DNA of 38,652 bases, taken from positions 1 to 38,652 of IMG/VR virus record IMGVR_UViG_3300036978_000670; one strand, written 5' to 3'. Origin of the DNA: a virus. Below are positions 1-38,652 of the stretch, piece by piece (positions within the stretch are counted from its first letter, which is position 1; each line of letters starts with the position of its first letter). The notes beneath the pieces are model-generated. The model worked only from the letters and a program-made list of their open reading frames with translations. It did not search any database and was not told where the DNA came from. The position numbers were made by a program, and so were the translations under genes.

Positions 1-19
1 GAAAAAATTTTGATCGTTT
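1..19. repeat. Terminal direct repeat, left copy
   Basis: The first 19 bases (GAAAAAATTTTGATCGTTT) recur exactly as the last 19 bases of the window (38634-38652). This is either an assembly overlap of a circular or circularly permuted molecule or a very short terminal redundancy. With lambda-type terminase genes, an arbitrary circular opening point is more likely than true virion ends. The unique length is then 38,633 bp. Confidence 0.9.
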
Positions 20-83
20 TTACCGCGCAAAAAAATATTATTCCACTGGAAAAATGGACTGATGGCCAATTATGACAAAAGCA

Positions 84-112
84 TTGACACAACCGCCCCA
101 ACCCGGCAAAAT
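84..112 (+). promoter_or_regulatory. Candidate sigma70 promoter of the replication operon
   Basis: A perfect TTGACA (84-89) is followed after 17 bp by CAAAAT (107-112), four of six matches to the -10 consensus. Transcription would start near 119, at the foot of the 13-bp stem 119-149, so the helicase mRNA would begin with a very stable hairpin and a ~150-nt leader. It is the only plausible rightward promoter I see before the helicase gene. Confidence 0.5.
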
Positions 113-149
113 AAAAAAAGGCCCGGCACTCGTGGGGAGTGCCGGGCCT
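113..149 (-). terminator. Strong intrinsic terminator on the minus strand
   Basis: A perfect 13-bp stem (119-131 with 137-149, arm AGGCCCGGCACTC) closes a 5-nt loop. Read leftward it is followed by seven T (113-119 are A on the plus strand), the classic Rho-independent arrangement. On the plus strand there is no T-run, so there it would act only as a 5'-end hairpin. The only leftward source nearby is the promoter at 189-217. Confidence 0.8.
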
Positions 150-182
150 GAGGCTTGGAGAAAAACTTTGGATGAAACAAGC
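113..182 (-). ncRNA. Candidate small RNA read leftward
   Basis: A leftward promoter (189-217) and a leftward terminator (113-149) bracket about 70 nt with no reading frame, which is the layout of a phage small RNA. Between the start near 182 and the terminator stem lies an unpaired pyrimidine-rich linker with TTTTTCTCC. Its complement GGAGAAAAA is exactly the ribosome-site/A-run of the lead genes of leftward operon 1 (just before 7080) and operon 3 (just before 33012). Existence rests on promoter plus terminator; targeting is inference. Confidence 0.55.
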
Positions 183-188
183 ATCCAT

Positions 189-217
189 AGTATATCAATT
201 ATCAGGTGGATGCGCAA
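189..217 (-). promoter_or_regulatory. Leftward sigma70 promoter P0
   Basis: On the minus strand TTGCGC (217-212), a 17-bp spacer and TATACT (194-189). The -35 is identical to that of the operon 3 promoter and the -10 to that of operon 1. TGGATG at 169-174 and 207-212, with its inverted copy at 182-187, flanks the start point and could be an operator. Confidence 0.6.
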
Positions 218-269
218 TGCTAAACCTGCATTTCTCCGGCCATTTTCCTATTTTTTTTGAGGATCAAAA

Positions 270-2033
270 ATGGCAGAACAACACGACCAGCTCAGGCTCG
301 CCACCGAAATTGCAGGGCAAGATCACGCCGCCGTCCTGCGCATCTGCATGTCCTACAAGCACGTTGGATTAGCTTATTATTTCAACATGATAAGCAATGA
401 CGTTGCTTACAACACCGATAAGGGCAAGTGGATGCGCTACGTCGGCCCCAACTGGGAGGAGGATGAAGGCAATACGGTTTTGTCTCTGATCGACATCCGG
501 GTGACTGACAATCTCGACCTACTCGTGCAGGCCGAGGAGCTGCTGATGGAGCAGCTCCAAGCTGAGGTTGATGACCTCAAAGTTCCAGTCGCTGCGGCGC
601 GGGAAGCGGTCAAGATGGCGGAGAAAGACCTCAAGCAGGGCTACAGACTGGCCGCCAAAAATGTCAATGAGGACTCATCTGACGATATTTCGCGGCGCAA
701 AAACGCCTTGGCCGCTGCCGCCGAAGAGCTGGCAGAGCAGGAGCAAGAACTCGGCATCAAGATCAGCGAGGTCAAAGCGCAGAAGCGGCTGATCTCGCAG
801 ATGACCAAAGAAATCAACAAGTACCGCGAGGCTGCGGGCCGGAACAATCTGCTGGCCGTGGCCGCCACGTCGATCAACACGCGCCGCGTGACCAGTGACA
901 TGTTCGACGCGGACACGTCTTATTTGTGCTGCCAAAACACCGTATTGCGCTTCGGCAAGGAAGGTCTGATCACCGAGGTGGAGCCGTCGCCGGACTTGCT
1001 GCTGCAAAAAAAGCTGGGCTGCGATTATGTTCGCGGTACGCGGAACACGAAGTGGCTGGCCGCTCTCCGGGAAATCTGCGGCGATGATGCCGACACGCCG
1101 CCAGAGAGATCGCAGGCGGATTTCCTGCTGCGGCTGCTGGGAGCGGCCTTGGCGGGCAAAGGAGACCTGTTGCGGCATGGCCCGATCCTGTACGGCGAGG
1201 GGGCGCAGAACGGCAAGGACGTTGTCATCAATAAGCCGATGATGGCGGTGTTTGGCACCTATGCGATGGAGCATGACTCCGCGCTGCTGATGCGAGAGCA
1301 GATTGCACGGAGTGCGACCTCGGCCAACCCGCTGATTCTTTCTCTTCCAGCCCTGCGGCTGGTCATCATGCGCGAAATCGAAAAGGGCGGGGTGCTGTCG
1401 GTCAAAAAATACAAAGAACTGACAGGAGGCGGCACAGCAAACGGGCGCGACCTGCACAGCAGCAAATACGGCCAGCGGCCCATCATCGCCTTGGTAATGC
1501 TGACAACCAACGATCCGCCGTTGATCTCTCATTCTGATGCGGGGACGCAGCTCCGCATGAGCCTCGTTCCGTTTCCATACTCATTCGTTGATGACCCTGA
1601 CAAGAACAACAAATGGCAGAAAAAACGGGATGTTGATCTTGAGGCGCAGACCAAAGAAGACTTGCCAGGCATCCTCAATCTGCTGATTGAGGGCTGGCAG
1701 GACTGGATGGCAGGCAACCGCCAGCTCCGGGTGCCACTCAAGGTTTCCATGCAGACGAAAGAGTTTTTCCATGAAATCGACGAGTTGGCCCCTTGGATTG
1801 AAGCGCGGGTTACGCATATTGACCGCGCCGCAAATCCCAACTGGCGGATTGACCGGACGGATGTCTATCGCAACTACTCTGATTGGTATGGAAAGCTCAC
1901 TGGCCGCAAGGCGATGACCTCGCACATGTTCACGCGGCTGATGCGCTCCAAGGGTTTTCCCCCGGAGAATGTAGGCGGAAAGATTTGGTTTTATGGAATA
2001 AATATCAGTGAAACTGATATCCAAACGAAATAG
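270..2033 (+). CDS. SF3 / D5-type replicative helicase
   Basis: Predicted replicative DNA helicase of the P4 alpha/D5 family, 587 residues. Residues about 85-180 are highly charged and heptad-like, probably a coiled coil. The C-terminal ATPase shows a P-loop-like YGEGAQNGKD (308-317), a Walker B-like LVIMREIE (364-371), the family motif KELTGGG (382-388) and the sensor-1 block MLTTNDPP (410-417). The P-loop is odd: the family normally has GxGxNGKS, but here one extra residue (Q313) lies before NGK and Asp replaces Ser/Thr after the lysine. No primase domain is fused; the primase follows as a separate gene. Start chosen for GAGGA five bases upstream. First gene of the rightward replication operon. 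Confidence 0.85.
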   Translation: MAEQHDQLRLATEIAGQDHAAVLRICMSYKHVGLAYYFNMISNDVAYNTDKGKWMRYVGPNWEEDEGNTVLSLIDIRVTDNLDLLVQAEELLMEQLQAEVDDLKVPVAAAREAVKMAEKDLKQGYRLAAKNVNEDSSDDISRRKNALAAAAEELAEQEQELGIKISEVKAQKRLISQMTKEINKYREAAGRNNLLAVAATSINTRRVTSDMFDADTSYLCCQNTVLRFGKEGLITEVEPSPDLLLQKKLGCDYVRGTRNTKWLAALREICGDDADTPPERSQADFLLRLLGAALAGKGDLLRHGPILYGEGAQNGKDVVINKPMMAVFGTYAMEHDSALLMREQIARSATSANPLILSLPALRLVIMREIEKGGVLSVKKYKELTGGGTANGRDLHSSKYGQRPIIALVMLTTNDPPLISHSDAGTQLRMSLVPFPYSFVDDPDKNNKWQKKRDVDLEAQTKEDLPGILNLLIEGWQDWMAGNRQLRVPLKVSMQTKEFFHEIDELAPWIEARVTHIDRAANPNWRIDRTDVYRNYSDWYGKLTGRKAMTSHMFTRLMRSKGFPPENVGGKIWFYGINISETDIQTK

Positions 2034-2050
2034 GATAACCCATGACCGGC

Positions 2051-2182
2051 CATGATGTTATGATGTTTTTTTGTCACACCTGCTTTTCCGGCGTAGATTC
2101 TTTTTTTGTTTTTTTTTAAAAAAACTATTTTTGAATCTCATATGCGCGAAAACATATAGGGGTAAAACATCATAACATCATG
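2051..2182. other. Candidate replication origin: inverted iterons in AT-rich spacer
   Basis: A perfect 19-bp inverted repeat, CATGATGTTATGATGTTTT at 2051-2069 and its complement at 2164-2182, brackets 94 bp rich in T- and A-runs. Each arm holds two tandem 8-mers ATGATGTT (2052-2059, 2060-2067; inverted copies 2166-2173, 2174-2181). Inverted pairs of short iterons flanking an AT-rich segment, between helicase and primase genes, fit an origin bound by a phage initiator. An operator or mRNA hairpin over the primase leader is the alternative. Confidence 0.45.
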
Positions 2183-2197
2183 CCAAGGAGCGCAACC

Positions 2198-3952
2198 ATG
2201 ACCCACCTCTTCAAACTCCACGCCGACGCAGGCTACAAATCTATCTCTGTCGGTTCTGCCCGCCGCGACGGAGCCTGCCCATTCTGCGCCTCAGACCGTG
2301 CGTTTCAAATTCTGCTGACGGCAAAAAGCTCAAGATGTCCAGCACTTGGATACTATCACTGCTGGGCTTGCGACAAAAAAGGCGACGCAATAACATGGCA
2401 GATGGAGGTCAACGGCCTCACCTTTCCGCAGGCCGCCGAGGCCTGCGGAGCGGAACTTGAAGACAGCCAGCAGCCCGGCAGCAAGCCGCGCCGGAAACGC
2501 CCTGTTCCCGGCCTGCCGCCGCTGCCCGCGCCGTCCTCCGCGTCCACGGCTTGGCATCCGCAGCCGGATGCTTGGCCGGAGTACGTCTCTCGCTCCGAGG
2601 CGTGGATTGAACATGCTGAAAAGCTGATCGCCGCTTGCCACGAGGCCCTACTCGCCCGCTCATCCGCCTTGGCGTGGCTGGCCCAGCGCGGCGTGACATT
2701 GGAGCTGATCAAGCAGCACCGCCTTGGTGTCCACCTCGGCGAGCGCGTGCGCGGCGAGGACTACCAGCCCTCCTACCGCATGGCTTCAGCATGGGGCATG
2801 GATGGCATTGGCGACGGCGGCAAGCAGAGCAAGATCATCATCCCTGCCGGGATTGTCATCCCCTGCTTTCCGCGCCCCAGAGAGCTGCGCCGGGTTAACA
2901 TCCGCACCATGCGCGGAGAGCCTAAGTACCGTGTCATCAAGGGCAGCCAGCCGTTCACGGTCGCCCAGACCGTGCTCAATCCGGGCCATGACGTGGCGAT
3001 TATCCTTGAGACCGAGCTGGACGGCATCGCCCTATCCGGCCTCCTGCCGGACATCACGATCATCCCGATGGGTTCCGCGACCGGGCGACCGGGCGCGGAA
3101 GTCAACAAGGAGCTGCGCCACAAAAGCCTGATCCTGCTGGCCCTTGACCGTGACGAGGCGGGCATCAAGGGCGTGGACTGGTGGCTGGAACACTACCGGC
3201 AGGCGCAGCCGTGGTGCTGTCCGGCTGGTAGTTTTTGGGTTCACCCAGCACGCCGCCGCGACGGAGATGACCACGGCAAGCCGTACAAAGACACTGGCGA
3301 CACGATCCGCGCAGGCTGTGATCAGCGGGCATGGGCCGCTGAAGGCATCGCTCTCTATGCAGCCCATGCTCCAGCAGCGCAAAAGGATGATTTTCTTTCG
3401 CAAAAAAAAGGAGCGCAGCTTACGGGCGCGGGGGAGGCCGGGAAAATTGATGCGGCTGAACTGTTGGCGTTTTGCATCCTTTGGCCGGAACACTCTGCTC
3501 AACTGCTCACTGCTGATGCCGTCAAAAACGATCATGATGCCGTCAAAATCTGCGAGCTGCTGCTTGCCAATGGTGGACAGCCTGAGCTACTGCTCGGCGC
3601 AACAGAGGGGCGTTTGCGTGACTCAGTGGAGCATGTGCTGCGGCAGGACGGCGGAGCATGGCAGTGGTTAGATGATCCGCAGCCGTTCTTTGCTCGGCTC
3701 TTGCCGCTGCGCCGCCTTGGGGAGTTACTGGGCTTGATTGGTGCGTTATTGATCAAGACAGATGGTGTATGCCGCCGTGATTACAGCAACGTACATGCCA
3801 AATGGACGGATAGCCAGCGGAATGAGGTGCTTGATATAGTGCAACGAGCTGAAGTGATTAAATATCTTGACAAGCTACCGGAAGGTCGGTACACTGGTGC
3901 AGAGCTGATTGCTATCGCTGATCACAGCACAACCTATGGAGGCGAAAAATGA
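2198..3952 (+). CDS. DNA primase (C4 zinc + TOPRIM)
   Basis: Predicted DnaG-type primase, 584 residues, making RNA primers for the helicase encoded upstream. The N-terminus carries a four-cysteine zinc site (C27, C30, C55, C58; CPFC and CWAC followed by KKGD), as in T7 gp4-like primases. A TOPRIM core follows: glutamate motif ETELDG (271-276) and metal-binding DRD (317-319). The last ~200 residues are helical and may correspond to a DnaG helicase-interaction domain. The start is the second ATG: AAGGAG sits seven bases before it, whereas an upstream ATG at 2180 lies inside the inverted repeat with no ribosome site. It overlaps the next gene by four bases (ATGA). Confidence 0.85.
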   Translation: MTHLFKLHADAGYKSISVGSARRDGACPFCASDRAFQILLTAKSSRCPALGYYHCWACDKKGDAITWQMEVNGLTFPQAAEACGAELEDSQQPGSKPRRKRPVPGLPPLPAPSSASTAWHPQPDAWPEYVSRSEAWIEHAEKLIAACHEALLARSSALAWLAQRGVTLELIKQHRLGVHLGERVRGEDYQPSYRMASAWGMDGIGDGGKQSKIIIPAGIVIPCFPRPRELRRVNIRTMRGEPKYRVIKGSQPFTVAQTVLNPGHDVAIILETELDGIALSGLLPDITIIPMGSATGRPGAEVNKELRHKSLILLALDRDEAGIKGVDWWLEHYRQAQPWCCPAGSFWVHPARRRDGDDHGKPYKDTGDTIRAGCDQRAWAAEGIALYAAHAPAAQKDDFLSQKKGAQLTGAGEAGKIDAAELLAFCILWPEHSAQLLTADAVKNDHDAVKICELLLANGGQPELLLGATEGRLRDSVEHVLRQDGGAWQWLDDPQPFFARLLPLRRLGELLGLIGALLIKTDGVCRRDYSNVHAKWTDSQRNEVLDIVQRAEVIKYLDKLPEGRYTGAELIAIADHSTTYGGEK

Positions 3953-4296
3953 ACGTTGATAAAATAATTGAGGCCCTATCTCAGTGCTATTCTCAAAAAA
4001 AAGTGCATTTTGGCGATCCGTCGGGCGCAGAAATCATTGACGTGATTGAACACAGAGATACCGTCGCGCTGGTGACGGCGGAACCGGACGCATGGATGGT
4101 CTTGCACGGCTTTGGCTGGTGGCTATCAAATCATCACGAAGAGCCTTGCCTGACCTGTTCCAACATCAAGAACAAGGACGCTTGCCCGGATTGCGGCGGA
4201 ACAGGCTCGTTTTGGTGCGACGGCGAGGGCGAGATGCGGACGCTATCCGAAATGCAAGCAGCTTATCAGATTCAGCGGGCGCAGAAGCAGGTTTAG
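3949..4296 (+). CDS. Small zinc-finger protein of the replication operon
   Basis: Hypothetical protein of 115 residues, translationally coupled to the primase by an ATGA overlap. The C-terminal half has CLTC, CPDCGGTG and a further Cys (FWC), a DnaJ-like cysteine-rich arrangement probably binding one zinc. The N-terminal half is acidic with hydrophobic stretches. A related CPDCGGKG knuckle occurs in the gene at 33265-33549, suggesting a small family. Function is unknown; position suggests an accessory role in replication or early control. Confidence 0.75.
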   Translation: MNVDKIIEALSQCYSQKKVHFGDPSGAEIIDVIEHRDTVALVTAEPDAWMVLHGFGWWLSNHHEEPCLTCSNIKNKDACPDCGGTGSFWCDGEGEMRTLSEMQAAYQIQRAQKQV

Positions 4297-4302
4297 CGTC
4301 TG

Positions 4303-4416
4303 ATGGGAACAGACGTGGACAGCGGCAAGAGATACTGCCGCAAGGTGCAGGGCAAGCAGCGGTACATCTGCGTTTTTCCACAAAAAAATAGGTCTTCGTT
4401 TCCGGCGCGGGCTTGA
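4303..4416 (+). CDS. Possible 37-residue basic protein
   Basis: A short frame begins at an ATG seven bases after the preceding stop and ends in TGA overlapping a TTG start (TTGA). The first ~24 codons use the G/C-ending codons typical of neighbouring genes and encode a basic Cys-containing peptide (KRYCRKVQGKQRYICVF). No clear ribosome site is visible. The 11-bp inverted repeat 4387-4435 starts inside it. Expressed only if coupled to the upstream gene. Confidence 0.35.
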   Translation: MGTDVDSGKRYCRKVQGKQRYICVFPQKNRSSFPARA

Positions 4417-4435
4417 CCGGGAATGAAGACCTATT
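4387..4435. repeat. 11-bp inverted repeat across two small frames
   Basis: AATAGGTCTTC (4387-4397) and its exact complement (4425-4435) are separated by 27 bases. The inner bases TTCCGG and CCGGGAA extend the pairing imperfectly. The stem covers the start codon of the 4413-4565 frame and could control its initiation. There is no T-run, so it is not a typical terminator. Confidence 0.5.
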
Positions 4436-4565
4436 GGCACGGCTGATCAGCAAGCTGTGGCAGGCGGAAGGAGTGGCGGAATGCCTTGATCAGCTCGCAC
4501 GCTCATCGCAGCAGAGCGATGACCTCGCCGGTGTGCTGCACAGCCTGCTGCTCCTGCACCAATAA
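4413..4565 (+). CDS. Possible 50-residue helical protein with TTG start
   Basis: An open frame of 50 codons starting at TTG, overlapping the previous stop (TTGA) and ending directly before the terminator hairpin at 4564-4595. The product is leucine-rich and amphipathic (LLARLISKLW, LAGVLHSLLLL), which looks protein-like. No ATG is available because an in-frame stop lies at 4389-4391. The opposite strand is also open here (4626-4447), but that frame runs through the terminator and looks less natural. Confidence 0.45.
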   Translation: MTGNEDLLARLISKLWQAEGVAECLDQLARSSQQSDDLAGVLHSLLLLHQ

Positions 4566-4595
4566 AAAAAGGCCGCTGGATTGCTCCTGCGGCCT
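4564..4595 (-). terminator. Intrinsic terminator of leftward operon 1
   Basis: Stem AGGCCGC (4570-4576) with GCGGCCT (4589-4595), 12-nt loop, followed on the minus strand by seven T. It lies 75 bp beyond the last stop of leftward operon 1 and just behind the rightward replication genes, so it separates convergent units. Confidence 0.75.
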
Positions 4596-4642
4596 GCGGA
4601 TTTACGTACGCTTGCATCAAAGCCATATTCCTTTCCCGACGA

Positions 4643-4662
4643 CCGGGCCGTTTGTGGCCCGG
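4643..4662 (-). repeat. Stem-loop after the last operon 1 gene
   Basis: CCGGGCC (4643-4649) pairs with GGCCCGG (4656-4662) around a 6-nt loop, nine bases beyond the stop codon at 4671. There is no T-run. It matches the placement of the stem-loops behind other leftward genes and may protect the mRNA 3' end. Confidence 0.65.
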
Positions 4663-4670
4663 CTTGACGT

Positions 4671-4979
4671 TTATCTCTGCATCACAAAACACTCTTGATC
4701 ATCGTCATAACTAACACCACAGCGGATGAGCATGATGATATCATCCTCTGTGGTCGTGTTTTTGAGTTCATCCGGTCCAACGGACAGAGTGATCAGGTCT
4801 CTTGACGCACAAGAGACGATGTCATGGCCAATGATCTCGTGGATGTCATCATAAGCGAGCGAAGACAACTTGATCATTGCGCAGATGTCTGGACACTTGT
4901 GCAGCTTATCCTCAACGCGCTCAAACTTACAGTATTCGTGGGCGTTTCTTTCAAATACTTCATTTATGTTTTCCAGCAT
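4671..4979 (-). CDS. Acidic hypothetical protein, last gene of leftward operon 1
   Basis: Unrecognised acidic protein of 102 residues with an Asp/Glu-rich middle (TTTEDD, SYDDDQ) and Cys residues at scattered positions, including HKCPDIC. The start has a clean AAGGAG seven bases upstream, preceded by a GC-rich hairpin at 5003-5021. It is followed by a stem-loop nine bases after the stop and by the operon terminator. An acidic, DNA-mimic-like composition is common among phage anti-host and anti-defence proteins, but nothing specific supports that here. Confidence 0.7.
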   Translation of the reverse strand: MLENINEVFERNAHEYCKFERVEDKLHKCPDICAMIKLSSLAYDDIHEIIGHDIVSCASRDLITLSVGPDELKNTTTEDDIIMLIRCGVSYDDDQECFVMQR

Positions 4980-5002
4980 TTCATTCTCCTTTTCCGATTT
5001 AC

Positions 5003-5021
5003 GGCGCAGGAAATCCGCGCC
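5003..5021 (-). repeat. Intergenic stem-loop before the acidic gene
   Basis: GGCGC (5003-5007) pairs with GCGCC (5017-5021) and GGA with TCC inside, one bulged A. It sits ~25 bases upstream of the start at 4979, in a 112-bp gap of operon 1. Otherwise that gap shows no reading frame. Confidence 0.5.
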
Positions 5022-5091
5022 GGGGAACTACGTGAACATCATGCGGCTGCTCATGGGGCGACGGATTGGATACCGCCGCAGCCTACGCCCT

Positions 5092-5298
5092 TTACAGATT
5101 TACTCGCTCCCAACTGCCTACATTCAGCGATATCAACGCCATCCTTGGCCCAACGTCAAGATTGGCAAAATTACCTTTATCTCCCTTCCATCCGCGCTTG
5201 TCATTGTTAGAGCATTCGACCGAGCAGTATTTTCCGGCTGACCCCTTTTTAGGGGTAAAATCCGTGTAACAGTGCCTGCATTGCTTAGTTTTGTTCAT
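5092..5298 (-). CDS. Small zinc-knuckle protein
   Basis: Protein of 68 residues with four cysteines spaced as a treble-clef zinc knuckle (CRHC at 7-10 and CSVEC at 25-29) in a basic N-terminal half, so nucleic-acid binding is plausible. The start at 5298 is chosen because GGAGG lies about six bases upstream; a longer frame to 5325 has no ribosome site. It overlaps the end of the preceding gene by 14 bases, indicating coupling. Confidence 0.7.
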   Translation of the reverse strand: MNKTKQCRHCYTDFTPKKGSAGKYCSVECSNNDKRGWKGDKGNFANLDVGPRMALISLNVGSWERVNL

Positions 5299-5680
5299 GA
5301 TTTGCCCCCTCCAGCTCTTTAACATTAGTCAGGAAAATGGCATCCATCTCATCATAATCTACACCGAGCAAATGGTCGCCGAAAGTTGCCAGCGCGTCGC
5401 ATTGGTAAGCAGTCTCAGCTCTGCGGCAGAGGTGCGCATAGAGCCGCCGCATCGCTTTTTTGTATCCTGCTAACTTGCACAGATGTAGCAGTGGGTATTG
5501 TATCGCCCAGCACGTCTTCCTCGCGACCTCCATCGGCATCAAGGCGGCTTTCCTGTCTGTCCACAGCCCGCAGCTCTCCGTCCTCGCATCCACAACCCAC
5601 AGTCCGCGTCTGTTTATTCTTCTGCAAAACCACCACGGCTTGCCCTTCGGCCTCTTTTTGCACGTCCCGCATGTAGGCAT
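5285..5680 (-). CDS. Cysteine/tryptophan-rich hypothetical protein
   Basis: Unrecognised protein of 131 residues. It begins with a CGTC knuckle, has further Cys (WWFCRR, ESCGLW, KTCW, LCK, LCRR) and ends acidic. The start at 5680 has an ideal AGGAGGG eight bases upstream. Its first 89 codons lie inside the 3' part of the upstream gene in another frame, an unusually long same-strand overlap; protein-like composition in this frame suggests this is the real coding frame there. A metal-binding role is plausible from the cysteines. Confidence 0.7.
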   Translation of the reverse strand: MPTCGTCKKRPKGKPWWFCRRINRRGLWVVDARTESCGLWTDRKAALMPMEVARKTCWAIQYPLLHLCKLAGYKKAMRRLYAHLCRRAETAYQCDALATFGDHLLGVDYDEMDAIFLTNVKELEGANHEQN

Positions 5681-6032
5681 GATTCGCCCTCCTATGATAG
5701 ATTTTTTGTTGTACAATTTTCCCCTTTTGCCACAGACAATCCCGCGCTGCCTCCTCGCCGAGGAAGACACATAGCCTCCAGCCGTTTTGGTAGCACGCCG
5801 CAGCCTGATCCAAGTCTCCGCTGCGCTCGAAACACAGCCCAGCCCGGCCCAACGCTTTCGCCCGCCGCTCAGTCTGTCCCGGTAGATGACTAAGCTGCCG
5901 GGCAGCATTGACGTAGCAGCACGCTGCGCCCTTCCATTTCATCGCCCGCTCCTCACACCGGGCGCGGGCGATGAAATGCTTGCCGATGAACAGCAATTTT
6001 AATGCCGCTCCGCCCTCGATCAGCCCTTGCAT
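5415..6032 (-). CDS. TPR-like hypothetical protein with overprinted C-terminus
   Basis: Up to 205 residues. The segment RAKALGRAGLCFERSGDLDQ and the following AAACYQNGW resemble a tetratricopeptide unit (paired helices with a GD turn), so protein-protein interaction is likely. TGATG joins it to the preceding stop, and GGGAGG lies six bases before this ATG; another ATG at 6038 is possible. After about residue 118 the frame enters the next gene and becomes low in hydrophobic content, as a shadow frame would. Either the C-terminus is a novel extension or an indel has removed the original stop near 5680. Confidence 0.6.
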   Translation of the reverse strand: MQGLIEGGAALKLLFIGKHFIARARCEERAMKWKGAACCYVNAARQLSHLPGQTERRAKALGRAGLCFERSGDLDQAAACYQNGWRLCVFLGEEAARDCLWQKGKIVQQKIYHRRANHAYMRDVQKEAEGQAVVVLQKNKQTRTVGCGCEDGELRAVDRQESRLDADGGREEDVLGDTIPTATSVQVSRIQKSDAAALCAPLPQS

Positions 6033-6418
6033 CAGCATCCTCCCTTGCCTTTTCCCGGCCTGCGGCCCAGTGCCGCCTTGGCCTGACCTGCTGTAACGCC
6101 CATCGGCTCAATGGTCGTCTTGACAACCACTCCGTCAACTTTCGGGCAGCGGTGGATCACCGCCACGCCGCTGCCGATGATTGATGGCTTGAGACGCATC
6201 GTCCTGCCGCAGCGCGGGCATCGCTCCCACGCTGGCAGCCGGGGAATCTCAGCGATCATCTCGCGTATCTGGCTTGCTATGTGGTCTGATACAGCCCTCT
6301 GGCCGCTGCACATCCTCGACATATACGGATGTGTGACACCAAGTGCTTTTGCCGCGTCAACTATCCCCACCAGCCCTAAAACCAACAGTGATGCGTTTAA
6401 CTCTTCTTTGGTCATCAT
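6032..6418 (-). CDS. HTH plus zinc-ribbon regulator
   Basis: Predicted DNA-binding protein of 128 residues. Residues about 18-52 form a helix-turn-helix of Cro/CI-like look (DAAKALGVTHPYMSR, then GQRAVSDHIASQI). A metal site follows (C67, C70, H89, C91) and the tail is basic and glycine-rich (PGKGKGGC). AAGGAG lies before the ATG, which overlaps the stop of the preceding gene (ATGA). As the only clear HTH protein in the genome it is the best candidate binder of the palindromic operators at 7150-7181, 11368-11414 or 33058-33090; which one is unknown. Confidence 0.75.
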   Translation of the reverse strand: MMTKEELNASLLVLGLVGIVDAAKALGVTHPYMSRMCSGQRAVSDHIASQIREMIAEIPRLPAWERCPRCGRTMRLKPSIIGSGVAVIHRCPKVDGVVVKTTIEPMGVTAGQAKAALGRRPGKGKGGC

Positions 6419-7080
6419 AGCTCCTTGGTGATTTTTTGGATGTCATCTATTGCTGACATGATAGACAGCAATGCACGTCCAGCATGTTCCCTTATCCGTC
6501 TTGTTTTTTTGGTCGGTGGCATGTCGTCGCTTATTATGGTTTTTGATATTTTTTTGATTTTGCCCTCGATCACTATCAGGTCATTAACGATCTCAATAGC
6601 TGCCTCTACTTTAGGGGCTGCCTCTACTTGTTTGAGCGCGGCCTCCAGCTCGCCCAGCCGCAGCTCAAGCCTCTCTAACTCAAGCTCATCCCAGCTTGTA
6701 TCGTCGTCGCAGCCTGCATTGTCGATGTTATCCGTGTGCGTTAGGATGTGGTCCTTGACCCAAAATATCTCATCTTTGATCTCTGTGATTGTCTTGACCT
6801 CTCTCACTTCAGGGGCTGCCTCTACTTCAGGGGCTGCCTCTACTGCATACTCCCTGTATTGCCGAGGATGCGTTGCTGGCTCGGAGATAGGTGTTACAAT
6901 TATATGCCCATTACGTAACAGCGCAGCTACCGTGCTGCGGCGGATTTCAAATGCAATTTGGCCGTCTATGATTAGGTTGCCGCAATCTCCGTCTGCATCA
7001 TTGATATTAACCTTAACCCTCCGCAGGCTGTTTCTGATTGCAGCCATCGCTGTCTGCTGTGCTTGGCTCAGTTTCTTCAT
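6415..7080 (-). CDS. Coiled-coil protein leading leftward operon 1
   Basis: Hypothetical protein of 221 residues. The first ~65 residues form a compact basic domain; then come EAAPEV repeats encoded by two perfect 18-bp tandem copies (6807-6842), a long acidic coiled coil (ELERLELRLGELEAALKQ), another EAAPKVEAA unit and a basic helical tail. It starts at MKKLSQ, with GGAG before an A-run. Leader and first six codons are paralogous to those of the lead gene of operon 3 (33012). Function unknown. Confidence 0.75.
   Translation of the reverse strand: MKKLSQAQQTAMAAIRNSLRRVKVNINDADGDCGNLIIDGQIAFEIRRSTVAALLRNGHIIVTPISEPATHPRQYREYAVEAAPEVEAAPEVREVKTITEIKDEIFWVKDHILTHTDNIDNAGCDDDTSWDELELERLELRLGELEAALKQVEAAPKVEAAIEIVNDLIVIEGKIKKISKTIISDDMPPTKKTRRIREHAGRALLSIMSAIDDIQKITKEL
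6807..6842. repeat. Two 18-bp perfect tandem repeats
   Basis: CTTCAGGGGCTGCCTCTA is repeated head to tail, with two further partial copies near 6599-6629. All fall in the coding strand of the coiled-coil gene and encode EAAPEV-type linkers. Copy number could change by slippage. Confidence 0.85.
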
Positions 7081-7131
7081 TTTTTTCTCCGGCTCGTTTT
7101 TTTTACGCGGCCCCACGCCGCCCTGCATCGT
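7078..7131 (-). promoter_or_regulatory. Operon 1 leader with hairpin, paralogous to operon 3
   Basis: The ~50-nt leader contains the hairpin GCGGC-GTGGG-GCCGC, an A-run, GCCGGAG and a second A-run before ATG. The same order, with near-identical sequence, precedes the lead gene of operon 3 (33013-33050). Confidence 0.7.
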
Positions 7132-7137
7132 GATAAC

Positions 7138-7166
7138 AGTATAGCCTGTCTTGGCACGGATTGCAA
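7138..7166 (-). promoter_or_regulatory. Leftward promoter P1 of operon 1
   Basis: On the minus strand TTGCAA (7166-7161), 17-bp spacer, TATACT (7143-7138). The start would be near 7131, giving the short hairpin leader. The dyad at 7150-7181 covers the spacer and -35, a repressor-like position. Confidence 0.7.
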
Positions 7167-7181
7167 TCAAAATGTGCCAAG
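7150..7181. promoter_or_regulatory. Dyad between divergent operon 1 and terminase genes
   Basis: CTTGGCAC (7150-7157) and its exact complement GTGCCAAG (7174-7181) lie 16 bp apart, with ATTGCAAT (7160-7167) between them. It overlaps promoter P1, so an operator is the simplest reading. Lying just upstream of the small terminase gene, it is also where a lambda-type cos site would be expected, so a packaging role remains possible. Confidence 0.5.
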
Positions 7182-7199
7182 GACGGACATTTTTTTACG

Positions 7200-7232
7200 T
7201 TGATTTTTTTCTCCAACAAAAGTACATATATA
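7200..7232 (+). promoter_or_regulatory. Weak candidate promoter for the terminase genes
   Basis: TTGATT (7200-7205) is followed by TACATA (7223-7228, 17-bp spacing) and overlapping TATATA (7227-7232). Either -10 would start RNA at or next to the ATG at 7236, giving a near-leaderless message. Matches are modest; late transcription may need a phage activator. Confidence 0.3.
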
Positions 7233-7235
7233 GGC

Positions 7236-7838
7236 ATGGACATAAAAAATAAAATTGCAGCGATACCGCCGCAGCGCACGCGCAAAGAACTGTGGGAGCA
7301 GCTTGTTTCGGCGGGCTGTAAAATTGGCGAGTCTGCTTTTTACAGCAAATGCAAAGACTTGCATCCTCTTGCGACGGCAGGGCCGGACGGCCTCTGGCGG
7401 CTGGAGATGGCCGTCGCCAAGGCCGTGCTTAAAGATCACTCCGGCAACCTGATTTTCGGCGGCCACGGAAAAACGGCATCGCTGTCGCAGCGCAAGCTGG
7501 AGGCGGATGTCAAGCGCAAGGAGGCCCTCGCCAGACGTGAGGAGCGCATTGAGGAGGTGGAGCAGGGCAATCTCATCCCCCGTGAGGAGCGCGACAAGGA
7601 GCTGATCACGCTCATCGGCGCGTTGCAGCTCTGCATCAACGCCGCCGTGGATGAGGCAGCCGCCGCGCAGGTCACACTGGTTGGTGGCCAGCCAGCCCGC
7701 GCTCATGCCCTTGCCGCTGATCTCAAACAGCTTGTCCGCCGCGCCATTGCCGGGCTGCTGGCTGACGGCCCGCTCCGCGTGACCATCGACCCTGTTCAAC
7801 CCGCGCTCCCGCCGCAAGATGACCAAGCCCATCCTTGA
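7236..7838 (+). CDS. Terminase small subunit (predicted)
   Basis: Protein of 200 residues directly preceding and overlapping by 20 bp the large terminase gene, the usual place of the DNA-recognition subunit. The N-terminal part (RTRKELWEQLVSAGCKIGES) looks like a Nu1-type helix-turn-helix, followed by a long charged helix (RKLEADVKRKEALARREER) suited to oligomerisation. The ATG at 7236 is chosen because upstream starts give AT-rich shadow sequence; its ribosome site is poor. Assignment rests mostly on position and architecture. Confidence 0.65.
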   Translation: MDIKNKIAAIPPQRTRKELWEQLVSAGCKIGESAFYSKCKDLHPLATAGPDGLWRLEMAVAKAVLKDHSGNLIFGGHGKTASLSQRKLEADVKRKEALARREERIEEVEQGNLIPREERDKELITLIGALQLCINAAVDEAAAAQVTLVGGQPARAHALAADLKQLVRRAIAGLLADGPLRVTIDPVQPALPPQDDQAHP

Positions 7839-9912
7839 TCCGCAGCTGATCCGCATCAGGCGGCAAGGCAACCGCCCCTGCGAGTTAGACAGCGACTTGT
7901 TCGACTGGATGCCGTCGCACGTCCGCCGCCCTTCCCAGGGGATCACGGTTGACTACACGCCTTCCCGCGCCGCCGTCGCCGCTTTTGGCAGCGCGGAAAT
8001 CCAATCTCCTGCCGACTTCCTGCGCTCCTTGCCGGTCACGCAGGGAGCGCGGAAGGGCGGCTACTGCGATCCAGACCGTTACCCGTATCAGCCGCAACTG
8101 CTGGAGATTTTGAGGCATCCGTGCTGGCAGACTGCTGTCATTGCCGCAGGCAATCAGTCCGGCAAAAGCACGGTCGGCGAGGCGTATGTTGCTGATTGCG
8201 CAAAAAATAATCCCCGTGACATCGGCATTTTTTACCCAGCTGCCAAGCCCGTTCAAAAAAAATTCCGGGAATCCCTGATCCCGATATTCAAAAACAAAAA
8301 TTTCAGGCACTTACAGACTGGTGTCGACGATGACCTGAACATCAACTTGATCAAGCTCAACCTGATGTCCATCACCGCAGGAAATACCGCCAGCCTTCTG
8401 GACATGTCCTCGTTTTCATTTGGAATTGTGCTGTTGGAAGAGGCGGACAAGGTACAAGATGAGGTCTCAAAAAATGAGACATCCATCAAGTACCTGCTCA
8501 AGGGCCGTCTCAACGATTATGGCCCGGACGGGCGCACGATCTGGATTTCCACGCTCTCGGTGGACGGCGCGCCCTGCTCACGCGAGCTGCATGAGGTGGA
8601 GGTGCGGATTGACTTCCTGCCGCGCTGCCCGTCCTGCGGCGGCGAGCATCGGCTTGATGACAAGCATCTTGACTATGTTGTTGACAGCAAGATGTTTTCC
8701 GGCGACAGGCAGGTGCGCAACGTGCGCTATGTCTGTCCGCTGTGCAAGGCAAAGTGGACAGAGGCCGACCGCAAGGCGGCTCTGCTTGCCGGGCGTTTTG
8801 CGGCGCGGGAGCGTGGCTGGAAGGACAAGCTGGACAAGGACGGTAAGTATGTTCACGATCCGCGCCCCATCATCCAGCTGCTCAACGACGACTGGCCGCG
8901 CAGCATCGGCACCGCAATCCCTGCGCTGGCCGTGCCGACCGTGTCCATGCTCTCAATCGCTGAGATTGTCGAGCTGGCAAAGACCGACATCGCCGCCGCT
9001 AAATATCTCGCCAACCACATCCGCGCCGAGACCTTCTCGCTCTCTGGCCACCGCCGCCAGCCAGAGGCAATCCTCAAGCGGAGTTGGGGCCAGCCGCGCG
9101 GTGTTGTGCCGCCTGCCGCTGACGATTTCACTTACATCCTCTGCGGCTGTGACACGCAGCATGATTCGCTGTATTATTGCATTGTTGCTTATGGCTGGCC
9201 CTATACCCGCGACGGTCATTCCAGCCGCCCCAAAGCATGGGTGATTGACTACGGAAACATTCCAACGACCATAGAGCAGCAAGGCGAAAAAGTGAGGCTG
9301 CCCATCGCGCCGATCCTCGATCAGCTTGAAGCTAGAAAATTTCGCGATATTTACGGCAATGAAGAGCGGTCTCCCGGTGTGCTGTACCGAATCAATTCGC
9401 TCGTCATTGACGGGCGCGGCAACACTGGGATGGATAAAGCTGGAAATCGCTACAAAGAGGTAAAGGAATGGGCAGCCCTGACCAGTGGCACGATGCAGCG
9501 GTACATGAGCTGGGGCGAACAGCACGATTTCAAAGGGGAATTGTACCGATGGTCGAAAACTTCCGATCCGCTGCGTCCGGGGTTTGAAATGCTGCGGCTT
9601 GACATAGACCGCAATGCCACGGAGTTTGAGGTTGAGTCAATGCTGCTTGTCGGCCAGAACGATCCCGGCGCGTTGCAAGTCAGTAATGATTGCGACCTCT
9701 TGTTTGCGCAGCATTTGTGCGCCGCACAGCTCAATCAGCGCACAGGAAGGATGGAGCCGATTGCAGGACAGCGGCGGGATTGGCGGGATTGCTTTAGGCA
9801 GACCAGAGCACTTTATGATGCGATCTGGTCTGCCTTCAAGCAACGAGTGGCTACGGAGTCGTCGGCGGGGATTGGTGATCCTCGGAGGGTTCTGGCTCCG
9901 TGGATGCGGTGA
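7819..9912 (+). CDS. Terminase large subunit, GpA family
   Basis: ATPase-nuclease that cuts concatemers and pumps DNA into the prohead; 697 residues. The ATPase has a P-loop (GNQSGKST, 111-118) and Walker B LLEEAD (205-210). Typical of the GpA family, a zinc ribbon is inserted (CPSC 270-273, CPLC 306-309). Nuclease acidic motifs follow in CDTQHD (D445) and IDGRGNTG (D531). The family generally makes cos ends. The last 62 bp are overlapped antisense by the gene at 9851-10165, and a 12-bp inverted repeat lies in the C-terminal codons. Confidence 0.93.
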   Translation: MTKPILDPQLIRIRRQGNRPCELDSDLFDWMPSHVRRPSQGITVDYTPSRAAVAAFGSAEIQSPADFLRSLPVTQGARKGGYCDPDRYPYQPQLLEILRHPCWQTAVIAAGNQSGKSTVGEAYVADCAKNNPRDIGIFYPAAKPVQKKFRESLIPIFKNKNFRHLQTGVDDDLNINLIKLNLMSITAGNTASLLDMSSFSFGIVLLEEADKVQDEVSKNETSIKYLLKGRLNDYGPDGRTIWISTLSVDGAPCSRELHEVEVRIDFLPRCPSCGGEHRLDDKHLDYVVDSKMFSGDRQVRNVRYVCPLCKAKWTEADRKAALLAGRFAARERGWKDKLDKDGKYVHDPRPIIQLLNDDWPRSIGTAIPALAVPTVSMLSIAEIVELAKTDIAAAKYLANHIRAETFSLSGHRRQPEAILKRSWGQPRGVVPPAADDFTYILCGCDTQHDSLYYCIVAYGWPYTRDGHSSRPKAWVIDYGNIPTTIEQQGEKVRLPIAPILDQLEARKFRDIYGNEERSPGVLYRINSLVIDGRGNTGMDKAGNRYKEVKEWAALTSGTMQRYMSWGEQHDFKGELYRWSKTSDPLRPGFEMLRLDIDRNATEFEVESMLLVGQNDPGALQVSNDCDLLFAQHLCAAQLNQRTGRMEPIAGQRRDWRDCFRQTRALYDAIWSAFKQRVATESSAGIGDPRRVLAPWMR
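9796..9835. repeat. 12-bp inverted repeat in terminase 3' coding region
   Basis: AGGCAGACCAGA (9796-9807) and its exact complement (9824-9835) flank a 16-nt loop. It sits 16 nt beyond the stop of leftward operon 2 (9851), so on that strand it is placed like the stem-loops behind other leftward genes. There is no T-run. Confidence 0.7.
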
Positions 9913-10165
9913 TGATCTGATATCCTGCCTCAGCCAGTGCGTCGGCATGACTAAGGACTCCTTTAATGGATCCGTCCATTTCGCCCCAGCTCTCCACCTC
10001 CCCGCCTTGATTTGCCGGGAAAATATATGTTTCTGGTATTCCAGCGGCTATTACTGCGCTGACAGTCACGTATTCGTGACCATCGTAAGGTGGTGATAAT
10101 TTGAATAATCTTGCATCGCTATTCCACCCTTGTAAGGTTTTAACCTGCGTAGCCTGTCCGTGCAT
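9851..10165 (-). CDS. Hypothetical protein overlapping terminase antisense
   Basis: Protein of 104 residues with a compact aromatic, beta-rich core (YDGHEYVTVSAV, ETYIFPAN, WGEMDGS) and a disordered Glu/Pro/Thr tail (STEPEPSEDHQSPP). The tail is the part that lies antisense to the terminase end, suggesting extension into an existing gene. The start is the second ATG in ATGGAGGAAAAAATG, because GGAGG serves as its ribosome site. I do not recognise a function. Confidence 0.7.
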   Translation of the reverse strand: MHGQATQVKTLQGWNSDARLFKLSPPYDGHEYVTVSAVIAAGIPETYIFPANQGGEVESWGEMDGSIKGVLSHADALAEAGYQIITASTEPEPSEDHQSPPTTP

Positions 10166-10189
10166 TTTTTCCTCCATGCTTCACATTTG

Positions 10190-10214
10190 CGGGCCGAGGC
10201 CAATCCCCGGCCCG
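10190..10214 (-). repeat. Stem-loop between operon 2 genes
   Basis: CGGGCCG (10190-10196) pairs with CGGCCCG (10208-10214), 11-nt loop, six bases after the stop at 10220. It is the operon 2 member of the post-stop stem-loop series. Confidence 0.65.
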
Positions 10215-10219
10215 TTGAA

Positions 10220-10423
10220 TTACTGCTTGCCTGCGCCGGTTACGTTTTGCTTACATGATTTGTGTTCGCGGGCGAATAACTTTTCTATTCCCACGATCAT
10301 ATCGACAGATACCGGCATTGACACCTGCAACTCCTGCCCGCAGCGGCTACATCTAACCGCAAAAGGATTGACGATTGGTTTTATATCATCAATCAAGATA
10401 ACTACATGATCACTCATCTCCAT
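10220..10423 (-). CDS. Small zinc-knuckle protein
   Basis: Hypothetical protein of 67 residues with CSRC in the middle and HKSC near the C-terminus, a probable zinc site. The N-terminal part is hydrophobic and acidic (DHVVILIDDIKP). The start at 10423 lies 13 bases after the preceding stop; the ribosome site is weak. Function unknown; one of several small Cys-pair proteins in the leftward operons. Confidence 0.6.
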   Translation of the reverse strand: MEMSDHVVILIDDIKPIVNPFAVRCSRCGQELQVSMPVSVDMIVGIEKLFAREHKSCKQNVTGAGKQ

Positions 10424-10435
10424 TCCATTATGAAA

Positions 10436-10873
10436 TCACCAACTGATAAGATCGCCGTGAAACGGCAGCCCGTGCGTTGTGTCTAACCAGACCAGCAGTT
10501 CGCAAAAATTCTTGAACCCATCTTTCTGCGCAAACTCTTCCTCTCCCACTGACTTGCCGTCCACCTTGACACCGCTGCCGTGATCCACGCAGACCGCAGC
10601 AACAGACTTGCACACAACCTCCTTGATCAACACCTGCTTGGAGCGGTAGGGCTGTCCGCTCCACTGCCTCAGACTCAGCGTGTCACCCGGCTCGCAGCTG
10701 GCCTTTTTGCGCATCGTCTGAGTTTTGGCCCCGCGCTGAACGAGAGTTGCAAAATGCGGCTGAAAAGTAATCACTCTCACTTTCGCGCCCCTCCTTTTGT
10801 TCCGCGCCCTCTTGATCTGCGCTGCCGCCTTTGCTACCTCTGTCAGCGTAGTAAAAATATCTGTTTTAGTCAT
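10436..10873 (-). CDS. ASCH-domain protein
   Basis: Protein of 145 residues carrying an ASCH fold, a PUA-like domain that binds RNA or modified nucleosides. Diagnostic stretches are VITFQPHFATLVQRGAKTQT, then MR, and PGDTLSLRQW. The lysine-threonine pair in GAKTQT matches the region where E. coli YqfB-type acetylcytidine amidohydrolases place catalytic residues, so either RNA binding or nucleoside hydrolysis is possible. The N-terminus adds a basic helix (KRARNKRRGAK). It overlaps the upstream gene by eight bases. Phage ASCH proteins of this size are common but poorly understood. Confidence 0.75.
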   Translation of the reverse strand: MTKTDIFTTLTEVAKAAAQIKRARNKRRGAKVRVITFQPHFATLVQRGAKTQTMRKKASCEPGDTLSLRQWSGQPYRSKQVLIKEVVCKSVAAVCVDHGSGVKVDGKSVGEEEFAQKDGFKNFCELLVWLDTTHGLPFHGDLISW

Positions 10874-11135
10874 TCTGTTTCCTCCATGCCATTGGTTTTT
10901 TACCGGGCTTTTTTGTTGCCCGGTATGATGTAACGAGCTGGAAACCCATCCATTTCAGCACCGTCACTGTATTTTTGTTATTGCCGATCTGACTGATTGA
11001 CGAGACTGCTATCTCCCCATGCTGATCTAATCGGTCAAGCAGCAGATCGGCGATCCGCACCATACCCGCCGCCGCCTTGCGCTCTTCGGCATTCAGCGCG
11101 GCAAGGAGCTGGATGATTTGATTTATTTTTTCCAT
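10866..11135 (-). CDS. Helical hypothetical protein, first gene of operon 2
   Basis: Protein of 89 residues: an N-terminal helical half (INQIIQLLAALNAEERKAA), a middle reminiscent of a winged helix (ISQIGNNKNTVTVLKWMGFQ) and a basic tail (KKPGKKPMAWRKQ). No Shine-Dalgarno is visible before the ATG, which follows a ~190-nt structured leader; translation may depend on leader structure. A regulator is possible, but no family is recognised. Confidence 0.65.
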   Translation of the reverse strand: MEKINQIIQLLAALNAEERKAAAGMVRIADLLLDRLDQHGEIAVSSISQIGNNKNTVTVLKWMGFQLVTSYRATKKPGKKPMAWRKQND

Positions 11136-11156
11136 GTCAATGTGTATTTTTTTTGT

Positions 11157-11184
11157 AAAAAAAAACGGTGATCACTGCTCACCG
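11157..11184 (-). terminator. Leftward terminator or attenuator in the operon 2 leader
   Basis: CGGTGA (11166-11171) pairs with TCACCG (11179-11184) around seven bases and is followed on the minus strand by nine T. It lies only 20 bases before the first operon 2 start, downstream of promoter P2, so it either ends a separate small RNA or attenuates operon 2. Confidence 0.65.
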
Positions 11185-11328
11185 GGAAGCAGGCTGCCGC
11201 ACTGGTGTCCCGTTTTTGTGCAAATTGCCCTGGCTGATCAGGCCAGCAATCCACGATCTTGACTACCAAGCCACCGGGCCGGGAGCGGCAGCACCTTACC
11301 CGTGCTGTCTCGTATGTGCCTTGTTATT
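11157..11328 (-). ncRNA. Candidate structured leader RNA of operon 2
   Basis: From the predicted P2 start (~11328) to the T-run is ~172 nt. The RNA can close a long-range 8-bp helix (GCTGCCGC with GCGGCAGC, plus-strand 11193-11200 and 11285-11292) enclosing an inner stem (CTGGC/GCCAG) and ends in the terminator hairpin. Lambdoid analogues would be an antiterminator RNA of the HK022 put type or an independent small RNA; no sequence identity is claimed. Confidence 0.55.
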
Positions 11329-11334
11329 CGGTGC

Positions 11335-11363
11335 ATAATACAACCTGATGGTTAAATCGTCAA
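11335..11363 (-). promoter_or_regulatory. Leftward promoter P2 of operon 2
   Basis: On the minus strand TTGACG (11363-11358), 17-bp spacer, TATTAT (11340-11335): ten of twelve consensus matches, the best leftward promoter here. The predicted start is ~11328. The larger palindrome lies just upstream of the -35. Confidence 0.75.
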
Positions 11364-11367
11364 GCTG

Positions 11368-11414
11368 AATATAGGTATTCAAATACCTATATTTAAACAT
11401 ATGTATTTGAATAC
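11368..11414. promoter_or_regulatory. Pair of palindromic operators, core GTATT-YR-AATAC
   Basis: Operator 1 (11368-11393) has perfect 12-bp arms, AATATAGGTATT and its complement, two bases apart. Operator 2 (TGTATTTGAATACA, 11402-11415) carries the same core read on the other strand. Centres are 28 bp apart. The shared core indicates one dimeric regulator; position -52 from P2 allows activation of P2 or repression of rightward head-gene transcription. Confidence 0.65.
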
Positions 11415-11488
11415 ACCAATTATTTTTCACAGAAAAAAATTGCGTAAAAAAAAAAAATCGGCAATGATGGAAGAAAGGAGATGAGCGC

Positions 11489-11740
11489 ATGACACGACAG
11501 GAGTACATCATCAGCCGCCTCGCCGAAATCCCGGCAGAGCTGGAGGCGATCAACGCGGCCATTGCTGCGCAGGGCGGCGTGCAGGAGTACACCTCCGGCG
11601 GCGAGCAGACCAAGCTGCATCCGCTCAACACCCTGCTGACCGAAAAGCGGGCATTGCTGGCAGAGCGGCTGCAATTGGTGACTGAGATGTCCAATCCGCC
11701 GCAGCTTGCCGCGCAATCCTATCTGGTGCATGTCCGATGA
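11489..11740 (+). CDS. gpW-like head-tail connector (tentative)
   Basis: Small helical protein of 83 residues placed immediately before the portal gene, overlapping it by four bases (ATGA). Lambda has gpW (68 residues) at the matching place, and the layout here is similar: an N-terminal helix, a short EYTSGGEQTKLHPL turn, and a second helix (LLTEKRALLAERLQL). AAGGAG lies eight bases before the ATG. Assignment is by position and shape, not by diagnostic residues. Confidence 0.55.
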   Translation: MTRQEYIISRLAEIPAELEAINAAIAAQGGVQEYTSGGEQTKLHPLNTLLTEKRALLAERLQLVTEMSNPPQLAAQSYLVHVR

Positions 11741-13332
11741 CGATCTACTCGCCATCAGGCCGCCCCGCGCGGCAGGACATTGATTTCAGCCGCCAGCGGT
11801 CTGCGCTAAACGCCGGGGCCATGACCGGCCCAAACAAGGGCTGGTTGCCGAGACAGCATCAGTCCGCCGATGCCGCGCTGCTGGCCTCTAACCCCGATCT
11901 GCTGCTTGCCCGCTCGCGCTATCTCTGCGACAACGACCCGCTGATCTACACGATACGGGAGCGCGTGGTCAATCATGTCATCCGCAATGGGGCCTACCCG
12001 CAGTTTCACTTCCCGGCATCCGGCCAGATGCCGGGAAGTGAAGTCAACACGGAGTGGGAGGAGAGCTTTAGCCTCTGGGCCGAGTATTATGCCCACGCCT
12101 CAGGGTTATGGACGTATGCGATGATGCAGCGGATTATCGTATCAACTGTATTTGCTGACGGCGAGGTGCTGATCAAGCGGTCGTTTGATTCAAGCGCAGC
12201 GGGCATCTGTCCGCTGCGCTTGAATGTACTGACTATTGATCATCTGGATAAGTCAGTCAATGGCAGACAGTCGGACGGCAGTTTGGCCCTGCGCGGCGTG
12301 ATCTATGACCAGCAAGGCCGCTTTGTTGGGGCGCGGCTTTTCCCGTCTGATCCAGCCCTTGGCGGTGCGTTCGGGCAAAAATCAGAGCTGGTGCCTGCCG
12401 ACTTGCTGATCCATGTTGCCACCCCGCGCCATGCTTCACAACGGCGCGGCAGGCCGGACATTGTCCCGGTCATGCAGCTTGCCCGCGATTTGGAACTGTA
12501 TCAGCATTACACAATCCAAAAAGCAAAGCGCGAGGCTTGGCAAGTTGGTGCCCTGAAGGGCGGCACGGGCAGAGATGTGCAGGGCATTTACGGCGGCGGG
12601 AGCTGTACAGATCCAAATACAGGAGGGTCTTTGTCCCCTGTGTCTACCGCTAATTGGCCACCATCAAATTTGGCGGACGGTGGTGAAGTGATGCTTGGAG
12701 AATCCATTTTTACCGTCGTTCCACATGGGGCTGAGTTTGTTGACTTTGCTAATAACACACCGTCTGCCCAGCACGAGGCATTTTGCAAGGTCAATGGCCG
12801 CAGAATTGGCCTTGCCGCAGGCACCGGCGATCTACTCGCCACCGGCAACTATGACGGCTACTCATTCGCCGGTGCGCGGTCAGAAGCCCTTGACCGCACA
12901 GTTGATCTGTTCTGCAAGCAATTTTGCTTTGATGACATTTTGTTCAAAAAAATCAATGCGTGGTACGTTGATGCCTGCATGTTGTACGGCACTAATCCAA
13001 CACCGCTTGCAGATTATTACAAATCGCCGCAGAAATATTGGATAAAAGTTAAAACTCGCTGGTCTGGCGAGCAGTCAATGAACCGCTATCAGGATATGAC
13101 GGCGGCAAAGATGGCTATTGAAAGCAATATTTCCAATGCGCCTGCCGAAGCTGCTGTTGCAGGCGGAGATTTTTACGAAAATGTTGAAGAAAATAAACGC
13201 GCTCGGCTGGCAACGGCGGCAGCGGACTATGAAGTTTTGCAGGCGGAGGTGAAAAATGCTGAGTTGGTTGCGAAGATCAAAGCCCTCTCCGCCGGAACCG
13301 CCGGAACAGGTGCAAAAAATGAGCAAGCGTGA
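11737..13332 (+). CDS. Portal protein, lambda gpB family
   Basis: Forms the dodecameric ring at the capsid vertex through which DNA passes. Its 531 residues match the ~533 of lambda gpB. Characteristic stretches include the N-terminal SRYLCDNDPLIYTIRERVV, the VFADGEVLIKRSF block, LIHVATPRHASQRRGRPDI and the GTGDLLATGNYDGYSFAGAR segment. The last 77 bp overlap the start of the protease gene. Confidence 0.9.
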   Translation: MTIYSPSGRPARQDIDFSRQRSALNAGAMTGPNKGWLPRQHQSADAALLASNPDLLLARSRYLCDNDPLIYTIRERVVNHVIRNGAYPQFHFPASGQMPGSEVNTEWEESFSLWAEYYAHASGLWTYAMMQRIIVSTVFADGEVLIKRSFDSSAAGICPLRLNVLTIDHLDKSVNGRQSDGSLALRGVIYDQQGRFVGARLFPSDPALGGAFGQKSELVPADLLIHVATPRHASQRRGRPDIVPVMQLARDLELYQHYTIQKAKREAWQVGALKGGTGRDVQGIYGGGSCTDPNTGGSLSPVSTANWPPSNLADGGEVMLGESIFTVVPHGAEFVDFANNTPSAQHEAFCKVNGRRIGLAAGTGDLLATGNYDGYSFAGARSEALDRTVDLFCKQFCFDDILFKKINAWYVDACMLYGTNPTPLADYYKSPQKYWIKVKTRWSGEQSMNRYQDMTAAKMAIESNISNAPAEAAVAGGDFYENVEENKRARLATAAADYEVLQAEVKNAELVAKIKALSAGTAGTGAKNEQA

Positions 13333-13921
13333 ACTGATCACCGCAGAGCTGGAGCGCGTCGGAATGCGGCGCGGGATGTACTGCCGCTCTGCGCAGATTG
13401 CCAAGCGCGAGGCTCCAGCCCCCGAAGGCGGTAAGCCGCCCATAATTCCGTGGATTTTGGCGACTGAGCAGCCAGTTATGATGTTCTGCTGGCAACGCTA
13501 CGAATTTTGGCCGGAAGTGCTGGTCGCCGCAGGAATGACTGCGCCAAGCCAAGTTCCTCTCATTGATACCCACATGCGGTATTCAATAGATTATATGCTT
13601 GGCTCTGTTGCTGATTTTTCATTGGACAAGACTGGCGAGTATGCCGCCAACGCTGGCAATGTCCGGTTGTCGGCCACGGCGGAGAAGGCTACCACGCTGA
13701 TCAATGAGGGACATCTGATTGACGGCAGCGTCGGATATGTTGAAGATGAAGCGTGGTACGTGACAGATGACATGACTACAGTCATCAACGGCATAGCCTA
13801 CGTCGGCCCGGTGAAAGTGGTCACGAAGTGGCGGTTGCAAGAGTTTTCGCTCACGCCCATCGGCGCAGATGCGCTGGCAAAAATTAAACGCATGATAACA
13901 GAGGATAAAACAAATGTTTAA
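13256..13921 (+). CDS. Prohead protease, HK97 type
   Basis: Capsid maturation protease of 221 residues. Family landmarks are VPLIDTH (catalytic His106), DGSVGY (catalytic Ser158) and the terminal EFSLTPIGADALAKIKR block. It precedes the capsid gene and overlaps it by eight bases. GGAGGTG five bases before the ATG at 13256 supports this start rather than 13319, even though it overlaps the portal gene. It is a separate polypeptide, whereas related phages often fuse protease and capsid. Confidence 0.82.
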   Translation: MLSWLRRSKPSPPEPPEQVQKMSKRELITAELERVGMRRGMYCRSAQIAKREAPAPEGGKPPIIPWILATEQPVMMFCWQRYEFWPEVLVAAGMTAPSQVPLIDTHMRYSIDYMLGSVADFSLDKTGEYAANAGNVRLSATAEKATTLINEGHLIDGSVGYVEDEAWYVTDDMTTVINGIAYVGPVKVVTKWRLQEFSLTPIGADALAKIKRMITEDKTNV

Positions 13922-15485
13922 CCCAAAATTCCGGGCGTGGCTTGAAGCCAATGGCCTCAAAAAAGAGGCATCCGAAGCAGAAGCCAGAGGCCACTATGAA
14001 AGCCTCAAAGCTCGCGGCGTGACAACCACAGAGCCGATGGACATTGCAGACCCGGCAGGCACCACCACCGGCGACCGCAGCGGTGGAACTCCGCCCCCGC
14101 CGGAACCATCCGCAGCGTTGAAGGCGGAGCAGGAGCGGCTGAGTCACGTTGACATGCTGCTGCGGGCCTACCCGCAGGCGGAAGGACTGCGCGGCATGTT
14201 GGTTGGCGATCCAGCAGCATACACCGGCAACGCCATCGCCAAAGCGGTCGGCGATTTTATTTCTGGCCGGGCCAACGGTTCGCTGCCCGAAAATTTCGGC
14301 GGCGCGGGAACCCGGCCCACTGTCGGCGCGGAGCCGTGGGATCATGAGCGCAGCGCATTGCTGGACGGCCTGCTCAAGCGCACTGGCCGCAAGCCTGCGC
14401 AGGTTGACCCCAAAACCGGAAAGCCGATGAAGCGTGAAGGCTACACCGATGGCGCAGATGCCTACCGTGGCATGTCCCTGCTGACCATCGGGCGCATGTT
14501 GTTGCAGCGGCAGGGCCATGCCGTGGACAGAATGACTGAGCAGCAGGTCGCCGAACGGATGCTGCAACGCTCTTCGCAGACCTCCTATGATTTCCCGCTG
14601 CTGCTGGGCGAATTCCTGAACCAATCGCTGGCTGGCGTTGCGGCTTACATGGACAGGGACTGGCTGGCTTGCGTCAAAGAGGTTTCGGCTACTGACTTCC
14701 GCACTCGCCACGCCCTGCAATTCGGCGGCGCGAACAAGCTCGGCAAGCGCAAAGAAGGCGGCGAATTCCCGCAGGCGTATTTCAAAGAGAGTCAGGAATC
14801 CTACAAGCCGGAAATCGAAGGGCTTGAAACTGTCTTGACCTTGGAGATGATCCTCCACGATCAGCTCAACGCCTTTGGCGAGCAGCGGATGTATGAGATG
14901 TACGCGCAGGTTGAGTCGGAGCGTGAGCAATTTTTTGCGCTGCTGGTGAACAATGCCAACATGTCTGACGGCCAGCCGCTGTTCAGCGCAGCGCACAAGA
15001 ACATCTCGACGGTCAACATGGTGCGGGATGACTATGCCAGCACAACCGCAGCTTTGCAGGCGTTGCGGATTAGAATGCGGTCGCAGGTGTCCGCGACCGG
15101 GATGAAGACCCGCATCAAGCCGCAGACCTTGCTCTGCCCGCTTGAGGATTACGACAACCTGTTCATGCGCACGAGCAAGCCGGAAATCGCCTCGACCGCC
15201 AATACGGTCGGCACGGCGAACCCTAACTACGGCATGGCCGTGCTTGACTCTGATGAGCTGTCTGCTGGGACAACGCAGTACATCTACTCATTCGGCGACC
15301 CAAATATTCCCGGCCAAGCGGCGATTGAGGCGGCTTGGTATCTGGGCAACAAAGACGGCAACACATTCAGCGAGCCGCACTACGGCGGGCTATTTGTCAA
15401 ATATTTGGTCTGGAGCGGCTTCGGCCTTGGCGTAGTTGGCAGCCACGGCGTTGACCGCACAACCGTTGTTTTACCAACACCTTGA
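13914..15485 (+). CDS. Major capsid protein precursor with scaffold domain
   Basis: 523 residues. The C-terminal ~250 residues match gpT-like/HK97-fold capsid proteins: YAQVESEREQFFALLVNN, DGQPLFSAAHKN, then MKTRIKPQTLLCPLED and GLFVKYLVWSGFGLGVVG. The N-terminal ~220 residues, Pro/Ala/Glu-rich and helical, probably act as an internal scaffold cut off by the upstream protease, in line with sequences annotated elsewhere as protease/capsid fusions. GAGGA lies upstream; the ATG overlaps the protease stop. Confidence 0.85.
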   Translation: MFNPKFRAWLEANGLKKEASEAEARGHYESLKARGVTTTEPMDIADPAGTTTGDRSGGTPPPPEPSAALKAEQERLSHVDMLLRAYPQAEGLRGMLVGDPAAYTGNAIAKAVGDFISGRANGSLPENFGGAGTRPTVGAEPWDHERSALLDGLLKRTGRKPAQVDPKTGKPMKREGYTDGADAYRGMSLLTIGRMLLQRQGHAVDRMTEQQVAERMLQRSSQTSYDFPLLLGEFLNQSLAGVAAYMDRDWLACVKEVSATDFRTRHALQFGGANKLGKRKEGGEFPQAYFKESQESYKPEIEGLETVLTLEMILHDQLNAFGEQRMYEMYAQVESEREQFFALLVNNANMSDGQPLFSAAHKNISTVNMVRDDYASTTAALQALRIRMRSQVSATGMKTRIKPQTLLCPLEDYDNLFMRTSKPEIASTANTVGTANPNYGMAVLDSDELSAGTTQYIYSFGDPNIPGQAAIEAAWYLGNKDGNTFSEPHYGGLFVKYLVWSGFGLGVVGSHGVDRTTVVLPTP

Positions 15486-15494
15486 GGTGATTAA

Positions 15495-15866
15495 ATGGCA
15501 CGTATTGCATGGCCGTATTATTCGGTCCGAACGAATTTCATCAACGCCTACGTCAACGGCGGCGGCACAATCCTCCCTGTCGGCGTGCCGATTATCGTCG
15601 GCGACCGCGTCGGCGTGCCGACCGTTGATATCACAGTTGGCGGCAGCGGCCCGGTGGAGATGTCCGGGCAGTGGGCTGTCCCGCTCAAAACCGGCGACAC
15701 ACCGCTGGTCGGCGGCTACGTCTATTGGGACGCAACCAACAGCCGCATGACCACCACCGTGGTCAACGATGTGCGCCCTGTCATGGTTGTTACCGGCCAC
15801 AATCTTTCAGCGGGCCAGGTCGCGGTTGATCTGGCCATGACCAAGGGGGCAACGGTTACACCATGA
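15495..15866 (+). CDS. DUF2190-type capsid cement protein
   Basis: 123 residues, beta-rich and glycine-rich, with the pattern of DUF2190 phage proteins: GVPIIVGDRVGVPTVDI, a VEMSGQWAVPLKTGD middle and YVYWDATNSRMTT. Members sit directly after the capsid gene and decorate or stabilise the head. It overlaps the next gene by four bases. Confidence 0.8.
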   Translation: MARIAWPYYSVRTNFINAYVNGGGTILPVGVPIIVGDRVGVPTVDITVGGSGPVEMSGQWAVPLKTGDTPLVGGYVYWDATNSRMTTTVVNDVRPVMVVTGHNLSAGQVAVDLAMTKGATVTP

Positions 15867-16168
15867 CCAAGCAGCAACGCGCCGTCGCGCAGGCGGAAAG
15901 CGATCTGTTCGGGGCGCGGCTGCTGTCGATAGACAACTTCATGGTGCGGGGCTGGCTGTCCCTGCACCAGCCGGAGAAGCAGGAGTACGCCGGGGTCAAC
16001 ACAACCCGGATGCTCCTGCGGGTTCCGGTGCTGCTTTGGCTGCATACAACAACGCTGCCCGTGCCACAGCCCACAAACCAACTTGCTGTAGACGGCAAGC
16101 AGTACAGGATTGAGCAGGTGCTGCAAAACGACCCGGTTTATCACCTTGTATTGACACGGAATAACTGA
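15863..16168 (+). CDS. Head-tail joining protein (FII-like position)
   Basis: 101 residues with an N-terminal helix followed by beta strands (TTRMLLRVPVLLWL, KQYRIEQVLQNDPVYHLVL). This fits the head-closure/FII-like slot between decoration protein and tail gene Z. It overlaps both neighbours by one to four bases, as expected for stoichiometric coupling. No diagnostic motif, so the family is inferred from position. Confidence 0.6.
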   Translation: MTKQQRAVAQAESDLFGARLLSIDNFMVRGWLSLHQPEKQEYAGVNTTRMLLRVPVLLWLHTTTLPVPQPTNQLAVDGKQYRIEQVLQNDPVYHLVLTRNN

Positions 16169-16854
16169 TGCAATCAGTCAGCACTAATAGCGAGCAGACC
16201 AAGCTGCTGCAAGATAGTCTCAAGGCCATTCCCGGCGCGGCTGGCCGGGCCGGTGCAAGGGCTGTGAACTACGTCGCCAGCGGCCTGCGAAAAGAGGCAC
16301 CCCGTTGGGTAGCAACGGAATACGCGATCCCGCAGGCCCGGATACTTGAGCTGCTGACGGTGGAGAAAGCCAATGCCCGCATGACCATCGCCGAGGCAGC
16401 GGTTGTTGGCGTGGGTAAAAAAGGCCAGCCGCTGCTTGATTTTGCTGTCGGCAACAAGTCCGCGCCGTCCACCAAGCGGACTGGTGGTAGTAGCCCAAGA
16501 GTGGGGGGTGGCTACACGCCGGATATCGGCATCCCCGTGCTGATTAAGAGGGCGACCGGTAAAAAGGCGGCTCCTGGGGCGTTCATCGCGAAAATGGAAT
16601 CGGGTCATATCGGTGTATTTAAGCGGCGCGGCGGCAGAAAAAAACAACCGTATAATTACGCGGGAAAAGAAAGGAAACCGTGGTCTAAGGAAGATAGGCA
16701 CGGTGGAATCATGAAGGATAGCATCAGCGAGCAGTTTTTGCCGTCGCCGGTCAACATCTTGGCACAGCCGGGATATCAAACCAAAGTGGACAGTTACGTT
16801 GACGAAGCCATGCCGGATGCGTTGATCCGGGAAATTGATAGGGAGTTGAGATGA
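16168..16854 (+). CDS. Minor tail protein, gpZ-like
   Basis: 228 residues. The N-terminal half (AGRAGARAVNYVASGLRKEA) and the block GAFIAKMESGHIGVFKRRGG are characteristic of the lambda minor tail protein Z family, which acts at the head-proximal end of the tail. The basic middle (GGRKKQPYNYAGKERKPWSK) is family-like. It overlaps the previous gene by one base and the next by four. Confidence 0.75.
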   Translation: MQSVSTNSEQTKLLQDSLKAIPGAAGRAGARAVNYVASGLRKEAPRWVATEYAIPQARILELLTVEKANARMTIAEAAVVGVGKKGQPLLDFAVGNKSAPSTKRTGGSSPRVGGGYTPDIGIPVLIKRATGKKAAPGAFIAKMESGHIGVFKRRGGRKKQPYNYAGKERKPWSKEDRHGGIMKDSISEQFLPSPVNILAQPGYQTKVDSYVDEAMPDALIREIDRELR

Positions 16855-17012
16855 AAAGAAAAGGCCCAGTTGAATACCACATGAGCAAGCGATTCTGGGA
16901 GTTTTTCCGCCACGCCCCGTGTTTTGGAGAATACTACGAAAGATGGGATCATATCGCGCTCGACACGTTGATGGGTAGGTGGATCTGCTCGACCAGCAAC
17001 GGACACAAATAA
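16851..17012 (+). CDS. 53-residue hypothetical protein between tail genes
   Basis: Its ATGA overlap with the gpZ-like gene and TAATG overlap with the next gene indicate a genuine coupled cistron. The product is aromatic and basic (RFWEFFRHAPCFGEYYERW), with one small Cys-containing tail. No known lambda counterpart between Z and U. Role unknown; a tail assembly accessory is plausible. Confidence 0.65.
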   Translation: MKRKGPVEYHMSKRFWEFFRHAPCFGEYYERWDHIALDTLMGRWICSTSNGHK

Positions 17013-17527
17013 TGCTATCCCGCCTTGACCCGCTTGATGACCTGCTCGCTCTGGCCAAAGACCGGCTTGAGGGCATTGTTGCTGGGCAGCTCTACCCTGC
17101 GCCGGGCAACTTGATCACCGCGCCGCTGGACATTTTCTTGATTGATATTCCGCCGCGCAACAGCACCGCGCAGCGGCCCGAAGGTGCGCCGTGTGTGAAG
17201 CTGGCCCCGCTGGATGGCGAGCGGTCTGATGCACCGGGTAATGCGGGCGATGAACGGTTCGAAGTGCAGTTTGTCTGGTACGCCACCGAAGCGGACGGCA
17301 AGCCTGATCCGCTGACCGGGTATCAGCTCATGGCCGCTGAATCTGCTGAGATCATGCGGCGTTTTTTAAAGCCATTGCAGATTGGCAACTGGATTTTAAA
17401 AACAAATCATGAACATATCTTTGGGCGGTATGTTGCAACTGCTGACGGTATAATCCTCGGCAGATTTGCTGCGCCATATTACCATATCACGTATATTTGT
17501 ACGGCTATAAAAACAACCAAGAGGTAA
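17012..17527 (+). CDS. Tail terminator protein (gpU-like position)
   Basis: 171 residues. The ATG overlaps the preceding TAA (TAATG), supporting this start over upstream codons. The alternating helix and strand pattern (LDPLDDLLALAKDRLEGI, FEVQFVWYA, GRFAAPYYHITYICT) fits tail terminators that cap the tube end, and the place between gpZ-like and major tail genes matches lambda U. Residue-level proof is lacking. Confidence 0.6.
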   Translation: MLSRLDPLDDLLALAKDRLEGIVAGQLYPAPGNLITAPLDIFLIDIPPRNSTAQRPEGAPCVKLAPLDGERSDAPGNAGDERFEVQFVWYATEADGKPDPLTGYQLMAAESAEIMRRFLKPLQIGNWILKTNHEHIFGRYVATADGIILGRFAAPYYHITYICTAIKTTKR

Positions 17528-17531
17528 TAAA

Positions 17532-18371
17532 ATGGGTGGAAATGCTATTCCGGCGATTTATGAGGCAGATATATATTTCGCGTGGTGCGATGTGTACGGA
17601 TCAAGAACCTTTGGCGGGAAGACATACGGTTTCCGTGACCGTGGCGAGGTGTCGCCGTTTGAGTTTGGCGCGGAGCAGGAAATCACCGCGCTGATCGGCA
17701 ACATGCTTTCGACGCGGGATCAAGTTATCGGCAGCGTTAAAAGCAAAAAGCCGCCGGAAGGTTCTTGCGTTTTCCAAAACTCAGATGCGGAAACCGTTGC
17801 TGATGTCATTGGCGCTAAAGTAACGATTGAGACCAGAGCGGCTGAGACCTTGACTGCCTTTTCTTTCACGGCCTCCGACATGTTTGGCGAGTACACACCT
17901 ATCGGCAAACAGCAGATCACGCCCGGAGCGGTCATAAAAAATGCTGCTGGGACTACGACATACATCAACTGGGCTGATGACCCGACCAATGCTGATTACA
18001 AGATTGATTATGTCAGCGGCTTGTTTATGCCTGTTTCGTCCGGAGATATCACCGAAGGCCAATCCTTGACAATCACCGGCGAGCTGGCGGAAAAAACACA
18101 GACTGTGCTGGATATGAAAGAGAGTGGAGACACTGGTCTGCGCCGGGTAATGGCAACCGTCCGCAATATCGTGTCTGGCGAAGAGGGGCCGATGGAGCTG
18201 TATTGCGTCAGGGTTGTGCCTGCGGCAAAATTTGGCATATCGTCTAAAGCTGGCACCAATGAGCAGCACTCTTACGCCTACAATCTGATGCCTCAAAGAC
18301 CCCGTGGAGGAAACAGCTACGGCACCTTCAGGGGGCTGCCAATCGGCTACGGATTTGCGCTAACAATCTAA
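17532..18371 (+). CDS. Major tail tube protein
   Basis: 279 residues, beta-rich, just before the tail chaperones and tape measure as in most siphoviruses. Typical of tube proteins are the N-terminal domain with FEFGAEQEITALIGN and a C-terminal half ending in a glycine-rich aromatic strand (YGTFRGLPIGYGFALTI). The segment SSGDITEGQSLTITGELAEK shows a strand-turn layout. Assembled as stacked hexameric rings around the tape measure. Confidence 0.75.
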   Translation: MGGNAIPAIYEADIYFAWCDVYGSRTFGGKTYGFRDRGEVSPFEFGAEQEITALIGNMLSTRDQVIGSVKSKKPPEGSCVFQNSDAETVADVIGAKVTIETRAAETLTAFSFTASDMFGEYTPIGKQQITPGAVIKNAAGTTTYINWADDPTNADYKIDYVSGLFMPVSSGDITEGQSLTITGELAEKTQTVLDMKESGDTGLRRVMATVRNIVSGEEGPMELYCVRVVPAAKFGISSKAGTNEQHSYAYNLMPQRPRGGNSYGTFRGLPIGYGFALTI

Positions 18372-18381
18372 GGAGATAACC

Positions 18382-18927
18382 ATGTCAAAAACACTCACCA
18401 TCCCAAGCATAACCCCTGACAAGGCGGCATACAACGTTACGATACCGACCATCACCAGTGTCCACAAAAAGCGGATGTTTGCTCTACAGCTGGCGGATCA
18501 GATCAAGAGCGAGCGGGCCAAGTTAGATGAGGCAGCGGAGGCCATTACACTTCAGCGTGAGCTGGTAGATGCGATGGAGTCAGTTAATGCTGATCCCCTC
18601 ATTATCGCCAAGCACCGGCAAGAGGCAGCAACGCTGGAAGCTGCCCGGTTAAAAAAAGAACGTGAATTAGAAAAGAATCAAGCCAAAATAATAAATTATT
18701 TTGGTGAAATTAAGGATATAGACGTTGATGAGGTTGGGATTACATACCTGCTCATCAGCAAGGATATCTTAGGCGAGCCTTGGGCAGTATGGGCCTGCTG
18801 CGACCTAACCCTTGATGATTGGTTTGATATTGGCTACGATGATTATGCTAAGATTTGCAAAGAATTACTGCAAATGAATACCCTTTTTTTTGCCATCCAC
18901 CATCAGAAGACACCGCCGAAGAAATAA
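18382..18927 (+). CDS. Tail assembly chaperone (gpG-like)
   Basis: 181 residues with a central charged coiled coil (LEAARLKKERELEKNQAK), between tube and tape measure genes, the place of lambda gpG. An eight-T slippery run lies near its 3' end; ribosomes slipping back one base enter the T frame. Unshifted product ends in a basic PPKK. Confidence 0.75.
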   Translation: MSKTLTIPSITPDKAAYNVTIPTITSVHKKRMFALQLADQIKSERAKLDEAAEAITLQRELVDAMESVNADPLIIAKHRQEAATLEAARLKKERELEKNQAKIINYFGEIKDIDVDEVGITYLLISKDILGEPWAVWACCDLTLDDWFDIGYDDYAKICKELLQMNTLFFAIHHQKTPPKK

Positions 18928-19094
18928 CCAGCGGCGGCTATGTATCCGCTCTGCTACGTGCGGCGCAAGTCGTAGATGACAATATGCTTGTCCTTGCTTC
19001 CCACGGGTTTGGTGACCCGTGGGGAATGCCTTGGGAAGCATACCAAGCAACGATTAAATCCATAATACGGCATCAGCAAAAAGATGGCAAATAG
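18885..19094 (+). CDS. Tail chaperone T extension by -1 frameshift
   Basis: In the G frame the codons ACC CTT TTT TTT GCC contain T-TTT-TTT followed by G (18885-18892), a standard slippery heptamer. A -1 shift continues without an initiation codon of its own into ~67 further codons (CHPPSEDTAEEITSGG to QQKDGK), giving a GT fusion that recruits the tape measure. The T frame overlaps the tape measure start by 11 bp. Frameshifted G/GT pairs are widely conserved in long-tailed phages; the efficiency cannot be predicted. Confidence 0.78.
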   Translation, partial: FFCHPPSEDTAEEITSGGYVSALLRAAQVVDDNMLVLASHGFGDPWGMPWEAYQATIKSIIRHQQKDGK

Positions 19095-22000
19095 GCGGGT
19101 AGAGTGGCAGATTGCGCTTGATAGTGCAGGCGTGTCTAAGGGGGCCAAAGGGATTGACGCAGAGCTGACTCGGCTGCGCCAATCTTTTGACCGCCTTGCT
19201 TCTATTCGTGCCTTCCAAAAATCGCAGGAGGATTTGCGAAAATTTGAAACTGGCCTTGCTGCCGCCAAGACCAAAGCTGCTGCTCTTGCACAAGCTGCCG
19301 CCACAGGTGGTAGTCAGCAGCAGGCTGCGTATGCCAAGGCCACCGCTGCTGTTGCAACGTTAGAGCAGGCAGTCCGTAGGCAGACGGGAGAGCTTGCTCG
19401 GCAGGGGGCTGCAATAAGGGCTGCTGGAGGGTCAACCCGTAATCTTGCGCAAGCCGAGCAACAACTCTCTGCTGCCTTCCGCGCGGCAACGTTGGATGCC
19501 AAGGCTGCTGGGCAAGCGCAGGCCGCTGCTACCACGCTTGGAATCAAACTCAACCGCAATTATCGAGATGAGATAATTGCCATGCGCAAGGCCCGTGCTG
19601 ATCTGGCAGCCAGTGGCAAGGCTTCTTCCGCTGATCTCGCCCGTGCGGACGCGGCAATCGCTGAAAATCTCAAACGTATCAAGACAGAGCTACAAGGCTT
19701 GTCGCCTGCTGCTAAAGCTGCGGCGCAGGCACAAGATGATTTAGTCAACAAGCTCAAGCAGATAGGTGCTGCGTATTTGGGCATCGAGGGCGCGAAAAAA
19801 GCCCTGACCATCTCCGCCGCGTTTGGCGATGAAATGGCCGCTGTGAAGGCAATGACTGGCGCAACTGCTGATGAGATGGAGCGGCTGCGTGCCAAGGCTC
19901 TATCTATGGCAGGGGCAGCAGGTGGGCCGACTGCTGTTGCCGGGGCAATGGCCTCGCTTGGTGCTGCTGGCTACAATGTCCAACAGATCATGTTTTCCGC
20001 CGATGCGGTGAATGGCATGGTTGCGTCCAGCCGAGGCTTGATGTCTTACGGGCAGGCTGCCAATAATCTCGCGGAAATACTTAACCTTGGCGGCCTGGCT
20101 GCGGAAAAGTCAGCATTCGTCGCTGACCGTCTTGTCCTATCGGCTAATGCCGCGACCCAATCGTTGCCAGAGGCTGTGGAGGCGATAAAGCAAATCCTTG
20201 GTTATTTTAACGAATTATACAAAAACAAAGGGCCGGAAGTAGCTTTTGAAAAAGCCCTTGCTGCTGCATCTGCTCTGTCCAACCTTGGAACAAAAGGGCA
20301 GAAAGGTGGACGCGTTCTTAAAAATGCCTTGGTGCAGCTTGTTGCTCCTTCCGCAAAAGCTGCTGATATTATGTCGAAATTATCAGAGGAGGAACAGGAA
20401 GAAACAAAGAGCGCACTTGGAGTTCTCGCGGCCCACAAAGATTTGATACGCATCTTTGACGATCAGGGTAATTTCAGGGACTTTCCAGACATTATTGATG
20501 ATATATCAAAGGCATCGCTGACTGCTGAAGAAAAGATGCGCATATTTGGCCGCATTGCTGGCCCTGCCATGTTTGGCTGGACTAACCAAGGCGGGCAGGG
20601 CATCCGCGACATGGAGCAAAAAATCCATAACGCAGATGGGACGTTCGAGCAGGTCTCCGATACGATGCAGGCCGGGCTGGGCGGCGCGTTCAGAATGGTC
20701 AAAGCCGAAGCGGAAAAGGCGACAATCATACTTGCTGATCCGCTTGATGCTGCTCTTACCAAGGCGATTAAAAACACAAGAGATTATATTTATGAAAATA
20801 AAGAACTTGCTACTGTTGTAGGGGTAGCAGGTGCAACATTTGCAGGTGTGGCAATAGGTGCAAGTTCAATCGCCACTGGGTTTTTGCTGGCGGGAACTGC
20901 AATTGGCGGCATAGTCGCAGCCGCTGCTGGTGTGGCGTTGATCCCGGCAATAATGACCGGTACAGCCTTGGCTGTTGGCTATGCAGCCAAGAGCTATCTT
21001 GAGATGCATGATGCTCAGGATATGGCAGCAGAGTCAGGAAAGCGCGCGGAAGAATCACAAAAAAGATATCAAGACCGGCTCAAGCGAGCAAGCGCGGAAA
21101 CAGGCTTAACCCTCACATCTTATAAGGATGTGCAGGAGGCTTATAAGTCAGGCAAGATAGCTTACGATGCGCTGACAGACACATACAGCAAGGGCAGCGG
21201 CGTGGCTCGCAAGTCTGCTGATGTACAGGTCAAGGCTGCTGCTGATGTTGCTGATGCAGCTTCCGGCACAGCAAAGGGCGTGGCTGACGCTGTGGAAGTG
21301 CAGGAGGTAAAACTCAAGGAAATACAAAAAGAATGGGACGAATACGCCAAAAAAATAAAAGAAATTGAGCAGCAAATAGAAGAAATAGGGCTTTCTCCTT
21401 CCCGCGCTGGCGATGCGGGATTATCCACTGCCAAAAAAGCTCTTGAAGGTCTTGCAGCCACCGCCCAGATTACCGGCGCAGCCATGACCAAATCATGGGA
21501 TGATCCGGCCAAAGCGGTTGCATCCTACCTACCGCGCGTGCTTGGCGTTGCCGATGCGGAAGAGGCTGCTGTCCGTAAATCTTTGTCCGCCCTATCCGTC
21601 AAAGACAAGGCCCTTGAAGCGCAGCATCGCCAAGTGTTGGTAAATGGCAAGCTACTCATTGAGCAGCAGGGTGTTGCGGCAGAAGTTTCCAAAACAGAAC
21701 AGGAAATAATATGGGACATTGCGGATGCCTATCACGGCAAGCTGAACGCAATCATGGAGGTGAAGTCTGCCAACGGCGCACTGATCCCCGGTATGCAGCA
21801 AGTAGCTGGTGTCTGGACTAATATCGGTGTAGCCGCTGATCGCAGCAATAAGCAGCAAATTGCAGGGCTTAGTGGCTTAAAACTTGGCCTGTCGAGCGCA
21901 GCAGATGCACTTTTTGACTTGTCACTGGCTGGCAAGTCAGACCTCCAAGTTTGGAACGCCCGCAAGCAGGCAGCGCAGCAATACGCAGATGCAGCCCGCG

Positions 22001-23505
22001 CACTGATGGCAGAGGGCAAACAGTTTGCCGCTGCTGGGGATATTGACACGGCTACCCGCAAATTTGAGCAAGCCGCCGTTGTTGCAAAAAAATCTGAAGA
22101 TGCCTACAAATCCCTATCCACCGAGGTCAAAAATGACTTTACCCCGGCGATGGCTGCGGCGCACAAGTCCGCTGAAGAAGGGGTAAAAAATTATGAAAAA
22201 ACAGCAGAAAAGGCTCTGAGCGACGCAGCGAAGCATTATGATAAGGCCAAGGATGCGGCGGGTAAACTTGCCGACCGGCAACTCGAGCTAGAAGAGCGGC
22301 TGCTCAAGGTAAGGGTTGCTGGCCAATCATCCGCTGAGGCTTACGCAACAATGGTTTCTCAGGCCCAAAAGTATGAGGCGGCAGCGCGGTCTGCGATGGC
22401 TGCCGGTAACTTTGACACCGCCGTAGCTATGGCTGATCGGGCCGCTGGCGTGTGGGATAGCTTGGGGCAGGAAGTCAAGGACGGCGAGCAGGTAATAATC
22501 TCAGCCAAGCAGGCGTTGACTGATCAAGCAGCAGGCATCAAGTCATCTGGCGAGCTGGCAATACAGATACTTGCGGCGCAAAAAGCGGCAGAGGAAGCCG
22601 CAGGAAAAGCAGCGGAAGAACGCGCGGCCAAGGCAACAGCGGCAAAAGAAGCAGAAGCACAAAAAGTTGCTGATCTGGAAGCAGCCAAGGAAAAAGTAGT
22701 TATCTCCGCTGAGGAAGGTGCGCAAGAGGCCGCTGCGGGAACACTGGCAGCCAATCAGCAGATTGTGGAGATACTTGAGGCGCAAAAGACGGCTATCGGT
22801 GAGGTGGCTGACGCTCTCAACAAGCAGGCAGACTGGCAGTTAGGCAAGCCGTTCACGGACGCTGGCGAGGCCGTGAAGAATCTCGGTGATACAGTTGGCA
22901 AAACCGTTGCTGAGATGACAAGCGCATTAGAGGCTTTTGAGCGTAGCGGCGCAGCATCTATTGCCGCGCTGGATGCCCGCCTTGATACACTGGTTGCCAA
23001 AAAGAGAGTGATTGACGTTGTGGTTAGAGAGGTCTCTGCCAAGGCCAGCGGCGGCGCGATTGGAACAGTCACTGCGATGGCAACAGGCGGGATGTATGCC
23101 CGTGATGCCCGCAGAGGGATGCACTTCCCCGGCTTCGGCGGCGGCGACCGCTGGAGCAATCTTGTCATCGCCGAAAACGGCGAATACATGCAGCGCAAAG
23201 AGGCTACCGCCGCCCTTGGTGGCGACGGCCTCGCGCTGGCCCGTGCGCAAAACAATCTTGATTTTACCCGGATGCAGGCCATCCTCACCAAGCATCTTGG
23301 CCCTCCGCAGATCAAGTTGGACATGCCCGCGCCGCGCCAGCCGCAGATGCAGCAGCTCGGTATAATCAAGCTGCAAGTTGGCGATGTGCAAGCCGAGGTC
23401 TATGCCACGCCAGACAATGCGGCGACAATCCACGCGGCAATTGCTGAGGCCCAACGTAAGGCCCAGCGTACCGCGCAAGCCAAAAAACGAGCAGGAGTTA
23501 AGTGA
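19084..23505 (+). CDS. Tape measure protein
   Basis: 1473 residues, the largest gene, setting tail length (about 220 nm at 0.15 nm per residue). Alanine-rich helical repeats at the N-terminus are followed by the TP901-type core (GDEMAAVKAMTGATADEMER; GLMSYGQAANNLAEIL). A hydrophobic span lies at about 577-640 (GVAIGASSIATGFLLAG and following), and a long coiled coil fills most of the rest. The C-terminus is globular and glycine-rich (GGMYARDARRGMHFPGFGGG). It overlaps the T frame. Confidence 0.92.
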   Translation: MANRRVEWQIALDSAGVSKGAKGIDAELTRLRQSFDRLASIRAFQKSQEDLRKFETGLAAAKTKAAALAQAAATGGSQQQAAYAKATAAVATLEQAVRRQTGELARQGAAIRAAGGSTRNLAQAEQQLSAAFRAATLDAKAAGQAQAAATTLGIKLNRNYRDEIIAMRKARADLAASGKASSADLARADAAIAENLKRIKTELQGLSPAAKAAAQAQDDLVNKLKQIGAAYLGIEGAKKALTISAAFGDEMAAVKAMTGATADEMERLRAKALSMAGAAGGPTAVAGAMASLGAAGYNVQQIMFSADAVNGMVASSRGLMSYGQAANNLAEILNLGGLAAEKSAFVADRLVLSANAATQSLPEAVEAIKQILGYFNELYKNKGPEVAFEKALAAASALSNLGTKGQKGGRVLKNALVQLVAPSAKAADIMSKLSEEEQEETKSALGVLAAHKDLIRIFDDQGNFRDFPDIIDDISKASLTAEEKMRIFGRIAGPAMFGWTNQGGQGIRDMEQKIHNADGTFEQVSDTMQAGLGGAFRMVKAEAEKATIILADPLDAALTKAIKNTRDYIYENKELATVVGVAGATFAGVAIGASSIATGFLLAGTAIGGIVAAAAGVALIPAIMTGTALAVGYAAKSYLEMHDAQDMAAESGKRAEESQKRYQDRLKRASAETGLTLTSYKDVQEAYKSGKIAYDALTDTYSKGSGVARKSADVQVKAAADVADAASGTAKGVADAVEVQEVKLKEIQKEWDEYAKKIKEIEQQIEEIGLSPSRAGDAGLSTAKKALEGLAATAQITGAAMTKSWDDPAKAVASYLPRVLGVADAEEAAVRKSLSALSVKDKALEAQHRQVLVNGKLLIEQQGVAAEVSKTEQEIIWDIADAYHGKLNAIMEVKSANGALIPGMQQVAGVWTNIGVAADRSNKQQIAGLSGLKLGLSSAADALFDLSLAGKSDLQVWNARKQAAQQYADAARALMAEGKQFAAAGDIDTATRKFEQAAVVAKKSEDAYKSLSTEVKNDFTPAMAAAHKSAEEGVKNYEKTAEKALSDAAKHYDKAKDAAGKLADRQLELEERLLKVRVAGQSSAEAYATMVSQAQKYEAAARSAMAAGNFDTAVAMADRAAGVWDSLGQEVKDGEQVIISAKQALTDQAAGIKSSGELAIQILAAQKAAEEAAGKAAEERAAKATAAKEAEAQKVADLEAAKEKVVISAEEGAQEAAAGTLAANQQIVEILEAQKTAIGEVADALNKQADWQLGKPFTDAGEAVKNLGDTVGKTVAEMTSALEAFERSGAASIAALDARLDTLVAKKRVIDVVVREVSAKASGGAIGTVTAMATGGMYARDARRGMHFPGFGGGDRWSNLVIAENGEYMQRKEATAALGGDGLALARAQNNLDFTRMQAILTKHLGPPQIKLDMPAPRQPQMQQLGIIKLQVGDVQAEVYATPDNAATIHAAIAEAQRKAQRTAQAKKRAGVK

Positions 23506-23930
23506 TGGCAGCCATCTGCAAAATCGGCGCAGTTGAACTGGATGTTAATCTCTCCTGCCCTGCCCTGCATGTGCCGCGCAAAGCCCTCAATCCCGTGCTG
23601 TTCTGCGGCGGCGGCAAAGAGACAACACTTACCACCGGCCCGCTGCCAGACTTAGAGCTGCTTGCGCTGGACACTGGCAGCGGCGTTGCTGGGTATGTCA
23701 CCTATGCGCAGATCAAGGCTCTCCGCGCCCTCCCTGACGGCATTCCGCAGCTTTTCCTGCACCCCACGGCAGACGAGCTGGGGCTTTCCGGCATCATGGT
23801 GGTCGTGGACAAAAGCACGTTGACTCCAAATTACCTGACGCGGGTCAATGATCAAGGGCTTGGCTGGGGCAACCAGCCGCAGGATGATGACATATTTTTT
23901 GGATCAATAAAATTAATAAGGATTACTTGA
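23505..23930 (+). CDS. Tail protein of unknown type after tape measure
   Basis: 141 residues. The ATG overlaps the tape measure stop (TGATG) with AGGAG seven bases upstream, so it is preferred to GTG at 23502. Beta-rich with a GGGKETTLTTGPLPDLELL stretch and a terminal IKLIRI strand; the place corresponds to the M/L tail-tip genes. No family recognised. Confidence 0.6.
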   Translation: MAAICKIGAVELDVNLSCPALHVPRKALNPVLFCGGGKETTLTTGPLPDLELLALDTGSGVAGYVTYAQIKALRALPDGIPQLFLHPTADELGLSGIMVVVDKSTLTPNYLTRVNDQGLGWGNQPQDDDIFFGSIKLIRIT

Positions 23931-23931
23931 T

Positions 23932-24951
23932 ATGGGCGCAATAGACATGGAATACGTGCGGGCGCAGACTAACGATGACACCGGCGCAAATGGTGGGTTT
24001 CCGATCAACGAGCTGCTCCAGCCGTCGCTGACTTTTCCACGTACCTTCAGCGCGCAAAATCCGCTGGTGTTTTCCGTTGCGCGGAAAATTTGCAGGCGTT
24101 ACAAATCCGATGCGCAGGCACCGCAATACGCAAGCTATGGACTTTTCGACGTGCCTTGGACGGACAAAGGTCTTCATTATTTCAATATTGTCCCGTGCGG
24201 AAACAGAGACACATGGGCAGATGTTGAGCCTAATCTTGCCACGCTGCCGCGCTACAGCGTGGGACACCTGAACGCTGAAGCGGCAATAGGTGCCACGTCT
24301 ATAACTGTAGATGTCAAAGACGCTGCGCTGGCAAGCGGCATAGAGCGCATCTTCCGGGCCGATGGCGTTTCGGTCACGGACAATCTGATGCTCGACAAGC
24401 GTTCTGCGCCGGGCACGCCCGACCCGACGCAGCATGAAGAGGTCATTGCAACCAATGCCGTGGCGACTGGCAGCGTCGTTTCTATCACCCTTTCCACCGC
24501 GCTGGTCAACGCCTACCCTGTCGGGGCCAAGGTGCGCAACATGCCGGACAAGGTGGATATGGTCGCGGCAATCAGCAATGTTAACAAGTCCTTGATCGGC
24601 ACCACGACCTTTACCGAGGGCCAAGTTGTGACCTACCGCGCGGGGACGTGGGAAGACACGATCACGCTGGAAATGACCAACAGCACGAGCTATAGGCTCA
24701 CCTCGCTCCGCTATGGACTGCATGGCACAACGTTTTCCAAGTCAGCCGACGCAAGCCCTATCTGGACAGGCTTCAGTTCGCCGCAAATCAAAATCCCGGC
24801 AGGCACAATCGCAGGGACTAACGTTGCTGGTCACAAGGTAGTTTTTGACACCAATGCTGCTATGTTGTCGAGTTTCTTGGTTTATCATCATCCTGCAAAC
24901 GCTAATGTCATGACGGCGACAGTCACAGACGGCATTATGTGGGAGGAGTAA
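23932..24951 (+). CDS. Putative tail-tip structural protein
   Basis: 339 residues, rich in strands, with sequences like NAEAAIGATSITVDVKDAAL that resemble the adhesion-type repeats of tail-tip proteins. It lies between the short post-tape gene and three related proteins. Only one base separates it from the previous stop, and its stop overlaps the next ATG (TAATG). Specific role unknown. Confidence 0.55.
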   Translation: MGAIDMEYVRAQTNDDTGANGGFPINELLQPSLTFPRTFSAQNPLVFSVARKICRRYKSDAQAPQYASYGLFDVPWTDKGLHYFNIVPCGNRDTWADVEPNLATLPRYSVGHLNAEAAIGATSITVDVKDAALASGIERIFRADGVSVTDNLMLDKRSAPGTPDPTQHEEVIATNAVATGSVVSITLSTALVNAYPVGAKVRNMPDKVDMVAAISNVNKSLIGTTTFTEGQVVTYRAGTWEDTITLEMTNSTSYRLTSLRYGLHGTTFSKSADASPIWTGFSSPQIKIPAGTIAGTNVAGHKVVFDTNAAMLSSFLVYHHPANANVMTATVTDGIMWEE

Positions 24952-25898
24952 TGCACGTCGCAACTGGCTCCATCACTGTCACCGGCCCGGCAGCCTCTTC
25001 CGGCGCACCGGTGAGCAGACGCTGCGTCCGGGTGAAGCAGGACAACAGCCAGCGGACGCAATGCCCCGGTGGGGCAACTGACCTGATGAAGCTGCTGAAA
25101 CGGCTGATGGGCATACCAGTTGCAGGAAGTGATGAGGACAAGCCCTATGATGGCGTGTTCAGGGTGCCGATTGTGTCGCAAGATGACGGCCAAGGCCACA
25201 GCATCAGCATCACCCACGGCACGGTTGGCGAGCCTCAGGAAGGGCTGACACGGCACAACGAGACCATCTTCGCCACGCCCTCAGATTGGGCTGCGGCGGG
25301 CGTAGAAGTTGAATTAGAACTGACCGGCAAGCTGGAGTTTGCGCCGGACAAGTTGACTGAGGCCCGGCTGATCGGCACGGCCTTGGACAGCGCAGGCAAT
25401 CCGCTGCTCTCTGTCATGCTGCGGATCAGCGGCAGCAAGCTAATCACCGGCGCGGCCTGCCATGCGCAGATTGCGGTCAGTTATTTGGCCTATACCACCA
25501 CGCGGCAAGTTGAGGTCACGCCGCGCGGCGAAGAGGGCGATGAAGAAAATTATTACCAGTCTAGCCTTGTTGTTGCGTCAGAGTGCGGTGGCCTTGAACG
25601 GGTCAAAATTGATGTTCCGCAGTGCTTTGAGGATTTCTGGGCGGCGTGGAAAGATTTGCTGGATGAATGGAACAAGCTGCGTGATGGCGGTACGTTGACG
25701 GTTAATGAGGATGAGGAAGAGCCGGAAGGGTCTGATCTTAATATAGTTTGGAACTTCTGCGGCAAGCACCGCTTGCGCTCTGCTTCCTTGGGCGTTTTTG
25801 ACCACCTCAAGGCCAATGGTGATGTCTGTTATCCGGGCGTAATGTGCCGTGATTTGACTAGTCCAGACTGCCTGCCGCAGGGCGAGGAGGAGGACTAA
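24951..25898 (+). CDS. SITVT-family tail protein A
   Basis: 315 residues, first of three consecutive paralogues. It starts VATGSITVTGPAASS, followed after a variable stretch by a helix ending KRLMGIP, then strands, then an amphipathic aromatic helix (FEDFWAAWKDLLDEW) and an acidic turn (EDEEEPEG). Gene B has an equivalent region. Translation is coupled to neighbours by TAATG at both ends. Probably a tail-tip or adsorption component; no known family. Confidence 0.6.
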   Translation: MHVATGSITVTGPAASSGAPVSRRCVRVKQDNSQRTQCPGGATDLMKLLKRLMGIPVAGSDEDKPYDGVFRVPIVSQDDGQGHSISITHGTVGEPQEGLTRHNETIFATPSDWAAAGVEVELELTGKLEFAPDKLTEARLIGTALDSAGNPLLSVMLRISGSKLITGAACHAQIAVSYLAYTTTRQVEVTPRGEEGDEENYYQSSLVVASECGGLERVKIDVPQCFEDFWAAWKDLLDEWNKLRDGGTLTVNEDEEEPEGSDLNIVWNFCGKHRLRSASLGVFDHLKANGDVCYPGVMCRDLTSPDCLPQGEEED

Positions 25899-26782
25899 TG
25901 CCATCTGTTGCCACCGGCAGCATCACCGTTTCTTCCGCCGCCGTAGCAGTTGACGACGGAGCGGCAGGTGAACATAACTGGCTCTTTGTCCGGCAGCCGG
26001 AAATCCCGGAAGAGCATAAGATTGCAACGCTGCGAGATGCCAGCGCGATGCTCAATCAGTTGCGCTCTGGCCGCTCTGCCTTCGCCGCGATTAAGTCTTG
26101 TCCGGTGCGGCGGTCGCAGGCCAGCGGGGTATGGACGGCCAGCTACACCGCCGAGGTTGAGGTACATCATGCCGAGGGCGTGGAATATGAACTTGAAATC
26201 ACCAAGGACGGTGTGCTACTTGATGCGCAGGGGCCGCTGTTGTCGTACAAGCAGACATCTGAGAGCTATGACGTTGACTACAATCAGACCCAGCAGCTCG
26301 GCTGGCGGGCTGCCTTCAACACGTTCATGGGGATGTGGGAAGGCGACGTATTTGACGAGGAAAGTAATCTGCTTGTCATCAAGCCGGGTATCACGCATGA
26401 TGATGGTTTTGTGTACATTGATGCGCCAGCTTTTGGCACCTTCCGGGCGCGTGGACTTGTTGAATATGATCTGTGGAAGGTCAACATTGAGCATCAGCTC
26501 GGCACGGAATGGGCTGCATCCTTGTGGGCGGTAGCGTGGTGGCCAAAGGGTTTAGCGCGTGAGTTTCAGAAGTCAGAATATTGTGAGATCAAGCTGCCGC
26601 AATGTGTCGTTGATGCCATGAACGAATGCCCTGATGCCAAGGCAGATGATGGCACGGGCGAAGGAGGAGATGAAGGCACAGAAACTGAAGATCATTGGAC
26701 AGTCAGCGTTAATCCGCCACGAACGGCAGAAGTCAACAAATGCAATGGCGAGGTTGAAAAAATAACTTATGACAGTAAGTAG
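25898..26782 (+). CDS. SITVT-family tail protein B
   Basis: 294 residues. N-terminus VATGSITVSSAAVA aligns with genes A and C. The middle contains WRAAFNTFMGMWEG, equivalent to the aromatic helix of A, and a series of strands with many Trp (LWAVAWWPKG). The C-terminus is acidic and Gly-rich. Its ribosome site is GAGGAGGAGG, which is exactly complementary over ten bases to the pyrimidine run CCTCCTCCTC at 33171-33180. Confidence 0.6.
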   Translation: MPSVATGSITVSSAAVAVDDGAAGEHNWLFVRQPEIPEEHKIATLRDASAMLNQLRSGRSAFAAIKSCPVRRSQASGVWTASYTAEVEVHHAEGVEYELEITKDGVLLDAQGPLLSYKQTSESYDVDYNQTQQLGWRAAFNTFMGMWEGDVFDEESNLLVIKPGITHDDGFVYIDAPAFGTFRARGLVEYDLWKVNIEHQLGTEWAASLWAVAWWPKGLAREFQKSEYCEIKLPQCVVDAMNECPDAKADDGTGEGGDEGTETEDHWTVSVNPPRTAEVNKCNGEVEKITYDSK

Positions 26783-28460
26783 CCAGAGCATAACCGTCAC
26801 CGCCGCTCCGGGGGCAGAACCGTCCAGCACCGAACGCTGGCTGCGTCTGACCACTGATCCGCCAGAGCGAGATGAGGGCGTGAGCAAGGCGCAACTGGCT
26901 GGTATGCTGGACAGCTTGATCGGCATCACGGATCACTGTAAGCAAGATTCAGTTCCAACTGAAAATATTGATAGCAAAATCAAGCAGAAACTCAGCGGTC
27001 AGGCAAGTTGTCAGTCATCCGCCGAGCAGCTGCAGCTTGCGGAAAAATGCAGCCCAGCGCGGCGCACCGGGTTGCCGATCAAAAAGAACGTCTATGCGCA
27101 CTGGTCGTGGAATGAAGACCCGCCGTCGGAATTATACCGCGTTGTGCCGCTTGGCTCTGCCATTGTGCTTTCCGGGCCAGTGCGCAGTAGCAAGGTCATC
27201 AATCTGGTCATTGATGTCACCAATTCTAATTCCGCTCCCGTCCGCTACCACGCGGACGAAGAAGCCCGTACTGCCCTCTGGCGCAAGCAGCCGCCGCGCT
27301 GGATCGGCAACGTGGTGGTCGGTAAGCGCATCGTTGCTGGGCCGGAAATCGGCTGGAGCAACGGTAAGGTGTTGCTCGGTGCGACGGTCAGTGGACGGCT
27401 CGAACTGTGGCTGCCGATCAAATTTGACACGTGGGAACTTAGCGTACCGGGCGTGTACATCGGCGACGGCAAGCGGAGCTACAAGGCCAAGGTGTTTGGT
27501 GTCAGCGAGCTGCTGGCCCAGCCCGCCGAGGTGAATCTCGAAGACGAAAAAGATGGCGATCCAGATTCGGAAGACTGCTCTGTATGCGGCGGCAGTGCCG
27601 ATGCGGTGCCAGATGATCAAGTTCCCGGCGACGGTAGCGGCGGCGTGGTCGTCAATGGCAATCCGGTCTATTGCTATATCACCATCAATTGGACGCTGTA
27701 CAAGTCATGCACCAGTGATTATGTAGGTCGGGGCGTGGAATACAGGGGCGTGGAGTGTCCGGCTGGTGAAGATATCACGCCGACTTATAATGTCGGATTT
27801 AATAGCATTAAAGAGCTGCCTGATTACATCTATGAGGTTGCAAGCTATGATGTAGAGCGGTTCACAGGCGGCGGCGAAGATGTAATTGTTGCCGCTGAAT
27901 ATAAGTCAAAATGCTGCTATGATGCAGTTCTTCCGGGCTGTATCCCTGAGTGCATGACAAAGAAAAGCACGTATTATGGCACAACGTGGCCGCTGGTTGA
28001 GCAAAAACTAAAAGCGGAATATCCCGGCGAAACAAAAATTGTCTATGTCGGGCCAAGGTCTGGGGCGTGCGGGGAAAGAACGGATGAGTTTGTCCCGCCG
28101 CAGGGCAGTTGTGGTTGTCCAGATAATTCATATTTTGCGTTTTCAGGGATTGAGAACTATGTTGATATATACTACAACGGAGAATTAGTTAAAGAATTTA
28201 TAAGTGTTAACCGTCCAGACTTGGGGATAATTGATACCCCAGGACCGTGGACGTATGATGTTTCTGGCAAACAAGGAAATTTTGAAATTATTGCATATAA
28301 TTACCCCAAAAATGACCAGAACCAAGAAAGCCGCTCAAGGGGTGTAATTTTTGATTTTATCGTGAGCGGCGAAGTGATACAGCACGAGGAGCTTTGGGAG
28401 CCTGATCCAATCTTCCCAGGCGGCGAATTTTATAGAAAATCATTTAGTTGCGGGTATTAA
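26769..28460 (+). CDS. SITVT-family tail protein C, cysteine-rich
   Basis: 563 residues. The first ~55 align with A and B (SSQSITVTAAPGAE; MLDSLIGIT). Residues ~70-250 are strand-rich (KFDTWELSVPGVYIGDGK). The C-terminal half is unusual for a tail protein: many cysteines (EDCSVCGG, SKCCYDAVLPGCIPECM, GSCGCPD), suggesting disulphides or metal ligation in an exposed receptor-binding part. From about 28100 its DNA becomes AT-rich, continuing into the next gene. Overlaps gene B by 14 bp. Confidence 0.6.
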   Translation: MTVSSQSITVTAAPGAEPSSTERWLRLTTDPPERDEGVSKAQLAGMLDSLIGITDHCKQDSVPTENIDSKIKQKLSGQASCQSSAEQLQLAEKCSPARRTGLPIKKNVYAHWSWNEDPPSELYRVVPLGSAIVLSGPVRSSKVINLVIDVTNSNSAPVRYHADEEARTALWRKQPPRWIGNVVVGKRIVAGPEIGWSNGKVLLGATVSGRLELWLPIKFDTWELSVPGVYIGDGKRSYKAKVFGVSELLAQPAEVNLEDEKDGDPDSEDCSVCGGSADAVPDDQVPGDGSGGVVVNGNPVYCYITINWTLYKSCTSDYVGRGVEYRGVECPAGEDITPTYNVGFNSIKELPDYIYEVASYDVERFTGGGEDVIVAAEYKSKCCYDAVLPGCIPECMTKKSTYYGTTWPLVEQKLKAEYPGETKIVYVGPRSGACGERTDEFVPPQGSCGCPDNSYFAFSGIENYVDIYYNGELVKEFISVNRPDLGIIDTPGPWTYDVSGKQGNFEIIAYNYPKNDQNQESRSRGVIFDFIVSGEVIQHEELWEPDPIFPGGEFYRKSFSCGY

Positions 28461-30581
28461 ATGGCATACTGGCAAGGAACAACAATAGATGCAAGCAAGT
28501 GGATTGTATATACTGCTCCAGTTGCATCTATTACTCAAGACGATGCTGCTTATGCTAATCTAAGCACCGGAGACTCGCATTGCGGGGCATTCATCTCGAC
28601 AGTAAAAAATTATAATTTTGCGGAAGCAAGGCAGATAAGCGTATCTATATATCCTCAGTCATCAGTTGATTATAATGGTGCTATTGGAGCAGCTATTGCA
28701 TTAGCAAAACCTCTTGTTAGCAGGGGTATATATTACGCAGAGTGCAATACAGGCTTGCTAATAACTCTCGGTGTTGGCTCATCTGCTGTATATAGTGTAA
28801 TTAACGGCAGTTATACCCAGCTTGCGGCATACAGCCCTGTCACTTCAGACGCAACAACTGATATTGTATTATATATAACATCAGATAACAAGATAAGTGT
28901 AAAATTTGGAAGCAGTTATGTAGTAACTGACCTGCAAATACCATCTACGTTAATATCAGCAATTAGCAGTAGCTATCAATTAGATTTAGGCGGAGGGACA
29001 TACTTACGCAATGGTTATATCAAGTATAGTAATCTTGTAATATCTGGAGATTCTTTATATTTTGAGTCGTTTGCGTCATTACGCATTGCATCAGTAGCAG
29101 AGTCTTTCCGCTACGTGCAAGTTGCCCCCGCCGCGCCCCGCGAAGCGTGGAAAGGCATCCAAGTACGCAAGGCCACGCCAGCAGAGAAATCATATGAAAT
29201 CTATGTTGATGCGGCGGCGCGGCTGGAGAAGGCGGCGCAGTTGTCGGTCATCGCAACAATGGGCTTTGAGCAGTTCGCCGCGCTGTCTGTCAACGGCACC
29301 TTGGCGGCGTTTGAGCAGTTCACCACGCTCTCTGTTGAGGCCCGCGAACGCATGGTCTTTGAGACCTACCAGCGGCTTGCGGTGCTGGGCGAGGTGGACA
29401 CAAGCATATTTGAGCAATCTGTCGGGCTGGTCATTGACAATTCCATTGTAGATTTTATTTCATTTGCTGAACAGGGCGGGCTGTATTACCGCCAGTTTGA
29501 CGTGCAAGTCAATGTTCACCCTGATACCTTTCCGCCGCGCAATGTGCAGCTCATCCGCTCGCTGCCGCTCTATGCTTCCGCATCGCTCGTTCTTCAGTCC
29601 ACGCTGATACTGCCGACCGGCCCTGTGCAAGGCCAACCGCGCATCATCGGCTTGATGTACGACGGTGTGCAGGAGGAGGGCAGAACGCTACAAAAAAACG
29701 AGGACGGGAAGGCGGTTGAAGTTATCACGGCGACGCTGCGGCTGGTCAGCCCTACCGCTGGGCTTGGCTACCTCAAGGGCGATAGCGGCTCGCAGCGGTT
29801 CACCAAGAGCTGGCCAAGCGGCACAATGGCCAGCGAGATCATGGATGAGCTGTTTGCTGGCAGCGGCTTGAGCTATGACCTGCGCATTGACGATTTCCCT
29901 ATCGGCCAGCAGCTTGCCGTCGAGAACAAATTTCCTTTTGAAATCTGGCCTTTGCTGTTTATCAGAGAGCGCATCCGCACGGGTGATGACGGCGACACGC
30001 TGATCATCGCGCCGGTGCTGCCCTGCCTTCCTGCCGCGCTGCCCACGCAGCCGCTTGACCATGACCTTGACCCCGGCGAATACATGGTGCAATCTACAAC
30101 TGCAGACGACGGCGGGCAGATCAGATGCACCATGATCAGGGTGGCAAACTATCAGGATGCGGATGCAGGCGCGGCGGAGCTGGCCGCGCCAGAACTTGGT
30201 GAAGCAGACAGCAGCGGCATGACCACGGTCTATGGCTGGCCGGTGCCGTGGCGCAAGGTCTGGCTGCGTGGCTGCCACCTGCCGCATGACGGCTATGAGC
30301 TGCGGGCTGAGGGCGTGGCTGAAGAAATAGAACTTGAAGAGACGATCAGCTTTGACAACGGCATTGGCCGGACGCAGCGGCCCATCTACGCCTTGCTTTC
30401 GGTGGACTGGGCGGGTAATATTTCACTGGGCGCGGTCACACCCAGTGAAGACGGCACTTTGACGGCGGCAACGGCTGGCAAGTCCGTCGCTGTGGTACGA
30501 TACAAGACGCGCAGGTATAAGTTTTTGTACCGTGATGATCAACAACACAAGATGTCTTTCTGGCTCCGCGCCGAGGTGTAA
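28461..30581 (+). CDS. Large tail fibre or tail-tip protein, mosaic
   Basis: 706 residues. The first ~210, encoded by AT-rich DNA, are Tyr/Ser-rich strands that look like a jelly-roll or lectin module (FAEARQISVSIYPQSSVDYN, YIKYSNLVISGDSLYFES). Then comes a run of imperfect ~20-residue repeats (FEQFAALSVNGTLAA, FEQFTTLSVEARERM, FETYQRLAVLGEV). The GC-rich C-terminal ~370 residues look like a conserved tail-tip body (PRIIGLMYDGVQEEGR; LDPGEYMVQSTTADDGGQIR). Host-recognition head on a conserved shaft is the likely reading. Confidence 0.6.
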   Translation: MAYWQGTTIDASKWIVYTAPVASITQDDAAYANLSTGDSHCGAFISTVKNYNFAEARQISVSIYPQSSVDYNGAIGAAIALAKPLVSRGIYYAECNTGLLITLGVGSSAVYSVINGSYTQLAAYSPVTSDATTDIVLYITSDNKISVKFGSSYVVTDLQIPSTLISAISSSYQLDLGGGTYLRNGYIKYSNLVISGDSLYFESFASLRIASVAESFRYVQVAPAAPREAWKGIQVRKATPAEKSYEIYVDAAARLEKAAQLSVIATMGFEQFAALSVNGTLAAFEQFTTLSVEARERMVFETYQRLAVLGEVDTSIFEQSVGLVIDNSIVDFISFAEQGGLYYRQFDVQVNVHPDTFPPRNVQLIRSLPLYASASLVLQSTLILPTGPVQGQPRIIGLMYDGVQEEGRTLQKNEDGKAVEVITATLRLVSPTAGLGYLKGDSGSQRFTKSWPSGTMASEIMDELFAGSGLSYDLRIDDFPIGQQLAVENKFPFEIWPLLFIRERIRTGDDGDTLIIAPVLPCLPAALPTQPLDHDLDPGEYMVQSTTADDGGQIRCTMIRVANYQDADAGAAELAAPELGEADSSGMTTVYGWPVPWRKVWLRGCHLPHDGYELRAEGVAEEIELEETISFDNGIGRTQRPIYALLSVDWAGNISLGAVTPSEDGTLTAATAGKSVAVVRYKTRRYKFLYRDDQQHKMSFWLRAEV

Positions 30582-30583
30582 CG

Positions 30584-31099
30584 ATGGAAATAATAGAGAG
30601 TGCGCCACTGTTGGTTGACCCGCAAAATGCGACAGAGGCAGCTGCTTCGGCGGCATGGGCGATGGAACCCGACGAAGCGGAAAACGGAACCACTGGCTGG
30701 ACGATCCCGGAAAACAAGCCCTTCTTCTTTCTCGCCCAGCCGCCTGAAGGCGAGGTGTTTGACAAAATTGAATATGAGGTCGGCGAGTACCGGTTGATCG
30801 GCACTGTGAAGCGGACGCGGACTGACACGCTGGATTTCCAGAATAAGCAGACAACCGGGCTGCTGACATTTTACCCGGACAAAATCATCAATGAATACTG
30901 GAACGAGGCTGCGCCGCCGCCGCATAGCATCAACGGGCGCACGGTGACAGTCAAGCATGATGATCCGCAGTTCGTGCTGACGGTCACGTATGAGTATTCC
31001 GCGTTGCAATTTCGCTTCTCCGTGCCAACAAAGGGACTGGCGGAAGGCGAACAATACAAAGTGCTGTTTGACCTGCACAGCAAGGAGGAGGGCGCGTGA
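30584..31099 (+). CDS. Hypothetical tail protein
   Basis: 171 residues, strand-rich (FDKIEYEVGEYRLIGTVKRT; FVLTVTYEYSALQFRFSV). It follows the large tail gene with two bases between and overlaps the next gene by four (GTGA), so it belongs to the same operon and probably to the tail tip. No family recognised. Confidence 0.55.
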   Translation: MEIIESAPLLVDPQNATEAAASAAWAMEPDEAENGTTGWTIPENKPFFFLAQPPEGEVFDKIEYEVGEYRLIGTVKRTRTDTLDFQNKQTTGLLTFYPDKIINEYWNEAAPPPHSINGRTVTVKHDDPQFVLTVTYEYSALQFRFSVPTKGLAEGEQYKVLFDLHSKEEGA

Positions 31100-31461
31100 A
31101 CAACATTGAGGTGATCTATCGGCTGTATCCTTGCCGTGCCCTCGTGGCTGGCGGCAGCAGCGCGGAGTGCATTCCTGCGCCGGATATCATTAACCCGGTG
31201 GCGATTGGTTCGCCCGCGCGGGCGCAGCAGGTTGCTGAGGCTTCTTTGCACAACCCCGGCAGCGAGGCATCAGCGCACGACTGGCACACTGCCGGGATCG
31301 TCACGACGGGCAATAGGTATTATCAGGAGGGGGGGACGTTCAAGGTGAGATTACCCGACAGCAGCGAGGCTGTCGGGGTGCTTGGCGAGCCGCTACTTAG
31401 TCACGATGGTAAGACGCTGTCGCAGCAACTGGTGGTGCATTATTTGCCGCCTCAGCTTTGA
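31096..31461 (+). CDS. Hypothetical protein, end of the tail operon
   Basis: 121 residues starting at GTG, which overlaps the previous stop and has AAGGAGG upstream. Composition is mixed, ending in strands (FKVRLPDSSEAVGVLGEPLL). The final 65 bp are overlapped antisense by the ribbon-helix-helix gene, and a 9-bp inverted repeat (31354-31377) lies in its 3' coding part. Function unknown. Confidence 0.55.
   Translation: MNNIEVIYRLYPCRALVAGGSSAECIPAPDIINPVAIGSPARAQQVAEASLHNPGSEASAHDWHTAGIVTTGNRYYQEGGTFKVRLPDSSEAVGVLGEPLLSHDGKTLSQQLVVHYLPPQL
31354..31377. repeat. 9-bp inverted repeat at convergent junction
   Basis: CCCGACAGC (31354-31362) pairs exactly with GCTGTCGGG (31369-31377), 6-nt loop. 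It lies within the rightward gene, 20 nt past the stop of leftward operon 3, mirroring the 12-bp repeat behind operon 2. Confidence 0.65.
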
Positions 31462-31597
31462 GGCAGGCCTCCTCAATTGCCATCCTGATATAATCAGGCA
31501 CATTGCGCTTATCAGCTTTGGCTGCTTGCTCTACCAGCCGCCGGAGGGTATCCGGCAGCCAAAACTCATATCGTGATTGTCCAGTTTTCCAACTCAT
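31397..31597 (-). CDS. Ribbon-helix-helix DNA-binding protein
   Basis: 66 residues. QSRYEFWLPDTLRRLVEQAA followed by DYIRMAIEEA is a textbook Arc/CopG-type ribbon-helix-helix: a strand with alternating contacts, then two helices. Such proteins dimerise and repress their own or nearby operons; the 11-bp TTACGTA array at the operon 3 promoter is a natural candidate target. GAGGG precedes the ATG. The Ala-rich C-terminal tail runs antisense into the rightward gene. Last gene of operon 3. Confidence 0.78.
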   Translation of the reverse strand: MSWKTGQSRYEFWLPDTLRRLVEQAAKADKRNVPDYIRMAIEEACLKAEAANNAPPVAATASYHRD

Positions 31598-31608
31598 TTT
31601 TCCCTCTG

Positions 31609-31654
31609 TTCAGTTCATGTTTCCCGGCCCGTGATTGGGCCGGGAAGTGTGGTT
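31609..31654 (-). repeat. Stem-loop repeat R1
   Basis: Perfect 10-bp stem TTCCCGGCCC (31621-31630) with GGGCCGGGAA (31637-31646), loop GTGATT, flanked by TTCAGTTCATG and GTGGTT shared with R3. It follows the stop at 31657 by 11 bases and precedes the next leftward gene. Confidence 0.85.
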
Positions 31655-31656
31655 GG

Positions 31657-32025
31657 CTACTCACCGCCATCTATCCTACGAGATGTCTCCTCTAAGACCA
31701 TCTCGTACATTGCTCTTGGCAATATTTCCCGCGAAACAGCGAAGAAAGTCTTGTACTTAGCCTGTTCTATCGTTTTTCTTTGTGTTGCTATTGATGTGTG
31801 TAGCATCTTTTTGGTGATGCTTACCTCCTCTTGTATGGCAGCTGCTCGCTGCTTATTTTTTTTGAGCGAAAACGTATTGGTAGCTATTTGCTCCCTACTC
31901 TTATTAGTACGAGATAACCCAAGCATGGCTATCTCGTACTGGTGACTTATAATGCGGTCTTGTACCCGTCTCCCCTCGCTCTTGAGTGCATCTAGCTTTT
32001 CTTCCAGTTTTTTTTTGTTATCCAT
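31657..32025 (-). CDS. Coiled-coil hypothetical protein
   Basis: 122 residues, almost entirely charged heptads (KKKLEEKLDALKSEGRR; KKNKQRAAAIQEEVSITKK) with no Cys and an acidic end. The ribosome site is weak (GAG five bases before ATG). It is bracketed by stem-loop repeats R1 and R2, so it can be seen as one cassette of operon 3. Function unknown; dimerisation is the only safe inference. Confidence 0.65.
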   Translation of the reverse strand: MDNKKKLEEKLDALKSEGRRVQDRIISHQYEIAMLGLSRTNKSREQIATNTFSLKKNKQRAAAIQEEVSITKKMLHTSIATQRKTIEQAKYKTFFAVSREILPRAMYEMVLEETSRRIDGGE

Positions 32026-32035
32026 CTTGCTCGCC

Positions 32036-32075
32036 GTTCATTTCAGGTTGCCCCGGCCCGTGATTGGGCCAGGAA
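32036..32075 (-). repeat. Stem-loop repeat R2
   Basis: CCCGGCCC (32052-32059) with GGGCCAGG (32066-32073), loop GTGATT identical to R1, one mismatch in the stem. Flank TTTCAGGTTG is a diverged form of the R1/R3 flank. It begins 14 bases beyond the stop at 32087. Confidence 0.75.
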
Positions 32076-32086
32076 GTTAATCATGA

Positions 32087-32524
32087 TCAATAGCTCGTGT
32101 TGCACTTGTGGTACGGAGTGTTGGCGCAAGGCAAGTCTCCGACGCTCCTCGCGTGGCCAACCTTAGCGCATCTTGTCCATAATCTGCATGGCTTGATGCA
32201 AGGGAGTCCCGCTACGACAGCCAAGCCTCCGCCCTCACACTCGTATGCAATCAAGTTAAGCTTGTACCTCCAATCAACCTCCTGATCCCCATAGACAATG
32301 CCAGTCTCAGGGTGCCTTTTTTTATCGTGTTCCACGCCCTCAAAACCATACATCCGGTGGCCATCAATCCTTACGCTAACCACAACAGTAACCGCCTCGC
32401 CCTGCCTTTTCCGTTGGATTCCTGATATTTCGCAGTACGCTTTTTTCGCGACCACTATCGCATTAGCTGCATCAGCAATCAGGTTTGCAACGTTTACCGA
32501 GGGGGTGGTTTTTGATTCGCTCAT
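32087..32524 (-). CDS. Hypothetical protein with Cys-rich C-terminus
   Basis: 145 residues. The first ~100 form an alpha/beta domain (AVTVVVSVRIDGHRMYGFEG; YKLNLIAYECEGGGLAVVAG). The tail carries several Cys/His (LPCIKPCRLWTRCAKVGH; HKC), perhaps a zinc site. GGAG lies upstream of the ATG, before an A-run. Between stem-loop repeats R2 and R3. Not recognised. Confidence 0.65.
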   Translation of the reverse strand: MSESKTTPSVNVANLIADAANAIVVAKKAYCEISGIQRKRQGEAVTVVVSVRIDGHRMYGFEGVEHDKKRHPETGIVYGDQEVDWRYKLNLIAYECEGGGLAVVAGLPCIKPCRLWTRCAKVGHARSVGDLPCANTPYHKCNTSY

Positions 32525-32537
32525 TTTTTTTGCTCCA

Positions 32538-32583
32538 TTCAGTTCATGTTTCCCCGGCCCGCTGTGGGCCGGGAAGGTGGTTA
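32538..32583 (-). repeat. Stem-loop repeat R3
   Basis: CCCGGCCC (32553-32560) with GGGCCGGG (32566-32573), 5-nt loop, same flanks as R1 (TTCAGTTCATG on one side, GTGGTT on the other). It lies 20 bases past the stop at 32593. R1 and R3 also share a two-codon start-stop ATG AAC TGA just before the next ribosome site. Confidence 0.8.
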
Positions 32584-32592
32584 TAGTTATCG

Positions 32593-33012
32593 TTACTTGA
32601 CCGCCATCTTACGGCCCTTATACACTTGGTACAAGGGGAGATTGTACGCTGCTGCCGCACGCCTAGACTCTGCCATCATCTCCTCGTACTGGTTGCGACC
32701 AAGGTTTGTCACGTCAATGCCGTCATCCTTGATGGTGATATAATTTTTTGCGACGTACACTCTGGTTATGCCCTCTTTTGCCCAGACGTTGCCGCCAAGA
32801 TTGCTGGCCATCTCCTGAGCTACCTCGATCAGTGTTGTTGCTTTTTTTGCCACCACTGCCATCATAACAACTGCCTCCTTAACCTTGTTGATTACCTGCA
32901 CACATGCTGCTTTCATTGCTTTTCTCCATTCCGCCTTCCAATTCCACGCCCCTGTTGCTGCTTTTTTTGCTGCCTGATAATTGAGGCTTGCGATTTGGCT
33001 TACTTTTTTCAT
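32593..33012 (-). CDS. Lead gene of leftward operon 3, helical hypothetical protein
   Basis: 139 residues. A long basic Ala-rich helical N-terminus (NYQAAKKAATGAWNWKAEW) is followed by a hydrophobic helix (VVMMAVVAKKATTLIEVAQE) and a strand-rich C-terminal part (GITRVYVAKNYITIKDDGID). Start at MKKVSQ, with GGAG and an A-run. The leader and first codons are paralogous to the operon 1 lead gene, though the rest of the protein is not obviously related. Function unknown. Confidence 0.7.
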   Translation of the reverse strand: MKKVSQIASLNYQAAKKAATGAWNWKAEWRKAMKAACVQVINKVKEAVVMMAVVAKKATTLIEVAQEMASNLGGNVWAKEGITRVYVAKNYITIKDDGIDVTNLGRNQYEEMMAESRRAAAAYNLPLYQVYKGRKMAVK

Positions 33013-33050
33013 TTTTTTTCTCCGGCTTTTTTTTTGCGGCCTCACGCCGC
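33013..33050 (-). promoter_or_regulatory. Operon 3 leader with hairpin, paralogous to operon 1
   Basis: The leader holds GCGGC-GTGAG-GCCGC (5-bp stem), an A-run, GCCGGAG, a second A-run and ATG. Order and sequence match 7078-7131. A perfect complement to TTTTTCTCC of the candidate small RNA lies at the ribosome site. Confidence 0.7.
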
Positions 33051-33057
33051 TCATCTG

Positions 33058-33090
33058 TTACGTATATATTACGTAATTATTACGTAACGC
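33058..33090. promoter_or_regulatory. Three tandem 11-bp TTACGTA repeats over promoter P3
   Basis: TTACGTATATA, TTACGTAATTA and TTACGTAACGC follow each other exactly every 11 bp (starts 33058, 33069, 33080), placing palindromic TACGTA boxes on one face of the helix. They cover the -10 and spacer of the leftward promoter, the expected layout of a cooperative repressor, for example the operon's own ribbon-helix-helix protein. Confidence 0.7.
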
Positions 33091-33094
33091 GCAA
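33066..33094 (-). promoter_or_regulatory. Leftward promoter P3 of operon 3
   Basis: On the minus strand TTGCGC (33094-33089), 17-bp spacer, TAATAT (33071-33066). The -35 equals that of P0. The start near 33059 gives a ~47-nt leader, the same geometry as operon 1. Confidence 0.7.
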
Positions 33095-33166
33095 CAAAAT
33101 AATGCACGGCCATAAAAAAAAATGCGCACCCCCAAATATTGGCGGTATAATATGCTTGACCGGCAA
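33080..33166 (-). CDS. Possible 28-residue hydrophobic leader peptide
   Basis: On the minus strand GGAGGAGG lies four to five bases before TTG (33166), opening 28 codons whose product is hydrophobic (FGGAHFFLWPCIILLRV) and ends inside the promoter P3 region. A TATAAT at 33250-33245 could transcribe it. The ribosome site is strong, but the same bases can be read as the pyrimidine run of a rightward RNA, so this is one of two competing readings. Confidence 0.3.
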   Translation of the reverse strand: MPVKHIIPPIFGGAHFFLWPCIILLRVT

Positions 33167-33252
33167 GCAGCCTCCTCCTCTGTTCACGTGCTGGGCCACC
33201 TCCAGCCCAGCACGTGAAGCCGGTCTTTTTGGATGCCAAGAAAAATTATACC
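33144..33252 (+). ncRNA. Nested inverted-repeat element / candidate small RNA
   Basis: Three inverted repeats are nested: GGTATAAT (33144) with ATTATACC (33245); GACCGGC (33158) with GCCGGTC (33219-33225); and a perfect 12-bp stem CACGTGCTGGGC (33185-33196) with its complement (33205-33216). Rightward, TATAAT (33146-33151) would start RNA near 33158, exactly at the outer stem, and the stem is followed by five T (33226-33230): a 73-nt RNA with unpaired CCTCCTCCTC. The -35 is poor. The structure could equally be read leftward, where the loops show GGAGG. Confidence 0.5.
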
Positions 33253-33264
33253 AAAAATATAACC

Positions 33265-33549
33265 ATGCCAACTGCTGAAGAAATAAGAGATTTTGCAGCG
33301 GAAGAAGGCTTCCGCGAGCAAGGCTGCGAAAACGAGCTGGGCTGTGGGACTGATTGCCCTGACTGCGGCGGCAAAGGGGTGGTCTATATCATGCACGGCG
33401 TGACTTGGCCGCCTGTCGCCATTGAGATGATGATGGCGGACAAACACAAGCACAAGGCGATTGTCGATGCGTTATTGCACGTGGCTGCGGCGCAGACTGC
33501 GACTAACCAACTGTTGTTAGATGCCTTAGACAAGGCACAGGCTTGCTGA
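33265..33549 (+). CDS. Small CxxCGGxG zinc-finger protein
   Basis: 94 residues from the ATG at 33265. An acidic N-terminus with Cys (GCENELGCGTDCPDCGGKG) forms a likely zinc knuckle related to that of the gene at 3949-4296; the rest is helical and His-rich (MMMADKHKHK). No ribosome site is visible; the alternative GTG at 33214 lies within the 12-bp stem and is less likely. First gene of the last rightward block. Confidence 0.6.
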   Translation: MPTAEEIRDFAAEEGFREQGCENELGCGTDCPDCGGKGVVYIMHGVTWPPVAIEMMMADKHKHKAIVDALLHVAAAQTATNQLLLDALDKAQAC

Positions 33550-33559
33550 CGGCGGCATA

Positions 33560-34354
33560 ATGAGCCTCGACCTGTCTTATTCCGCTGGCCTTGCCCCCGT
33601 GTTTCACTTCGTGCCGTCCGGCTATGTGCTGGACGGCACGACCACGGCAGAGCTGATCATACGCACGCGGGACGGTGTCGAGCTGTACATCAGCGGCGAT
33701 GGGATCACCGTCGTGGACATCACGCTGACCAAGGCCATGCGCTTCGGCGACGGCACCACGCTGCCCAGTGGGAGCGTGGTGAAGGCGTTGCGGGTTGCGC
33801 CTGATCTAAGCGCGATTGATCCGCCGCTGGCTGATCCGGCTGATAAGGTGCCGATGGTGTACCGCTATGGGCTGTATGTTGGCACAGCGACAGGCTGGGA
33901 TTGGGATGTTCAGGGCCTGTGGACGGTCAACCCGGACACCGGCCCTGTGCGAGGAATGTGCGGGCCGCAGGCGGTATGCGTTGGGCCGGTGATGGTGGCG
34001 GTCAATGTATGCGGGGTGATGGCGGGGAGTTCGGCGGCGACCGGCGGGTATCTTGAGCTGGAGTTCAGCGCGGCGGATTTGGCAGGCGGGCTGCCGCTGC
34101 TGATTGGGAGTGTGCCTGATGCGTCATTGATTCGAGCTGCTGTTGTCAGATTTTTTGAGTATTTTGATGAGCCTACGCTGCTTAAAATTGGGCAGGATGC
34201 GAAGAAAAAGCATGTGTACACGTCCGCCGCTCCGTACGATGACGAGGGGTACAAAACCGAAATTTACGACAAATTTTCCGGGGAAATATATCTGTACCCG
34301 GAATTTCAAACCGCCCCAGCGACAGGCGCAGGGGTAATCTATGTAACATATTGA
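33560..34354 (+). CDS. Putative structural protein of the fibre block
   Basis: 264 residues, beta-rich and Gly-rich (GYVLDGTTTAELIIRTRDG; LELEFSAADLAGGLPLLIG), with a Tyr-rich C-terminal part (YPEFQTAPATGAGVIYVTY). It lies 10 bp after the zinc-finger gene and ahead of the fibre genes, so a baseplate or fibre-attachment role is likely. Family not recognised. Confidence 0.55.
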   Translation: MSLDLSYSAGLAPVFHFVPSGYVLDGTTTAELIIRTRDGVELYISGDGITVVDITLTKAMRFGDGTTLPSGSVVKALRVAPDLSAIDPPLADPADKVPMVYRYGLYVGTATGWDWDVQGLWTVNPDTGPVRGMCGPQAVCVGPVMVAVNVCGVMAGSSAATGGYLELEFSAADLAGGLPLLIGSVPDASLIRAAVVRFFEYFDEPTLLKIGQDAKKKHVYTSAAPYDDEGYKTEIYDKFSGEIYLYPEFQTAPATGAGVIYVTY

Positions 34355-34361
34355 GGATAAT

Positions 34362-34739
34362 ATGATTTTGAACAACGTGCAGGTGCCGACTGCAACCGAG
34401 CAGATCACGCTCGCAACCGCTCTGATTGACGTGACTGAGGGAGATAATCTGATCCCTATTGGCGCGACTATCAAAGCCAAATCTTTCAGGCCGTCAACAG
34501 CTTACGATGACGACGCAACATGGGAGCTGCATCTCAACTCTGCCGGTGACGGCAGCGGTACAGATATCGCAACTCTCTGCACGTTCAGCGCGGCAGGATG
34601 TGCGCAGACAGCCGAGGCGGAGACCAACTTTGACGACTATGAGGTGGCAACTGCGGGCTATCTCAAGATGATCAAGACTGGCACCCCGACTGTCGGCGCG
34701 GGGCGGCTGAACGTGGTTGTTGTCCGGGCATCTAAGTAA
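34362..34739 (+). CDS. Small beta-rich structural protein
   Basis: 125 residues with GAGGA before the ATG. Regular strand-turn layout (ATWELHLNSAGDGSGTDIAT; AGRLNVVVVRASK) like the short beta-sandwich proteins next to tail fibres. Its stop codon lies inside the stem 34737-34779. Role inferred from position only. Confidence 0.55.
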   Translation: MILNNVQVPTATEQITLATALIDVTEGDNLIPIGATIKAKSFRPSTAYDDDATWELHLNSAGDGSGTDIATLCTFSAAGCAQTAEAETNFDDYEVATAGYLKMIKTGTPTVGAGRLNVVVVRASK

Positions 34740-34779
34740 TTACCGGGATTCCCCTGCCCTCTTTGCGGCAGGGTAATTA
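34737..34779 (+). repeat. Two-part stem-loop between fibre genes
   Basis: Outer arms TAATTACC (34737-34744) and GGTAATTA (34772-34779) enclose an inner stem CCCTGCC/GGCAGGG (34752-34758, 34767-34773). The outer arm contains the stop of one gene and touches the ATG at 34779; GGAGG follows directly. It is the rightward counterpart of the stop/stem-loop/start layout of the leftward operons. Confidence 0.7.
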
Positions 34780-34790
34780 TGGAGGAAAAA

Positions 34791-35822
34791 ATGCGGATGA
34801 ATAACGCTAAAAACACGGAAGACAAGCTGCTGCTTGATGGCCCTTGCATCGTAGGGCGAAAAACAGCAGGCGCAGGCCCAGCTGAAGAACTGTCCGGCGC
34901 GGACGTGGTTGCCTCGCTACCTGCGGCCTCTACCTCGGTTGACGGTAAGATGACTAAGGAGCAGGCGCAGAGCGTTGCTAACTCCGCTGTCGCTGGCTCA
35001 AACGGGCAGGTGCAGTTAAATAATAATGGTGCGATGGGAGCAAGCTCCAGTCTTGTCTATAATGCCATCACTAATGCATTGGGTATCGGCACAGGCAATC
35101 CGACTGCCAACCATGCACTTGATATAGTTGGAGGCACACCAAGTATAAGGCAGAGCGTGGAGCGGCCATCTGGTGGCGTTGCACTATCTATGTTCAACCT
35201 TTTTGCGCGCAATACAACATCTGGATTATCTTCTAAATATGGCGAGATCGGGACATACGGCACACTTAATACAAGCCCCACGCCGCCAGCCCCGATCTAC
35301 ATATATATTGGATCTACGCCTACTACCGCTTACAACAGCGCCACTCTCAAGATAGATGTTAATAACAGGTTGGGCATCAACTTACCATCCACCAATAGGC
35401 CAGCATCAACCTTGGATGTTGGCGGAGCAGGGACAACATCCGGGATAACCCTACAGACCTCCGACAGCAGCGGGGTAGTTAAGTTTTCCGTGCTGGATAA
35501 CGGCTTGCTTACCACCTCTGGCGGCAGTGTTGTAGGTTATGACACATTTACCGTTGACACAACATTAACTCAATCATCAAAATCTTGCACGGTCATTAAT
35601 CCATCTGGTACGGGCGTTGTGATAACAATGCACTTGTCTCCACCTAATGCTATTAAGCAGCGTACTGTCAACGTATCAGCGTTTGCGGTCACGCTGGGAC
35701 GGAACAGTCAGAAGATGGCAGGTCTTGAAGCAAACTACACGCTGTCAGCATATACCGCAATAGATTGGCATTACTACGGCGCAACCATTGGCTGGATTCC
35801 AATTTCAACTTCGACTTGGTAA
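34791..35822 (+). CDS. Tail fibre protein
   Basis: 343 residues. The motif ALGIGTGNPTANHALDIVGG and the later LGINLPSTNRPASTLDVGG are the IGT/LDV strand repeats of phage fibres and tail-appendage proteins; the rest is Ser/Thr/Asn-rich and beta-helical in look. The C-terminus is aromatic (IDWHYYGATIGWIPI), probably the receptor-facing tip. The start is the second ATG of ATGGAGGAAAAAATG, whose GGAGG is the ribosome site. Confidence 0.72.
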   Translation: MRMNNAKNTEDKLLLDGPCIVGRKTAGAGPAEELSGADVVASLPAASTSVDGKMTKEQAQSVANSAVAGSNGQVQLNNNGAMGASSSLVYNAITNALGIGTGNPTANHALDIVGGTPSIRQSVERPSGGVALSMFNLFARNTTSGLSSKYGEIGTYGTLNTSPTPPAPIYIYIGSTPTTAYNSATLKIDVNNRLGINLPSTNRPASTLDVGGAGTTSGITLQTSDSSGVVKFSVLDNGLLTTSGGSVVGYDTFTVDTTLTQSSKSCTVINPSGTGVVITMHLSPPNAIKQRTVNVSAFAVTLGRNSQKMAGLEANYTLSAYTAIDWHYYGATIGWIPISTSTW

Positions 35823-35828
35823 AAAAAA

Positions 35829-36254
35829 ATGGGATTTCTGCAACAAAATGGGAACGTAAACGATTTCCCGACGTCGCTCTACTGGCGCATCGGAACGCAG
35901 CAATGCAACAGAGAGTCAGTGCAAGAGATTGTCACTGATGCCGAAGGCAATAAGCTGGACGCGGACGGCAATATTATTCAGATGGTAAATGGGCAGTATC
36001 CTTCAGATTGCGTTTTTGCGTACAATTACGCCATAATTGCAAGATGGACTGTAACATTCCACGCTTACCTTTCCAAAGCCGAAGGCGACGAATGGGAAAA
36101 AACCCAGAAGCCGCCGCGCGACACGCGGGTTTTCAAGTTCTTCGAGCCTGTCGAAAGCATGGCCGCGCTGCCGGGATCGGCAATTGCTGGGCTGTACAAT
36201 CATCCGCTGCTGCAAGCACAGATACCTGCGGACTGGATACCGGATAACATTTAA
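35829..36254 (+). CDS. Hypothetical protein after tail fibre (assembly?)
   Basis: 141 residues, aromatic (FPTSLYWRIG; IIARWTVTFHAYLSK) with a VTDAEGNKLDADGNIIQ turn-rich section. The place right after a fibre gene suggests a fibre-assembly or second fibre subunit, without sequence proof. The ATG is preceded by an uninterrupted A-run and no Shine-Dalgarno. Confidence 0.55.
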   Translation: MGFLQQNGNVNDFPTSLYWRIGTQQCNRESVQEIVTDAEGNKLDADGNIIQMVNGQYPSDCVFAYNYAIIARWTVTFHAYLSKAEGDEWEKTQKPPRDTRVFKFFEPVESMAALPGSAIAGLYNHPLLQAQIPADWIPDNI

Positions 36255-36266
36255 TTGCAAAAAAAA

Positions 36267-37148
36267 ATGAACAAAATTGTAGTGCATCTTTCCGCCGCCA
36301 CATTAGGCGCAGCTGTATTGAGTGGCGCGGTTATGTTTGGCATCTCACAGCAGACAGAGATTGACCTTCTTCGTGCTGCCGCGCTCCGGTCGGCGGCACG
36401 GGAAGCGGAACACAATGAGCAGCTCCGCACCGCGCTTGGTATTGGCGAGCAGGTGCAATCCCTTGCTTGGCAAACAAGCGGGATAAGTCGTGATGTTTCC
36501 GCAGCGAAGAACACCACGCAAGACCTGCTCAAGATGGCGCAAGAGGCTAAGAGCAGACGGTCATCTGTCAAGCCTGAGCCAGTTATCCGTAGGATTCAGC
36601 CGCCCCCGCCGCCGCCCCCGGAAGCCCTTGAACCCCAGAAACCAGCCGCCCCTGCGCCGGAAGTCAAACCGCAGGCCGTGGCTGTGGCTGGTATCAAGGT
36701 TGACGCAGACGCGATGCTGGCCGCGCACAACCGCTTGCGTACTGAAGTTGGTGTTCCGGGCCTTGCATGGTCGGAAAAGCTGGCTAAGGTTGCTCAAGAC
36801 TGGGCGGATCACTTGGCGGCGGATGACAAGTGCAGCATATATCACAGTGAAACAAAATACGGCGAGAATGTGTACATCGCTGGGGCGGTAAGCTATTCAA
36901 GTGGTCGTCGGGCAATGCAACCCATCTCGGCGATGCGGCCCGTCCAAATGTGGGGTGCAGAGAAAGAAGGGTATTATGCGGCCACAGGGGAGTGTTCCGC
37001 ACCGGATGGCTGCGGCCACTACACGCAAGTGGTTTGGAAGGACACCACGGAGGTCGGCTGCGGCATGGCGGTCTGTGGTAACAAGGCGCAGATATGGGTG
37101 TGCAACTACTTCCCGGCGGGTAACATGGCCGGGAGAAAACCTTTCTGA
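36267..37148 (+). CDS. Membrane-anchored CAP-domain (SCP/PR-1) protein
   Basis: 293 residues: an N-terminal membrane anchor (about 6-25, LSAATLGAAVLSGAVMFG), a helical stalk, a proline-rich linker (~108-140), and a CAP domain (~150-293). Both CAP signatures are intact: CGHYTQVVWKDTTEVGCG and WVCNYFPAGN. The cavity residues His193 (YHSE), Glu200 (YGENV), His251 (GHYTQ) and the Glu of TEVGCG are present. Bacterial CAP proteins are secreted or surface proteins of poorly known function; finding one in a phage lysis/fibre block is unusual. ATG follows an A-run without Shine-Dalgarno. Confidence 0.88.
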   Translation: MNKIVVHLSAATLGAAVLSGAVMFGISQQTEIDLLRAAALRSAAREAEHNEQLRTALGIGEQVQSLAWQTSGISRDVSAAKNTTQDLLKMAQEAKSRRSSVKPEPVIRRIQPPPPPPPEALEPQKPAAPAPEVKPQAVAVAGIKVDADAMLAAHNRLRTEVGVPGLAWSEKLAKVAQDWADHLAADDKCSIYHSETKYGENVYIAGAVSYSSGRRAMQPISAMRPVQMWGAEKEGYYAATGECSAPDGCGHYTQVVWKDTTEVGCGMAVCGNKAQIWVCNYFPAGNMAGRKPF

Positions 37149-37159
37149 AGGAGGATTAT

Positions 37160-37639
37160 ATGAAACGGATAATGATTGCCGGATTGTCAGGATTGCTGGT
37201 AACTGGCTGTATGGCGGATAAAGCCCCGCAATCATGGCCGCCAGAAATGGATAGTGAGAGGCCACTGGTTGCGGATAAGTATTATGATGCCCTCAAGGCT
37301 AACCAGCCGGTATTGCTTGCCGCGCTGGAAGCCGATAAGTCTTCAGCAGGGGCCGTTGCTTTTGCCGGAACACCTGCTCCACCTAAAGGATTTACCGCTC
37401 CTTTTGGCAACTTGCGCGTTGTCGTCTTTGGCGGCGGTGACAAGGCGGAGCAGTGCATTTCCCCTTCTTTGCCCGCTGCCGCTGATGGACAGCGGGCTGA
37501 AGGTGAAGACGTGGATAATCGAAAGGCCGGGGCATCGCCCGCTGCTGCTGATCGGGCTGATGATAGCGTGGTAGGCTATGAGAGCATTGACGCTTCCCCA
37601 CCGCCTGATAAGCTGCTTAGGCTCTCTCCTCCCAAGTAA
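37160..37639 (+). CDS. Lipoprotein
   Basis: 159 residues with a short signal peptide and lipobox LVTGC (Cys17), so it should be acylated and periplasm-facing. The mature part is Ala/Pro/Asp-rich and largely disordered. GGAGG precedes the ATG. Between the CAP gene and the lysin it could be an outer-membrane spanin-like factor or a superinfection-exclusion lipoprotein; no partner inner-membrane spanin is obvious. Confidence 0.7.
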   Translation: MKRIMIAGLSGLLVTGCMADKAPQSWPPEMDSERPLVADKYYDALKANQPVLLAALEADKSSAGAVAFAGTPAPPKGFTAPFGNLRVVVFGGGDKAEQCISPSLPAAADGQRAEGEDVDNRKAGASPAAADRADDSVVGYESIDASPPPDKLLRLSPPK

Positions 37640-37648
37640 CCTTCCGCC

Positions 37649-38389
37649 ATGCGCCGACTGCTGTGCATGGCGGCTTGGCTGCTATTCGTTCACATCGGGC
37701 TTGCCCTTGCCGCAGGCCCGGTAATCCCTCTTGGCCTGCCTGATGAGGCCATCCTGCGCGGCCTTGGGCCGTTGTCCTGCCGGGCTGATCTGCCCACTGA
37801 TGATCCCGTAAAAAACAAGCCATGTAGCCGTTATGAGTTGCTTGAGCATGGCATGACGCAGCAGAGCCTTGCTGTTGCCCTGACCGTACTCGCTGAGGTA
37901 TATCCCGGCGATACAGAGGCGGCAAAGCTGGTGATGATCACCATGTTCACACGCCGCGCTGTGGTCAGTGAGCCGGGCGCGGAGGTCACCTTGACTGAGA
38001 TTGTCTCCCAGCGCAAGCAATACACCGGCTGGGCCAAGGGGCGGCTTAATCCGGCCACTATTGCCCAGTATCTCCTGCCGACTATGCAGATGGCCGCTGC
38101 GTTCACCAAGGGCGATTACGATAGCGAGCCGCTGCGTTTCACGCACTATGCCCGGTGCGATGCCAATCCATCGTGGATGCAAGCAGCGCGTAAGGCGGGC
38201 ATCAAAATCCTTGTGTATCACGAGCATTGCTGGATCACAGGGACAGCGGATGATCCTGCGCTGATCCTCTGGCCGCGTCCTAATGGTGCGCGGAAAGGTG
38301 TGAGTTGGCGGAGAGTGAGAGACAGTGCGCCTGCGATGTTCGCAGCGATTCACGGGCCGCGAACGGCGACGGGCTTGGCGATGAGGTGA
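37649..38389 (+). CDS. SleB/CwlJ-type cell wall hydrolase (endolysin)
   Basis: 246 residues with an N-terminal signal or signal-arrest segment (LLCMAAWLLFVHIGLALA). The domain resembles SleB-type hydrolases: LAEVYPGDTEAAKLVM with the candidate catalytic Glu, SQRKQYTGWAKG, FTHYARC...PSWM and a late HEHCW. These enzymes cleave peptidoglycan glycan strands. Nine bases after the lipoprotein gene, in the lysis position of the late operon. The secretory N-terminus implies export without needing holin lesions. Confidence 0.68.
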   Translation: MRRLLCMAAWLLFVHIGLALAAGPVIPLGLPDEAILRGLGPLSCRADLPTDDPVKNKPCSRYELLEHGMTQQSLAVALTVLAEVYPGDTEAAKLVMITMFTRRAVVSEPGAEVTLTEIVSQRKQYTGWAKGRLNPATIAQYLLPTMQMAAAFTKGDYDSEPLRFTHYARCDANPSWMQAARKAGIKILVYHEHCWITGTADDPALILWPRPNGARKGVSWRRVRDSAPAMFAAIHGPRTATGLAMR

Positions 38390-38390
38390 G

Positions 38391-38582
38391 GTGGCAAACA
38401 AAAAGGCCACTGGATTGCGGAGCAGCGCATCAGCAGCCGGACAAGGTGCATTCAGCGGCAGTTGTTCTGGTCTGCTGCCCCCTTCCTTACTGATCAATTC
38501 GTGTTACTGGATTTGGCTTTGCTTCTGTTTCGCTCCCCCCTTTGACCCCTCATTTGTGGTTCTTCGGCGGAAGAAAAGTTGA
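38391..38582 (+). CDS. Possible small membrane protein (holin-like?)
   Basis: 63 codons from a GTG one base after the lysin stop, with GAGGTGAG upstream. The product has a basic N-terminus, one hydrophobic segment (LLINSCYWIWLCFCFAPPF) and a basic C-terminal tail (LRRKKS), the outline of a small single-span membrane protein. The end overlaps a 6-bp hairpin (38560-38575). Codon use is ordinary. Low confidence; no holin family is recognised. Confidence 0.35.
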   Translation: MANKKATGLRSSASAAGQGAFSGSCSGLLPPSLLINSCYWIWLCFCFAPPFDPSFVVLRRKKS

Positions 38583-38652
38583 ATGATAATAAGGTGAAAG
38601 GTACTTCCGGCGTGGTACTGTAAAACGTTCACGGAAAAAATTTTGATCGTTT
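38583..38652. other. Gene-free stretch joining the ends
   Basis: Together with 1-269 this makes about 340 bp without a convincing gene on the circular map. It holds the 19-bp overlap, flanked by CGG/CCG and A/T-runs that form an imperfect hairpin across the joint, then the promoter and small-RNA signals listed at 84-217. Confidence 0.6.
38634..38652. repeat. Terminal direct repeat, right copy
   Basis: Exact copy of bases 1-19; see the left copy. Shows that the window closes on itself. Confidence 0.9.

Follow-up and report, generated by a model that had tools for sequence, protein, structure and literature searches.

The DNA analysed here, referred to as the window, is the entire virus record IMGVR_UViG_3300036978_000670, 38,652 bases in length. 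Since a 19-base direct repeat is present at both of its ends, the genome is probably circularly complete. Its genes include those for a terminase, portal, capsid-protease and tape measure protein, as well as a D5/P4-type primase-helicase and a DnaG-like primase (2180–3952); no integrase or repressor was recognised among the proteins scanned. The portal gene contains two long inverted repeats (12005–12042 and 12188–12225), with arms of 15–16 bp and loops of 6–8. The small-RNA site lies inside the gap of approximately 510 nt between the last rightward gene, which ends at 38,389, and the primase-helicase gene.

DNA searches of named phage and plasmid collections revealed no close relative, comparison of the terminase with bacterial genomes gave short distant matches only, and neither the primase, portal and capsid nor the hairpin DNA located relatives among the viral contigs searched. 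Using terminase patterns, one relative was found, viral contig IMGVR_UViG_3300049828_000433 (L023), the terminase of which is 81% identical; alignment of the DnaG-like protein returned the same contig only. The first 260 bases of L023 correspond to positions 15–278 of the window with 86% identity, and the RNA unit is found at the same place. The features of the site, and of the two leftward operons considered with it, are as follows.

84–112, + strand: probable promoter of the replication operon (TTGACA-17-CAAAAT), a 10/12 match with a predicted start at ~119; both hexamers are retained in L023.
113–119, − strand: T-run of the terminator; identical in L023.
113–183, − strand: predicted antisense RNA of ~70 nt, its start placed from the promoter and its end from the terminator.
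119–149, − strand: terminator hairpin of 13 bp; the stem is kept in L023 with a paired A-T insertion.
131–137, − strand: terminator loop CCCCACG including the closing pair, a proposed kissing loop; complement of the operon 1 loop, co-varying in L023.
150–183, − strand: 5' domain of the RNA with the linker UUUUUCUCC and a weak 5-bp stem (GCUUG/CAAGC); the least conserved segment.
189–217, − strand: putative promoter for the antisense RNA, TTGCGC-17-TATACT, its -10 box extended by a TG at 197–196; mostly kept in L023.
203–228, no strand: dyad CAGGT-N16-ACCTG across the -35 box, a possible operator; the sole such dyad in the window, 26/26 identical in L023.
270–2033, + strand: D5/P4-type primase-helicase; in L023 this place is taken by a distinct gene of similar kind.
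7138–7166, − strand: operon 1 promoter (TTGCAA-17-TATACT); the L023 counterpart is TTGCAA-17-TATATT.
7107–7121, − strand: operon 1 leader hairpin (GCGGC-GTGGG-GCCGC); its loop and closing pair, CGUGGGG, are the proposed target.
7082–7090, − strand: operon 1 ribosome site GGAGAAAAA, ahead of the start codon at 7080; the linker is complementary to it in the window phage only.
33036–33050, − strand: operon 3 leader hairpin (GCGGC-GTGAG-GCCGC), a paralogue of the operon 1 leader with one mismatch to the RNA loop.
33015–33023, − strand: operon 3 ribosome site GGAGAAAAA, an exact 9-mer match, with the start codon at 33012.

The original prediction described a leftward promoter, about 70 nt without coding capacity and a 13-bp stem with seven T, and all of these are present in the letters as described. 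On the minus strand, TTGCGC (217–212) is separated by a 17-nt spacer from TATACT (194–189), and one base ahead of the -10 box stands a TG that the earlier description had not included. The -35 box matches only 3/6 consensus positions, and the window holds 19 extended -10 sites of comparable quality. The stem at 149–119 has 13 perfect pairs and a 5-nt loop and is followed by T7; by pairs and by G+C pairs alike, it ranks as the best terminator-like site in the window. The folding energy of the RNA is -34 kcal/mol, with a z of -6.6 against shuffles. No Rfam family reached its gathering score at the site, and no coding signal was detected in the ORFs across it (72–260 on the + strand, and 172–372). 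A small protein from either of these frames was rejected, the + frame 72–260 being also broken by an early stop in L023.

The -35 box, the dyad spanning it and the T-run are 100% identical in L023; the figure is 90–93% around and upstream of the + promoter and 85% for the terminator, compared with 47% for the RNA 5' domain (76–100% for the other segments). The leftward promoter of the relative retains TTGCGC, the 17-nt spacer and the TG, and has TATGCT as its -10 box; in its terminator the 13-bp stem and T7 are kept, and the loop and linker are altered. A short RNA gene opposite the start of the replication gene is probably real. The -10 box of the + promoter (CAAAAT) is weak. As its start is predicted at ~119, the replication leader would be antisense to the whole RNA, an overlap with the probable leader that the original prediction had not pointed out.

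Several other regions were compared between the two genomes. The primase-helicase behind the shared regulatory region differs (window 270–2033, L023:252–2060) while being the same kind of gene, which reads as a module swap at the start codon. The block at 31,464–33,096 carries operon 3 and its own copy of the operon-1-type leader; its absence from L023 suggests that it was inserted recently, bringing this leader along. Upstream of leftward operon 2 there is a non-coding leader of ~165 nt (window 11330–11158, L023 ~11390–11195, both on the minus strand), bounded by a promoter, TTGACG-17-TATTAT, on one side and a T9 terminator on the other, and near-identical in L023 despite differing upstream sequence and a differing following gene. 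It has no Rfam match and folds no better than shuffles (z 0.56), and is possibly a new phage ncRNA or attenuator. Ahead of one leftward gene, a hairpin with a ribosome site (window 10165–10234, minus strand) is 97% identical in L023, where two copies occur (9667–9733 and 10038–10085); it looks like a start-associated element that has been duplicated.

Operons 1 and 3 do have paralogous leaders, which share a 60-nt block, and a model of these leaders finds strongly only those two. The site is not a third copy, since the covariance model of the leaders missed it among 23 matches to E 10. It had been proposed that the unpaired linker of the RNA, complementary over nine bases to the ribosome sites of both operons, silences or coordinates them. 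The nine-base complementarity is exact: GGAGAAAAA is found at four places, 157 (+, the site), 7082 (−), 33015 (−) and 7206 (−), the last of which is not a start site. Allowing one mismatch, 19 sites were obtained against 7.8 expected, and GGAGAAAAA is therefore a common ribosome-site type in the window. The helix energy of the RNA 5' domain was calculated against 41 start regions, with shuffled 5' domains as the control. Operons 1 and 3 were not distinctive, being tied 6th–7th, and five other starts paired equally well or better. Some two starts attained the same energy with 88% of the shuffled domains, and both named starts with only 1.5%. A gapped duplex measure put operon 1 sixth and operon 3 outside the best twelve, the shuffles equalling the best energy in 38%. 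The linker is anti-Shine-Dalgarno-like and not specific. When the relative was inspected for co-variation of linker and leader, the linker was found to have changed, its energy with the operon 1 ribosome region going from -22.4 kcal/mol in the window to -9.0 in L023, an outcome that the original prediction itself had named as refuting it. Because the linker is 47% identical and this pairing is lost, silencing of operons 1 and 3 through it is unsupported; on the loss, the energy ranks and the shuffles, linker-to-ribosome-site pairing was rejected as the main mechanism.

Another contact, to which the original prediction made no reference, was found between hairpin loops. In the window, the terminator loop CCCCACG and the operon 1 leader loop CGUGGGG (closing pairs included) are perfect antiparallel complements over 7 bp; operon 3, with the loop CGUGAGG, mismatches the RNA at one position. 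In L023 the two loops read CCCUAUA and CAUAGGG and form six pairs, with two compensatory changes from C-G to U-A and one edge pair lost. The stem of the operon 1 hairpin is unchanged in L023, so only its loop has moved. All perfect hairpins of both genomes were searched for the motifs GTGGGG (window) and ATAGGG (L023). Within each genome, its own six-base motif is present in that sense in the hairpins of the site and operon 1 only, the one exception being an ATAGGG hairpin within a window gene, where ATAGGG is not the motif. Two hairpins taken at random have a loop 6-mer in common in ~0.3% of cases, and the chance of both loops drifting to the same new 6-mer is ~0.003–0.02. Complementary loops of 6–7 nt which co-vary between relatives (7 bp in the window and 6 bp in L023; two genomes) are the mark of a kissing pair. 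Since the match was noticed after the fact and two genomes were compared, we regard this co-variation as strong but not final. The RNA seems to recognise operon 1 through its terminator loop, and not via the unpaired linker. The stems of the terminator and of the operon 1 hairpin are not complementary, so that pairing cannot extend past 6–7 bp, and since ~16 nt separate the operon 1 hairpin from the ribosome site downstream, a translation block is not straightforward to account for. What survives of the original prediction is a dedicated leftward RNA, kept in L023, with a probable link to operon 1; the linker pairing and the part given to operon 3 are not supported. A single relative can thus overturn a linker-based guess at the target and indicate another contact.

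What can be read off the two genomes is the presence and conservation of the signals for promoter and terminator, together with the complementarity and the co-variation of the loops; from these we infer an OOP-like antisense RNA, complementary to the replication leader and making a kissing contact with operon 1, and we give this reading roughly an even chance. The RNA would run leftward from ~183 to 113, opposite the probable 5' leader of the replication operon, which is rightward (promoter 84–112, primase at 270), and would be fully complementary to that leader, the + transcript itself being predicted. In trans it may contact the operon 1 leader by a kissing pair between CCCCACG of the terminator loop and CGUGGGG. 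Expression of the replication gene and of operon 1 would then be tied together by the RNA, most simply by lowering both, and a repressor may act on the dyad over the -35 box of the RNA promoter. A terminator loop that matches, and changes in step with, the leader loop of a distant operon would offer a compact means of coordinating two early operons. Perhaps such a two-target RNA is also a specificity switch, in which the RNA shares one hairpin loop, by complementarity, both with the replication leader and with an early operon unlinked to it, sister phages carrying orthogonal sets; we consider this extension quite unlikely. If true, exchanged loop sets (GUGGG vs AUAGG) would decide which co-infecting phages can be silenced, that is, RNA heteroimmunity.

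The main rival places the function on the + strand, where the same loop sequence is present. The nutL/nutR boxB elements of phage lambda and putL/putR of HK022 are small leader hairpins common to two early operons, with phage-specific loops. The replication and operon 1 leaders might likewise share a cis RNA site for a phage protein or the polymerase, their loops matching by sharing one ligand and changing together between phages, and loop identity and co-variation fit this equally well. The operon 1 and operon 3 hairpins are of boxB size (~15 nt), with 15 nt in a 5-bp stem and 5-nt loop, and each stands just downstream of a promoter, and the start of the + promoter is predicted at the foot of the site hairpin. 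Compared with nut and put, however, the stems are very different and the site has a terminator and a promoter on the opposite strand. Next to the loop, the 13-bp stem of the site has nothing in common with that of operon 1, whose closing pair is C-G where the L023 site has U-G. Inspection of the operon 1 leader by eye revealed no boxA, and no N-like protein was recognised, most early proteins being without any match. A shared + strand site would also leave the conserved T-run and leftward promoter unexplained; these two features favour the RNA, though the sequences alone cannot separate the readings, and we rate the + strand site as a real if unlikely possibility.

It is unlikely, too, that the RNA acts in cis only, as an OOP-like or plasmid-type countertranscript on the replication leader, with the operon 1 match a coincidence. 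Such an RNA would keep its promoter, terminator and leader overlap while linker and loop drift, as is seen here, drift being costless for a cis antisense RNA, but it is improbable that the loop of operon 1, 7 kb off, would have changed to match by chance. We think it highly unlikely that the hairpin is a plain terminator that stops stray leftward transcription, without a functional small RNA: promoter-like matches do arise by chance, as the comparable extended -10 sites attest, but this promoter stands one RNA-length from the terminator, its -35 box, spacer length and TG are kept in L023, and the loops co-vary. Least probable of all is silencing of operons 1 and 3 by the linker UUUUUCUCC via their ribosome sites, for which the exact match to both and the rarity of shuffled domains pairing as well at the two named starts are outweighed by the other starts and by the divergence in L023.

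Among known RNA families, alphaR8/MmgR (RF00519), of ~77 nt, resembles the predicted RNA in length and in an anti-Shine-Dalgarno-like stretch ahead of the terminator. The full-length match scores 27.9 bits against a gathering cut-off of 41 bits, with an E of 5e-4 for the 300-base region and 0.07 for the window; the best score in five bacterial genomes (~20 Mb) is 24.7 bits. The family is defined by the single-stranded 10-mer UUUCCUCCCU (PMC12559287), which is absent from the window RNA, where UUUUUCUCCA is found instead. Because this 10-mer is missing and L023 scores 14.4 bits, membership was rejected, the score being also below the cut-off. In a separate sample of 20 viral contigs, picked by a 17-base motif in a scan covering up to 120 stretches, at least 14 carry alphaR8/MmgR sRNAs above the Rfam cut-off (e.g. 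L058:247–325, L031:159–241 and L096:1467–1540), one such sRNA lying just upstream of a terminase gene.

The C4 RNA of phages P1 and P7 and the CI RNA of P4 are small immunity antisense RNAs that act through short complementary blocks on phage leaders and differ in specificity from one related phage to another. They are processed from a same-strand transcript, whereas the RNA proposed here would be made from the other strand, by a promoter of its own. Plasmids and lambda already provide examples of antisense RNAs at replication genes. The OOP RNA of lambda (pO-oop-tO), which is short and runs leftward, has a promoter and a terminator of its own by the replication gene, and a repressor (LexA) site in the promoter region (PMC5869508). 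The predicted window RNA likewise combines its own promoter and an intrinsic terminator, next to a replication gene, with a short RNA antisense to part of a rightward early transcript, the latter being predicted. OOP overlaps the 3' end of cII, whereas the window RNA overlaps the 5' leader of the primase gene and, unlike OOP, bears a loop whose complement lies in a second operon, far away; the likeness is one of anatomy. In ColE1 RNAI/RNAII and pMV158 RNAII, specificity is set by changes in a loop, which the partner loop has to follow (PMC9458437, PMC4485353). In these systems, as is proposed for the window, an antisense RNA faces the leader of a replication function; in the window, the co-varying partner loop would lie in an unlinked operon, and not only in the overlapping sense RNA.
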